From contig JACRMI010000110.1 of assembly GCA_016215025.1 (NCBI GenBank), positions 1 through 64,000 of the forward strand: a stretch of 64,000 bases of DNA, read 5' to 3'. Positions within the stretch are counted from its first letter, which is position 1; each line of letters begins with the position of its first letter. Source of the DNA: Chloroflexota bacterium. GTDB taxonomy: Bacteria > Chloroflexota > Anaerolineae > UBA4142. The position numbers and the translations under genes were made by a program. Of this stretch, positions 1 to 64,000 are shown in pieces. The notes beneath the pieces were generated by a model that saw only the letters and a program-made list of their open reading frames with translations, had not been told where the DNA came from and made no database searches.

Positions 1-54
1 CTCTGGCCGATAGTAACGCTTGGGAACTTCGGAATTGTCTTTGGCTCGTCTCAT
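1..54 (-). CDS. partial CDS truncated by window edge (MRRAKDNSEVPKRYYRPE...)
   Basis: 18 open codons from ATG (minus, 54) to window edge; weak upstream purine-rich site. Confidence 0.3.
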   Translation of the reverse strand, partial: MRRAKDNSEVPKRYYRPE

Positions 55-149
55 CCACACACCTTTGCGTCGTAGGGTTCTTGAGAACCCATTATACCGC
101 ATCAGAGGCGTGTAGGTGGAATTTTGCGGTTACTGTTTTTTATTGCCAC

Positions 150-1226
150 TTATTTCAGCGCCACCGATAGACCAACAAACCCGCCGTACTTATTCGCAGA
201 TTGAACGACCGCTTGCTCTTCGGATTTGCTCAACGATTTAAACAAGCGAGTTTCGATTACGACGGCGTCTCTCTTTAGCGTACGTCTCCAAGAACCCACG
301 ATCCGACCATCGATAACGATGATGTACGAAATAGCATTGCCTTCTTCACGCATCTCGGACGAGTATTCAGGATCAAGGATTGCCGCATGATCCTTATAGC
401 CGGAGATATACTCGTCATAGATCGACAAGAGATACGCTTGCGGCGACTCGATTTTCTCTGAGTGTGTGTTTTTTGCAAGCCAATAATCTTGACCATCGAC
501 CACTTGATGACGAAGCAAGCCGCGAACCGCTTCGAGTCCATTCTTCGCGTCGACAATTGTTAAACCCGACCATTTACTAAAATCCTGAACAGTTGCAGGT
601 CCTCGGCTGAGAAAGAAGCGACGAGCGAGTTCGGTCAATGCCTCATCCCGACTCACGGTCTTGACCGGCGGAACTCGTTCGGCGAGCAACGCATAGGTGA
701 ATTGTTTTCCACGCCGCGCACCACTGCAAACGATTCCGTCCAATTCGGCGCACATCATGATGTAGCTCATTCGCAAATTGCTTTGAACCGCAATCCCAGC
801 TTTCTCAATCGCAGCTCGCAATTCGTCCCGCGTGAGTTGCTTACCGCCGCGTAAGACTTTGGTCAAGACACTACTCGTACGCTTGAAAATTGCGCTGTCC
901 AATTCCAGCTTGCGATACATGAATGTATTGACTGCATGAACACGTGGCGCGGTTAACATCAGCAGCCAGCGAATGTCGGCAGGCGCAACAAAATGCCAAG
1001 TCGGGCGGAGCACATGCGTGCGAAGTATTCTGCCATCCGTAAATGCTTGCTCGATGTCGGCATCCACGGCATTTTGTAGCCGGAGTCCGAGCGACCATTT
1101 TGCTCCAGCGTAATCCTGCGCTTGGACAGCAGCCAGCCATCGGACCTCATCCACTGGCTTGACCAATTTCGCCGCTGCGATGTGTTGGTTTATCAAGCGG
1201 CGACAGGCAATATCAAAACTTGGCAT
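150..1226 (-). CDS. winged-helix DNA-binding domain protein (HTH_42 / AlkZ-related)
   Basis: 358 aa ORF; N-terminus VRWLAAVQAQDYAGAKWSLGLR and ILRTHVLRPTWHFVAPADIRWLL are typical of the family. Confidence 0.75.
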   Translation of the reverse strand: MPSFDIACRRLINQHIAAAKLVKPVDEVRWLAAVQAQDYAGAKWSLGLRLQNAVDADIEQAFTDGRILRTHVLRPTWHFVAPADIRWLLMLTAPRVHAVNTFMYRKLELDSAIFKRTSSVLTKVLRGGKQLTRDELRAAIEKAGIAVQSNLRMSYIMMCAELDGIVCSGARRGKQFTYALLAERVPPVKTVSRDEALTELARRFFLSRGPATVQDFSKWSGLTIVDAKNGLEAVRGLLRHQVVDGQDYWLAKNTHSEKIESPQAYLLSIYDEYISGYKDHAAILDPEYSSEMREEGNAISYIIVIDGRIVGSWRRTLKRDAVVIETRLFKSLSKSEEQAVVQSANKYGGFVGLSVALK

Positions 1227-1229
1227 TCA

Positions 1230-1694
1230 CTAGTCAAGCGACTGCATCGCGATGGATGGGCTATCTTTGGCTTTGACATGAACCTGGGCGTCCACAACCT
1301 TGCCATGCTCATCGATGACGAAATGGCTGCGGATGACGCCGATCGATTTGACGCCAAACGTTTTCTTTTCACCCCACGCGCCGTATTTTTCTGCGACCTT
1401 ATGATCCTCGTCACTCAACAAAATGAATGGCAAGTTGTATTTCGTCCGAAACCTTTGATGCGATTTGGCGCTGTCCGGGCTGATGCCGATCACGACACCA
1501 TTCTTTTCTTGAATGTCAACATAGTTATCGCGAAAACCGCACGCTTGCGCGGTGCAACCGGGCGTATTGTCTTTGGGATAAAAGTACACCACGACTTTTT
1601 TCCCGCGAAAGTCGGACAGTTTGACGGTCTTGCCGTTCTCGTCGGGCAAGGCAAACGCAGGCGCGGCATTGCCGATTTTGATTTTATCGGGCAT
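1230..1694 (-). CDS. bcp: thioredoxin-dependent peroxiredoxin, Bcp/PrxQ type
   Basis: [24 protein letters not shown] motif with peroxidatic Cys; ATG at 1694 preferred to the GTG at 1703. Confidence 0.9.
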
Positions 1695-1709
1695 GGGTAT
1701 CACGGCCTT

Positions 1710-2090
1710 TCATTTCGCTTTCGCTTTTGCTTTCGCCAAGTTTTCCTTCGCACGGAATTTTACGATGCGCGTTATGAGTTTTAGCGGAAGCGGTTCGTCG
1801 AGTGGAAATTGGACGGAACCTTTGGCCATCTTGTAAACGGACAACTCCTTCTTGAACGCCTCAATTCCCGTTGGCACTGGGTAAAACCCAATATGGTTTT
1901 TGAACGCGGCAAAGTGAACCAAGTTGCCTTTCAACCTAAAAGTCGGCATTTGATAACTGATCGCCTCTTCCGCATCCGGTGCGGCTTGATGAATCGTCGC
2001 GCGCATTTGTTGTAAACGTTCTTGAATGTCTTGCGGGAAATCGGCAATATATTCGTCGATGTTCTTTGGCGCTGTTTTTTTGGTTTCCAT
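1710..2090 (-). CDS. DUF1801 / YdhG-like domain protein
   Basis: IDEYIADFPQDIQERLQQMRATIHQAAPDAEEAISYQMPTFRLKGNLVHFAAFKNHIGFYP. Confidence 0.85.
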   Translation of the reverse strand: METKKTAPKNIDEYIADFPQDIQERLQQMRATIHQAAPDAEEAISYQMPTFRLKGNLVHFAAFKNHIGFYPVPTGIEAFKKELSVYKMAKGSVQFPLDEPLPLKLITRIVKFRAKENLAKAKAKAK

Positions 2091-2251
2091 GCGATTGGAC
2101 TCCTGTTTTCAGTTGATCGTCGAAAGCTAGTAGTGCATCCACAAAATCTTGCATACTTTGCCAAGCGCGATTTATGCGCAGTTGAGTCCCCAGCATTATT
2201 TTGTGGCTGCACTAGTATAGCGATTCGGACGCCTTGTTGTCAATGGCTCCT

Positions 2252-2405
2252 AGCTGGTGATTACCCACAACTGTCATGCTGAGCCGTTTTCCCGCAAGGG
2301 AGGCTACGCTCTGCGAAGCATCTCGTTTTCAGGGAATGAGATTCTTCGCTCCGCAAAGTTCGCTCCGCTCAGAATGACAAACCGACTTGTGGGTAATCAC
2401 CAGCT
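2252..2405. repeat. nested palindromic repeat (outer 19-bp perfect inverted repeat 2252-2270 / 2387-2405)
   Basis: agctggtgattacccacaa ... ttgtgggtaatcaccagct; encloses TGTCATGCTGAG...CTCAGAATGACA (2272-2380). Confidence 0.9.
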
Positions 2406-2434
2406 CCTAGTTGTCGATTACCCACAAGTCAGGG

Positions 2435-2519
2435 CTGTCATTTCGACGTGTGTCTTTTGCGAGGAGAAATCTCCCGCGCGGTCAAGCGAGATTTCTCGAA
2501 GTCCGGCTCGAAATGACAG
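2435..2519. repeat. palindromic dispersed repeat, CTGTCATTTCGA...TCGAAATGACAG type
   Basis: 12-bp perfect terminal inverted repeats read directly. Confidence 0.9.
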
Positions 2520-2521
2520 TT

Positions 2522-2634
2522 CAGGACTTTCGCTCAAGTGTCCGTTTTCGTGTCACCCTGAGCGTTAGCGAATGGTCTCAACCCCTGAAACCAGAGATTC
2601 TTCGCTTCGCTCAGAATGACAAGCGAAAGTCCTG
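2522..2634. repeat. palindrome CAGGACTTTCGCT...AGCGAAAGTCCTG enclosing another dispersed repeat (2551-2621)
   Basis: 13-bp perfect inverted repeat arms 2522-2534 and 2622-2634. Confidence 0.9.
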
Positions 2635-2680
2635 CAGTTATAGGTAATCACCAGATCCTGATTGCCGATTCCGCGGCATT

Positions 2681-3121
2681 CTATTTCAGTTGCTCAAGAA
2701 TCTGGATCACACTCTCGACACATGGTCGGCAAACACGATTCAGAAGATCATTTTCCTTGAATGTTTTCTGACCTTCAGCCTTGGTCAGCTCGCAGCCATT
2801 CAATAACCGACGGCAAGTCAAATTTCCATTTCGTTGTTGGAATTTCTCAATCAACTCTCTCGTCTTGGCGTAGGTGAGTTCCGTCGCGGCGCGGTCGTCC
2901 TGCTCGCCCCGGCCGTGAACTAGCCCAAGCACAAAGATGCCGCCGCTCACAGCACCGCACACATCTTGCTTCCTGCCCATGCCCGCTCCAAATCCGCAGG
3001 CAATTCGCAAGGCGGCGTCCTTGTCGAGTCCTAGGTCATCGCTGTATGCGTAGACCACAGACTGCGCGCAATTGTAACCATCCAGGAATTTCCCGATCGC
3101 AACTTCGGTTCTTGTCTTCAT
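2681..3121 (-). CDS. C_GCAxxG_C_C family redox protein
   Basis: GYNCAQSVVYAY...GFGAGMGRKQDVCGAVSGGIFVLGL; ATG at 3121 preferred to the longer ORF start at 3205. Confidence 0.85.
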   Translation of the reverse strand: MKTRTEVAIGKFLDGYNCAQSVVYAYSDDLGLDKDAALRIACGFGAGMGRKQDVCGAVSGGIFVLGLVHGRGEQDDRAATELTYAKTRELIEKFQQRNGNLTCRRLLNGCELTKAEGQKTFKENDLLNRVCRPCVESVIQILEQLK

Positions 3122-3412
3122 GATTCTCCTATGCCAAACTCTTATTGGAATGGCGTGAAACGCTTCAGCACACTGCAACGCGTCCTGGTTTGAGACCGCG
3201 TGCAAAATGAACCCACGAAGCGTTGACAGTGTGCGTGTGTTTCCAGACGTTCAATCTTCTACTGGGCGACGTCAGTAGAACCAGACGAAGCTTGGGGAGA
3301 GATCAGAGCGCACGCATTCGGTTGTTCTTCGCGCTGTGCTCGACCTCTGCTAATCCCAATGCTTCCATCAAGGGTGGGACGTACATCGCGAACCTTCCCC
3401 GCAGACCTTTCT

Positions 3413-3721
3413 TCAATCCGTACCACCTCCCACCGGGTTCTTCGGTGAGCGCGCCCATGCCTCCACGGTTCCTTCCGTGGCGGGTTTTTGTTCGTCGGCA
3501 CTGCCGAGCAACATCCAGTCGCCGTGCTTCTTGAGCATCGCGTGCAAGTCTTCTAAGCAACGTAGATGGTAGCTGAGCTTTGTTGTCCCCACGATGCAGA
3601 CCAAAGCAGGAGGATCAGATGCCTCATCGCGATACATCTTGTATTCCGATGTGCCGGGCGGTGTTTTCAGAACCCACGGACTATCTACCGTGCCTTTGCC
3701 CTTAACGGATGGTTTTGCCAT
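3413..3721 (-). CDS. conserved hypothetical protein
   Basis: 102 aa ORF MAKPSVKGKGTVDSPWVLKTPPGTSEYKMYRDE... Confidence 0.6.
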   Translation of the reverse strand: MAKPSVKGKGTVDSPWVLKTPPGTSEYKMYRDEASDPPALVCIVGTTKLSYHLRCLEDLHAMLKKHGDWMLLGSADEQKPATEGTVEAWARSPKNPVGGGTD

Positions 3722-3845
3722 TTTATGCCTCCTTGAATCTCTCGAACGTGTTTATTTCGTCGGCCAAAAACAGCTACTTGCCTCATAGCCGCTGACCAAT
3801 CACGTGATTAAGCGGAATGTCTGGTAAACTTACGTTACCCGCACT

Positions 3846-3869
3846 CTTGCATCTACCGGTAGATGCAAG
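3846..3869. repeat. 24-bp perfect palindrome CTTGCATCTACCGGTAGATGCAAG
   Basis: read directly; a second related dyad GCATCTACAGCTAGATAC follows at about 3893-3910. Confidence 0.9.
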
Positions 3870-3903
3870 CATCTGAATATATATGCCTTGTAAGCATCTA
3901 CAG

Positions 3904-4275
3904 CTAGATACCTCCCGGAACAATGCGCGCTTGCAATCCTAACCTGACCACTTGATCGTAGCGCAGTTCCCACACTTTTTTCTGCGGATTCCACTTTCCT
4001 CCCGCCTGCTTAACTTGTCGCCTAACATCCACTTCGCCTAACGCGACCCGTATCGCCATCAATTCATCGCCACTCGGTCCCTTGGGTTTGGGCAACCAAG
4101 CCATCTCTTCGACAATAATCTCCACGGTCTTGTACCGTTTTTTCTTTTGCGCATCGTAGCGATACCGCACGCACACCAACCGCTCTCCATACTGAGCGCA
4201 CAATCGCTTGGTTCCCTTCTGTCCCGCTTTCAACGGCAATCGAGTTTCCATGCAGCGTGACACCCTTCCGCTCAA
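3904..4275 (-). CDS. conserved hypothetical protein (METRLPLKAGQKGTKRLCAQYGERLVCVRYRYD...)
   Basis: 123 aa ORF; likely true start at the internal METRLPLKAG. Confidence 0.6.
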   Translation of the reverse strand: MSGRVSRCMETRLPLKAGQKGTKRLCAQYGERLVCVRYRYDAQKKKRYKTVEIIVEEMAWLPKPKGPSGDELMAIRVALGEVDVRRQVKQAGGKWNPQKKVWELRYDQVVRLGLQARIVPGGI

Positions 4276-4362
4276 TCCCTAATCGCTATTCTCCAATCTC
4301 TATTCTCCAACCTCTCACTTTTGTGCTCTTTCGTGTCCTTTCGCGCGCGAAGCGTTTCGCGT

Positions 4363-5124
4363 CTAGTGTAGTATTTGCGACAGAAACAATTTCGTTCTAT
4401 CGTGCTGGGGATTTTCAAAAATCTGGTTGGGCGTCCCTTCCTCGATCAACTCGCCGCCATCGAAGAAAATCATACGATTCGCTACACCGCGCGCAAAGCC
4501 CATCTCGTGCGTGACACAAATCATGGTCATGCCGGATCTCGCCAACTGCGTCATTACGTCCAGCACTTCTTTAATCATCTCCGGATCCAACGCGCTCGTC
4601 GGCTCGTCGAACAGCATGATCTTGGGTTGCATCGCTAACGCGCGCGCGATGGCAACGCGCTGCTGTTGTCCACCGGATAACTGCGCGGGAAATTTATGCG
4701 CCTGCTCCGGAATGCCCACGCGCTTGAGCAAATCCATCGCAATCTGTTCCGCCTTGTCCTGCGACCAGCGGCGCACCCACACCGGCGCAAGCGTAATATT
4801 TTGCATGACTGTGAGATGTGGAAAAAGATTGAACGATTGAAACACCATGCCGATTTCTTGACGGATCGCCGCGATGTTCCGAATATCATTCGTCATCTCG
4901 ATTCCATCGACGATGATCGTGCCACGCTGATGTTCTTCCAATCGATTGATCGTCCGGATGAACGTCGATTTACCGGAACCCGAAGGACCAAAGATGACGA
5001 CGACTTCGCCAGATTTCACAGTTATATTGATACCTTTAAGCACGTGCAGTCGATCATACCACTTGTGCACATCCTTAGCGACGATCATCTCGCGCGTACC
5101 ACTGACCATTCCAATGTTGCTCAT
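4363..5124 (-). CDS. aapP: polar amino-acid ABC transporter ATP-binding protein
   Basis: Walker [10 protein letters not shown], signature LSGGQQQR, Walker [13 protein letters not shown]. Confidence 0.92.
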
Positions 5125-5195
5125 TCCATTCCTCCAAAGAGACCACCGACCGTCAACCCAATCCTGCGGCCTGCCGTCTGCGGTCTGCGGTCGAT

Positions 5196-6401
5196 TTATC
5201 TCTTTCCCACGCCCAGCGCTCTTTCCAATTGATAACTGGCGTACGACATCACGTAACTGAACACAAAGAACACGGCGGCGATGAACAGGTACACTTCGGT
5301 TTGCAAACCCAGGAACTCGGGTTGCGCCAACACGCTGCGACCGACGCCGAGCAATTCCAACAGCGCGACAATGGTCGCGAGTGTTGTGTCCTTGAACAAA
5401 CTGATGAACAAACCGACCGTCGCCGGAATAACTAAACGCAACGCTTGCGGTAAAACGATAAACAACGTCGTCAAGGGACTGTTCAACCCCAGCGCGTGCG
5501 CCGCTTCGATTTGCCCGGAAGGAATCGCCTGCAGACCGCCGCGCACATTCTCCGCCATGTACGCTGCCGTAAATAACGTGAACGCCGCCATCGCGCGGAC
5601 CACATTATCGACGCGAAATTCGCCCGGCAAAAAGAGCGGCAGCATGATTTGCGTCATGTACAGCACGGTGACGAGCGGAACGCCGCGCACGATTTCGATG
5701 TACGCTATGCTAAACCATTTCACCGCCGGTAAGGCACTCCGCCGACCCAGCGCGAGCAAAACGCCCAGTGGAAACGAAAGTACGATGCTGACAATCGCCA
5801 GCATAAATGTCAACAATAAACCGCCCCAGCGACCAGTGCTTACATCCGGCAACAGACTATTACCTTCGATGCCGCCTAACAAGATGATGGTCGCCACAAA
5901 TGACAACAACCAGAGAATCAAAAGATAGCGACCCAAGCCCTTGCGGGTGCGTCCTAAAAAGTAACCGGCAATCACCAGCGCCAAATCGCCGACGAGCCAA
6001 ATGCGTCCCTCGCCGTCAAAGGTCTGAATCGGCAATACGGCAAACGTCGCGAGTGCCGCCGCGAGCCAAATGCCAAACGTGCGAATCGTTCCGCCCCATA
6101 CGCCCGCCGACACGCCAAACAATCCAGCAACCATCGCAACGATGATATGGACGCGGCGAGCTTGATCGGGCGGATAGGGACCGATCATGAACAATCGCCA
6201 GTTTGCCGTGACGACGGACCAGTGGGCGGATGTAAACATCCAGACGATGAGCTGGCTCAAGACGACATAGAGAATCCATGCGGCGATGATCGTCAACAAC
6301 GAATTGTACCACGTACTAAATAGATTTCGCTTTAGCCAACCCAGCACACCCACAGATGTGCGCGGCGGTTCGATGCTATCGACAGTTACATTTGCAGCCA
6401 T
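5196..6401 (-). CDS. aapM: amino-acid ABC transporter permease (AapM-like)
   Basis: 401 aa; [15 protein letters not shown]...[28 protein letters not shown] permease motif. Confidence 0.88.
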
Positions 6402-6457
6402 TGAATGATTCCTCGAAAGATGCTCGCCTAGTCTGAATACTGACGACTGGCGACTGT

Positions 6458-7657
6458 CTACTTTTCTATGATTTGCACGCTGCGATTGTAGATGTTCATT
6501 AACAGTGACGTGAACAAGCTCATGGCCAGATACGTGAGCATCACCAGCATAATGACTGGCACAGGAGCGCCCGTCTGATTCATAATCGTCGCACCGACAT
6601 TGAACAAATCGGGATAGCCAATCGCAATGGCCAGACTCGAATTCTTCGCTAGGTTAAGATACTGACTCGTCAGCGGCGGAACGATGACGCGCATCGCTTG
6701 CGGAAAAGTGATGAGGCGCAAGATTTGCATTTCGCCCAAGCCCAACGCGTGTGCCGCTTCGATTTGGCCCTTGCGCACCGCTTGAATTCCGCCACGCACG
6801 ACTTCGGCGATGAAAGCGGCGGTGTAGATCACGAGACCGGTCAAGAGCGCGCTAAACTCTGGCGAGAGCGCTAACCCGCCACTGAAATTAAATCGACCCG
6901 GCACCGGAAAATCGAGCGTAAGCGGTGCAGTGCTGGAAATCATCCAGCCCAAAATTCCAGCCAACCCAAAGACAATCAACGCTGCGAAATAGGGCGACAC
7001 CGCGCGCCGAGTTTTAATCGTCAGAACGCGTATCAGGATAATGCCAGCGATTAATCCAATAAAGAGAAAGAGCAGCCATGAGGGAAAAGTTTCGGAGGGA
7101 ATTGGCCGCGGCACAAACACGCCGCGTTGATTCGCAAACAAGGCCTCGCCGACGTTGATACTTTCGCGGACCGGAGGCAGCTTTACAAAGACACCAAAAT
7201 AGATAAAGACGAGTTGAACCAATAGCGGCGTATTGCGAATGATTTCAATGTAGACGGCGGCAATTTTGGCTAAGAGCCAGTTGCTCGACAAGCGTGCTAC
7301 GCCGGTGATAATTCCGAGGATCGTCGCTAGAATAATGCCGACGATACTTACCGAGAGCGAATTGAGCACGCCGACCATGAACGCGCGACCGTACGTGTCG
7401 GACGGTTTATAATCGATCAGCGATTCGCCAATTTCAAACCCGGACTCGCGATTGAGAAACTCGAAACCGGCGACGAGACCGCGTTGGCGCATGGCAGTCG
7501 AAAGATTATTGTAGAAAAAACCAGCAGCAAATGCGAGGATAATCACAAAAACAATTTGGCTGATAACCGTGAGGACACGCACATCACGCCAAAACGGAAC
7601 GGCAGTCTGAGGATGTTCCACCATTGGAGCTCCGACTAAAAGTAAACCCTCACCCAA
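6458..7657 (-). CDS. aapQ: amino-acid ABC transporter permease (AapQ-like)
   Basis: 399 aa; IEIIRNTPLLVQLVF...[28 protein letters not shown]. Confidence 0.88.
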   Translation of the reverse strand: MGEGLLLVGAPMVEHPQTAVPFWRDVRVLTVISQIVFVIILAFAAGFFYNNLSTAMRQRGLVAGFEFLNRESGFEIGESLIDYKPSDTYGRAFMVGVLNSLSVSIVGIILATILGIITGVARLSSNWLLAKIAAVYIEIIRNTPLLVQLVFIYFGVFVKLPPVRESINVGEALFANQRGVFVPRPIPSETFPSWLLFLFIGLIAGIILIRVLTIKTRRAVSPYFAALIVFGLAGILGWMISSTAPLTLDFPVPGRFNFSGGLALSPEFSALLTGLVIYTAAFIAEVVRGGIQAVRKGQIEAAHALGLGEMQILRLITFPQAMRVIVPPLTSQYLNLAKNSSLAIAIGYPDLFNVGATIMNQTGAPVPVIMLVMLTYLAMSLFTSLLMNIYNRSVQIIEK

Positions 7658-7756
7658 CTTGTTTCCGCTCGGCTATCATTTCGAGCGAAGCGAGAAATCT
7701 CTCAAATCGTTCGACGAAATGACAACCAGAAGCGAACAAGCACGGGTGAGGGTTAC
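7644..7756. repeat. nested palindromic repeat (outer AACCCTCACCC...GGGTGAGGGTT, inner TCATTTCGAGCG...CGACGAAATGA)
   Basis: arms read directly; inner element 7677-7723. Confidence 0.8.
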
Positions 7757-7763
7757 ATGAGAT

Positions 7764-8941
7764 TTAGCGATACGGCGGCGCGTAGAGCAGTCCGCCTTGC
7801 GTCCATTGCTTGTTCAAACCGCGTGGTAACTTGAGCGGCGTTGTGGGTCCTAGGTTACGATCATAGATTTCGCCATAGTTGCCTACGGCTTTGACAACCT
7901 TGACCACCCAATCGGGGTTCAATCCCAAAGCGCCGGCCAAGTCCTTGTCGGACAGCAAACGCTTGATGACCGGATCGGCGCTGTTCACCATTGAATCGAC
8001 GTTCTTGGAAGTGACGCCGGACTCTTCCGCCTGAATGATTCCATACACCGTCCACTTGACGACGTTGAACCATTGATCGTCGCCTAGCGGAACGGCGGGA
8101 CCGAGCGGTTCTTTCGACAAGGTCACGTCCATGATTTCGTAATCATCCGGTTTCGCAAACACGATGCGGCGCGACGCGAGCTGTGACTTGTGTAGGTCGG
8201 ATCGATGTCGGCGAACACGACAGGTTTGAAATCGACACCAGCGGCACGCATTTGATCGGTGAGATTCAGTTCCGTCGTCGTACCACTTTGAACGCAAATC
8301 GTTGCGCCTTTTAAATCTTTGAGGGTCTTGGCTCCAACTTTCTTCGCAATCATGATACCTTGACCATCAAAGAAAGTAGTTGGTGCAAAGAGACCCCATG
8401 CTGTGTCGCGGCTCGATGTCCAGGTAGTGTTGCGAATCAGCAAGTCCACTTCGCCCGTTTGAAGTGCAGGACCACGTTGACCAGTATTCAGTGGACGAAA
8501 TTCGACTTTGGTCGCATCGCCAAGAACGGCCGCTGCGATAGCGCGACAAAAGTCAGCGTCGAACCCAGCGAATTGACCGGTCGTTTTGTCGAGCGCGCTA
8601 AAACCTGGGAGCGCATCGTTCACGCCGCAAATCACTTTGCCGCGATTCTTGACCGTCGCCAAGCGATTACCGGCTGGCTTGGGCGCGCTGCTAGCTACAG
8701 ACGATGAGGCACTGCTCGATACGGGCGGCTTGGTGGCTTCGGGAGCCTTGGTCGGTTCCGGAGCTTTCGTCGGTGCAGCTGATGACGCAACCGACGATGA
8801 TGCCGATGACGAGACCGGCGGTTTAGTGGCTGGGACTGCAGTAGGCGCAGCGGTCGGCGGCAAAGGCGTCGGCGCAGGCACGCACGCCGCGACGAGAGCC
8901 ACGACGAACAGTAACGCAAAAACAAATCCGAGTTTCTTCAT
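7764..8941 (-). pseudogene. aapJ: amino-acid ABC transporter substrate-binding lipoprotein, copy 1, frameshifted by an internal deletion
   Basis: N-terminal part in frame of ORF 8123-8986, C-terminal part in ORF 7764-8297; reading frame changes at about 8190-8210. Confidence 0.85.
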
Positions 8942-8954
8942 GTCCTCTCCCCCT

Positions 8955-9990
8955 TTAACGATACGGCGGCGCGTAGAGCAAGCCACCCTCAGTCCATTGC
9001 TTGTTCAAGCCGCGCGGCAGCTTGAGCGGCGTGCTCAATCCCAGGTTGCGTTCGTAGATTTCGCCATAGTTGCCTACGGCTTTGGTGACCCTGACCACCC
9101 AATCCGGATTGAGACCCAAACCAGCCGCCAAGTCTTTGTCAGACAACAAACGCTTGATGACTGGATCGGCGCTGCTCACCATCGAATCGACATTCTTGGA
9201 TGTGATACCTGATTCTTCGGCTTGGAACGTCGCGAAGATGGTCCACTTGACGACGTTGAACCATTGATCGTCGCCTAGCGGAACGGCGGGACCGAGCGGT
9301 TCTTTCGACAAGGTCACGTCCATGATTTCGTAATCATCCGGTTTCGCAAACACGATGCGGCGCGACGCGAGCTGTGACTTGGGCGAACACGACAGGTTTG
9401 AAATCGACACCAGCGGCACGCATTTGATCGGTGAGATTCAGTTCCGTCGTCGTACCACTTTGAACGCAAATCGTTGCGCCCTTGAGGTCAGCCAATTTTT
9501 TCGCGCCAACTTTTTTTGCGATCATCATGCCTTGACCATCGAAGAACGTAGTAGGCGCGAACAAACCCCATGCTGTGTCGCGGCTGGATGTCCAAGTGGT
9601 ATTGCGGATCAGTACATCGATTTCGCCCGTTTGAAGCGCGGGACCACGTTGACCGGTGTTGAGTGGACGAAATTCGACTTTGGTTGCATCGCCCAGGACT
9701 GCAGCAGCAATCGCGCGACAATAATCGGCGTCAAAACCGGCAAATTGACCGGACGTTTTGTCGAGCGCGCTGAAACCGGGGAGCGCATCGTTGACGCCGC
9801 AAATCACTTTGCCGCGATTCTTGACGAGCGCGAGTCGACCACCGGGGGTTTGAGCGGGTGGAACGGCTGTGGCTTGCGCGGGAGGCGCGTCATACGAGAC
9901 GGCAACCGGTGCGGTCGATGGTCCTGGCACAAATGCCGCCACAGCGACGAGGACAAACATGGCTAATAGCATCAGCCCAAATTTCTTCAT
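8955..9990 (-). pseudogene. aapJ: amino-acid ABC transporter substrate-binding protein, copy 2, frameshifted at the equivalent position
   Basis: N-terminal ORF 9334-9990 and C-terminal ORF 8955-9419; break at about 9381. Confidence 0.85.
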
Positions 9991-10236
9991 TTCCCTTCTC
10001 CTCCAGAATAAATGAACTGCGAAACGAAGACAAAAAAAGAATGCTGATGGGTTATCCTACCACCTCCTCCCTGTGAAATTGTTGCTGGGATTTTAACACG
10101 AGTACGAACGAAAAGCAAGAAAAGGAAAAGGGAACTGATAGAACTGACGGAACTCTGAGAGCTTTTCTTCTTTTCCCCTCCTTTCATCAGGTCCCTTTCA
10201 CTTGCTCGATTATGGCTTTCGACTAGAATACGCACA

Positions 10237-12483
10237 ATGATTCGCCGAAAGCTTTCCATTCATCGCTGGCTCGTTCTGATCGTCGTCGTCTTCCTCGCGC
10301 TTGGGACTTACTACAGCATCACCACTCCGATCTTTGAAACACCGGACGAAGTCTGGCACTATGCCTACATCCGAGAATTCGCGCTCTATCATCGTCTCCC
10401 GATAGTTGATGCTGACGGTCAAGCGCCGTACCGCCACGAAGGATTGCAGCCACCGCTCTATTACGCCCTCGGCTCAATTTTCATATCGTGGATGAGCGAA
10501 AGCGATTTGACGATGCCGACGCCGAATCCGTACGCGCGCATCGGCGATCCGCGTGCGAACAGCAATGACAATCGCAACGCGTTCCTTCATTCCGCCGACG
10601 AAGAATTTCCATTTCGCAGGACCTCGCTCGCCGTCCACCTCATTCGCTGGTATTCGCTCTTGCTCGGCGCAGCGACTATTGTTTTGACGTACGCACTGGC
10701 AAAAGAGATTTTTTCTGAATCGCTAGCTAACTTGGACAAGCAAAATCAGTTGGACGCGGACGAACGCAGACAAACGCGGAAAAATCACTTTATCAGCGTT
10801 CATCCGCGTTTGTCCGCGTCCAATAAACTTATCGCTCTCTGCGCCACCGCCTTCGTCGCCTTTCTTCCCCAATTTATTTTCATCAGTAGCGCAATCAGCA
10901 ACGACAACCTCGCGACGCTTTTGACAGTTGCAACCCTCTGGCAAATTGCGCGCATCATGCGCTGTGGATTCTCTCGTCGCCAAGTCGTCTTGGTCGGAAT
11001 TTTAACCGGCGCAGCTTTACTTACCAAACTCAACACGATTGCACTTGGGCCGCTCGTCGTCATCGCGCTGGCGTACCCCACGCTCAAAAGTCGCAATTGG
11101 CGCGACGCCATCCTCAGCACAATCATCATCGGCACGATTGTCGCGTTGTGCGCAGGGTGGTGGTACATTCGCAACCTGCTCACCTACGGCGACTTGACCA
11201 CGTTCGGACGATTAGCGATTCTGGTTGGCGAACGCGCGCGCCCGCTAAATTTTTTCCGCTGGGTGAGTTCGGAAGGCGAAGGATTGCGCTTGTCGATGTG
11301 GGGGGTTTTCGGTTGGTTCAACATTCGCGCATCGCAGTTGTTTTACTTGTTCTTCGATACGCTCGCGGCGATTGGTTTAATCGGAATGATGATCGCACTC
11401 GTGCGTCGCACGCAACTCTCGATACGATTGGCGATTCTGCCGTTATGGTGCGCGATGATTTTCATTTCGTTCTGGGGCTATGCATCCATCATTGTCACAT
11501 CCCAAGGACGCTTGCTTTTTCCGGCTCTGCCCGCTTTTGCGATCCTGTGGAGCTGGGGCATTGCAACACTTGTGCCATCGCGATGGCATTCATTCGCGCC
11601 AGCCGCTATCACAACCGCGTTCATCCTTATTGCCGCGCTTGTGCCATCATCGTTTATCGCGCCCGCATACACACCAGCCATCATCGCAGAAAATCAGATT
11701 CCGCAAAACACATCGCGACTCAACGCGCAATTCGATAACGGCGTCGAATGGCTCGCCACATCGGTTGATCGTTCAAGCACGCGTCCTGGCGAAACGTTGG
11801 CGGTGACGATTTACCAGCGCGTGCCTGCGGGCGACATTACGCAGAATGCGATTTACATTCACGTCGTCAATTCTGCTGATGTCATCATCGCTCAGCGCGA
11901 CAGCTTTATCGGTGCTGGAAATTTGACGGCGCGCGCAAATCCAACCATTATCGCCGACACATACAACATCGCAATTCCCATCACCGCGCCCGCGCCTGAC
12001 GAATGGAAGATTCAAGCCGGAATGTATGACCCAGCGACGAGCGAACGCGCCCGCGCAAATCAAGCCGACACATTGACGCTGGATAAAGTCCACGCGGAGA
12101 AATCTAGCGACTGGGGATTTGACTTCGACGGTCACGCTACACTCGACGGCGTCGATTATCATGAGATGTCCGCCGTGCCTGGCGGCACCATATCGCTCAC
12201 GTTGCATTGGCGCAACACGCAAATCAACATGCGTGGCTATAACGTTTTCGTTCACGCGCTCGGCACCGGCGACCAGACCTGGGCAACCACCGATGTCGCG
12301 CTCGACACGACGCGCCCGACGCAAATCGATTTGCGTTTCAAGCGTGACACTCCGCCGGGAATCTATCCCCTTGAGCTAGGTGTCTATCCTCTGCCAGACG
12401 GCGACCGTGTTGGCGTGTTTGATCGCAATGGGCAAGAAAGCGGCGATAGAATATTCCTCGGACCGGCGCATGTCGCACCTTAA
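10237..12483 (+). CDS. polytopic membrane protein, DUF2142/GT39-like, with C-terminal soluble domains
   Basis: 748 aa; PIFETPDEVWHYAYIREFALYHRLP and HEGLQPPLYYALG; multiple TM segments. Confidence 0.75.
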   Translation: MIRRKLSIHRWLVLIVVVFLALGTYYSITTPIFETPDEVWHYAYIREFALYHRLPIVDADGQAPYRHEGLQPPLYYALGSIFISWMSESDLTMPTPNPYARIGDPRANSNDNRNAFLHSADEEFPFRRTSLAVHLIRWYSLLLGAATIVLTYALAKEIFSESLANLDKQNQLDADERRQTRKNHFISVHPRLSASNKLIALCATAFVAFLPQFIFISSAISNDNLATLLTVATLWQIARIMRCGFSRRQVVLVGILTGAALLTKLNTIALGPLVVIALAYPTLKSRNWRDAILSTIIIGTIVALCAGWWYIRNLLTYGDLTTFGRLAILVGERARPLNFFRWVSSEGEGLRLSMWGVFGWFNIRASQLFYLFFDTLAAIGLIGMMIALVRRTQLSIRLAILPLWCAMIFISFWGYASIIVTSQGRLLFPALPAFAILWSWGIATLVPSRWHSFAPAAITTAFILIAALVPSSFIAPAYTPAIIAENQIPQNTSRLNAQFDNGVEWLATSVDRSSTRPGETLAVTIYQRVPAGDITQNAIYIHVVNSADVIIAQRDSFIGAGNLTARANPTIIADTYNIAIPITAPAPDEWKIQAGMYDPATSERARANQADTLTLDKVHAEKSSDWGFDFDGHATLDGVDYHEMSAVPGGTISLTLHWRNTQINMRGYNVFVHALGTGDQTWATTDVALDTTRPTQIDLRFKRDTPPGIYPLELGVYPLPDGDRVGVFDRNGQESGDRIFLGPAHVAP
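10750..10822. repeat. imperfect palindrome TTGGACGCGGACGAACGCAGACAAACGCGG...CCGCGTTTGTCCGCGTCCAA inside the 10237-12483 ORF
   Basis: arms of about 30 bp read directly; in frame with the host ORF. Confidence 0.85.
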
Positions 12484-12484
12484 G

Positions 12485-12538
12485 AAAACCTGCCAGGTCG
12501 CGGCTCCGAAGGAGCCGACAAGACCTGGCAGGTTTTTC
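12485..12538 (+). terminator. hairpin aaaacctgccaggtc...gacctggcaggtttttc
   Basis: 14-bp stem with T-tract directly after the stop at 12483. Confidence 0.75.
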
Positions 12539-12650
12539 TTCTCCACACAATCTTCATTACCTTTTTACAACCCAGTTACAGCAAACTCATTTGCGCTTTA
12601 GCTAACAGCGCGATGATGAGAGCAAATCAAAGTACATTCAGGAGGAAACC

Positions 12651-13691
12651 ATGAAACACACTTTCTTGATTCTCGTACTCGCCCTTGCTCTCGTCTCTAT
12701 CGCATGCAGTGCGCCAATCGCTACGGCGCAATCCCAAGCAGATCAGCCAGCTCAACCAGCCGTGCTCCTGTTCGACATCGGTATGCACATTGAGCCGTTT
12801 GGCGCGACACCGAGCAAAATCGTCACGGGCAACCTTCCACCCAAGCCCACGAATTCGCAACACGGCGATTTCAATGTTCCTCAGTTTTTCAAGCTCCACG
12901 TTCAAAACATTCAAACGGTTGCCGCCATCGTCGAAAACCATGGTGGTCGAATGACGATTCAGACGCAGTCACCTTTTACGACTCAAGCGATCAAGTTGAA
13001 CGACCCCATTCTCTACGATCTCGAATCGCGTGGTCACGAGATCGCGCTGCACTTTCATGAAGACGCTCACCTCGGCAAGAATGCCAACGCTCTGTCCGCT
13101 GAAACCTGGTGCGCGGTGATGAAAGAAGAAATCGCGTTGATCCATCAAGCAGGCGCAAAGGACCCTATTCGTTTTTGGAGCGGCGGCAACTTGTATCCCA
13201 ATTTGCTCCAAGCTGCGTCGTGCGCCGGACTAGATGTGAACAGCGATTGGAAAAATCCGCAGACGCAGACGACCGAATCCGCGATGATCGGCATTCATCC
13301 CTGGCATCCATCCGGTGGTTCGAATGGAGCCGACGTAAGCCAGTTCGCCAAGAATGATCCGAATGGAAAAATCATTTACTTGCCCGATGGACTCTTTGCG
13401 CGCAACGATTTCAACGGGATGCGTCGCTCAGATGCGACAGGCGGTGATGAAGCGTACTTTGAGTTTCTGAAGCAAAGCTTGTTGCAATCGCTCGCTGCCG
13501 CCGATCCGAATCAGACGAACGTTTTTCACATCACGATTCACAGCGGCGAATTTCGCGGCGACCCACAACATCCCTTTGCCGTCATCGACAAATTTTTGAG
13601 CGACGTGGTCGATCCACTTGTGAAACAAGGCAAGGTCAAGTGGGCGACGTTTTCCGAAATGGCAGATGCTTTCAAGAGCAGTGAGCAGTGA
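12651..13691 (+). CDS. secreted/lipoprotein with polysaccharide-deacetylase-like sequence
   Basis: 346 aa; signal ALALVSIACSA; LESRGHEIALHFHEDAHL, FWSGGNLYPNLLQAASCAGLDVNSDWKNP. Confidence 0.6.
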   Translation: MKHTFLILVLALALVSIACSAPIATAQSQADQPAQPAVLLFDIGMHIEPFGATPSKIVTGNLPPKPTNSQHGDFNVPQFFKLHVQNIQTVAAIVENHGGRMTIQTQSPFTTQAIKLNDPILYDLESRGHEIALHFHEDAHLGKNANALSAETWCAVMKEEIALIHQAGAKDPIRFWSGGNLYPNLLQAASCAGLDVNSDWKNPQTQTTESAMIGIHPWHPSGGSNGADVSQFAKNDPNGKIIYLPDGLFARNDFNGMRRSDATGGDEAYFEFLKQSLLQSLAAADPNQTNVFHITIHSGEFRGDPQHPFAVIDKFLSDVVDPLVKQGKVKWATFSEMADAFKSSEQ

Positions 13692-13758
13692 ACAGTGAAC
13701 AGTTGGACAGTTGGACAGTGGACAGTAAACAGTTTTCAGTTTACAGATTGAGGTTACG

Positions 13759-14823
13759 ATGCGATACGTCTATGCTCTCTTGCTGATGATCGTCGGGTTT
13801 GTTGGATGCACACCATCATCTGTGGCAACTGCAGTTCCAACTTCAAACCTCCAAGTTCCAACTTCCAATTGCCGCGGCTACATGACGTTCGTAATCAACA
13901 CACACGATTAGAGTCACATCGACGACAGCGCGGATACGCTTCTACGCTTCATCACCCTTTTTGAAAAGTACAGCGCGCGAGGCGATTTCTATCTCACCGC
14001 GCCAACCGTCGAAGCGTACGTCAAGCATCGTCCTGATGTGATCGAACGATTAAAGAATAGCGATATGACAATCAGCTATCACATCCGCCCGCCGCATCCT
14101 GGCTATGTCGGTTTCGATCAACGCCTGCAAAATCTAGACGACCGAACGCTGGAACAAACCTTGCGCGATTACGAAACATATCGACTCGATCTAGCGACGG
14201 GTGATTTGGACAAGACGCAACCTGGAGGATACAGCTATGTCGCTGAGGTGTTCGGGCGCAAACCGGTGACCGCTTCGCCAATGGCGAACAATCCGCGCAT
14301 TCGTAAAACGCTGCTCAAGATTTATGCCGAGATGGGAGCCCAAGTCCAAGTGCTTTATCACGAAGAAGGAACCGCACTCGACCAGCCGCTCGTTCAAGCC
14401 AACGGGCTGTGGGTGCGGCCGAGCGATTTCAGCATCACACGCGTTCAAGTCGATTCGAGTGGGCGAGAAAATTTTTGGTGGAACATGATGGGGACGCCGC
14501 GTGCGAATGAGTTCAATCCCACGACGTTGCTAAAAACAAATTTGGCGAAATGGTCGGCGCACCGCGCGCCTTTCATCACCGCGCTCATTCACGAAGATAA
14601 TCTATATCGAAACGGTACGGGCTGGGGCGGCATCTATTACGCCAACGGCGATCAGAGCAAACCGCTCGCACCGCCATACAATTTGAATGCCCCGGACACA
14701 TCGCGCTTGCGTCCACAAGCAGCCCGCGATGCAATTTGGCAAGCGTACGAGGAAATGCTTGCCTATGCTTCAAAGAATCTGTGCGTGGTCACCTCGCAAG
14801 ACATTGCAAAGCTGGGAAAGTAA
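13759..14823 (+). pseudogene. second polysaccharide-deacetylase-like lipoprotein interrupted by an in-frame TAG (13909-13911)
   Basis: ATG 13759 (MRYVYALLLMIVGFVGCTPSS...) reads ...TFVINTHD*SHIDDSADTLLRF... and continues in frame into ORF 14038-14823. Confidence 0.8.
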
Positions 14824-14906
14824 CATAGCCCAATGTTATCGCGAGGAGCGACGCAAGCGAGTAACGTAGATAGACTGAACATGGGCACAAACTGCGCTTT
14901 TGGAAA

Positions 14907-14976
14907 TGTCACTCTGTGCGAAGCGAAGAGTCTCAACCTCGCGGTAAAGAGATGCTTCGCTTCGCTCAGCATGACA
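14907..14976. repeat. dispersed palindromic repeat TGTCACTCTGTGCGAAGCGAAGAGTCTC...GCTTCGCTTCGCTCAGCATGACA
   Basis: same family as 2551-2621, 43411-43480 and 61969-62039. Confidence 0.85.
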
Positions 14977-15030
14977 GATGAGGTAGATCCCAAACCGTAA
15001 TGAGTGACCGTGTGGAGTATAACAAACCAC

Positions 15031-15086
15031 AGAGCGACGAAGCCGCGCACGCGTCTGTTTATGAATGAGATTGCTTCGTCGCTCTT
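15031..15086. repeat. palindromic repeat AGAGCGACGAAGC...GCTTCGTCGCTCT
   Basis: 13-bp perfect inverted arms. Confidence 0.8.
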
Positions 15087-15195
15087 GCAATTGTATTCAA
15101 CGCTACGTATTCAAATCGCTTATCGCAATGACATGGGCCTGGGTAGTTGTATTTTTGATTCGCGAGATTCGCGAGATTCGCGGATGATTTTTCTC

Positions 15196-15918
15196 TTACC
15201 AATTCTCCAATTCGCGCACGCAAATCTCAATCGATTTTTTCAGCAGCGCTTCGCCCGCTTCGCGCGTTGCCATGCGTGGGTCTAGTCCCATGATGCCATC
15301 GGGATATTTCTGCGCAAAGGTGTTCATCGTCGTGAACTCACGCGAGGGCTTGACCGGCGCATCGCGTCCTGTCAATCGATCTAGCTTAACCGCGCTCGGT
15401 CGCACGGCTAGCATGAACGCCGTCTCGCCCGGCGAGGCATGTGAGCCAACTTGCTCGCCCAGCATGTCGATGATGACGCGGTACGATTCTTGATCGGTCC
15501 ACCACTCGAAATTCTTGACGCGCAAATTCTTAAACTCGAGCGCGAGCGTTTGCACCGTACTCGTCAGCGACGCCGTGTTGCCACCGTGTCCATTCACGAC
15601 CAACACCCGTCGAAAGCCATGGCGATACAACGAGCGAAACAAGTCTTCGAGTATCGCAATCAACGTCGTCGGTCGAAGCGAAAGCGTACCGGCAAAGCCA
15701 AGCTGCGCATGTGACATGCCGTAATTCAGTGTCGGCGCAACAACGACGTCGGTCTGCTCCCCTACCCCAAGCGCAATGGCTTCCGCTTCGATGTGGTCGG
15801 TTCCCAAGCCCAAATGCCGTCCGTGCTCTTCGGTTGCGCCTAGCGGCAAAATCAACCGGTTATCGCGCGCTAGATATTCCTTCGTCTCATCCCATGACAT
15901 TTCTGCTAACAAATTCAT
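15196..15918 (-). CDS. creatininase family protein
   Basis: LPLGATEEHGRHLGLGTDH and VVNGHGGN motifs; ATG at 15918. Confidence 0.88.
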   Translation of the reverse strand: MNLLAEMSWDETKEYLARDNRLILPLGATEEHGRHLGLGTDHIEAEAIALGVGEQTDVVVAPTLNYGMSHAQLGFAGTLSLRPTTLIAILEDLFRSLYRHGFRRVLVVNGHGGNTASLTSTVQTLALEFKNLRVKNFEWWTDQESYRVIIDMLGEQVGSHASPGETAFMLAVRPSAVKLDRLTGRDAPVKPSREFTTMNTFAQKYPDGIMGLDPRMATREAGEALLKKSIEICVRELENW

Positions 15919-16321
15919 GTGCGCCTCCGTTGGCAGGATTATATGCGCGAGCATGATTCAACGCAAAAACCACACCAATCTTGACACGATCCTAACTCGG
16001 CAAGTATTGACGCTCGTTTGGATTATGATAAAATAGAATTGTTAGTGACCCCAGTCCAGCGGAGACGAACGTGGCGCAATTGGGAACGCCAATATCAAAC
16101 AATTGGTATTCTCGAAAGGACAATGCTGTCGCAACGCCGTGCTCGTCATCCAATCGGCTACTCAACCATCTCTGAACTGAATTTCTCCGCCGCATTCGAG
16201 TATCCGTCTCTCCTCCTCCACGTCGATGCAACTCACGCGTCCATACGTCAAGCAACACACCCAATCCCTCCACAGTGACTTGTCCAATACCTTATTCAGT
16301 TTTTCTATCGGGAAGATAACC

Positions 16322-20799
<4,478 letters not shown>

Positions 20800-20803
<4 letters not shown>

Positions 20804-21243
20804 TCGAAAACTCGGTCGAAATACTGATCGTAGAAGACAATCTGAACGATTTGGAATTGGCCCTGCACGCGCTCAAGAAAAACAACCTAGCCAACCATAT
20901 TCACATCGCGCGCGACGGCCGAGAAGCGCTCGACTATATTTTCGGCACAGGTCCGGATACCCAGCAACAGGTGAATCATCGCCCGCGCGTCATCCTGCTC
21001 GATCTGAAATTGCCCAAGGTCGATGGACTCGAAGTGCTGAAACGCCTAAAATCCGACGAGCGCACGCGCACCATCCCCATCGCCGTGCTAACTTCGTCGC
21101 GTGAAGAACGCGACATTGTGAATAGCTATGCATTGGGCGTCAACAGTTACATCGTCAAACCGGTGGACTTTGAAAAATTTGCCGAGGCCGTCCGCACGCT
21201 GGGTATGTATTGGTTATTGCTCAATCAACCGCCAGTACCGTAA
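20800..21243 (+). CDS. response regulator receiver protein (Rcp1-like)
   Basis: [50 protein letters not shown]. Confidence 0.9.
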
Positions 21244-21280
21244 GTAGAGACCTAAACTCGGACAAGCAGAAACTCGACGA

Positions 21281-21410
21281 GTTATCCGCGAATCCACACG
21301 AATCCCAAAGGGCTGGTTCTTTTATTAATTCGGGGAGACACCTGCATGACTGTGGCTGATGTTCGCCACAGCCACGTTAGGTGCAGTGTTCGCGCAAATT
21401 CGCGGATAAC
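21281..21410. mobile_element. MITE-like/nested palindromic element, 13-bp terminal inverted repeats GTTATCCGCGAAT/ATTCGCGGATAAC
   Basis: TIRs 21281-21293 and 21398-21410; inner inverted repeat TGTGGC...GCCACA within CACCT...AGGTG; no ORF. Confidence 0.55.
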
Positions 21411-21427
21411 AAATCTTTAGGGTCGGC

Positions 21428-24403
21428 ATGAGGATCGTTATGACCGCTCCACTGCACATTCTGATTCTGGAAGATAGTTCCACCGATGCCGAGCTAATGG
21501 CGCATGAGCTGGACCGCGCCGGTTTCAATTTGACCTGGGAGCGCGTTGAAACCGAAACCGAATACCTCGCCGCGCTCGATTCCATGCCCGACCTCATTCT
21601 CGCCGATTACTCGCTGCCCAAGTACGATGCTCGGCGCGCGTTGCAATCGTTGCAAGAACGCGGCTTGGATATTCCCTTCATCGTCATCACCGGTTCGATC
21701 AATGAAGAAGTCGCCGTCGACACGATGAAACGCGGCGCAACCGACTATTTGCTCAAAGATCGTCCGGCGCGTCTCGGCGCAGCCGTCGCAAGCGCATTAG
21801 AACAAAAACAACTGCGCGAGCAAAATTGGCGCGCCGATCAGGCCTTGCGCGAAAGTGAGGAACGTTTCCGCGCGCTGGTCGAGCGAAGCCAGGATGCCAT
21901 CGCGCTGGCCAATCCCGATGGAACGATTTTGTACGCCAGCCCCAGCGCCGCGCGTATTGTGGGAGTCAAACCCGAAGCGATGATCGGTCGCAGCACGTTT
22001 GAACGCATTCATCCCGACGACGTGCAACGCGCCAAACAGATTTTCAATCACGTGGCGCAAAATCCCGGTTCGACGGCGACGCAACAATTCCGCATCCAAC
22101 ACCGCGATGGATCATGGCACTGGATCGAAGGCGTGGGAAGAAACATGCTGCATGTGCCAAGCGTGCGAGCAATGGTCGCCAATTATCGCGACATTACCGA
22201 GCGCAAACGCGCTGAAGAAGAACGCCAACATCACATCGAGCAATTGACGATCTTGAATGCAGCGGCGATCAAACTCCAACAATGCCTTGACCCACAGGAA
22301 ATTATTCGCGTCGCTTGCAGCGAACTCCAGAGATTTGGAAACTTTGCCAGCATCTACTGGCTGACGGCCGATGGCAAGTATCTCGAACATTTTCACACCG
22401 CGATGAGCGAAGCAATGCTGCAAGAGTACGTCCAAGTTTTTGGCGATAACGGTTTGCAGCTGACCGTTCCCATCGAGTTACTCTCCCCCGTATGGCGGCA
22501 ACTCGAAAGCGGCGAAGCAGTCTTCGACCCGGAAATTGTTCCCAAGGTCATTGCCACCTTACCATCCCAGTCCCGTCCCTTTACAGATTGGATCGTGGCG
22601 CACTCGGCCCAATCCGCTATGCTCCTCGCACCTCTCAAGCGTGATGGAGCGGTCATTGGACTGCTCAGTGTCCTGGGCGACCAATGGGGCGCATCCGATC
22701 TTTCTTCCATCACTCTCTTTGCGCGCCATGTCTCAGTCGCCTTGGAAAATGCGCGGCTTTTTGACGATGTCAAACACCGCGCCCAGCAATTGACCACCAT
22801 CAATGCGGCTGGACATACGCTGGCAGAAACGCTTGAATTGAACGTTATCTATGAACGCTTGGCGCGAACAACCTTAGACCTGTTACCGGATATTTCGACA
22901 GTCTATATTTCACTATATGATCCCGAACGAGAACTGTTGACGGCGGTCTACGGCATCCATGAAAACCAAGTCCTGGATGTCTCAGGATTCCCACCGATCC
23001 CACTCGAAGCGCGCAACGTCGGCACGCAGAGCGAAACTATTCACACGCGACGACCGGTCATCATCAATGATCTCCGCGCGCGACTCGCCCAGGTGAAAAC
23101 CAAATTCGATGTGGGTGAGAGCGACCAAGCCAACGCCCCAGGTCCATGGACGCTATCAGGATTGTACGTTCCCATGTTGGCAAAAGACAAAGTGATTGGA
23201 GTCATTCAAGTTCAAAGTTATACCTTAAACCGCTTTACCCCGGTCGATGCAGAACTGCTTGAATTCATCGCCACGACCGCTGCCGTCGCCATCGAGAATG
23301 CGCGCTTGTTCGATGAAAGACGGCGGCGCTTGATCGAATTGGAAGCGATCAATCGAATTTCGATTGCCATGCGCCACGCGCAAACCATCGCAGAAATGGT
23401 CCCCATCCTCTTGCAAGAAACGCTCGCAGTGCTTAAGGCGACGACAACAACCCTTTGGCTGTATGATTCGGCGCGCGGCATCCTTGTCCAGGTCGGCGAA
23501 CTCAATTTTCCGCACATCCCCGGTTCGTTGGCTCCCCACCAAGGCATTGCCGGACAGGTTTTCTCTTCCGGCCAAACTTATCTCTCCGCCGAGTTCAAAT
23601 CCGATCCGCTGACCGTTGCGGAAAATCGCGACGAGATTCCGGCGGGCTTGGGCGGCGCATGTGTGCCAATCCTCGCATTGGAGCAAGTGATCGGTGTGCT
23701 CTTTGTTTCGGTCTTTTTGCCGCGCCAACTCACTCCCGATGAAATCCATCTCTTGACCACGATTGCCGAAATCGCCGGAAACGCGATTCACCGGACGAGA
23801 CTCCATCAGCAGACCGAGCAAGACGCGCTTGCGCTCACGCTCGCCTACGATAAAACGATTGAGGGTTGGTCGCATGCGCTCGACCAGCGGGATAAAGAGA
23901 CCGAAGGTCATACTCAGCGCGTGACGGAGATGACGTTGCGGCTCGCGCGCGCCATGCACATACTCAAAGCGGAATTGATTCACATTCGCCGCGGCGCGCT
24001 GCTCCACGATATTGGCAAGATGGGCGTGCCTGATGCGATTTTGCTCAAGCCCGGCGCGCTGGATGCGTATGAATGGAAAATCATGCGCCGACATCCGGAA
24101 CTTGCCTACGAATTACTTGCGCCGATCGCTTTCCTGCACCCGGCGCTTAACATTCCCTACTGCCATCACGAAAAATGGGATGGCACCGGCTATCCGCGTG
24201 GATTGAAAGGCGACCAAATCCCATTAGCAGCACGCATCTTTTCCGTGGTCGACGTGTGGGATGCGTTGCGCTCGGATCGTCCCTATCGTCCCGCTTGGTC
24301 TTCTACTGAAACGCGCAATTACATCCAGGCGCAAAGCGGCGTATATTTCGATCCACAAATCGCAGAGAAATTTCTGGCGCTGACAGCTAATACCGACTCA
24401 TAA
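21428..24403 (+). CDS. REC-PAS-GAF-HD-GYP signalling protein (putative c-di-GMP phosphodiesterase)
   Basis: REC domain ILILEDSSTDAELM; PAS; GAF repeats; HD-GYP LLHDIGKMGVPDAILLKPGAL...HHEKWDGTGYPRGLKGDQIPLAARIFSVVDVWDAL. Confidence 0.9.
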   Translation: MRIVMTAPLHILILEDSSTDAELMAHELDRAGFNLTWERVETETEYLAALDSMPDLILADYSLPKYDARRALQSLQERGLDIPFIVITGSINEEVAVDTMKRGATDYLLKDRPARLGAAVASALEQKQLREQNWRADQALRESEERFRALVERSQDAIALANPDGTILYASPSAARIVGVKPEAMIGRSTFERIHPDDVQRAKQIFNHVAQNPGSTATQQFRIQHRDGSWHWIEGVGRNMLHVPSVRAMVANYRDITERKRAEEERQHHIEQLTILNAAAIKLQQCLDPQEIIRVACSELQRFGNFASIYWLTADGKYLEHFHTAMSEAMLQEYVQVFGDNGLQLTVPIELLSPVWRQLESGEAVFDPEIVPKVIATLPSQSRPFTDWIVAHSAQSAMLLAPLKRDGAVIGLLSVLGDQWGASDLSSITLFARHVSVALENARLFDDVKHRAQQLTTINAAGHTLAETLELNVIYERLARTTLDLLPDISTVYISLYDPERELLTAVYGIHENQVLDVSGFPPIPLEARNVGTQSETIHTRRPVIINDLRARLAQVKTKFDVGESDQANAPGPWTLSGLYVPMLAKDKVIGVIQVQSYTLNRFTPVDAELLEFIATTAAVAIENARLFDERRRRLIELEAINRISIAMRHAQTIAEMVPILLQETLAVLKATTTTLWLYDSARGILVQVGELNFPHIPGSLAPHQGIAGQVFSSGQTYLSAEFKSDPLTVAENRDEIPAGLGGACVPILALEQVIGVLFVSVFLPRQLTPDEIHLLTTIAEIAGNAIHRTRLHQQTEQDALALTLAYDKTIEGWSHALDQRDKETEGHTQRVTEMTLRLARAMHILKAELIHIRRGALLHDIGKMGVPDAILLKPGALDAYEWKIMRRHPELAYELLAPIAFLHPALNIPYCHHEKWDGTGYPRGLKGDQIPLAARIFSVVDVWDALRSDRPYRPAWSSTETRNYIQAQSGVYFDPQIAEKFLALTANTDS

Positions 24404-24666
24404 AGTAAGGCAAGTTTCCAACTTGCCAAACAAGTCAGAAACCTGCCCTATGCCTTGTGTAACCTAGAAATCCGATTTGACTCTCCTCTGGTTTGATGCT
24501 ATAATTTCGACAGTTAAAGATTGCTGTCTCCAACCACTCACCACCGACCCTTAACCTCACTTGATTGACTATCTCCTTCCTGTAATGAATCGAATAAATA
24601 TTTTCTTTGAAACAACTGATGAAAGATCTATCGGCAAGATGCCGACTCTAATGATTCCTCGCGCCT

Positions 24667-25953
24667 GTGATTAAATCGGAGTCCCTCGTGGCTGAAACCC
24701 TCAATTACGCTGAGCTAGAACGCAAGACCCTCACCGAACTACGTGAAATTGCTAAAGAACAAACGATTAGCGGTTACACGCGGTACAAGAAAACCGATCT
24801 CATCTTTCGCTTGCTGCGCGCCAAAGCCGAACGTGAAGGCTTGATTTTCGGCGGCGGCGTTTTGCAAATCGTCGAAGATGGCATCGGCTTTTTACGTTCC
24901 GATCATTTGCTGCCGGGTCCCGAAGATGTATATGTCTCGCAGTCACAAATTCGCCGTTTTGGACTGCGGACCGGCGATATGGTCATCGGTCAGGTACGTC
25001 CGCCTAAAGACACGGAAAAGTATTTCGGCTTGCTCCGCGTCGAAGCGGTCAATGGTCTCGATCCTGAAGCGGCGAAGCAACGCCCCGATTTCGACAAGCT
25101 CACCCCGATTTTCCCGAATTCACAATTCAAACTCGAAACCAAGCCCAATATTCTCGCGACTCGCCTTTTTGATATTTTAGCGCCGATTGGCCGCGGTCAA
25201 CGTGGTTTGATTGTCTCGCCGCCCAAAGCAGGCAAGACGACCATTCTTAAACAAATCGCGAACGGTATCAGCGAAAATTATCCCGATGCGCACTTGATGG
25301 TTGTGTTGATCGGCGAACGTCCGGAAGAAGTGACCGATGTCGATCGTTCCGTCGAAGCCGAAGTGTTCTCATCGACGTTCGATGATGTGGTCGAAAACCA
25401 AACCCGCGTGGCCGAGATGGCGCTGTCGCGCGCCAAGCGTTTGGTCGAAGGTGGCAAGGACGTCGTCGTCATGCTCGATTCGATCACGCGGCTCGCACGC
25501 GCGTACAACCTAGTCGTTCCGCCCAGCGGTCGCACTCTCACCGGCGGTTTCGATCCGGCGGCGTTGTATCCGCCCAAACATTTCTTTGGCGCGGCGCGCA
25601 ATTTGGAAGAAGGCGGCAGTCTCACGATAATCGGCACGTGTCTCGTCGATACGGGCAGCCGCATGGACGATCTGATCTACGAAGAATTCAAGGGCACCGG
25701 CAACAGCGAAATCCACTTGAATCGAAAACTTTCCGAACGCCGCATCTTCCCCGCCATCGACATCGAACGCTCCAGCACGCGCCGCGAAGAATTATTGCTG
25801 GACGACGAAACCTTGGCGCGCGTATGGACTCTGCGTCGCATGATCGATATGCTGGGTGGCGGCGAGGACGCGCTCGAACCAGTCATTGAGCGAATGAAAA
25901 AGACAAAGGCCAACAAAGAGTTTTTGGCAACGCTGAACAAGGATGCGTTCTAA
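24667..25953 (+). CDS. rho: transcription termination factor Rho
   Basis: GRGQRGLIVSPPKAGKTTILKQIANGI, MVVLIGERPEEVTD, VVMLDSITRLARAYN, GTGNSEIHLNRKLSERRIFPAIDI. Confidence 0.97.
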   Translation: MIKSESLVAETLNYAELERKTLTELREIAKEQTISGYTRYKKTDLIFRLLRAKAEREGLIFGGGVLQIVEDGIGFLRSDHLLPGPEDVYVSQSQIRRFGLRTGDMVIGQVRPPKDTEKYFGLLRVEAVNGLDPEAAKQRPDFDKLTPIFPNSQFKLETKPNILATRLFDILAPIGRGQRGLIVSPPKAGKTTILKQIANGISENYPDAHLMVVLIGERPEEVTDVDRSVEAEVFSSTFDDVVENQTRVAEMALSRAKRLVEGGKDVVVMLDSITRLARAYNLVVPPSGRTLTGGFDPAALYPPKHFFGAARNLEEGGSLTIIGTCLVDTGSRMDDLIYEEFKGTGNSEIHLNRKLSERRIFPAIDIERSSTRREELLLDDETLARVWTLRRMIDMLGGGEDALEPVIERMKKTKANKEFLATLNKDAF

Positions 25954-27082
25954 ACTCATGTCCGGACAATCGGTTCAACTTTCGGTCATTGCGCGCGCGC
26001 GGATTTGGGCAGCGCCGCAGCTCTTGCAGTTGCGTGACATTGCGCGCGATGTTGCCGAAGATATTCCCCTCCTCACTCGCATTGCTTCGCACATCGGTCT
26101 ATTATTGCTCATGGTCTTGACCATTGCGGCGACCGGCGTTCAACTCAACATCGGCAACGACAAAGGTGGACCTACCATAGTTGCGGAATCTGATCCATCG
26201 AATCTGATTGTCTTGCCCGACATACCCAGTATTGATTCGGGAGACTTGGTTGCAGCGCCAGCCGCTGCCCTTCCGATCACGACTGCCCCCAAACGTATTC
26301 GCCGTGATGTCGTCAAGTACACGGTTCAACCGGGCGACACCGTCAGCGACATTGCAGGTGAATTTCAAATTACGCCTGACTCGGTCCTATGGGCAAATGG
26401 AAAATTGGAAGACAATCCCGACATGTTGTCAGTTGGTCAGGTATTGAACATTCCGCCGGTCAGCGGAGTGCTCGTCACCGTTCAAAATGGCGAATCGATA
26501 AAATCGATTGCCAACAAGTATGCAACAAAAAAAGTATCATCGGATACGTTGGTTAAGAATATTATTGAGCTTGAATTCAATCAACAGTTTCATGATCTGC
26601 AAGCAGCCAATCATCCACTGACCACTGGTCAATTTTTGATGGTGCCCGACGGAACCAAGCCTTACGTGCCTCGTCAAGTCACTGCCTATAGCGGAGCTGT
26701 TCCAGCTACTGCGGCGCGCGGCACAGGCAATTTTGGGTGGCCCGTTTCTGGACGCATCACGCAAAAATATTGGACGCGTCATACGGGTATCGATGTTGGC
26801 GCAGCGACCGGCACGCCAATCTACGCTGCCGATTCGGGTTACGTCGTGCAAGCGGGATGGAGCAACATCGGTTACGGAAATATGATCTTGATTAATCATG
26901 GCAACGGATTCTTGACGCGTTATGGTCACCTCAGCGCCTTCGCGGTCGAAGTTGGCGACTCGGTCAAAAAAGGAAAACTCATCGGACGCGTAGGCAATAC
27001 CGGCAACTCGACCGGACCACACTTGCACTTTGAAATTATCCGAAACGGAATACATCTGAATCCGTTCGGATATTTACGATAG
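25943..27082 (+). CDS. M23 family metallopeptidase with LysM domain
   Basis: LysM YTVQPGDTVSDIAGEFQITPDSVLWANG; M23 motifs TGIDVGAATGTPIYAADSGYV and HLHFEI. Confidence 0.92.
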   Translation: MRSKLMSGQSVQLSVIARARIWAAPQLLQLRDIARDVAEDIPLLTRIASHIGLLLLMVLTIAATGVQLNIGNDKGGPTIVAESDPSNLIVLPDIPSIDSGDLVAAPAAALPITTAPKRIRRDVVKYTVQPGDTVSDIAGEFQITPDSVLWANGKLEDNPDMLSVGQVLNIPPVSGVLVTVQNGESIKSIANKYATKKVSSDTLVKNIIELEFNQQFHDLQAANHPLTTGQFLMVPDGTKPYVPRQVTAYSGAVPATAARGTGNFGWPVSGRITQKYWTRHTGIDVGAATGTPIYAADSGYVVQAGWSNIGYGNMILINHGNGFLTRYGHLSAFAVEVGDSVKKGKLIGRVGNTGNSTGPHLHFEIIRNGIHLNPFGYLR

Positions 27083-27092
27083 TTCAAAACCG

Positions 27093-27127
27093 GACCTGGA
27101 AGGTCTCCAAGACCTTCCAGGTCTTTT
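27093..27127 (+). terminator. hairpin ACCTGGAAGGTCTCCAAGACCTTCCAGGTCTTTTT
   Basis: GC-rich stem plus T-tract between the convergently spaced same-strand genes. Confidence 0.75.
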
Positions 27128-27139
27128 TAAGGAGTCAAG

Positions 27140-28297
27140 ATGCGCGGATGGCGCATTGGAAAAATAATGGGCATCGATATCGCACTCGATGCAAGTTGGT
27201 TTTTGATTTTCTTTTTGCTGGTGTATACATTGGGCTTTATCCAATTCCCACGCGATTTGCACCCCGGTCGCTTTCGCGTCTCCGCGGATGCCATTTCGAT
27301 CACGCTGGGTATTGCGGCGAGCGTGTTGCTGTTTGCTTCGGTGCTGGCGCATGAACTGTCGCATTCGTGGATGGCAATTCAGCTCGGCACGTCGGTCAAG
27401 CGCATCACGCTATTCATCTTTGGCGGCGTCGCCCAAATTGCCGGCGAACCCGATCGGCCCTTGAGTGAATTCTTGATCGCGATCATGGGTCCGCTGATGA
27501 GTGTGGCGCTCGCGGCATTGTTCGGCGCGGCGTGGTTGTGGCTGCGCATTCTCGATTCGGCTGACGTAGCCAACGGCATGCTTACGCCATTGATTCTGCT
27601 GACCGGGATACTGGCGCAAGTTAATGGATCACTCGCCTTGTTCAATCTTGCGCCAGGTTTCCCGCTCGATGGCGGCCGAGTGTTGCGCGCGATTCTGTGG
27701 GGTGCAACGCACAGCATCGCCACGGCGACCAAGTGGGCATCGCGGGTGGGACAACTGATTGCCGTTCTGCTTATCGGCTCTGCGTTCATTGGATTTTTTA
27801 CGGGGTTCGGCATCGGTGGAATTTGGAACGCGTTTATCGGCTTGTTCCTCTGGAACGCCGCCAACGAAGGTTATCGCCAAACGCTGATGGTCGAGAGTCT
27901 GCGCGGCGTAAGCGTCAGTCAGTTGATGACGCGCGCCGAAGCAGTGTCGCCCGATCTGACCGTCGGCGAATTCGTCGAGCAATATTTGTTGCGGCAGCGC
28001 GATCAGACGTTTGTCGTGACAGATGGATTTGCATTCTTGGGCGTTATCGGAACAAGTAATATTCGAAATGTTTCGCGCCCCGAATGGAACATCCGGCGTG
28101 TGCGCGATGTGATGACGCCGAGTACATCGCTTCAAGTCTTGAATCCATCGGATAGCGTAACCACCGCCCTTGCGCGCTTGGCGAACAGCGATGCTGAAGA
28201 ATTGCCGGTCCTCGATGCGGGACAAGTTGTTGGATTCATCGGACAAAACGAACTCGCGCGCTATCTTCGCTTGAATGCAGAAAGAAAACAAATGTAA
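27140..28297 (+). CDS. site-2 protease family (M50) metalloprotease with CBS domains
   Basis: ASVLAHELSHSWMA (HExxH), NLAPGFPLDGGRVLRA, C-terminal CBS pair. Confidence 0.92.
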   Translation: MRGWRIGKIMGIDIALDASWFLIFFLLVYTLGFIQFPRDLHPGRFRVSADAISITLGIAASVLLFASVLAHELSHSWMAIQLGTSVKRITLFIFGGVAQIAGEPDRPLSEFLIAIMGPLMSVALAALFGAAWLWLRILDSADVANGMLTPLILLTGILAQVNGSLALFNLAPGFPLDGGRVLRAILWGATHSIATATKWASRVGQLIAVLLIGSAFIGFFTGFGIGGIWNAFIGLFLWNAANEGYRQTLMVESLRGVSVSQLMTRAEAVSPDLTVGEFVEQYLLRQRDQTFVVTDGFAFLGVIGTSNIRNVSRPEWNIRRVRDVMTPSTSLQVLNPSDSVTTALARLANSDAEELPVLDAGQVVGFIGQNELARYLRLNAERKQM

Positions 28298-28357
28298 TTT
28301 TGCATTTTTAATATTTTTGTGTATAATCTGGCAGGTTTACACAGGTCGAGAAAATAA

Positions 28358-28606
28358 ATGCGCGGCACAGTTACTGGACTAGCATTGCTCGTTCGACTGA
28401 GTGCTCTCACACTTGGCGCTGCGTTTGGATCGCTGCTGATCGGAATTTTTCTTGACCGCACGCTAGGCATCGCCCCTTTTGGCACTCTGTGCCTGATGGT
28501 ATTCGGAATTCTCGTCGGTACAATTAGCACCTATCGCACAGTCCAGCAAGCTAACGATGCAATCACCGACGATGATGATCGCAAAGATTCAACGGGAGGA
28601 ATTTAG
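28358..28606 (+). CDS. AtpZ/AtpI-like ATP synthase accessory protein
   Basis: 82 aa two-TM protein immediately upstream of atpB. Confidence 0.7.
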   Translation: MRGTVTGLALLVRLSALTLGAAFGSLLIGIFLDRTLGIAPFGTLCLMVFGILVGTISTYRTVQQANDAITDDDDRKDSTGGI

Positions 28607-29634
28607 TGAAGCGCTGGCTACCCATAATTGTCGTACTGATTCTCTTTCTTGTTCCTGCATTCCTTCTCCCCAAGTTTGGACCCTCTGCCGTAACCGCATC
28701 CGTTGCCGTTAGCCCCGAAGTCTTATTCGTCATCGGTGGATTTCAAGTTTCCAACACCCTCTTCACCACTTGGATTGTCATGGTCCTGATTCTCCTCTTT
28801 GTCTATTTTGCCACCCGCAAACTCTCGCTCGTTCCCGGCACGGCGCAGAACTTGCTTGAAATGATTATTGAGTTGTGGGATGGGTTGGGACATGGGATTG
28901 CAGGCGCGCGCAGCAATAAATTCTTCCCAATTGTCACGACGATTTTCATCTTTGTCTTCTTCTCCAACATTCTTGGTTTGATCCCCGGCTTTGGACCGAT
29001 TGGCATTATTCCTGTCAAAGAAGGCGATCATCCGCCGGCGGGCATCAATATCTTTTTCGACATGCCGGGTTGGGGCGCGCATAAAGAAGCAGCGCCTGCC
29101 GGTGAGCATGGCGCTCCTGCTGCCGAAGCCGCACACGAAGAAGTCTTGCTTGCGCCGTTCTTTCGTTCGCCGTCGACCGACATTAACTTTACGCTCGCGA
29201 TTGCATTGATCTCGGTCATCATGACCCAAGTATTTGGTATGCAAACGTTCGGTCCCATCAAATACTGGTTCGTTCGATTCTTCTTGTTCGACAAGATCGG
29301 TCAATTCTTCGGATCACTCCTCAAGGGCAAACCGAAATTCGGACTACTTGCCTTTGGCTTTATCGATGTGTTTGTCGGATTTTTGGAACTCTTTAGCGAA
29401 ATGGTCAAGATCGTTTCGTTCACCTTCCGACTTTTTGGTAACATTTTTGCCGGTGAAGTGGTCTTGCTCATCATGGCGTTCTTGTCATCGACTTTTATCT
29501 TCTTCGGTTTTCCGTTTCCGTTCTACGCGCTCGAACTCTTTGTGGGCTTTATGCAAGCGTTCGTGTTCGCCATTCTAACGCTGGTCTTTATGACGATTGC
29601 AACATCCAAGCACGGCGCAGAAGAACATCACTAG
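28606..29634 (+). CDS. atpB: F0F1 ATP synthase subunit a
   Basis: SFTFRLFGNIFAGEVVLLIM, ELFVGFMQAFVFAILTLVFM. Confidence 0.95.
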   Translation: MKRWLPIIVVLILFLVPAFLLPKFGPSAVTASVAVSPEVLFVIGGFQVSNTLFTTWIVMVLILLFVYFATRKLSLVPGTAQNLLEMIIELWDGLGHGIAGARSNKFFPIVTTIFIFVFFSNILGLIPGFGPIGIIPVKEGDHPPAGINIFFDMPGWGAHKEAAPAGEHGAPAAEAAHEEVLLAPFFRSPSTDINFTLAIALISVIMTQVFGMQTFGPIKYWFVRFFLFDKIGQFFGSLLKGKPKFGLLAFGFIDVFVGFLELFSEMVKIVSFTFRLFGNIFAGEVVLLIMAFLSSTFIFFGFPFPFYALELFVGFMQAFVFAILTLVFMTIATSKHGAEEHH

Positions 29635-29646
29635 CCAAACAGTTGA

Positions 29647-30111
<465 letters not shown>

Positions 30112-30151
30112 TCGAGCGCCGCGCGCGAATCTTTCCTAACGGAGGAGTGCC

Positions 30152-30652
30152 TTGGAAAAACTTGGCATCAATGTAACCTGGCTGGCTGCCCAGCTAATTA
30201 ATTTTGGTCTTTTACTATTTCTCTTGTGGCAGTTTGCGTACAAGCCCGTTTTGGGTATGTTGAATGCACGCAAGCAAAAGATCCAAGAGAGTCTTGAGTA
30301 CGCAGAGAAGGTCAAAGCCGACGCTGCCGCGCAACAAAAAGAGTTTGAAAAGAAACTCGAAGAGACGCGACGCGAGACGCAAGCGGCGGCCGCCGCGGCG
30401 GCTCAGGTCGGCGAAAAAGAGCGCGAAGTCATTGTCGCGCAAGCGCGTGAAGAAGCCCGCAAGCTAGTCGAGCAGGCGCGTTCGCAAATCGAATACGAGC
30501 GCAAACAAATGCTTTCTGAATTGCGCGAAGAAGTGGTGAGGCTTTCCATGCTCGCCACGCATAGAGTCGTCAGCACCTCGCTTGACGAAAATGCCCAACG
30601 CAAACTCGTCACCGAGTTTCTCGCGCAGGCAGATACCATCGGCAAGAACTAG
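30152..30652 (+). CDS. atpF: F0F1 ATP synthase subunit b (TTG start)
   Basis: TM helix then long charged coiled coil; position in operon. Confidence 0.93.
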   Translation: MEKLGINVTWLAAQLINFGLLLFLLWQFAYKPVLGMLNARKQKIQESLEYAEKVKADAAAQQKEFEKKLEETRRETQAAAAAAAQVGEKEREVIVAQAREEARKLVEQARSQIEYERKQMLSELREEVVRLSMLATHRVVSTSLDENAQRKLVTEFLAQADTIGKN

Positions 30653-30690
30653 AGCTTGTCCTGAGCAAAGTCGAAGGAGAAAGAATAATC

Positions 30691-31200
30691 GTGGCTAACG
30701 AAGGACTTGCCTTAACCTACGCTCGCGCTGTGTTTGAAGAAGCGATGATGCAGTGGCTCAACCCGCTGAAAACCGTCGCTGCGTCACTCAAGCCCGAGGT
30801 CATCGCCAAACTCGACGATAACGCGCTCGCATTTTCAAAAAAACAAGAGTTGCTGCGACCGCTCTTGCCGTCCAACACGCCCAAACCGGTCGAGAATTTC
30901 ATATTCCTGCTGGCGAGCAAAGGCGATGTGCATTTGCTCAACCAGGTCATCAACGATCTCGACCGCTATGCCAAACGCGAAGCTTTCGGCGTAACCGCCA
31001 AGGTGACGAGTGCCATCACTTTGACGGACGGCGAAAAATCCGCCATCGAAAGCAAGATGCGCGCGCAATTCGGCAAAGACCTGGCGTTCGATTACGTAGT
31101 CGATCCTGCGATTCTGGGCGGCGTCGTCGTGCGCGTGGGCGACAAGGTGATCGATGGCAGCGTGGCAGGCAAACTGGCAGCGTTGCAAGAAAAGTTAAAA

Positions 31201-31203
<3 letters not shown>
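30691..31203 (+). CDS. atpH: F0F1 ATP synthase subunit delta
   Basis: YARAVFEEA...; C-terminal DPAILGGVVVRVGDKVIDGSVAGKLAALQEKL. Confidence 0.93.
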
Positions 31204-32819
<1,616 letters not shown>

Positions 32820-32822
<3 letters not shown>

Positions 32823-32895
32823 CAAATGGCAAATAGCTGATAGCAGATGGCAGTTGAGCATAAGGTATCAGCAATACGCTATCTGCCAGCAAGCG
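32820..32895. repeat. word-hairpin tagcaaatggcaaatagctgatagcagatggcag...tatcagcaatacgctatctgccagc
   Basis: imperfect inverted words beginning on the atpA stop codon. Confidence 0.7.
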
Positions 32896-32962
32896 ACTTG
32901 GCGTTTCGATCTCAGCGTTGAGTTCAATCATACCAACGTCAGGAAAACGCTAAGGAGAAATT

Positions 32963-33721
32963 GTGAGAGTTACCAATTTAAGATGGCTCGTTTTACTTAG
33001 CGCAGTGGTTGCCGCCGTGAGTGGATGCAGCGGAAATACATCGCTTACTCCAGCACCGGCGACTCGCAGCGCAACTCAGACACCGTGGCTCATCTATGTA
33101 CCAGTAACCGTAACACCCGAACCAGTCACGATTACACCGTTGCCCACCGCTGGGCTTGTCGTAGAGGTTAAGACGCCAACGCGAACGGCGACTAGACCAG
33201 CGGTCGTCAGAACCGCGACCAGACCTGCGCCTACGGTCGCACCGGTCGCCGCCGCGCCGACAGCCACGCCTGCGCCAGCGTGCAGCTTGGGCAGTGTCGC
33301 CAAGTTAATCTTTCCAAATGATGGCGCCTTACGTCACACAAAACTTTCCGGGTTTTCGCCCGACACGTTTGATTTTCAATGGACTCCGTTTCAAGCAGGC
33401 GAAACGGATGCAACCGTCGGGTATCGCATTGAGCTTCAATCCAAGCTGGGCAGCAAAGTCATCAATGGCGATATCGTCGATGTCCAACACAATTGGTTCA
33501 TTAACAACGGACAACATTACATCTACGATCAACGGCGAGTTCAGAATCTCGTCAGTCCCGCAGGCGATATTTATTCCGTGACCTGGACAGTAACCGTCAT
33601 CAAAGTAACCGGCGGTTTCGATAACACTGTTGGCAAATCGAGTGGAACCGTAACCAGATGTGGTCCAGCCACCGGTCCATTCACCATTAGTCTCCAAGTC
33701 TGCGGAGACAGCGGGTGCTAG
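32963..33721 (+). CDS. putative lipoprotein of unknown function with Thr/Pro linker
   Basis: lipobox-like LSAVVAAVSGCSG; 252 aa; located inside the ATP synthase cluster. Confidence 0.7.
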   Translation: MRVTNLRWLVLLSAVVAAVSGCSGNTSLTPAPATRSATQTPWLIYVPVTVTPEPVTITPLPTAGLVVEVKTPTRTATRPAVVRTATRPAPTVAPVAAAPTATPAPACSLGSVAKLIFPNDGALRHTKLSGFSPDTFDFQWTPFQAGETDATVGYRIELQSKLGSKVINGDIVDVQHNWFINNGQHYIYDQRRVQNLVSPAGDIYSVTWTVTVIKVTGGFDNTVGKSSGTVTRCGPATGPFTISLQVCGDSGC

Positions 33722-33789
33722 TGCGCTCCCAAAATAATGTGGCTGCACTCTTATCACAAGATTTCGTTGTTGAATATATCTGAACCAGT

Positions 33790-34548
33790 TTGGAGAAAAC
33801 TATGAATGCCAAAATTCTTTTCGCGCTTACGCTCTTGCTCGTTGCCGTCCTTGTTGTTGGCTGTGGTTCTTCGCCAACCGTTACTCCAGCGGCGACTGCA
33901 ACGTCTCAAGTCGTAACCGTTGTCATTACTGCAACGCCACCGCCGCCAACTGCAACTTCGGCTCAGCCAACGCTGACGCCGATTCCGACGGTAGGACTGA
34001 CGTTAACGCCAACCGTCGCAACTCTCGCCGCACCGACCAAGGCGGCGGTAGCAACAAGACCACCGGCGACGCGAACCCCAACCAAAGTAGCAACGCCGCC
34101 GACCGCTACGGCATTGCCCATCAAGTATGGAGCACCCACTATCAACAAACCGATTTGGTCGGATAGTGAAAAGGATGAGGTCAAATTCGACGGCAGTGCC
34201 ATCGTCTTTGATTGGCAATCGCTGGGCGGCTTGCAAGGCGATGAGTGCTATTTGCTCCAGGTGAGAACCGAAGCGGTCAATGGCGGCGTCGCACCCCGCT
34301 CCGACTACTGGCTTGTCAAATGCGGTGATCAAACGCCCATCGGCTTTTCTATCAAATTCACTTTGGAATCGCCAAAACGTGGTAGCCCGAATTATGATTC
34401 GATCAAGACCGGTTCGGATCAAATGTGGGCGCATTGGTCGGTGACGGTTGTAAAGAATTTGGGACAATGCGATGCATCCAAGTTGAAATGCAAATATGCA
34501 CCGCTCAGCCCAACCAGCACCAACTATTTCTTGTTCAAAGGTCAATAA
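33790..34548 (+). CDS. putative lipoprotein of unknown function with Thr/Pro linker
   Basis: MNAKILFALTLLLVAVLVVGCGSSPT; 252 aa. Confidence 0.75.
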   Translation: MEKTMNAKILFALTLLLVAVLVVGCGSSPTVTPAATATSQVVTVVITATPPPPTATSAQPTLTPIPTVGLTLTPTVATLAAPTKAAVATRPPATRTPTKVATPPTATALPIKYGAPTINKPIWSDSEKDEVKFDGSAIVFDWQSLGGLQGDECYLLQVRTEAVNGGVAPRSDYWLVKCGDQTPIGFSIKFTLESPKRGSPNYDSIKTGSDQMWAHWSVTVVKNLGQCDASKLKCKYAPLSPTSTNYFLFKGQ

Positions 34549-34561
34549 TCGAGGTTAAACC

Positions 34562-35440
34562 TTGGCGACTCTTCGCGCAATTCAAAGACGCATTAAAAGC
34601 GTTCGCAATATTTCCCAAGTGACGCGCGCGATGGAAATGGTCTCGGCGTCCAAAATGCGGCGCGCGCAACAAGCCACGCTCGCAAGTCGTAACTATGCAG
34701 AAAAGGCATGGGAAGTGTTGCGGTATGTGGCGGCGCAACCTGGACGCGGCAAGATCATGCATCCGTTGCTGGAAGAACGCAGCGAGATCAAGAATGTCAC
34801 GCTCATCCTCATCTCTGGGGACCGTGGACTGTGCGGCGCGTACAACATGAACATTATCCGTACCGCACTGGACTTTATGAGCAAGCAACACAACCCCGTT
34901 CGCCTCATCACGATCGGGCGACGTGGGCGTGATTTGATGGCACGGTTAGGCAAAGAGATCATTGCCGAGTTCACCGGCTTGAGCGAAAAGCCATCGATTC
35001 TCGACATCGGTCCCATCGCCAACATCGCCATCGAAGAATTTACGACCGGACGCGCCGATCAAGTCCACATCGCGTATACCGATTTTGTCAATGTTGTGGT
35101 ACAAAAGCCGCAGATCAAGCAACTCTTACCGCTTTACGCACCGCAGGAAAAAAGTGAAGGTTTGAGCGCAGTCTATCTGTACGAACCCGATCCAGAGACG
35201 ATTCTCGCTTCAGTCTTGCCGCGCTTTACCGAATTGCAAATCTATCAATCAGTGCTGGAAGCCAATGCCAGTGAGCACTCGGCGCGCATGGTCGCGATGC
35301 GTAATGCCACTGACAGCGCGCAAGAACTCATCGGCGATTTGACGTTGGTGATGAACAAAGCGCGACAATGGAACATCACCAGGGAAATGCTCGACATTGT
35401 GGGCGGCGCAGAAGCATTGCGCCAGTCCCTCGCAGCGAAA

Positions 35441-35443
<3 letters not shown>
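34562..35443 (+). CDS. atpG: F0F1 ATP synthase subunit gamma (TTG start)
   Basis: ATLRAIQRRIKSVRNISQVTRAMEMVSASKMRRAQ; C-terminal NKARQWNITREMLDIVGGAEAL. Confidence 0.95.
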
Positions 35444-36934
<1,491 letters not shown>

Positions 36935-36945
36935 AGAGTCATTGA

Positions 36946-37383
36946 ATGGCAACAATTAAACTCGATATTGTAACTGCCGAACGTCTTGTGCTAAGCGAGG
37001 ATGTGGATTACGTCAGCGCGCCGGGCGTCGATGGCATCTTGGGTATTTTGCCGCGACACCAGCCGCTCTTGACCGCGCTCACTTTCGGCGAACTCCATTA
37101 CAAAAAAGGCGGACAGGAATTCGACTTTGCGATTGGCGGCGGCTTTATGGAAGTCCGCCCCGACAAAGTTACTGTGCTCGCCGACACCGCCGAGCACGCC
37201 GAAGAGATCGACGAGCAGCGCGCTGAACAAGCACGCCAACGCGCTCAACAAACCCTGCAAGAAAAACCGCGCGGTGATGTTGAATTCGCTCGCATTGAAC
37301 AATCGCTCCGTCGCGCCGAACTTCGCCTCAAGGTGGCACGCCGCCGACGCGACCGTGGTTCGCAATCTTCAAATCGGAGCTAA
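36946..37383 (+). CDS. atpC: F0F1 ATP synthase subunit epsilon
   Basis: LDIVTAERLVLSEDVDYVSAPGVDGILGILPRHQPLLTALTFGEL. Confidence 0.95.
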   Translation: MATIKLDIVTAERLVLSEDVDYVSAPGVDGILGILPRHQPLLTALTFGELHYKKGGQEFDFAIGGGFMEVRPDKVTVLADTAEHAEEIDEQRAEQARQRAQQTLQEKPRGDVEFARIEQSLRRAELRLKVARRRRDRGSQSSNRS

Positions 37384-37401
37384 TCACAACCAAGGAAGAA
37401 C

Positions 37402-38415
37402 ATGTTCGTTCGAAAAATCGGAATTGATCTTGGAACTGTCAACGTACTCGTGTATGTCAGCGGGCGAGGGATCGTACTTCAAGAACCCTCGCTCGTTGCA
37501 CTGTCTATAGCCGATCCCCGCATCGTCGCCTTGGGCGAAGAAGCAAAGATGATGCTGGGGCGCACACCGGAAAGTATCGAGGTCATGCGACCGATGCGCG
37601 ATGGCGTTATCGCGAATTATTCCGTGACCGAAAAAATGCTCAACCATTTTATATCCAAAACCTGCGGTCGTCTGCAAATGATGGTGGGCTTCAAGCCCGA
37701 TGTAGCGATCAGCGTGCCAGTTGGCGTGACGAGCGTGGAAGAACGCGCCGTCCACGATGCAACGATTGCCGCCGGCGCACGCTCAGCGCATCTCGTGCCC
37801 GAACCCTTTGCAGCGGCACTCGGCGCGGGCTTGCCCATTCACACGCCGACTGGCAACATGGTCGTCGATATTGGCGGCGGCGCAAGCGAAGCGGCCGTCA
37901 TTTCGATGAATGGCATGGTTGTGTCGAGTTCGGTGCGCGTGGCGGGCTTGAAGATCGACGAAGCGATCACGACATACATCCGCAAGAAATACAATTTGAT
38001 GATCGGCGAGCAGACCGCCGAGGATATCAAGATTCAAATCGGCAGCGCGTTACCGATGGAAGAAGAGCTTACCATCGAAGTGCGTGGTCGCGATCAAGTG
38101 CAAGGACTCCCGCGCACGATTCGCGTTTCGTCGAACGAAATCACCGATTGTATCGCGGAGCCACTGCAAGCGATTTCCGCCGTGGTGCGTTCCGTCTTGG
38201 AAAAGACGCCACCAGAGTTGGCATCCGACATCATCGACCGAGGCATGGTCATGGTAGGCGGCGGCGCGCAATTACGCAACATCGACCGCTTTCTGACGAA
38301 AGAAACGGGCGTGCCCTGTTATGTGGCGGAAAATCCGATGGCATGTACCGCCATCGGCGCAGGCAAAACGCTCGAACAGCTTGAGATGATCAGGCGCAGT
38401 ATGCCCGAACTGTAG
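37402..38415 (+). CDS. mreB: rod shape-determining protein, MreB family
   Basis: [47 protein letters not shown]. Confidence 0.95.
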
Positions 38416-38434
38416 ACAAGTCAAAAGTGAAAAG

Positions 38435-38477
38435 TAAAAAGGCAAAAGTAATCTCAGAAATTACTTTTGCCTTTTTG
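38435..38477 (+). terminator. hairpin aaaaaggcaaaagtaat-ctcaga-aattacttttgcctttttg
   Basis: inverted repeat with T-tract after mreB. Confidence 0.8.
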
Positions 38478-38495
38478 TTTTAGTGCTACCAAGCG

Positions 38496-38690
38496 CTAAG
38501 CAGTTTCGTGTTCTCTCAAAACTTCATTAACAGTAAGGCGTCCTTCTTTTAGGGCTTGAAAGATTCGCACAATATGCAACTCGAACAACATCTGATCGTC
38601 GTTAAAGTCCTCTTTCACTATTTGTTCTATTTGCTTTATGATAGCGGGCGGTAAACCGCTATCTTGCTCTAGACGTGCTAAATCAAACAT
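38496..38690 (-). CDS. small protein adjacent to PIN-domain gene (putative antitoxin or partner)
   Basis: 64 aa MFDLARLEQDSGLPPAIIKQIEQIVKEDFNDDQMLFELHIVRIFQALKEGRLTVNEVLREHETA. Confidence 0.5.
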   Translation of the reverse strand: MFDLARLEQDSGLPPAIIKQIEQIVKEDFNDDQMLFELHIVRIFQALKEGRLTVNEVLREHETA

Positions 38691-38699
38691 CGTTCCTCC

Positions 38700-39140
38700 T
38701 TAAAGTTCTGGGAGAGTCAGAATTTCAATACTGCGCAATCCATGTTGAGCATTGAGATAATTCACAAGCAAACGAGTATTGCGTTTGACCATATGCTTGA
38801 AATTCCAGCTCACCAAAACATCTGCGTCGCCATGAACTGGCACAGCAATATGCAAAGCATCGTCCAAATAACGGGCTGGCACAACGCCTGCTTGGACATA
38901 AGTACTTGCCAAATCACGCATGACGGAACTCAATGAAACAACCCGAAAGCCGCGCATTAGAGTCGTGAGTTGCTCAGCTAATTTCGTTTCTGCTTGGCTC
39001 AACTCTTCGACAGTGAGTTCCGAGCAGAGTAGCTCATACCGCCCAAGCGTTTGCCAGAATTCGCGCGTAGCTTGCAGTCGTTCCGGTGTGCGTTCATCAT
39101 AATATGCGCTGAATACAGACGTGTCCAGATAAATTCGAAT
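38700..39140 (-). CDS. PIN-domain protein, apparent non-canonical ATT start
   Basis: own translation extends the track ORF upstream: (I/M)RIYLDTSVFSAYYDERTPERLQATREFWQTLGRYELLCSELTVEELSQAETK...; AAGGAG six bases before ATT at 39140. Confidence 0.65.
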   Translation of the reverse strand: MRIYLDTSVFSAYYDERTPERLQATREFWQTLGRYELLCSELTVEELSQAETKLAEQLTTLMRGFRVVSLSSVMRDLASTYVQAGVVPARYLDDALHIAVPVHGDADVLVSWNFKHMVKRNTRLLVNYLNAQHGLRSIEILTLPEL

Positions 39141-39211
39141 CCAACGCTCCTTTTGATCAGATTTAGAATAGCACAGTCACTTTGGACTGTCAACGCTCGC
39201 ACTAACAAAAA

Positions 39212-39272
39212 AGTCAAAAGCAACCACGGACAACCGCCAGCTACTTTTGACTTTATCCTTTTCACTTTTAGG
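39212..39272. repeat. AAAAGTCAAAAG word-hairpin downstream of rex
   Basis: aaagtcaaaagcaa...ctacttttgacttt plus ccttttcacttttagg; same words as 38418-38470. Confidence 0.65.
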
Positions 39273-39273
39273 T

Positions 39274-39891
39274 TTACAAATAATACATCATGCTCTGCAT
39301 ACCTGCCACCGGATCGATGTAATGCACTTTGACATCGGACGGCACGCTCAACGTGATCGATGCGTAACACAGAATCGCGCGAATCCCCAGCTCGATCAAC
39401 TCATCGGCGACTTGTTGCGCAACTTCTTCGGGCACCGCGAGAATCGCTATCCGCACATTCTTGGAGCGCACCACGCGCGGCAGTTCCGTCATCGTTTGAA
39501 CGACCAAATCGCCAACGGTCATTCCAATCTTCTGCGGCGCATTATCGAAAATCGCGACGAGCTTGAAACCTTGCGGCGCAAAGCCCTGATAATGCACCAG
39601 CGCGCGCCCCAAATCGCCAGCGCCCACCAAGACCACTTCCCAATCATGATCGACGTGCAGGATTTGACGCAACTGCTTTTGCAAGTACTCGATGTTATAG
39701 CCAGTCCCTTGCTTGCCAAACTCGCCAAAGTACGAAAGGTCTTTGCGAATTTGCGCCGACGAAAAATCAAGTCGCTCACTCAGTTCCTGGGACGACGTAA
39801 TCGTCTTTCCCTCTCGTTGCAAAAACGTGAGCATCCGCAAGTAAAGAGGTAATCGATTAATAACTACATCAGAAACTGGCTGCGTCGCCAT
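39274..39891 (-). CDS. rex: redox-sensing transcriptional repressor Rex
   Basis: RLPLYLRMLTFL...SSQELSERLDFSSAQIRKDLSYFGEFGKQGTGYNIEYL; VVLVGAGDLGRALVHY. Confidence 0.96.
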   Translation of the reverse strand: MATQPVSDVVINRLPLYLRMLTFLQREGKTITSSQELSERLDFSSAQIRKDLSYFGEFGKQGTGYNIEYLQKQLRQILHVDHDWEVVLVGAGDLGRALVHYQGFAPQGFKLVAIFDNAPQKIGMTVGDLVVQTMTELPRVVRSKNVRIAILAVPEEVAQQVADELIELGIRAILCYASITLSVPSDVKVHYIDPVAGMQSMMYYL

Positions 39892-39987
39892 CCGCTTCTC
39901 CTTCAGTGCCTGGTATTTTCAAAGCGTATCATAACATGATTCATCTCAACTTGCAATTATCTAAAGATTCGAGTATTCTGGGCAGCG

Positions 39988-41265
39988 ATGCGAGACGAAA
40001 CTATATTCTTTGACGAAGCAAAAATTATTGTGCAAGCAGGCAACGGCGGCAACGGCAGTATGAGTTTCCGCCGTGAAAAATTTGTTCCCCATGGCGGACC
40101 CGATGGTGGACATGGCGGCGACGGCGGCGACGTGGTTCTGCAAGTGAGCCGACACTTGAACACGCTGCTGAATCTGCGAAAACATCCGCACTGGAGAGCC
40201 ACACGCGGCGCGCACGGCGAAGGCAGCGACAAGCACGGCAAGAATGGCGCCGATATTGTCATTCCCGTTCCGCGCGGAACCGTCGTGCGTGATGCAGCAA
40301 CGGGCCAAGTCATTGCCGACTTGGTGAAGGAAAACGATCAAGTGATCGTCGCGCGTGGCGGACGCGGCGGACGCGGCAATGCGGCATTCGTCAGTTCGAC
40401 CAATCAAGCGCCGCGTTTTGCGGAAAAAGGCGAGCCAGGCGAAGAGCGCACGCTGTTGCTCGAACTCAAACTGCTCGCCGATATCGGCATCATCGGTTTA
40501 CCCAACGCAGGCAAATCGACTTTTCTCGCATCGATCACAGCAGCGAAACCCAAAATCGCCGACTATCCTTTTACGACGCTGACACCCAATCTAGGTGTTG
40601 CTATCGTCGATGATCGTGAGGTCGTCCTCGCCGATATTCCTGGCTTGATCGAAGGCGCGCACACTGGATCCGGTCTGGGTGATCGATTCCTGCGTCACAC
40701 CGAACGCACGCACGTGTTGATTCACCTCATCGACGGTTCACTCGAAAATCCGCTTGAAGCATTCGATACGATCAATCGCGAATTGAAAGAATACAATCCC
40801 AAGCTAGCAAAGAAACCGCAAGTGGTCGCACTCAACAAAATGGATTTGCCCGATGCGCAAGCCAACTGGCAAAAATTGCAGAAAAAATTCGCGCGCAAAA
40901 AGATCGAGGCATATGCAATCTCTGCGGCGACGGGTCAAGGCGTGCGCGATTTGCTTCGCGCGGCAGTCAAGCGCCTGAATGAAGTCGAACCCGAGCCAGA
41001 GGTGCAAGAAGAGGAATTGCCAGTTATTCGCCCGGCCAAGGACGAAAATGCGTTTGAGATCAAGCGCGAGGGTCACGCCTTCCGCATCACCGGTCGAAAG
41101 GTCGAACGCACCGTTGCAATGACGAATTTCGATCAAGAGGAAGCCATCGTGCGATTGCATCGTGTCTTCAAGGCGATGGGAGTCACGAACGCGCTGGAGC
41201 AAGCGGGCGTCCGCGAAGGCGACAAGGTCCGCATCGGCGACGTAGAACTCGAATGGCGAAATTGA
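39988..41265 (+). CDS. obg: GTPase Obg/CgtA
   Basis: FDEAKIIVQAGNGGNGSMSFRREKFVPHGGPDGGHGGDGG; GLPNAGKSTFLASIT; C-terminal OCT domain. Confidence 0.97.
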   Translation: MRDETIFFDEAKIIVQAGNGGNGSMSFRREKFVPHGGPDGGHGGDGGDVVLQVSRHLNTLLNLRKHPHWRATRGAHGEGSDKHGKNGADIVIPVPRGTVVRDAATGQVIADLVKENDQVIVARGGRGGRGNAAFVSSTNQAPRFAEKGEPGEERTLLLELKLLADIGIIGLPNAGKSTFLASITAAKPKIADYPFTTLTPNLGVAIVDDREVVLADIPGLIEGAHTGSGLGDRFLRHTERTHVLIHLIDGSLENPLEAFDTINRELKEYNPKLAKKPQVVALNKMDLPDAQANWQKLQKKFARKKIEAYAISAATGQGVRDLLRAAVKRLNEVEPEPEVQEEELPVIRPAKDENAFEIKREGHAFRITGRKVERTVAMTNFDQEEAIVRLHRVFKAMGVTNALEQAGVREGDKVRIGDVELEWRN

Positions 41266-41299
41266 GCGCGAAACAAGTATGGGCGTATGGGGGTGAAAA

Positions 41300-41923
41300 T
41301 TGATGCAGCACCTCCCACACTCCCACACTCGCATGGGTGTCTTAGGTGGCACCTTTGATCCGCCGCACAACGGGCACATCGCAATCGCCGAACAAGCACT
41401 CGCGCAACTAGCTCTCGACCAAGTTCTGTTTGCCCCGACGCGTCACCCACCCCACAAGCCAGGAAATTCAATCACGGCGATTGAACACCGATTGGAAATG
41501 GTGCGGCTGGCAATTGCCTCGCATCCACGTTTTGCACTCTCGCGCATCGACGTTGACCGCGAAGGACCAACGTATACCTCGGACACGATGCGTTTGTTGC
41601 GTGAGCAACTTGGCAATGACGTCGATCTTTATTTCATCATGGGCATGGACTCGCTCGCGAATATCTTGACGTGGCACGCGCCCGATCAATTCATTCGAGT
41701 TTGCAAACTCGCTGTGTTCTTTCGCCCTGGCTTTACGGCAAACATCGATGAGCTGGAAAAACAACTCCCCGGTTTGCGCGAATGCGTTGTCTTCGTCCCC
41801 TCACCTGCGATTGACATTGCCGCTAGCGAATTGCAGCGCCGCATTCGCGCAGATCTCCCTATCACGCATCTCGTGCCGCCCGCGGTTGAAACATATATCG
41901 CACAACACAATTTGTACCGTTAA
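41300..41923 (+). CDS. nadD: nicotinate-nucleotide adenylyltransferase
   Basis: MGVLGGTFDPPHNGHIAIAEQA; start may be the internal Met. Confidence 0.93.
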   Translation: MMQHLPHSHTRMGVLGGTFDPPHNGHIAIAEQALAQLALDQVLFAPTRHPPHKPGNSITAIEHRLEMVRLAIASHPRFALSRIDVDREGPTYTSDTMRLLREQLGNDVDLYFIMGMDSLANILTWHAPDQFIRVCKLAVFFRPGFTANIDELEKQLPGLRECVVFVPSPAIDIAASELQRRIRADLPITHLVPPAVETYIAQHNLYR

Positions 41924-41982
41924 AGTAATCCTCTCGACACGCGTGCAACGTCCGCTTAATTTCTTCCAAACCTTTCATGAGC

Positions 41983-42036
41983 ACAGAAGCGAAAAACCGA
42001 AGAGCCTTCGAAGGCTCTTCGGTTTTTCGCTTCTGT
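41983..42036. terminator. 54-bp perfect palindrome, bidirectional terminator between nadD and the PIN gene
   Basis: acagaagcgaaaaaccgaagagccttc|gaaggctcttcggtttttcgcttctgt. Confidence 0.92.
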
Positions 42037-42053
42037 CGCTGGCAGAGATAACA

Positions 42054-42443
42054 TCAATAAGGTCGCGAGACAGTTAGATTTGGTATCATGCCAAAGTGTC
42101 GTTCGTTATCTGTCGCTAGCTCTAAATCTTGGACAATTGCAGTAGCAGCAATGAGAGCATCGGGTATCGTCAAACCATGACTTTTGCAGTAGGTGAGCAT
42201 AAGATCGTATGCTTGCGCAGATGCTGTAGGCGAAAGATGTGCGAGGTCAAAATCGGCAACAAGCTCCTTCGCCTTATCCACTTCAATTTTATCACGACAC
42301 CCTGCAATCAATTCCATTGCGGAAACCGTAGAGACAAACAACGGAATCTGATCCCTTCGAGCCGCATCTACAAAATCAGCCGCCTGGGTGTTTCCCCGCG
42401 AGAGATCGATCAACACTGTACTATCCAAAAGCTTGCCCGTCAT
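42054..42443 (-). CDS. type II toxin-antitoxin PIN-domain toxin (VapC-like)
   Basis: MTGKLLDSTVLIDLSRGN...SAMELIAGC...IPDALIAATAIVQDLELATDNERHFGMI. Confidence 0.85.
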   Translation of the reverse strand: MTGKLLDSTVLIDLSRGNTQAADFVDAARRDQIPLFVSTVSAMELIAGCRDKIEVDKAKELVADFDLAHLSPTASAQAYDLMLTYCKSHGLTIPDALIAATAIVQDLELATDNERHFGMIPNLTVSRPY

Positions 42444-42700
42444 TGACGCGTCCATTGCTTTGCGCGCAAATTTTCTAACCATTCACGCGATGACAGTCCG
42501 CGCATATCTTGGCGGTCAGCCCACATTCCAAAGTAATTCGCGGTACGCACGGAGCGAGTCTGATCAGCGGACTTGTGACTGAGAAAAACCAACTGACTCC
42601 GCAACGCCGTCATCTCAGTAATAAGCCGATCAATTTCCTGAACAACACTTTCGATGCGTGAATCGTCTATCGAATCTGTTACATTTCTCACCATGGTCAC
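42440..42700 (-). CDS. putative antitoxin paired with the PIN gene
   Basis: 86 aa ORF overlapping the toxin start. Confidence 0.6.
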   Translation of the reverse strand: MTMVRNVTDSIDDSRIESVVQEIDRLITEMTALRSQLVFLSHKSADQTRSVRTANYFGMWADRQDMRGLSSREWLENLRAKQWTRQ

Positions 42701-42768
42701 TTTCCTTTCACATCAAAGCCCAACTCACATTGCAACTGATTCGAGTATACATCCGAAAACTTACCTGG

Positions 42769-43389
42769 TCAATGCAATTTACCAACCTCAAAAATCGCAA
42801 TCGACACGCGCATATTCTCACCCAAGCGTGCCGCGCGCAACGTGCGATTCGACTCCCCCAAGTAAATCGACTGGTCGATCTTGATTCCCTCGTTCTTGCA
42901 AAAATCGATGAAATCGCGCACGGTCAATGGACGTGCGCGCGGCGCGGTGTACCACGGCTGTGGCAAACCCGGCGCAAGTGGCGTTCGCCCGGTCAACAGC
43001 AAGCCAATCCGACAACGCCAGTGTCCCCAGTTTGCAAAACTCACAATCGCGCGCCGACTCACGCGCAGCATCTCGCAAATGATGAACGCGGGATCGTCGA
43101 GATACGGCAATGTCTGACTGAGAATCACCGTATCGAAAGAATCATCCGGATAATCGCCGAGACCTTCGTCGAGGTTGCCTTGGCGAACGCTCAAGCCTTT
43201 GCGAACACAAGCTAGCACACCTTGCTCTGACAATTCGATGCCGCGTCCGGTGATTTGGCGCCCATCGATCAAATGGCGCAACAAAACGCCATCGCCACAA
43301 CCCAGGTCGAGAACTTTTTCACCGGGCTGGATAAAGTTGGCGATAGCAAGTAAATCAGGTCGCAATCCAACGTTGTTTGTTTCACTCAT
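42769..43389 (-). CDS. metW: methionine biosynthesis protein MetW
   Basis: VLDLGCGDGVLLRHL...FDTVILSQTLPYLDDP...RRAIVSFANWGHWRCRIGLLLTGRTP. Confidence 0.92.
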   Translation of the reverse strand: MSETNNVGLRPDLLAIANFIQPGEKVLDLGCGDGVLLRHLIDGRQITGRGIELSEQGVLACVRKGLSVRQGNLDEGLGDYPDDSFDTVILSQTLPYLDDPAFIICEMLRVSRRAIVSFANWGHWRCRIGLLLTGRTPLAPGLPQPWYTAPRARPLTVRDFIDFCKNEGIKIDQSIYLGESNRTLRAARLGENMRVSIAIFEVGKLH

Positions 43390-43410
43390 GAATCAAAAAC
43401 CGATTTAGGT

Positions 43411-43480
43411 TATCGCTCTGAGCGGAGCGAAGAGTCTCGCACTTTGTAAAAATGAGATTCTTCGCTTCGCGCAGAATGAC
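43411..43480. repeat. dispersed palindromic repeat (CTCTGAGCGGAGCGAAGAGTCTC...GAGATTCTTCGCTTCGCGCAGAATGAC)
   Basis: same family as 2551-2621. Confidence 0.85.
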
Positions 43481-43485
43481 GTGCG

Positions 43486-44631
43486 TCAAGGCAACAGAAT
43501 CTCATGATGCTCAACTACACGTCCCAGGAAATCCGAAATTAGTTGCGTCATCGTTTCCACCTCAAGCAAGAACGCGTCGTGTCCCCAGGTTGATTGCAAA
43601 TTGCAGTACGTCACGTCTGCGCCGATGCCGGTCAATGCGCTGACCATTTCTTTCGAGTGGTATGTAGGATAGAGCCAGTCAGACGTAAAGGAAACGACGA
43701 GGTACATAATGTCGGCGCATTTCGCAAACGCTTTGGATAGACTGCCGTTGCCATTCGCTAGATCAAAATAGTCCATCGCTTTGGTGACGTAGAGGTACGT
43801 GTTCGCATCGAATCGCTCTGTAAAGCGGCTGCCATTGTGGTGCAGATAGCTTTCAACCGCAAAATCCGTTTCAAAATCGAAGCCGAATCGTTCGCGCGCT
43901 TCGAGCCGCCGACCAAACTTTTGGTGCATCGATTCTTCGCTGAGATAGGTGATGTGTCCAATCATGCGCGCGAGTGCCAACCCCGTGTTGGGGCGCGCCC
44001 CATCGTAATAATCACCCTTGTTCCAATTCGGGTCGGCGTAGATGGCCTGCCGACCCACTTCGCTAAACGCGATCAACATCGGCGAGTGGCGGGCAGTGGT
44101 TGCAAGCGGCAAGGCAGCGCGAACGCGTTCGGGATAATTCGCCGTCCATTGCAGCACCTGCATTCCGCCCATGCTTCCGCCCGCTATCGCCAGCAATTTG
44201 TCGATGCCCAGATAATCGATGAGATGGCGTTGCGCGCGAACCATGTCCTTGACTGTAATGACCGGAAAGTTCAAGCCGTACGGCTTGCCCGTTTTTGGAT
44301 CAATCGATCCAGGTCCTGTCGAACCTTGGCAACCGCCGATGACGTTGGAACAGATGACAAAATACTTGTTCGTATTGAACGCTTTGCCCGGTCCGACGCA
44401 ATCGTCCCACCATCCCGCTTTACCCTCCGATGTAAGACCACCCGCGTGCGCATCGCCGGAGAGCGCATGACAAATCAGAATCGCATTGCTTTTATCGGCG
44501 TTGAGTTTGCCATAGGTCTCGTATGCGAGCGTGATCGGACCCAACGATTCGCCGCTGTCGAGCGGCATCGGTTCGTTTTCGGCAAAGGTAAAATATTGGC
44601 GTTCGGTGATACCAAGTGAGTTGTTAGACAT
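43486..44631 (-). CDS. metX: homoserine O-acetyltransferase
   Basis: ICHALSGDAHAGG, GGSMGGMQVLQWTANYPERV, C-terminal GHDAFLLE. Confidence 0.96.
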   Translation of the reverse strand: MSNNSLGITERQYFTFAENEPMPLDSGESLGPITLAYETYGKLNADKSNAILICHALSGDAHAGGLTSEGKAGWWDDCVGPGKAFNTNKYFVICSNVIGGCQGSTGPGSIDPKTGKPYGLNFPVITVKDMVRAQRHLIDYLGIDKLLAIAGGSMGGMQVLQWTANYPERVRAALPLATTARHSPMLIAFSEVGRQAIYADPNWNKGDYYDGARPNTGLALARMIGHITYLSEESMHQKFGRRLEARERFGFDFETDFAVESYLHHNGSRFTERFDANTYLYVTKAMDYFDLANGNGSLSKAFAKCADIMYLVVSFTSDWLYPTYHSKEMVSALTGIGADVTYCNLQSTWGHDAFLLEVETMTQLISDFLGRVVEHHEILLP

Positions 44632-44642
44632 TTTCCATCCAA

Positions 44643-44716
44643 GTGATGCGTGATTCGTGAAGCGTGACCCTTCGACTTCGCTCAGGGTGGATCACGTATC
44701 ACGAGTCACGCATCAC
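44643..44716. repeat. word-hairpin GTGATGCGTGATTCGTGAAGCGTGACCC / GGATCACGTATCACGAGTCACGCATCAC with a different repeat in the loop
   Basis: 28-nt arms complementary with about 4-5 mismatches; loop CTTCGACTTCGCTCAGGG. Confidence 0.85.
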
Positions 44717-44725
44717 GTTTCCGTT

Positions 44726-46472
<1,747 letters not shown>

Positions 46473-46590
46473 CATGAGTCACTATTCAGTTATCAACAAA
46501 GAATTTAGCATAGGTTAATAGATTTGTCAAAATTTATTTTGCACAGACTTACCACCGCACGTTTTGTGCATAATGCCAATAGTCCCGGTG

Positions 46591-46634
46591 TGTAAAAACT
46601 GCGACGCACTTGCAAGTGCGTCGCAGTTTTTACA
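46591..46634 (-). terminator. 44-bp perfect palindrome overlapping the stop codon of the M3-like peptidase
   Basis: tgtaaaaactgcgacgcacttg|caagtgcgtcgcagtttttaca. Confidence 0.88.
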
Positions 46635-48102
46635 AATCGATCAACTCCTCGATCAACGGTGTGGCATTCAATTTCTCTGCACCGATGCGTGTGCGCGCAA
46701 TTTCATCTACAGAGTCGCGTAAGCCGACCGACCACAGACTCTGCAAGAACTTGCCCGCCTCGATGGATTCGTACCACCCTTCCCCAAAGCGTTCCAGGAG
46801 ATAGCGTCGAAGCTGGACCTCGAACACCCACGCTCTTAGGTAACCTGCGACGTAGAACGCATCGTCCACATCGTCAAGGTATCGCTCGGGCGGAATTTTA
46901 ACGTGCAACGCATCGGTCAGAATATCACGATAATCGGTATCGACTCTGGCAGGACCGTTATCGTGCAAATGTAACTCGTACTGTAGCTTTGCAACATACC
47001 GCCGCAAGAGCCAGAGTTTGTTGAACAACGCAAAGCGACGATAGTTTTCCGCTTCGCGCACTGGAATGCGCAAGACATCGACGAGCCAGCGCGGAGTAAA
47101 GCTCAACGATTCAAACAAGAACGCAAACGTTTCGCTGATCGCTTCGTCGCCAAGATAGCGCAGCGCAAACGGCAGCGTCTCGTCGATGTGCGAGAAATGT
47201 TCGGCGTGTCCCGACTCGTGGTAAAGCGCGCGATAATCATCCTGCCCGCCAATCGGTTTGATGACGAGGTAAACTTCTTTCGGCACGCGAACAGGCGCGC
47301 AAAATGCTCGCGGCGATTTCAGTGGAAGATCTTCCGTATCGAGCTTCAACCCTGGTGTGCTCGCGAATTCCAAACCGAGTCCCTTCATCGTTTTGACAAA
47401 TGATGGAACGAGTTGACTGACTGGGAAAATCGAATCGAATTGCGGCGCACGCAGGACGAACGCAACGTCGCTCGTCTCCGCTTCTTTACGCGGTACTCGC
47501 ACAGCGGCAAGACTGCGCTCGAGATTTTCTTCGTAAACGTCTTCAGTCTCTTCGAACAGCGGTTTAAGTTGCTTTGATAGCTCTGGCAAATTCCAACCAC
47601 GCAACTGTTCGATCATCGCACGATAACTCCCAAAGCCCAAGTTGCGTGCCAAATCGTGCTGCGCTTTGATGCGTTGAACGCGCATTGGATTTTGCTTGAC
47701 CATCACCTTAATCTGCTTGTCAGCCAAATCATGGCGACGGCGCATATTCGCTTCGCGGACCAACACCGAACGCACATTTTGATACGGAATCTGCTTTTCG
47801 TCCCATTCGACGATAGCTACCAGTTCGGCGTTCGTGATTTGTTCGCTCAACTCCTTGACCGCGTTTTCGATAAAGCTGCTTACGGCGAAATCGGCAAGAT
47901 GGCGCGCTTCCTTGGACGATTCGTCGCGCTTCATCGCCGCGATGCGTTCGCGCACCGTTGCATCCGCAAACAGATCGGCGTTGCGTTCATAGATCGGTGC
48001 GAGTTCGAGCGTCGATTTCAAACCTGCGCCGACTTGATATTGCTCGCGCATCAAGTCGCTGAGAAATTGTTCCGCACGGTCGGCGAAAGTGGTATCAGGC
48101 AT
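46630..48102 (-). CDS. M3-like zinc metallopeptidase (gluzincin)
   Basis: DYRALYHESGHAEHFSHIDE (HExxH), downstream ISETFAFLFESL. Confidence 0.8.
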   Translation of the reverse strand: MPDTTFADRAEQFLSDLMREQYQVGAGLKSTLELAPIYERNADLFADATVRERIAAMKRDESSKEARHLADFAVSSFIENAVKELSEQITNAELVAIVEWDEKQIPYQNVRSVLVREANMRRRHDLADKQIKVMVKQNPMRVQRIKAQHDLARNLGFGSYRAMIEQLRGWNLPELSKQLKPLFEETEDVYEENLERSLAAVRVPRKEAETSDVAFVLRAPQFDSIFPVSQLVPSFVKTMKGLGLEFASTPGLKLDTEDLPLKSPRAFCAPVRVPKEVYLVIKPIGGQDDYRALYHESGHAEHFSHIDETLPFALRYLGDEAISETFAFLFESLSFTPRWLVDVLRIPVREAENYRRFALFNKLWLLRRYVAKLQYELHLHDNGPARVDTDYRDILTDALHVKIPPERYLDDVDDAFYVAGYLRAWVFEVQLRRYLLERFGEGWYESIEAGKFLQSLWSVGLRDSVDEIARTRIGAEKLNATPLIEELIDL

Positions 48103-48153
48103 TTTTTACCTCAATCATTATCTAGCTTCCAAGAATCGTTTGAACCTGGCGTT

Positions 48154-48294
48154 TCAATTCAGGCAATCCATTCGAACGATATCGCTTTCCGCCGTCTCTT
48201 CGCCACGCACAATTGACCCGAATAACGCAATGCGCGTTACGTACGGCTCGAGCACAGGCAGAATTTTTTCTCGCAATTCATCAAACTTGTTCAT
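48154..48294 (-). pseudogene. truncated minimal nucleotidyltransferase (MNT) remnant
   Basis: own translation MNKFDELREKILPVLEPYVTRIALFGSIVRGEETAESDIVRMDCLN*: GSxxRGExxxxSDI core followed by early stop. Confidence 0.6.
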
Positions 48295-48324
48295 TTCAAA
48301 TTCCTTGGTTCAAATAACCGTCGT

Positions 48325-48780
48325 TCAAGTAGTAACAAAAGCGCCGATACGATCATCGCGACCGAAGAATACGGCAGTGGTAAAAGCGCCTAGATGAACA
48401 GGATCAGTGCAACGGGCCAAAAGGTCGGATGCGACTTGTGAATTGAAACGTTCGCTCAGCGCAATCAGCTCTTCGATTCCTTCGGCAAATTCCGTAGTCT
48501 GCATGTAATCGGCAAAGCCACGAAAACTCGCGTTCTCCCAGCCAACATTGATGGAACCTTTGCTTGGGTGACGCAAACCGCCCAGCGCTTTCAAATGGCG
48601 ATATTTGATTTCTATCTTGAGTAACTCAATTTTAAGCGATTCGCGATTGAATTGCGGATTATGCCGTGAGCGCGGTACGGTGTGAATATCGGCAAGCAGC
48701 GTGATGTTATGCGCTAAAAAGATTTCGATGAACTTGTCTAGCGGTCGCGCCGAATGACCGATGGCGTAAATTGTTGACGT
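48325..48780 (-). pseudogene. DUF488-family gene remnant: start codon lost (ACG) and C-terminus replaced
   Basis: own translation (ACG)-STIYAIGHSARPLDKFIEIFLAHNITLLADIHTVPRSRHNPQFNRESLKIELLKIEIKYRHLKALGGLRH...; tail after ALSERFN does not look like DUF488. Confidence 0.6.
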
Positions 48781-48832
48781 ACTCTATCCCCCCACCAGAC
48801 AATTGACAACTGATTTTTCTTGCATACCATTC

Positions 48833-49096
48833 TTACACACGAGCAAGATGATCCAGCACTCGTCCCAGGGTCAAGACCAAGTTGGGATGCGATTCCTCCA
48901 AGCGTTCAATCGATTCTTGCAAACGCTGCGCCATCGCATCATTGCGCCGAGGCGGCTTGCCGCTCGAATCGCCCAGCGTCGCTCGAATATCGTTCATGAG
49001 ATGTTCAAGCAGCTGACGAGTCTCTGGATCAACCGCTTGCGTCTGCTCAAGTTCGTCGTGCAATTGTTGAAGGGACTGTCGGAATTTTTCGTCCAT
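48833..49096 (-). CDS. DUF4404 family protein
   Basis: MDEKFRQSLQQLHDELEQTQAVDPETRQLLEHLMNDIRATL. Confidence 0.75.
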   Translation of the reverse strand: MDEKFRQSLQQLHDELEQTQAVDPETRQLLEHLMNDIRATLGDSSGKPPRRNDAMAQRLQESIERLEESHPNLVLTLGRVLDHLARV

Positions 49097-49100
49097 CACC

Positions 49101-50444
49101 TCAACCTCCTTGTTGATTCTCTTTGCCATTTTCACCGCGCCACTTTTCCAATCGCGCAGCAATGTCCTTCTCTTTGCCTTGATCGCTTGGTTCGTAAAAT
49201 CGTTTGCCCCGCAATCGATCGGGCAAATACTGCTGCGCAACCCAATGACCGGGAAACTCGTGCGGATATTTATAACCCTTGCCGTGACCCAGCGCTTTGC
49301 TATCCCGCGAAGAATCTTTCAAATGATTCGGCACATCGATCTTGCCTTCCGCTTCAACTTCGGCGAGTGCTTTCCAATATGCGCCGCACGAATTGCTCTT
49401 GGGCGCAGTCGCTAGATACAACGTCACTTCCGCCAAATGATACTGCGCCTCGGGCAAGCCGCACCACTCTAATGCGCGCGCGCACGACGAGGCGACAATA
49501 ATTCCTGCAGGGTCCGCCAATCCGATATCTTCGGATGCCAGGACGAGCAACCGTCGCATGATAAATTTCGGATCTTCGCCCGCGTAAATCATGCGCGCCA
49601 GCCAATAAAGTGCCGCATCGGGATCGGAGCCGCGCACCGATTTGATAAACGCACTGATCGTATCGTAATGCTCGTCGCCTGCTCGATCATACCGGATCGC
49701 GCGGCGCTGAATCGCTTCTTCCGCAACGGTTAAATCGATATGAACGATTCCATCCTTGCTTGGCGGTGTTGATTCAACTGCAAGCTCCAGTGCGTTGAGC
49801 GCCGACCGCGCATCGCCGCCTGCCACATCAACTAGATGCATGAGAGCTTCGTCGGTCATCTCGATTTGCTTGTTGCCATAGCCACGCTCTTTGTCTGCGA
49901 GTGCGCGGCGCAAGAGTTCGGCAACTTGCTCATCGTTCAATGGGCGAAGCTGAAAAACGCGCGAGCGCGACACGAGAGCGGAGATCACTTCAAAGTATGG
50001 ATTCTCCGTTGTCGCACCAATCAGAATAATCGTGCCATCTTCGACATGTGGAAGAAGCGCGTCTTGCTGTGCCTTGTTGAATCGGTGGATTTCATCGACG
50101 AGGACAATTGTGCGCGTGCCGTGCATGCCACGCCGTTCCTTCGCTTCGCCAATCAGGCGGCGAATATCGGCGACGCCCGCCGTAACCGCACTGATCGTTT
50201 CGAAATGCGATTTCGTCGTGTTCGCAATAATCATTGCGAGCGTGGTCTTGCCGGTGCCAGGTGGTCCCCATAAAATGATGGACGAAAAAAGTTTGTCCGT
50301 TTCTATTGCGCGGCGCAACAGCTTGCCTTGTCCCGCAATGTGCTCTTGCCCAACGTATTCATCGAGCGTGCGCGGTCGCATCCGTGCGGCGAGCGGCGCT
50401 TCGGTTTTACTCAACTCTTGCCGACGATAATCAAAGAGATCCAT
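49101..50444 (-). CDS. rarA: replication-associated recombination protein A (AAA+ ATPase)
   Basis: LAARMRPRTLDEYVGQEHI, LWGPPGTGKTTLAMIIAN, VLVDEIHRFNKAQQDALLP. Confidence 0.95.
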   Translation of the reverse strand: MDLFDYRRQELSKTEAPLAARMRPRTLDEYVGQEHIAGQGKLLRRAIETDKLFSSIILWGPPGTGKTTLAMIIANTTKSHFETISAVTAGVADIRRLIGEAKERRGMHGTRTIVLVDEIHRFNKAQQDALLPHVEDGTIILIGATTENPYFEVISALVSRSRVFQLRPLNDEQVAELLRRALADKERGYGNKQIEMTDEALMHLVDVAGGDARSALNALELAVESTPPSKDGIVHIDLTVAEEAIQRRAIRYDRAGDEHYDTISAFIKSVRGSDPDAALYWLARMIYAGEDPKFIMRRLLVLASEDIGLADPAGIIVASSCARALEWCGLPEAQYHLAEVTLYLATAPKSNSCGAYWKALAEVEAEGKIDVPNHLKDSSRDSKALGHGKGYKYPHEFPGHWVAQQYLPDRLRGKRFYEPSDQGKEKDIAARLEKWRGENGKENQQGG

Positions 50445-50656
50445 GGTTACAACCTTTCGCCGCAATTGTATGACGATTCAACCAGTTTGGCAAACGATGT
50501 TTTTCTTGTGAGCAAAACAGGGTTGACTATCAACTCTGCCACGCGAGATTTTGGAATTTAGACAAATTTCGGATTGGGTATTGACATGGAACATGGTGCA
50601 AGCTAGAATAACGTTACCTCAAAAATGTGTTCAGCTAGGAATCCGTCAGACTTGCA

Positions 50657-53254
50657 ATGACAAATCAGACTGGACCCAGCGTTTTCATATCATACGCCCA
50701 AGCGGACTGCGCCTGGGTGAAGGGCTTTATGATCGATGCTCTCACTCACGCCGGTATTCGCTGTTATTCGCACGCGAATCTCGTCGCGGGGCGACCGATC
50801 CTCTCCGAACTTGAATCCCTCGTTAAGAAATCCAACCGCATTCTCATCGTTCACTCCGCCGCTTATCTCGCCGAAAAACCTCTTCTCGACTTTACCGACC
50901 AGCTTGCCCAGTTCTATGGATTGGAAACAAGCACTTGGCCCGTCATCCCTCTCATCTTGGACAATAGCGAACTGCCTTTGCGACTCAAGATGCTGACCGC
51001 ACTCGATGCCAGAGAGAGCGAGAATTGGAATTCGATTGTCGACAGAATTTGCCAAGGCTTGGAGACTTTGCCTCCAACTGACATTGCCAAAATCGATTGT
51101 CCCTACCCTGGGCTAAAAGCTTTTTCCGAGAAAGATGGCAAGTTTTTTTTTGGACGAGATCGCGAAATTCAAGAAATGCTGCTGCGACTTCGACAGCATT
51201 CACTGCTCGCGATCATCGGCAAATCGGGGTGCGGCAAATCCTCGCTGGTCTTCGCTGGATTGATCGATGCGTTGCAGAAAAGCACATTGTTCGGCTTAGG
51301 CAGTTGGGCAATTGTGTCGCTGCGTCCGGGAACCACGCCACTCGATGAGCTGACGAAGGCGCTGGGAAGTGATCCAAGCCAACCAGCTCAAGCGATTGAA
51401 GGTGTCCTGGCAAAAACGCCCGGCGCGCAACGCTTGTTACTCTTCGTCGATCAATTCGAGGAAACATTCACCTTCTCAAATTCTCAAGCGGCTCAATTTC
51501 AAATTGCGCTGAACGACTTGGCACAGAGCCTGAATTGCTTTGTCGTTTTAACGATTCGTTCTGACTTTTATGCCGACCTGCAAACCTCGCCCATTTGGAA
51601 TGAGATCAGATCGCATCTGTACGACATTCTCCCGCTCGACGAGAATGAATTACGCGAGGCAATCGTCAAGCCCGCCGAGATGAGCGGCGTCTTCATAGAT
51701 CCTGTACTGGTCGAACGACTGGTTGCCGATGCGGATACCAAACATCAGATGGGAATCTTGCCCTTCGTTCAAGAAACGCTTGTCCTTCTATGGGAACATT
51801 TGGACAGACGATTCCTATCGCTTAAAGCGTACGAGAACTTGGCTTTGCGGCGTGTGCAAGTTGAATCCTCAAATACTTTGCGCACCGGCATCCAAGTTGC
51901 CATCGCTCTGCTTGCCGACCAGACATTCTCTCGTTTATCAAGCGATCAACAATCGATTGCCCGGCGCATTTTCTTGCGGCTCATTCAATTTGGCGAAGGA
52001 CGCCCGGACACGCGCCGACAACAACCTGCCTCGGCTTTGCAGATCGAGGGCGAGAATCAAGCATCGTTCGATGACACCTTGCACCATTTCAGCACAAGTC
52101 GATTGCTGACGCTGAGTGGAGCAGAAAACGATGCAGAGCGCAAGGTGGACATTTCGCACGAAGCCGTGATCGAGGGTTGGCTCCAACTGCAAACTTGGAT
52201 CAAAGAGTTTAAGCAATTTGAGCAAACTCGACGACGCTATGAAGCACGCGCGCAAGAATGGATTCGATTGGAGCGGCGTGGTGGTCTCTTGGACGAAACC
52301 GAATTACGACTTGCCCTCGCCTGGCTCGACCCAGCCCGCGTCAACGATTTTGGCGTCGATAATGACGTACGCGATTTCATCCAAGCAAGCCAACGCCAAG
52401 TTCGCGCAACGCGAAGAATGCAATGGCAGCGTCCGTTAGCAGCGGCACTTGTCGTCATGGTGGCATTGCTTGCAGGATTCTTTATCTACCGTGAATGGCT
52501 CCGACAAAATGCGATCCAGTTTAGTCCACAGGTTCAAATCGACGGCGGAAATGCTATCATCGGCTTGACCGGCGAAGATTTCAAACATCACGCCGAATAT
52601 GCACTGCTTGACCCTGGAATTCTACAGAGCATGACACCAACATTATCAATCACTTTACCGTCATTCAAAATCGATCAGCACGAAGTAACGAATCAACAAT
52701 ACTGTCTCTGCCGCCAATCAGGGATTTGCTCAGGCGGGCCTGAACGGGTCTGCCAAGACGAACCGTCGAAACCCGTTACGCTGGTGACGCTTCGGCAGTC
52801 GAATGATTTTTGCGACTGGATTGGGCGACGCTTGCCAACGGAATTTGAATGGGAATGGATTGCACGAGGCAAGGAGCGACGCCTCTTTCCCACCGGTGAT
52901 ACCATACCGAAAGGTACGCAGATTTACTTTAGCGGTGAGCCGCCACTCAACGAGCCAGAATCTATCAACCTATCTACGCCAGATCTTACTCCAAATGGTG
53001 TTCTCTACGTGACTGGCAACGTTCGAGAATGGACGGCTTCGCCTTATCTTCAATATAATGACACTCGATACTTGACCGCTTTGCCAAAGCTCGTGACGCC
53101 ACCTATCTACGTAACCCGAGGCGGCAGTTTTCAAGGTGGCATTTATAGCGCGATTGCCGCGCTCCGGAACTCGGCTGAAGATGTCTTTACATCGATTGGA
53201 TTGGGCTTTCGATGTTTAGAAGGTTCACCCTTGACAGATTACGTTAGGAGGTGA
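50657..53254 (+). CDS. TIR - STAND NTPase (nSTAND1-like) - TM - FGE-sulfatase-like fusion protein
   Basis: 865 aa; TIR VFISYAQADCAWVKGFMIDAL; CPYPGLKAFSEKDGKFFFGRDREIQEML..LLAIIGKSGCGKSSLVFAGL; TM PLAAALVVMVALLAGFFIY; FGE-like FKIDQHEVTNQQYC, RRLPTEFEWEWIARG, GNVREW, VTRGGSF, GLGFRC. Confidence 0.88.
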   Translation: MTNQTGPSVFISYAQADCAWVKGFMIDALTHAGIRCYSHANLVAGRPILSELESLVKKSNRILIVHSAAYLAEKPLLDFTDQLAQFYGLETSTWPVIPLILDNSELPLRLKMLTALDARESENWNSIVDRICQGLETLPPTDIAKIDCPYPGLKAFSEKDGKFFFGRDREIQEMLLRLRQHSLLAIIGKSGCGKSSLVFAGLIDALQKSTLFGLGSWAIVSLRPGTTPLDELTKALGSDPSQPAQAIEGVLAKTPGAQRLLLFVDQFEETFTFSNSQAAQFQIALNDLAQSLNCFVVLTIRSDFYADLQTSPIWNEIRSHLYDILPLDENELREAIVKPAEMSGVFIDPVLVERLVADADTKHQMGILPFVQETLVLLWEHLDRRFLSLKAYENLALRRVQVESSNTLRTGIQVAIALLADQTFSRLSSDQQSIARRIFLRLIQFGEGRPDTRRQQPASALQIEGENQASFDDTLHHFSTSRLLTLSGAENDAERKVDISHEAVIEGWLQLQTWIKEFKQFEQTRRRYEARAQEWIRLERRGGLLDETELRLALAWLDPARVNDFGVDNDVRDFIQASQRQVRATRRMQWQRPLAAALVVMVALLAGFFIYREWLRQNAIQFSPQVQIDGGNAIIGLTGEDFKHHAEYALLDPGILQSMTPTLSITLPSFKIDQHEVTNQQYCLCRQSGICSGGPERVCQDEPSKPVTLVTLRQSNDFCDWIGRRLPTEFEWEWIARGKERRLFPTGDTIPKGTQIYFSGEPPLNEPESINLSTPDLTPNGVLYVTGNVREWTASPYLQYNDTRYLTALPKLVTPPIYVTRGGSFQGGIYSAIAALRNSAEDVFTSIGLGFRCLEGSPLTDYVRR

Positions 53255-53333
53255 TGACAAGCACATTCAATATTCGTCGGTCGTGGATCAACAACCGTTC
53301 GATGCATGTTTATTCCAAGAGGAGGATGGACAA

Positions 53334-54200
53334 ATGGACACGACTTCGCTTCAGCCCACCCAGACGCCAGACCAATCTCGACCCAATCAGATTGTTCAAG
53401 AGACCGGCAAAATCGTCTATCGCGAATACATCCAGGGTGATGGATTCGTAACCGGTATTGCCGAATACGCCGACCCAGGTGGATCGGGGAAATTCAAACT
53501 GAGGGTCAGTGGGCAAAGAAATACCGTCGATGGATACGCACAAAATGCGCGCATCGTAAAAATGCAGCTCACGCCAATTCCACCAAAGACTAGCGATGTG
53601 TTTGGCGAACATCGTCAATCGGCACTCACCAGCAAAAAGCAATGGTGGTACGCGCAACTCGATGGGTTGAAAAAGATCGTACAAAATACCAATGACCCAG
53701 CCAAGTTAAACGATCCCGATTGGTTATGGCGTCAGGGACCCGGCGCGAAAAATGAGGCGCTTGATCGCATGATTAATTTAAAGCAACCGGGCGATTGCTT
53801 GATCGAAATTGAAGCCAGCCCATTGACCAAACCCAGTGGCTCAAATCTCATGTCGCTATACATCGATCCCATGCACATTCCATTCAGAGGATTACATGTG
53901 TACAAGCCTTTGGTCGCACAGGGTGGATCGACCAGCAAAGTCTGGGCGCAAACTCATCCCTCAGGCGGTAATCCAGACCTTTATCTCTGGCTCTATTGCT
54001 TGGAAGATGGAGGCGCAAATCCGCGCTTCAAAGATAGCAGCGGACATCCCGCCAACGTAGATGACCAGGTGAGTGCAACCGATAATGTCAACGAATGTCA
54101 TCAAGGCGGTATTTGGCGTGTTCATGTCTACGGGGCCTCGGATGCCGATTATGACATCAATATTGATTGGCGATTAGAAGTCGCGCTTCCTCCAATTTAA
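53334..54200 (+). CDS. unknown protein, possible PPC-like/beta-sandwich C-terminus
   Basis: ATG 53334 preceded by AGAGGAGGA; 288 aa; C-terminal SGGNPDLYLWLYCLEDGGAN...GGIWRVHVYGASDADYDINIDW. Confidence 0.7.
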   Translation: MDTTSLQPTQTPDQSRPNQIVQETGKIVYREYIQGDGFVTGIAEYADPGGSGKFKLRVSGQRNTVDGYAQNARIVKMQLTPIPPKTSDVFGEHRQSALTSKKQWWYAQLDGLKKIVQNTNDPAKLNDPDWLWRQGPGAKNEALDRMINLKQPGDCLIEIEASPLTKPSGSNLMSLYIDPMHIPFRGLHVYKPLVAQGGSTSKVWAQTHPSGGNPDLYLWLYCLEDGGANPRFKDSSGHPANVDDQVSATDNVNECHQGGIWRVHVYGASDADYDINIDWRLEVALPPI

Positions 54201-54210
54201 CCAACTCAGA

Positions 54211-54645
54211 ATGAACCCAACCAATTTTCGCTTCGACGTTTTTATTAGCTATCGCCAGCGCGATTCCGACAAGACCTGGGTCCACCAAACACTCTGGCCT
54301 GCGCTCGAAAAAAATGGCTTGCAGGTGTTTATCGACATTCGCGATTTTCGATTGGGCGCGCCGCTGGTGTTGGAAATGGCGCGCGCCGTCGAGCAGAGTC
54401 GATACACGCTTGCGGTTCTCACACCCGCCTATCTTGAAAGCAACTTTACCGAGTTGGAAAATGTATTGGCAGAACATTTGGGATTGGAGAAAAGCGAACG
54501 ACGCTTGCTCGCCCTTATGCGCGAATCCTGCAAGCCGCGATTAGGAATGCGCGCCCGGCTCTGGCTAGATATGACGGATGACCGACAATTCGATTCGAAC
54601 ATCCAGCGATTGGTCACTACGATCAAACAACCTCCAGACCTTTAA
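54211..54645 (+). CDS. standalone TIR-domain protein
   Basis: FDVFISYRQRDSDKTWVHQTLWPALEKNGLQVFIDIRDFRLGAPLVLEMARAVEQSRYTLAVLTPAYLESNFTELENVLAE. Confidence 0.9.
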   Translation: MNPTNFRFDVFISYRQRDSDKTWVHQTLWPALEKNGLQVFIDIRDFRLGAPLVLEMARAVEQSRYTLAVLTPAYLESNFTELENVLAEHLGLEKSERRLLALMRESCKPRLGMRARLWLDMTDDRQFDSNIQRLVTTIKQPPDL

Positions 54646-54650
54646 AAAGC

Positions 54651-54678
54651 AAAACGCCGCAGGCAATCTGCGGCGTCT
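54651..54678. terminator. hairpin ACGCCGCAG-gcaat-CTGCGGCGT between convergent genes
   Basis: 9-bp perfect stem between TIR (+) and glcDE (-) stops. Confidence 0.8.
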
Positions 54679-54690
54679 CTATTTTGAAAA

Positions 54691-57237
54691 TCAAACCAAG
54701 GTATTCGTTGGATCCCATTTCGATTTCAGACTCTCTTGCAAGTCTATTGTATCAGGGCGATATCCCACCTGATTGATTTTGCCGTGCCACGCGTTTGCCA
54801 TTTGCATTACGGCGGCATAACCACCCGCTGCAAGTGCAGGTATCCGCAAGCCGTCCAGCCAAATCTTTGCAAGTTCAACTTCTTTGGGCGACGAGACCGC
54901 GTACGTTAATCCACTTGGCACATCGATCAGATACGAACTGGACGCAAGCACATCCGACTGCGCCACCGCAAACTTGCCCACATCTTTTGGCGCAACTCCA
55001 ACGCGCACGACCATCGAATCAGTCGTGGTGTCACTAAGAAGTTTCAGCCAGAGATCGGTACCGGTCGGCAGTTCGACGTCGATTGCCTTGTTCCTCTGCG
55101 TTTGATCGAGCAGCTCGCGCACTTGATTCATTTCGCTTTCCACATCGATTGGAAAACCTTCAGCCGTGTAAGCGAGAACGTACGAACTGGAAACGCCCGG
55201 CACAGCAATCCCTTTGCCCAACACAATCGCCGATGCGGTCAAAGCAACTTGAAGCAATTGACTGCTCAACGCTAATCCGCTCTTCAAATCGTCAATTGGT
55301 ACGAGCAGTGTTTTCTTTGCGCGCGCCACTTTGACCAGCTTGAATGTCACCTCAGTCAACAATCCAAGCGTGCCATGTGAACCGACAAACACTTTGGGTA
55401 AATCGTATCCTGCGACATTTTTCACCACGACGCGACCTGCCCGCACCACTCTTCCGTCGGTCAACGCGACACGCGTACTCAACATTACATCGCGCACCGA
55501 GCCATAACGCATTCGCTGCGGCGAGTTCAAATTCGTCGCAACGATGCCGCCAACAGTGCTTTCACGCCACGGCGAAACAAGCGGCACTTGCCAACCATCT
55601 TTCGCCAACAACGCTTGCAACTCTTCGAGCGTGATGCCCGCGCCGACAGTCACATATAAATCGTCGGGGGCATACTTGATAATTTTGTTCAATGACCTAG
55701 TGGATAACGTTACCGCGTAATTTCGCTTTGCATTAATCGAAACCTTCTGCTTGGCATTGGACAGTGCGACAAGTCCACACGCGGCTTCGTCAGCCGTCTG
55801 CGGCGCAAAGATATCGGTCGGAACATTCGCAAGCGGCGTGACACGCTGCACCTCTGGCAGCTTGCTCGGAAAAATTTTCCCGGGGTTGAGTAAATTCTTT
55901 GGATCGAAAACTTGCTTGACATCGCACATCGCCGAGAGTTCTGCGCCATCACACATGTACGCCAGCCATTCGCGCTTTTCGATTCCGACCCCATGCTCGC
56001 CCGTGATCGATCCATCCCGTGCGACCGCCGCCTTCATGATTTGTTCGCACGCCTTCCATCCTCGCTCTACCTGGCTCTTGTCCGATGGGAAGAACGGAAT
56101 ATTTGGATGAAGATTGCCATCGCCCGCGTGCAGAATGTAGCCGACCTTTAGTTCCAAGCCCAGACAAATTTCGTTGATCGCACTCAGCATATCGGCGATC
56201 CGACTGCGCGGCACAGTACAATCGATCGTGAATTTTTCAGGCGCGATACGAGCGAATGCGCCCGCCGAACTTTTTCGACCATACCAAATTTGATCGCGCT
56301 CTTCCGCCGTTTTCGCGACACGCATTTCACGCGCGCCGTTGTGCTCTAGCACGGCGATCACTTCATCCATCTGCGCGTCCAAGCCAGCGTGATAACCATC
56401 CACCTCGACGATAAGCATCGCCCCAGTATGAACCGGCAACCCGATGTGCAAATAATCTTCGACGATTCGCATGATGCTCTTGTCGATCATTTCCATCGTA
56501 GCAGGAACCAGTCCCGTCGCAATCACCGCCGACACGGCGCGCCCTGCCGTTTCCACATCATCAAACGCTGCCATCATCGTTTTGACGCCGGGCGGATTGC
56601 GGACGATGCGCGCATCCATTTCGATGATAACACCCAGCGTACCTTCGCTGCCCGTCATCAATGCGGTCAGGTCGTACTCGGGATAATCAAATGCGCGACC
56701 ACCCAATCGCACGATGCGTCCATCCACCAACACCACTTGCAAACCTGTGACGTAATTCGATGTAACGCCGTACTTGAAGCAATGGGGTCCACCGGCATTC
56801 TCCGCAACGTTTCCACCTATGGTGGCCGAGCGACCGCTCGCAGGATCGGGCGGAAAATACAATCCCTGGGTCTTCATCAAGTTATCGAGCGCCTGATTGA
56901 CGACGCCAACCTGCGCGACGACGCTGCGTCCAACCGTATCGAATTCCAACACGCGATTGAAATTTGAAAACTCGATGATGATGCCGCCATGCTCGGCGAC
57001 TGCGCCACCGGACAAGCCTGTACCTGCACCGCGCGCGACAATCGGCACTTGATGTTCCGCCGCCCAACGCATGATTCGGCTAACTTGTTCCGCCGATTCA
57101 GGAAAAACAATTAGATCGGGCGTGCCGCGATCAGCCGTCGCATCGGTTTCATAGACGACCATTTCAGCGGCATCCGTAATGATTCGGCGTTTATCGACAA
57201 TTTGAGTTAGCGATTGCAAAGCATTTTGATCCAGCAT
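54691..57237 (-). CDS. glycolate oxidase GlcD-GlcE fusion (two FAD-binding domains)
   Basis: about 848 aa from MLDQNALQS; GlcD-like VARGAGTGLSGGAV...GEHGVGIEKREW, then GlcE-like APDDLYVTVGAGITLEELQALLAKDGWQVPLVSPWRESTVGGIVATN. Confidence 0.88.
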   Translation of the reverse strand: MLDQNALQSLTQIVDKRRIITDAAEMVVYETDATADRGTPDLIVFPESAEQVSRIMRWAAEHQVPIVARGAGTGLSGGAVAEHGGIIIEFSNFNRVLEFDTVGRSVVAQVGVVNQALDNLMKTQGLYFPPDPASGRSATIGGNVAENAGGPHCFKYGVTSNYVTGLQVVLVDGRIVRLGGRAFDYPEYDLTALMTGSEGTLGVIIEMDARIVRNPPGVKTMMAAFDDVETAGRAVSAVIATGLVPATMEMIDKSIMRIVEDYLHIGLPVHTGAMLIVEVDGYHAGLDAQMDEVIAVLEHNGAREMRVAKTAEERDQIWYGRKSSAGAFARIAPEKFTIDCTVPRSRIADMLSAINEICLGLELKVGYILHAGDGNLHPNIPFFPSDKSQVERGWKACEQIMKAAVARDGSITGEHGVGIEKREWLAYMCDGAELSAMCDVKQVFDPKNLLNPGKIFPSKLPEVQRVTPLANVPTDIFAPQTADEAACGLVALSNAKQKVSINAKRNYAVTLSTRSLNKIIKYAPDDLYVTVGAGITLEELQALLAKDGWQVPLVSPWRESTVGGIVATNLNSPQRMRYGSVRDVMLSTRVALTDGRVVRAGRVVVKNVAGYDLPKVFVGSHGTLGLLTEVTFKLVKVARAKKTLLVPIDDLKSGLALSSQLLQVALTASAIVLGKGIAVPGVSSSYVLAYTAEGFPIDVESEMNQVRELLDQTQRNKAIDVELPTGTDLWLKLLSDTTTDSMVVRVGVAPKDVGKFAVAQSDVLASSSYLIDVPSGLTYAVSSPKEVELAKIWLDGLRIPALAAGGYAAVMQMANAWHGKINQVGYRPDTIDLQESLKSKWDPTNTLV

Positions 57238-57268
57238 GAGTACTCCAAAATATTTTACGCAACACTCG

Positions 57269-58705
57269 TCACGCGTCACGCCTTTCCGCCTGATACGATT
57301 CTTCCAACAACTCCACCAGATGCACAACCCGCGCATTCAGCTTGGCTTTGCGCACGCCGTAGATCAATTGCAGATGACAGCCTGTGTTCGTAACAACAAT
57401 GGTATCGGCACGCGTCGCAGCAATGTCTTGCATTCGCGTGTCGAGAACTTGATTCGCCGTATCGACCTCGACAATGTTGTACACGCCTGCGCTGCCGCAA
57501 CATCGATCCGGCGATTGCATTTCGATGTACTCGAGGCCGGGGATCGCCTTGATCAAATCGCGCGGCTGCTTGACGATCTTCTGCGCGTTACGAAGGTGGC
57601 ACGAATCGGAATATGTCACCCGTGAGCGAATTTCACCTTTCGGAGGCACGCACAAATTCTTCGCCAGAAATTCGCTCACATCTTGAACCTTCTCAACAAA
57701 CCGCTGTGCTTTTTCCGCGTATGTCGGATCATCGGCGAGCAAGTGCGCGTACTCTTTGAGCATCGCGCCGCAGCCGCCTGCGTTGTTGATGATCGCAACA
57801 TAATCCTCACCCCTGCCCCCCCGCCCCGCTTCGCTGCGAGGGCTATAGTCTCTCTGTGAGGAAGAGGGAACATCACCCTCACCCCAACCCTCTCCTTGGA
57901 AGGGAGAGGGAGCGAGGAACGCATCGATATTTTTGCGCGCGAGATCGCGTGCGAGGTCTAATTCGCCAGTGTGAACTTGGGCTGCGCCGCAGCACGTTTG
58001 CGCTTGCGGAAAATGTACTTCGAATCCGTTGCGCTGTAACACATGAATCGTCGCCTTGTTCACATCGCCGAGAAACGCATCTTGCAGGCAACCGTAAAAG
58101 AACAAGACCGTACCGCGCTTTTCACCAATCGCTGGCGCAGCAATCGCATAATCGATATGACGGGCGGGCAATGGCGGCAAAATTGCTTCCATCGCTTTGA
58201 GATTTTTCGGCAAGAGGTTGATCGCGCGCACAAGTTTTTGCAAGCCGACCATTTGATACAATCGGAAAAGTTTTGCGGCGAGGCGCAAGCGACTGAGATG
58301 CGGCATGAATTGGCGCAAGCCTAGCCAACGAACGCCACGCTCGATCAGTCCTGGCTTGTGCGCCTGCGCAAGTTCGAGATGCACCGTATCGATTAGCTTG
58401 CCGTACTGCACGCCGGATGGACACGCCGACTGACATGAGAGACACGATAAACAAAGATCAAGATGCTTGCGGAATGCGCCATCCATTGGAATGCGCCTAT
58501 CGGAAACAGCCCGCATGAGTTGAATGCGTCCGCGCGGTGAATCGGCTTCTGTGCCCATGACCACATACGTCGGGCAATTTTGCAGACAGAGTCCGCAGTG
58601 AATACATCGATCGAGCAAGCCGCGAAACTGCGGCGTCGTCATCGACTCTGGAGGATTATGGTGTTGCTCTTTCGTTTCCAAAAAATTATCTCCATGCATA
58701 ACATA
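57269..58705 (-). CDS. glcF: glycolate oxidase iron-sulfur subunit, containing an in-frame repeat insertion; start uncertain
   Basis: CIHCGLCLQNCPTYV, CLSCLSCQSACPSGV, CCG motifs; plausible start MKLYVMHGDN. Confidence 0.85.
   Translation of the reverse strand, partial: YVMHGDNFLETKEQHHNPPESMTTPQFRGLLDRCIHCGLCLQNCPTYVVMGTEADSPRGRIQLMRAVSDRRIPMDGAFRKHLDLCLSCLSCQSACPSGVQYGKLIDTVHLELAQAHKPGLIERGVRWLGLRQFMPHLSRLRLAAKLFRLYQMVGLQKLVRAINLLPKNLKAMEAILPPLPARHIDYAIAAPAIGEKRGTVLFFYGCLQDAFLGDVNKATIHVLQRNGFEVHFPQAQTCCGAAQVHTGELDLARDLARKNIDAFLAPSPFQGEGWGEGDVPSSSQRDYSPRSEAGRGGRGEDYVAIINNAGGCGAMLKEYAHLLADDPTYAEKAQRFVEKVQDVSEFLAKNLCVPPKGEIRSRVTYSDSCHLRNAQKIVKQPRDLIKAIPGLEYIEMQSPDRCCGSAGVYNIVEVDTANQVLDTRMQDIAATRADTIVVTNTGCHLQLIYGVRKAKLNARVVHLVELLEESYQAERRDA
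57801..57914. repeat. in-frame dispersed repeat inside glcF (CCTCACCCCTGCCCCCC...CTCACCCCAACCCTCTCCTTGGAAGGGAGAGGG)
   Basis: encodes PSPFQGEGWGEGDVPSSSQRDYSPRSEAGRGGRGE between NIDAFLA and AIINNAGGCGAM. Confidence 0.8.
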
Positions 58706-58751
58706 TAATTTCATTGTATGCACAATCGATGGAGTTGGCAAACGCATTAAA

Positions 58752-58786
58752 AAATCGCCGACCGGTCTCCCAGTCGGCGATTTCAC
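58752..58786 (-). terminator. hairpin AAATCGCCGAC...GTCGGCGATTT
   Basis: 11-bp inverted arms. Confidence 0.6.
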
Positions 58787-59009
58787 CTTATCCCACAAGC
58801 TCAAAGAATTACTGTCATTTCGAGCGAAGCGACGCGAAGCGTCTCTGTTCATGCAAATGAGATTTCTCGTCGCGACCTTTCGACTCGCTTTGCTCACTCA
58901 GGCCGCTCCTCGATTGACAAGCCAAGTAATATCAATTGCAAAACTCAAACGGAATCTTAACGCCAAACGGCAATTCGATCACGGATGGTTGCGACATCCG
59001 TTTTGTCGT

Positions 59010-60257
59010 TTAGGTATTTTTCGTAATGTTCCGAAACTTGAACGGACCGTAGCCGGGAAATACCGATTCAAGATCAGAATTCTGCAAACGCTTAGTGACA
59101 ATTTCGCCCAAGATGTCGCGAAAGTCCGACGTGAGCGTGAGATCACCAGGACCATACAACGCATCCTTGCTGAGACCCGGCCAATCGCCGTAAACTTTGC
59201 CGCCGGCAATTCCGCCGCCCACCACAAACATCACATTGCCGTGTCCGTGATCGGTGCCGTGACTCCCATTCTCTTGTACGCGCCGACCAAATTCGGACAT
59301 GGTTACAATGGTAATGTGGTTCATTTGGTCTTCTAGGTCGGCATAGAACGCCGCCAAACTTTTGGCCAATTCGTCGAGTAAGCGCGTGAGCTGATTGGCT
59401 TGCTGAACATGAGTATCCCAACCACCCATGTCCACCGCCGCCACTTCAACGCCCATGCCCGATCTGATCAACTGCGCGACGTTGGATAGTGCTTTGCCAA
59501 AAGGCGTGTCCGGATATTTTGCGCTGTTCGCCGGAGTGTATTTACTCGCCGTCAACTTTTGCAAATCGTTCATCACTTGAAACGTTTGCCGACCTTGCCC
59601 ATCGATAAATCCGTCGCCGTCGTACAACGATGCCAGCGCATTCGTAAATGGCTCTAGTTTTTTCTGATCTCCCTGCAAATGAAAATCGGCGATGCTCTGC
59701 AAAGTTGTCGCTTGCACCGGACCACGCAGCGATTGTTGCAACAGCGACCCCATCCCAACGGCGCGAAACGGCGATTGGCTGTTCGTCGCCATCTTTTGCA
59801 AATGCCGACCAATCCACCCGCTGGTAAGAGATTTTTGGCCAGGCGTACCGCGCTCCATGAAATCCATCGCATCGAAGTGCGAATGCGTGGGATCAGGCGA
59901 TCCAACGGCATGAATGATTGCGAGTGTGCCTGCATCATAAAAATCCTTGAATGGTTTCAAACTGGGATGCAGACCAAAGAAACCATCCAGATCGATTGCG
60001 GCATCCGCCTTGCCTGATTTTGGTTGTGCGATAGCAACTGTAGTACGCGCAGCGTAATAATTTTTGTCGCCATGCGGCACGACCATGCTCAAGCCGTCCG
60101 CTGCGCCGCGCATGAAAATGCAGACAAGAATGTCACCTTGGGTTGGTGAATCCTGGGGAGCGAACGCAAAACGTGGCATCCATAATGGCGTCATCGCGCC
60201 TAGCGCAAGCAAGCCAGTACATTTCAACAATTCCCGTCGAGTATGTGTGTCGTTCAC
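59010..60257 (-). CDS. DUF1501 domain-containing protein (secreted, Tat-like leader)
   Basis: RRELLKCTGLLALGAMTPLWMPRFAF; VDMGGWDTHVQQ; IVTMSEFGRRVQENGSHGTDHGHGN. Confidence 0.93.
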   Translation of the reverse strand: MNDTHTRRELLKCTGLLALGAMTPLWMPRFAFAPQDSPTQGDILVCIFMRGAADGLSMVVPHGDKNYYAARTTVAIAQPKSGKADAAIDLDGFFGLHPSLKPFKDFYDAGTLAIIHAVGSPDPTHSHFDAMDFMERGTPGQKSLTSGWIGRHLQKMATNSQSPFRAVGMGSLLQQSLRGPVQATTLQSIADFHLQGDQKKLEPFTNALASLYDGDGFIDGQGRQTFQVMNDLQKLTASKYTPANSAKYPDTPFGKALSNVAQLIRSGMGVEVAAVDMGGWDTHVQQANQLTRLLDELAKSLAAFYADLEDQMNHITIVTMSEFGRRVQENGSHGTDHGHGNVMFVVGGGIAGGKVYGDWPGLSKDALYGPGDLTLTSDFRDILGEIVTKRLQNSDLESVFPGYGPFKFRNITKNT

Positions 60258-60332
60258 TTATCCCTCCAAGTTCATCGACCGCCGACAGCAGACTGCATTC
60301 TATTGCGGCGGTCAGTGGTCGGTTGTCGTCCG

Positions 60333-61943
60333 TCATCTATACTGAAAATGCGGCGAGGCGAGAATCAGCGCCACGAGCGCCGAGAGCCGCGTCGCATCAA
60401 TGGGTACATTGGCGCTCGCGCCCAACGCGTCGATTAGTTTTTGTCGATCCTTTGCCGGAATCGAACGGTGCAACAAAGAGTTAGTCCAGAAATCCACCGC
60501 GTCAGAAATTGTGCGCACGTTCGATTTTTTCATCGCCGCTTGCAAATCGATCTTGCCGCGCGGGACTTTGTTCGCGCCGAGAATCAGCGCGTAATTCCAG
60601 CGCGCGAGTAATGTGCTCGGATTGATCCACGCCACGCCATCGTCGGGATAGCCATCAGGCGTGAGGTGCATGAACAACCCCTGCCCCATCGCGCGTATCG
60701 CCAACGCAATCGCGTGCGTATCGTCGAGTTGAGCATCGACGGCACGCAAAGCCGAAACGACCAATTCAAAGGGTTTCTTGATTTTTTGCGCGAACGAATT
60801 CTCGAAATCATCCGAATGCAAAATCGTGGCGAGCACCGCGCGAATGTCGCCGTCGGTTTTGGAAAAAGTTTGCGTCGCACGATCAACGAGTGCCGCAGGC
60901 GGATTGTCCGAGACGAACCAGCGCACCAATTTGGTCGAGATAAATTTCGCCGTCGATGGATGATGTGCGAGCACGTCGATGATTTTGCGCGCGTCGTCGA
61001 TGCCGCCGCCCTTCGCCAGATCGATTCCCAGGATACGTTTTGCGCCATCGTCGTGTTTCTTTGCATCGAATTGAAAAAAGCCGGCGCCCGCATAATCCAT
61101 CAAAACATCGGCGACCCGCTTGGGCGTCGTAACTCCCCAGCCCGTGAACGCGCGCGCCAACTCAGCGACATCCTTTTGTGTGTATCCGCCGTTGACCCCG
61201 AGCGAATGCAGTTCCATGATTTCGCGCGCATAGTTTTCGTTGGGGACACCTTTGACATTCAGTACATTGTCGAGATAAACCAGCATCGCGGGACTCGATG
61301 CGCTCGCCAGCAACAAATCGCCGAACTTGCCAAACGCATGTTTGCGAATGACCTCGCGGTCATCCACGGTCTTCAGCCATTTGTCGGCATTCTTGCCAAT
61401 GAAAATACTAAAGTGATTCGACCAAAACGCAACCAATATTTCTTGCAACTGACATTGGCTGAACAACGCGCGCATCACCGTCGCTTCCTGCAATTCAAGG
61501 ATCACTTGTTGTGGACGATTGGATTGGGACGACGGGATATCTTTTCCATTCGCGTCTTGCGTGGGTTGAGGATAATTCTTAAACAAATCCGCCGCGCTAA
61601 TCGCAAGCGTGGGATATATTTGTGCAATCTTCTGCTCAAGCGCAGAGTCATCGATTTTTTCGGGATAGAGTTGCTCGTCGATGTACGCGTCGACGCCCAT
61701 CGCTTGCACACGTTCAAAATCGCCAGGGCGCGGACCAAACGAGATGCGATTGAGTGTTGTGATAATCGGATTGCCTTGCCCAATGTCCGCTGACGGCGTC
61801 CATTGCCAGGGATACGAACTCGTCGCGAGCGACATCATGTCCATAGGTGGCGTTTCGTCTAGCTCTGTTGTCCAGCTTGGCAAGCCAACCACCGCTGCTG
61901 CAAAAGCCATATCTTTCAGAAAGTCACGCCGGGTAAGTTGCAT
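60333..61943 (-). CDS. DUF1800 domain-containing protein
   Basis: LNRISFGPRPGDFERVQAMGVDAYIDEQLYPEKIDD; NENYAREIMELHSLGVNGGYTQKDVAELARAFTGW. Confidence 0.95.
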   Translation of the reverse strand: MQLTRRDFLKDMAFAAAVVGLPSWTTELDETPPMDMMSLATSSYPWQWTPSADIGQGNPIITTLNRISFGPRPGDFERVQAMGVDAYIDEQLYPEKIDDSALEQKIAQIYPTLAISAADLFKNYPQPTQDANGKDIPSSQSNRPQQVILELQEATVMRALFSQCQLQEILVAFWSNHFSIFIGKNADKWLKTVDDREVIRKHAFGKFGDLLLASASSPAMLVYLDNVLNVKGVPNENYAREIMELHSLGVNGGYTQKDVAELARAFTGWGVTTPKRVADVLMDYAGAGFFQFDAKKHDDGAKRILGIDLAKGGGIDDARKIIDVLAHHPSTAKFISTKLVRWFVSDNPPAALVDRATQTFSKTDGDIRAVLATILHSDDFENSFAQKIKKPFELVVSALRAVDAQLDDTHAIALAIRAMGQGLFMHLTPDGYPDDGVAWINPSTLLARWNYALILGANKVPRGKIDLQAAMKKSNVRTISDAVDFWTNSLLHRSIPAKDRQKLIDALGASANVPIDATRLSALVALILASPHFQYR

Positions 61944-61968
61944 AGCATTACCTCCGTTTGTGCTATAG

Positions 61969-62039
61969 TGTCACTCTGAGCGGAGCGAAGAGTCTCGCAA
62001 CTCTGAATAACGAGATGCCTCGCTTCGCTCAGCATGACA
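61969..62039. repeat. dispersed palindromic repeat TGTCACTCTGAGCGGAGCGAAGAGTCTC...GCTTCGCTCAGCATGACA
   Basis: same family as 2551-2621 and 14907-14976. Confidence 0.87.
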
Positions 62040-62179
62040 TTGAGAGAATAGAATTAGCCAGTAACGGTAGAATTGCGCGGATGTAAAATGGTTGTAAAAA
62101 AAGTGGTCAGTGGACAGTGAACAGTGGACAGAAAAACATCCACGTCACCAACCACCGACCACTGCTCATTGACCGATGC

Positions 62180-63004
62180 CTATTGCGCCTTTCCAAACTT
62201 CTGTCCGATAATCCTCTGCCCTTCGCCGCTCAGCGCAAAATCGATAAACGCTTGCGTTTCCAGTGTCGGCGAGATGGGCACGACGAACGAGAGCGTCCGA
62301 ATGAACGGATATTGCTTCGCCTCGACGGTTTGCGCCGTCAAGGGAATGTCGTCAATCGATAGCGCGTGAATGTCCGGCGTGAGCGCTCCCATCGACGTGT
62401 AGGCAATCGCATCGGCATTGCGCGCAACATAGTCCACCACCGCCGCTTCGTTCGGCATCAACATGGCGGTGCGCGTCACGCGCGTGCTTTGCATCACCAT
62501 CGTCTCGAAAGCATCGCGCGTACCGGAACCACTTTCGCGGCTGATGACCGTGATGCGTTTGCCTTGACTCGGACCAAGGGGCCACGTCGGAATTTCGCCC
62601 GCAAAGACTTGGACCAACTGTGCGCGCGTAATGGCGTTGATTGGATTGGTCTTGTTGACGATGACTGCCACTCCATCGCGCGCGACAACGACAGCACGAG
62701 TGTCGTTGAGTTCGTTGGGCTTGATCGCTCGCGCCACCAAACCAATCGTTCCCGAAATTTCGTTCGCGGCACGCACACCATTATCGGAATTGGTTGGGCG
62801 AATCGTGAATTGGACGTACGGTTTTTGCTGCGAGTATGCGCTCGCTAGCGTGCGCGCCAGCCACTCCATCGAATCCGAGCCGGTCATTTCGATCTGAACG
62901 ATGGGATGGGGTGTGGGCGTGGGCAGAATGTTGCAAGCAACGATGGAAATTCCCAGGACAAGAACAAGGGAACTCTGGGGAACTGATGGAAATTTCAACG
63001 ACAT
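62180..63004 (-). CDS. phosphate ABC transporter substrate-binding protein, PstS-like lipoprotein
   Basis: ISIVACNILPTPTP; MTGSDSMEWLARTLASAY; VISRESGSGTRDAFETMVM. Confidence 0.88.
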   Translation of the reverse strand: MSLKFPSVPQSSLVLVLGISIVACNILPTPTPHPIVQIEMTGSDSMEWLARTLASAYSQQKPYVQFTIRPTNSDNGVRAANEISGTIGLVARAIKPNELNDTRAVVVARDGVAVIVNKTNPINAITRAQLVQVFAGEIPTWPLGPSQGKRITVISRESGSGTRDAFETMVMQSTRVTRTAMLMPNEAAVVDYVARNADAIAYTSMGALTPDIHALSIDDIPLTAQTVEAKQYPFIRTLSFVVPISPTLETQAFIDFALSGEGQRIIGQKFGKAQ

Positions 63005-63858
63005 TATCCTCGCGCCAAGACGACGACGATCAAAAAAATCGCGAGCAGCCAGCGATAGTAAACGAACACATCCACCGAATTCTTTTGAAGAAATTGCAGG
63101 AGGAAACGAATGCAGAGATAACCGCTGATTGCTGCGGCAATAAAACCAATCGCAAAATAGACCAACTCGGATGACGCCATCGCACCTGATCGGAGTTCGC
63201 CCGCCACATTAAGCATACTCTTTGCGCCCGCGCCCGCGATGATCGGCGCAGACAAGAGAAACGAAAATCGCGCCGCCGCTTCGCGAGTCAGTCCGATGAA
63301 CATGCCCGCCGTAATCGTTGCGCCAGAGCGCGATACGCCGGGAAAAATTGCCAACGCTTGGGCCAAGCCGATAATGATCGCATCCTTAAGCGTAACACTT
63401 TGCAATTCGCGTACGTGCCTCGCAACTCGTTCGGCTATGAAAAGAGCTGCGCCCAACAATGCGATAATGATCGCCATGGCAATCATGGCACTGCTATTGT
63501 GCGCGCCATTCGGCTGATGAAATAGCTCTTCGATCTTACTTTCCGCCAGCACGCCCGCTATTCCGCCGGGAATACAACCGATGACGAGCAGCCACGCCAA
63601 GCGACGATCGGTATCATCGCCGATCTTGCGCTCGATAATACTTGCGATCCCGGCGCGGATTAGGCGAATCCAATCGTTGGCAAAAAACAAAAGAAGCGCA
63701 AGTAATGTGCCGAGATGCAGCGCCACATCGAACGCGAGACCTGGGTCTTGCCAGCCAAACAACCACGGAATGATAATCAAATGCGCTGAACTAGAGATGG
63801 GAATAAACTCGGTCGAGCCCTGTACGATGCCGAGTACGATCGCTTGAAGGATATCCAT
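63004..63858 (-). CDS. uppP: undecaprenyl-diphosphatase
   Basis: MDILQAIVLGIVQGSTEFIPISSSAHLIIIPWLFGW; IFPGVSRSGATITAGMFIGLTREAAARFSFLLSAPII. Confidence 0.95.
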   Translation of the reverse strand: MDILQAIVLGIVQGSTEFIPISSSAHLIIIPWLFGWQDPGLAFDVALHLGTLLALLLFFANDWIRLIRAGIASIIERKIGDDTDRRLAWLLVIGCIPGGIAGVLAESKIEELFHQPNGAHNSSAMIAMAIIIALLGAALFIAERVARHVRELQSVTLKDAIIIGLAQALAIFPGVSRSGATITAGMFIGLTREAAARFSFLLSAPIIAGAGAKSMLNVAGELRSGAMASSELVYFAIGFIAAAISGYLCIRFLLQFLQKNSVDVFVYYRWLLAIFLIVVVLARG

Positions 63859-63873
63859 GCAGCTCCTTGAACA

Positions 63874-63958
63874 ATGACAAATGACAAATGGCAAATGACT
63901 AAATCAAACTCGCATTGCTAAATTTGTCATTTATCATTTGGAATTTGGAATTTAGAAA
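63874..63958. repeat. ACAAATG word-hairpin upstream of uppP, same family as 31201-31281
   Basis: tgacaaatgacaaatggcaaatgactaaatc...ttgtcatttatcatttggaatttggaattt. Confidence 0.8.
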
Positions 63959-64000
63959 GATAGCGGTACAAAAGGTCTAACGCGGCTTCTGCGCTCTGTT

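Follow-up and report, generated by a model that had tools for sequence, protein, structure and literature searches.

Matching frameshifts in two tandem AapJ-type binding-protein genes of a Chloroflexota bacterium are very probably assembly artefacts at a likely gene conversion tract

Introduction

Are two neighbouring genes for amino-acid-binding proteins, both out of frame at almost the same codon, really broken in the organism, or were they broken by the assembler? The question arises from a 64-kb stretch of DNA (the window) at the start of contig C15 (77,945 bp), one of the 194 contigs in a Chloroflexota MAG of 7.74 Mb with an estimated contamination of 7.7%. The closest relatives of the MAG are Anaerolineales-type Chloroflexota MAGs. 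The genes belong to an Aap-type amino-acid transporter operon on the minus strand, in which a tandem pair of binding-protein genes is accompanied by two long permeases and an ATPase:

4363-5124, minus strand: AapP-type ATPase (GlnQ-like), intact
5196-6401, minus strand: AapM-type permease, intact
6458-7657, minus strand: AapQ-type permease, intact
7764-8941, minus strand: AapJ-type amino-acid-binding protein gene, copy 1, SBP_bac_3 (PF00497), frame broken at about 8190
8955-9990, minus strand: AapJ-type amino-acid-binding protein gene, copy 2, frame broken at 9381/9382

Results

Copy 1 begins with an ATG at 8941, encodes a lipoprotein-type signal and ends with a stop codon at 7764-7766; copy 2 extends from an ATG at 9990 to a stop codon at 8955-8957. 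The match to the SBP_bac_3 profile and the presence of an ATPase and two long permeases in the operon identify the genes as AapJ-type. The gene order (binding protein, two long permeases, ATPase) is that of the AapJQMP general L-amino-acid ABC transporter, but two binding-protein genes stand in tandem here, whereas the relatives examined have one matching binding protein at the operon. In these relatives the gene at the same place is intact, and the intact protein of one of them (L031) matches the nearest solved structure, 4z9n_A, at 5.9e-103. The lipobox cysteine is present in copy 1 (VAAC, 8850-8941) and replaced by phenylalanine in copy 2 (VAAF, 9900-9990); among the relatives it is absent from L007 and present in L008 and L009. 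Judging from this distribution, the tandem genes may go back to two older types of the protein.

The two copies share two exact blocks, whose coordinates in the original prediction proved correct to the base. They are listed here with the sites at which sequence appears to be missing:

8050-8190: exact 141-bp block in copy 1, equal in length to the k of the assembly (see below)
9241-9381: exact 141-bp block in copy 2, identical to 8050-8190
8210-8308: exact 99-bp block in copy 1; the part of the shared tract on this side comes to 117-119 bp when 8190-8209 is included
9382-9480: exact 99-bp block in copy 2, identical to 8210-8308
8189-8192: site of a probable false join in copy 1, which lacks about 40 nt; ambiguous by 2 bp
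9381-9382: site of a probable false join in copy 2, which lacks about 59 nt; blunt, zero shared bases

The next-longest exact match between the copies is 32 bp. Beyond the shared blocks the genes diverge, as had been predicted (about 80% alike); over the gene core, nucleotide identity is 81% and codon identity 54%. The two blocks abut in copy 2, whereas 19 bases separate them in copy 1. In all six of the closest relatives (L006-L009, L011 and L012), 20 codons separate VVFA (VVFQ in L012) from KSQL. Of these 60 nt, copy 1 retains 20 and lacks 40, while copy 2 retains 1 and lacks 59; neither loss is divisible by three, and both copies are out of frame. A frameshift at the same site in both copies had been predicted, and this holds for the breakpoint on the KSQ side, which is common to both; the other breakpoint is offset by 19 bp, and the lesions are two distinct junctions. 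A real deletion by short homology was considered and rejected, as the bases shared at the join number zero in copy 2 and two in copy 1.

The residues lost include a GRCDA.TSD segment, aligned to GRCDAYTTD in 4z9n. In this family such an aspartate takes part in ligand binding, so a protein that lacks it would hardly work. A search of the MAG with the protein of an intact relative revealed no other copy holding the missing stretch, which is to be expected if the missing middle lies in a contig of about 300 bp that was left unbinned.

Apart from the break, both copies look like genes under strong selection. Outside the shared tract, dN is 0.075 and dS is 1.06 (dN/dS of about 0.07), the frames are open on either side of the break, and no further lesion was found in copy 1 or copy 2. 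This pattern, together with the intact permeases and ATPase, argues against both copies being real pseudogenes, in which a deletion arose, spread by gene conversion and was followed by a small second deletion in copy 2. The identical tract does cover both lesions, and this genome shows another apparent case of conversion between tandem genes (see L167 below). However, the two losses differ in length (40 versus 59 nt) and in their ends, unlike a single deletion copied from one gene to the other, and the differing junctions require the extra event. We regard this history as very improbable.

The shared tract itself is probably due to gene conversion. The copies are identical over 79 codons in a row (100%, against 54% codon identity outside), for which the chance probability is about 5e-22. 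Such a run is unexpected at this divergence and gene conversion is its ordinary cause, so the identity of about 300 bp is probably a real conversion between the copies. A short perfect block within genes about 80% alike is typical of conversion between tandem paralogues; the difference is that the present tract cannot be read whole in the assembly. A second likely conversion tract, again judged from sequence, lies in contig C57 (L167, 9595-11133), where tandem genes for what by eye we take to be trypsin-like proteases are both intact and share an exact 99-bp block. This block is shorter than k and was thus assembled without harm; its presence in an intact pair means that a length of 99 bp is by itself no proof of an artefact.

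Could the identity be spurious, the reads of one copy or strain having been used for both, with true copies that differ throughout? The tract is anomalous against the 80% identity around it, and the estimated contamination of the MAG is 7.7%. But in a k=141 graph the flanks require (k+1)-mers in the reads that link each unique flank to the tract, and bubble merging would not unite sequences only 80% alike. We thus see very little room for this explanation.

The length of the larger block is that of the assembler's word. We compared exact repeats in 2.44 Mb of sequence (the first 20 kb of each of contigs C1-C140, and C15 whole). The longest measured 141 bp, and exactly this length was shared in 26 pairs of contig ends, which points to a de Bruijn graph of the MEGAHIT type with k=141 as the source of the contigs. 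This value of k is used by MEGAHIT and is, as far as is known, impossible for SPAdes; 99 and 119 are also values on the MEGAHIT k series. Contig names containing k141 occur in public records. In both gene copies, the first break lies exactly 141 bp inside the shared tract, that is, one k of this very assembly inside an exact repeat, as expected of an assembler artefact; real pseudogenes would need a coincidence to place both breakpoints there. On the far side, the break is 99 bp from the tract's edge in copy 2 and 117-119 bp from it in copy 1; the matching of these two distances to k values is post hoc. These results strongly support the repeat-related assembly error that was one of the two explanations originally offered; the other, a deletion spread by conversion, is not supported, as a single converted deletion would not yield two deletions with different ends. 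Conversion and assembly error would instead go together, the former having created a repeat that the assembler could not span.

Of the 141-bp repeats in the 2.44 Mb, the 141-mer at 8050/9241 alone is internal to contigs on both sides. Its left neighbours differ between the two occurrences, as do its right neighbours, and it must end a k=141 unitig; the contig was therefore joined after the graph stage. A second trace of such joining is found in contig C45 (L155, 13762-13911), where an 18-N gap lies between exact 66-bp duplicates: the join missed an overlap, and the assembly was thus scaffolded. As this is the one N run in the 2.44 Mb, the scaffolding step is poorly documented. When we modelled the repeat with random filler, the flanking unitigs each bore exactly k bases of it.

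Elsewhere in the sample, same-strand frame switches without a stop or start nearby are rare, with eight in 2.36 Mb. Other candidates for switches inside genes without a nearby stop are at L198 1983, L176 18580, L206 734 and L218 7435. In a predicted coding stretch at C15:76855-76974 (L125), 60 bp, an integral number of codons, are perfectly duplicated in tandem; the duplication may be natural or a further join error. Many contig ends share sequence: 140 of the ends in the sample, such as window positions 1-139, fall into 33 shared-sequence clusters of up to 16 ends each. Many-copy repeats, perhaps insertion sequences, thus limit the assembly.

Further features of the window are a SAM riboswitch (RF00162, 68.1 bits) at 46284-46474 on the minus strand, a tandem repeat with an 8-bp unit (GACTAnnn) and a higher period of 48 bp at 29675-29863, in a stretch called non-coding, and a repeat of about 68 bp, dispersed at 2553, 43413 and 61971, which ends in TTCGCTTCGC.CAGAATGAC or similar.

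Discussion

We consider it very likely that the frameshifts in both copies are assembler artefacts at a converted repeat, and that the genes are functional in the organism. The course of events would be as follows. A recent gene conversion gave two functional tandem AapJ-type genes a common tract, R, of about 299 bp (141 + 59 + 99). As R exceeds the largest k of 141, the graph would have contained it a single time, and each of the three contigs that flank it would bear only about k bases of it, as our model reproduces. In both copies, the left-hand piece stops after 141 bp of R; the right-hand pieces begin 99 bp (copy 2) or 117-119 bp (copy 1) before its end, and we infer that these shorter ends may stem from earlier MEGAHIT rounds. 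Later scaffolding or gap closing, to judge from the sequence at the joins, would then have put the contigs together end to end, and in doing so dropped 59 nt from copy 2 and 40 nt from copy 1. If the middle of R was lost in joining, the frameshifts are absent from the organism. With two lesions within 1.2 kb, each 141 bp into one long repeat, the repeat is the best explanation of both.

That assembly errors give rise to false pseudogenes has been documented (Cooley and Wright 2024, PMC11017572). The present case resembles those described in that the genes look frameshifted owing to the assembler, the relatives are intact and selection is still visible; it differs in its cause, a repeat between tandem paralogues, and in that two genes were struck together. 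Local assembly and scaffolding errors in MAGs, where contigs ending in shared repeat sequence are wrongly joined, have also been described (PMC7111523). The N gap with duplicated flanks in C45 is of the type reported there, whereas the two joins in the binding-protein genes lose sequence rather than duplicate it and leave no N.

The original prediction had held that, if the lesions were real, the transporter would have no intact binding protein here. This inference is not supported, and we find it hardly credible that both genes are truly broken in the population, by a deletion that conversion spread and a later event modified, so that the transporter would lack its own binding protein. Reading the lesions as artefacts takes a false pair of pseudogenes out of the annotation. 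It also suggests a simple rule for short-read assemblies: where a gene breaks exactly one assembler k inside a repeat, the assembler should be suspected. The case also shows that recent conversion between tandem genes can yield matching false frameshifts in both.
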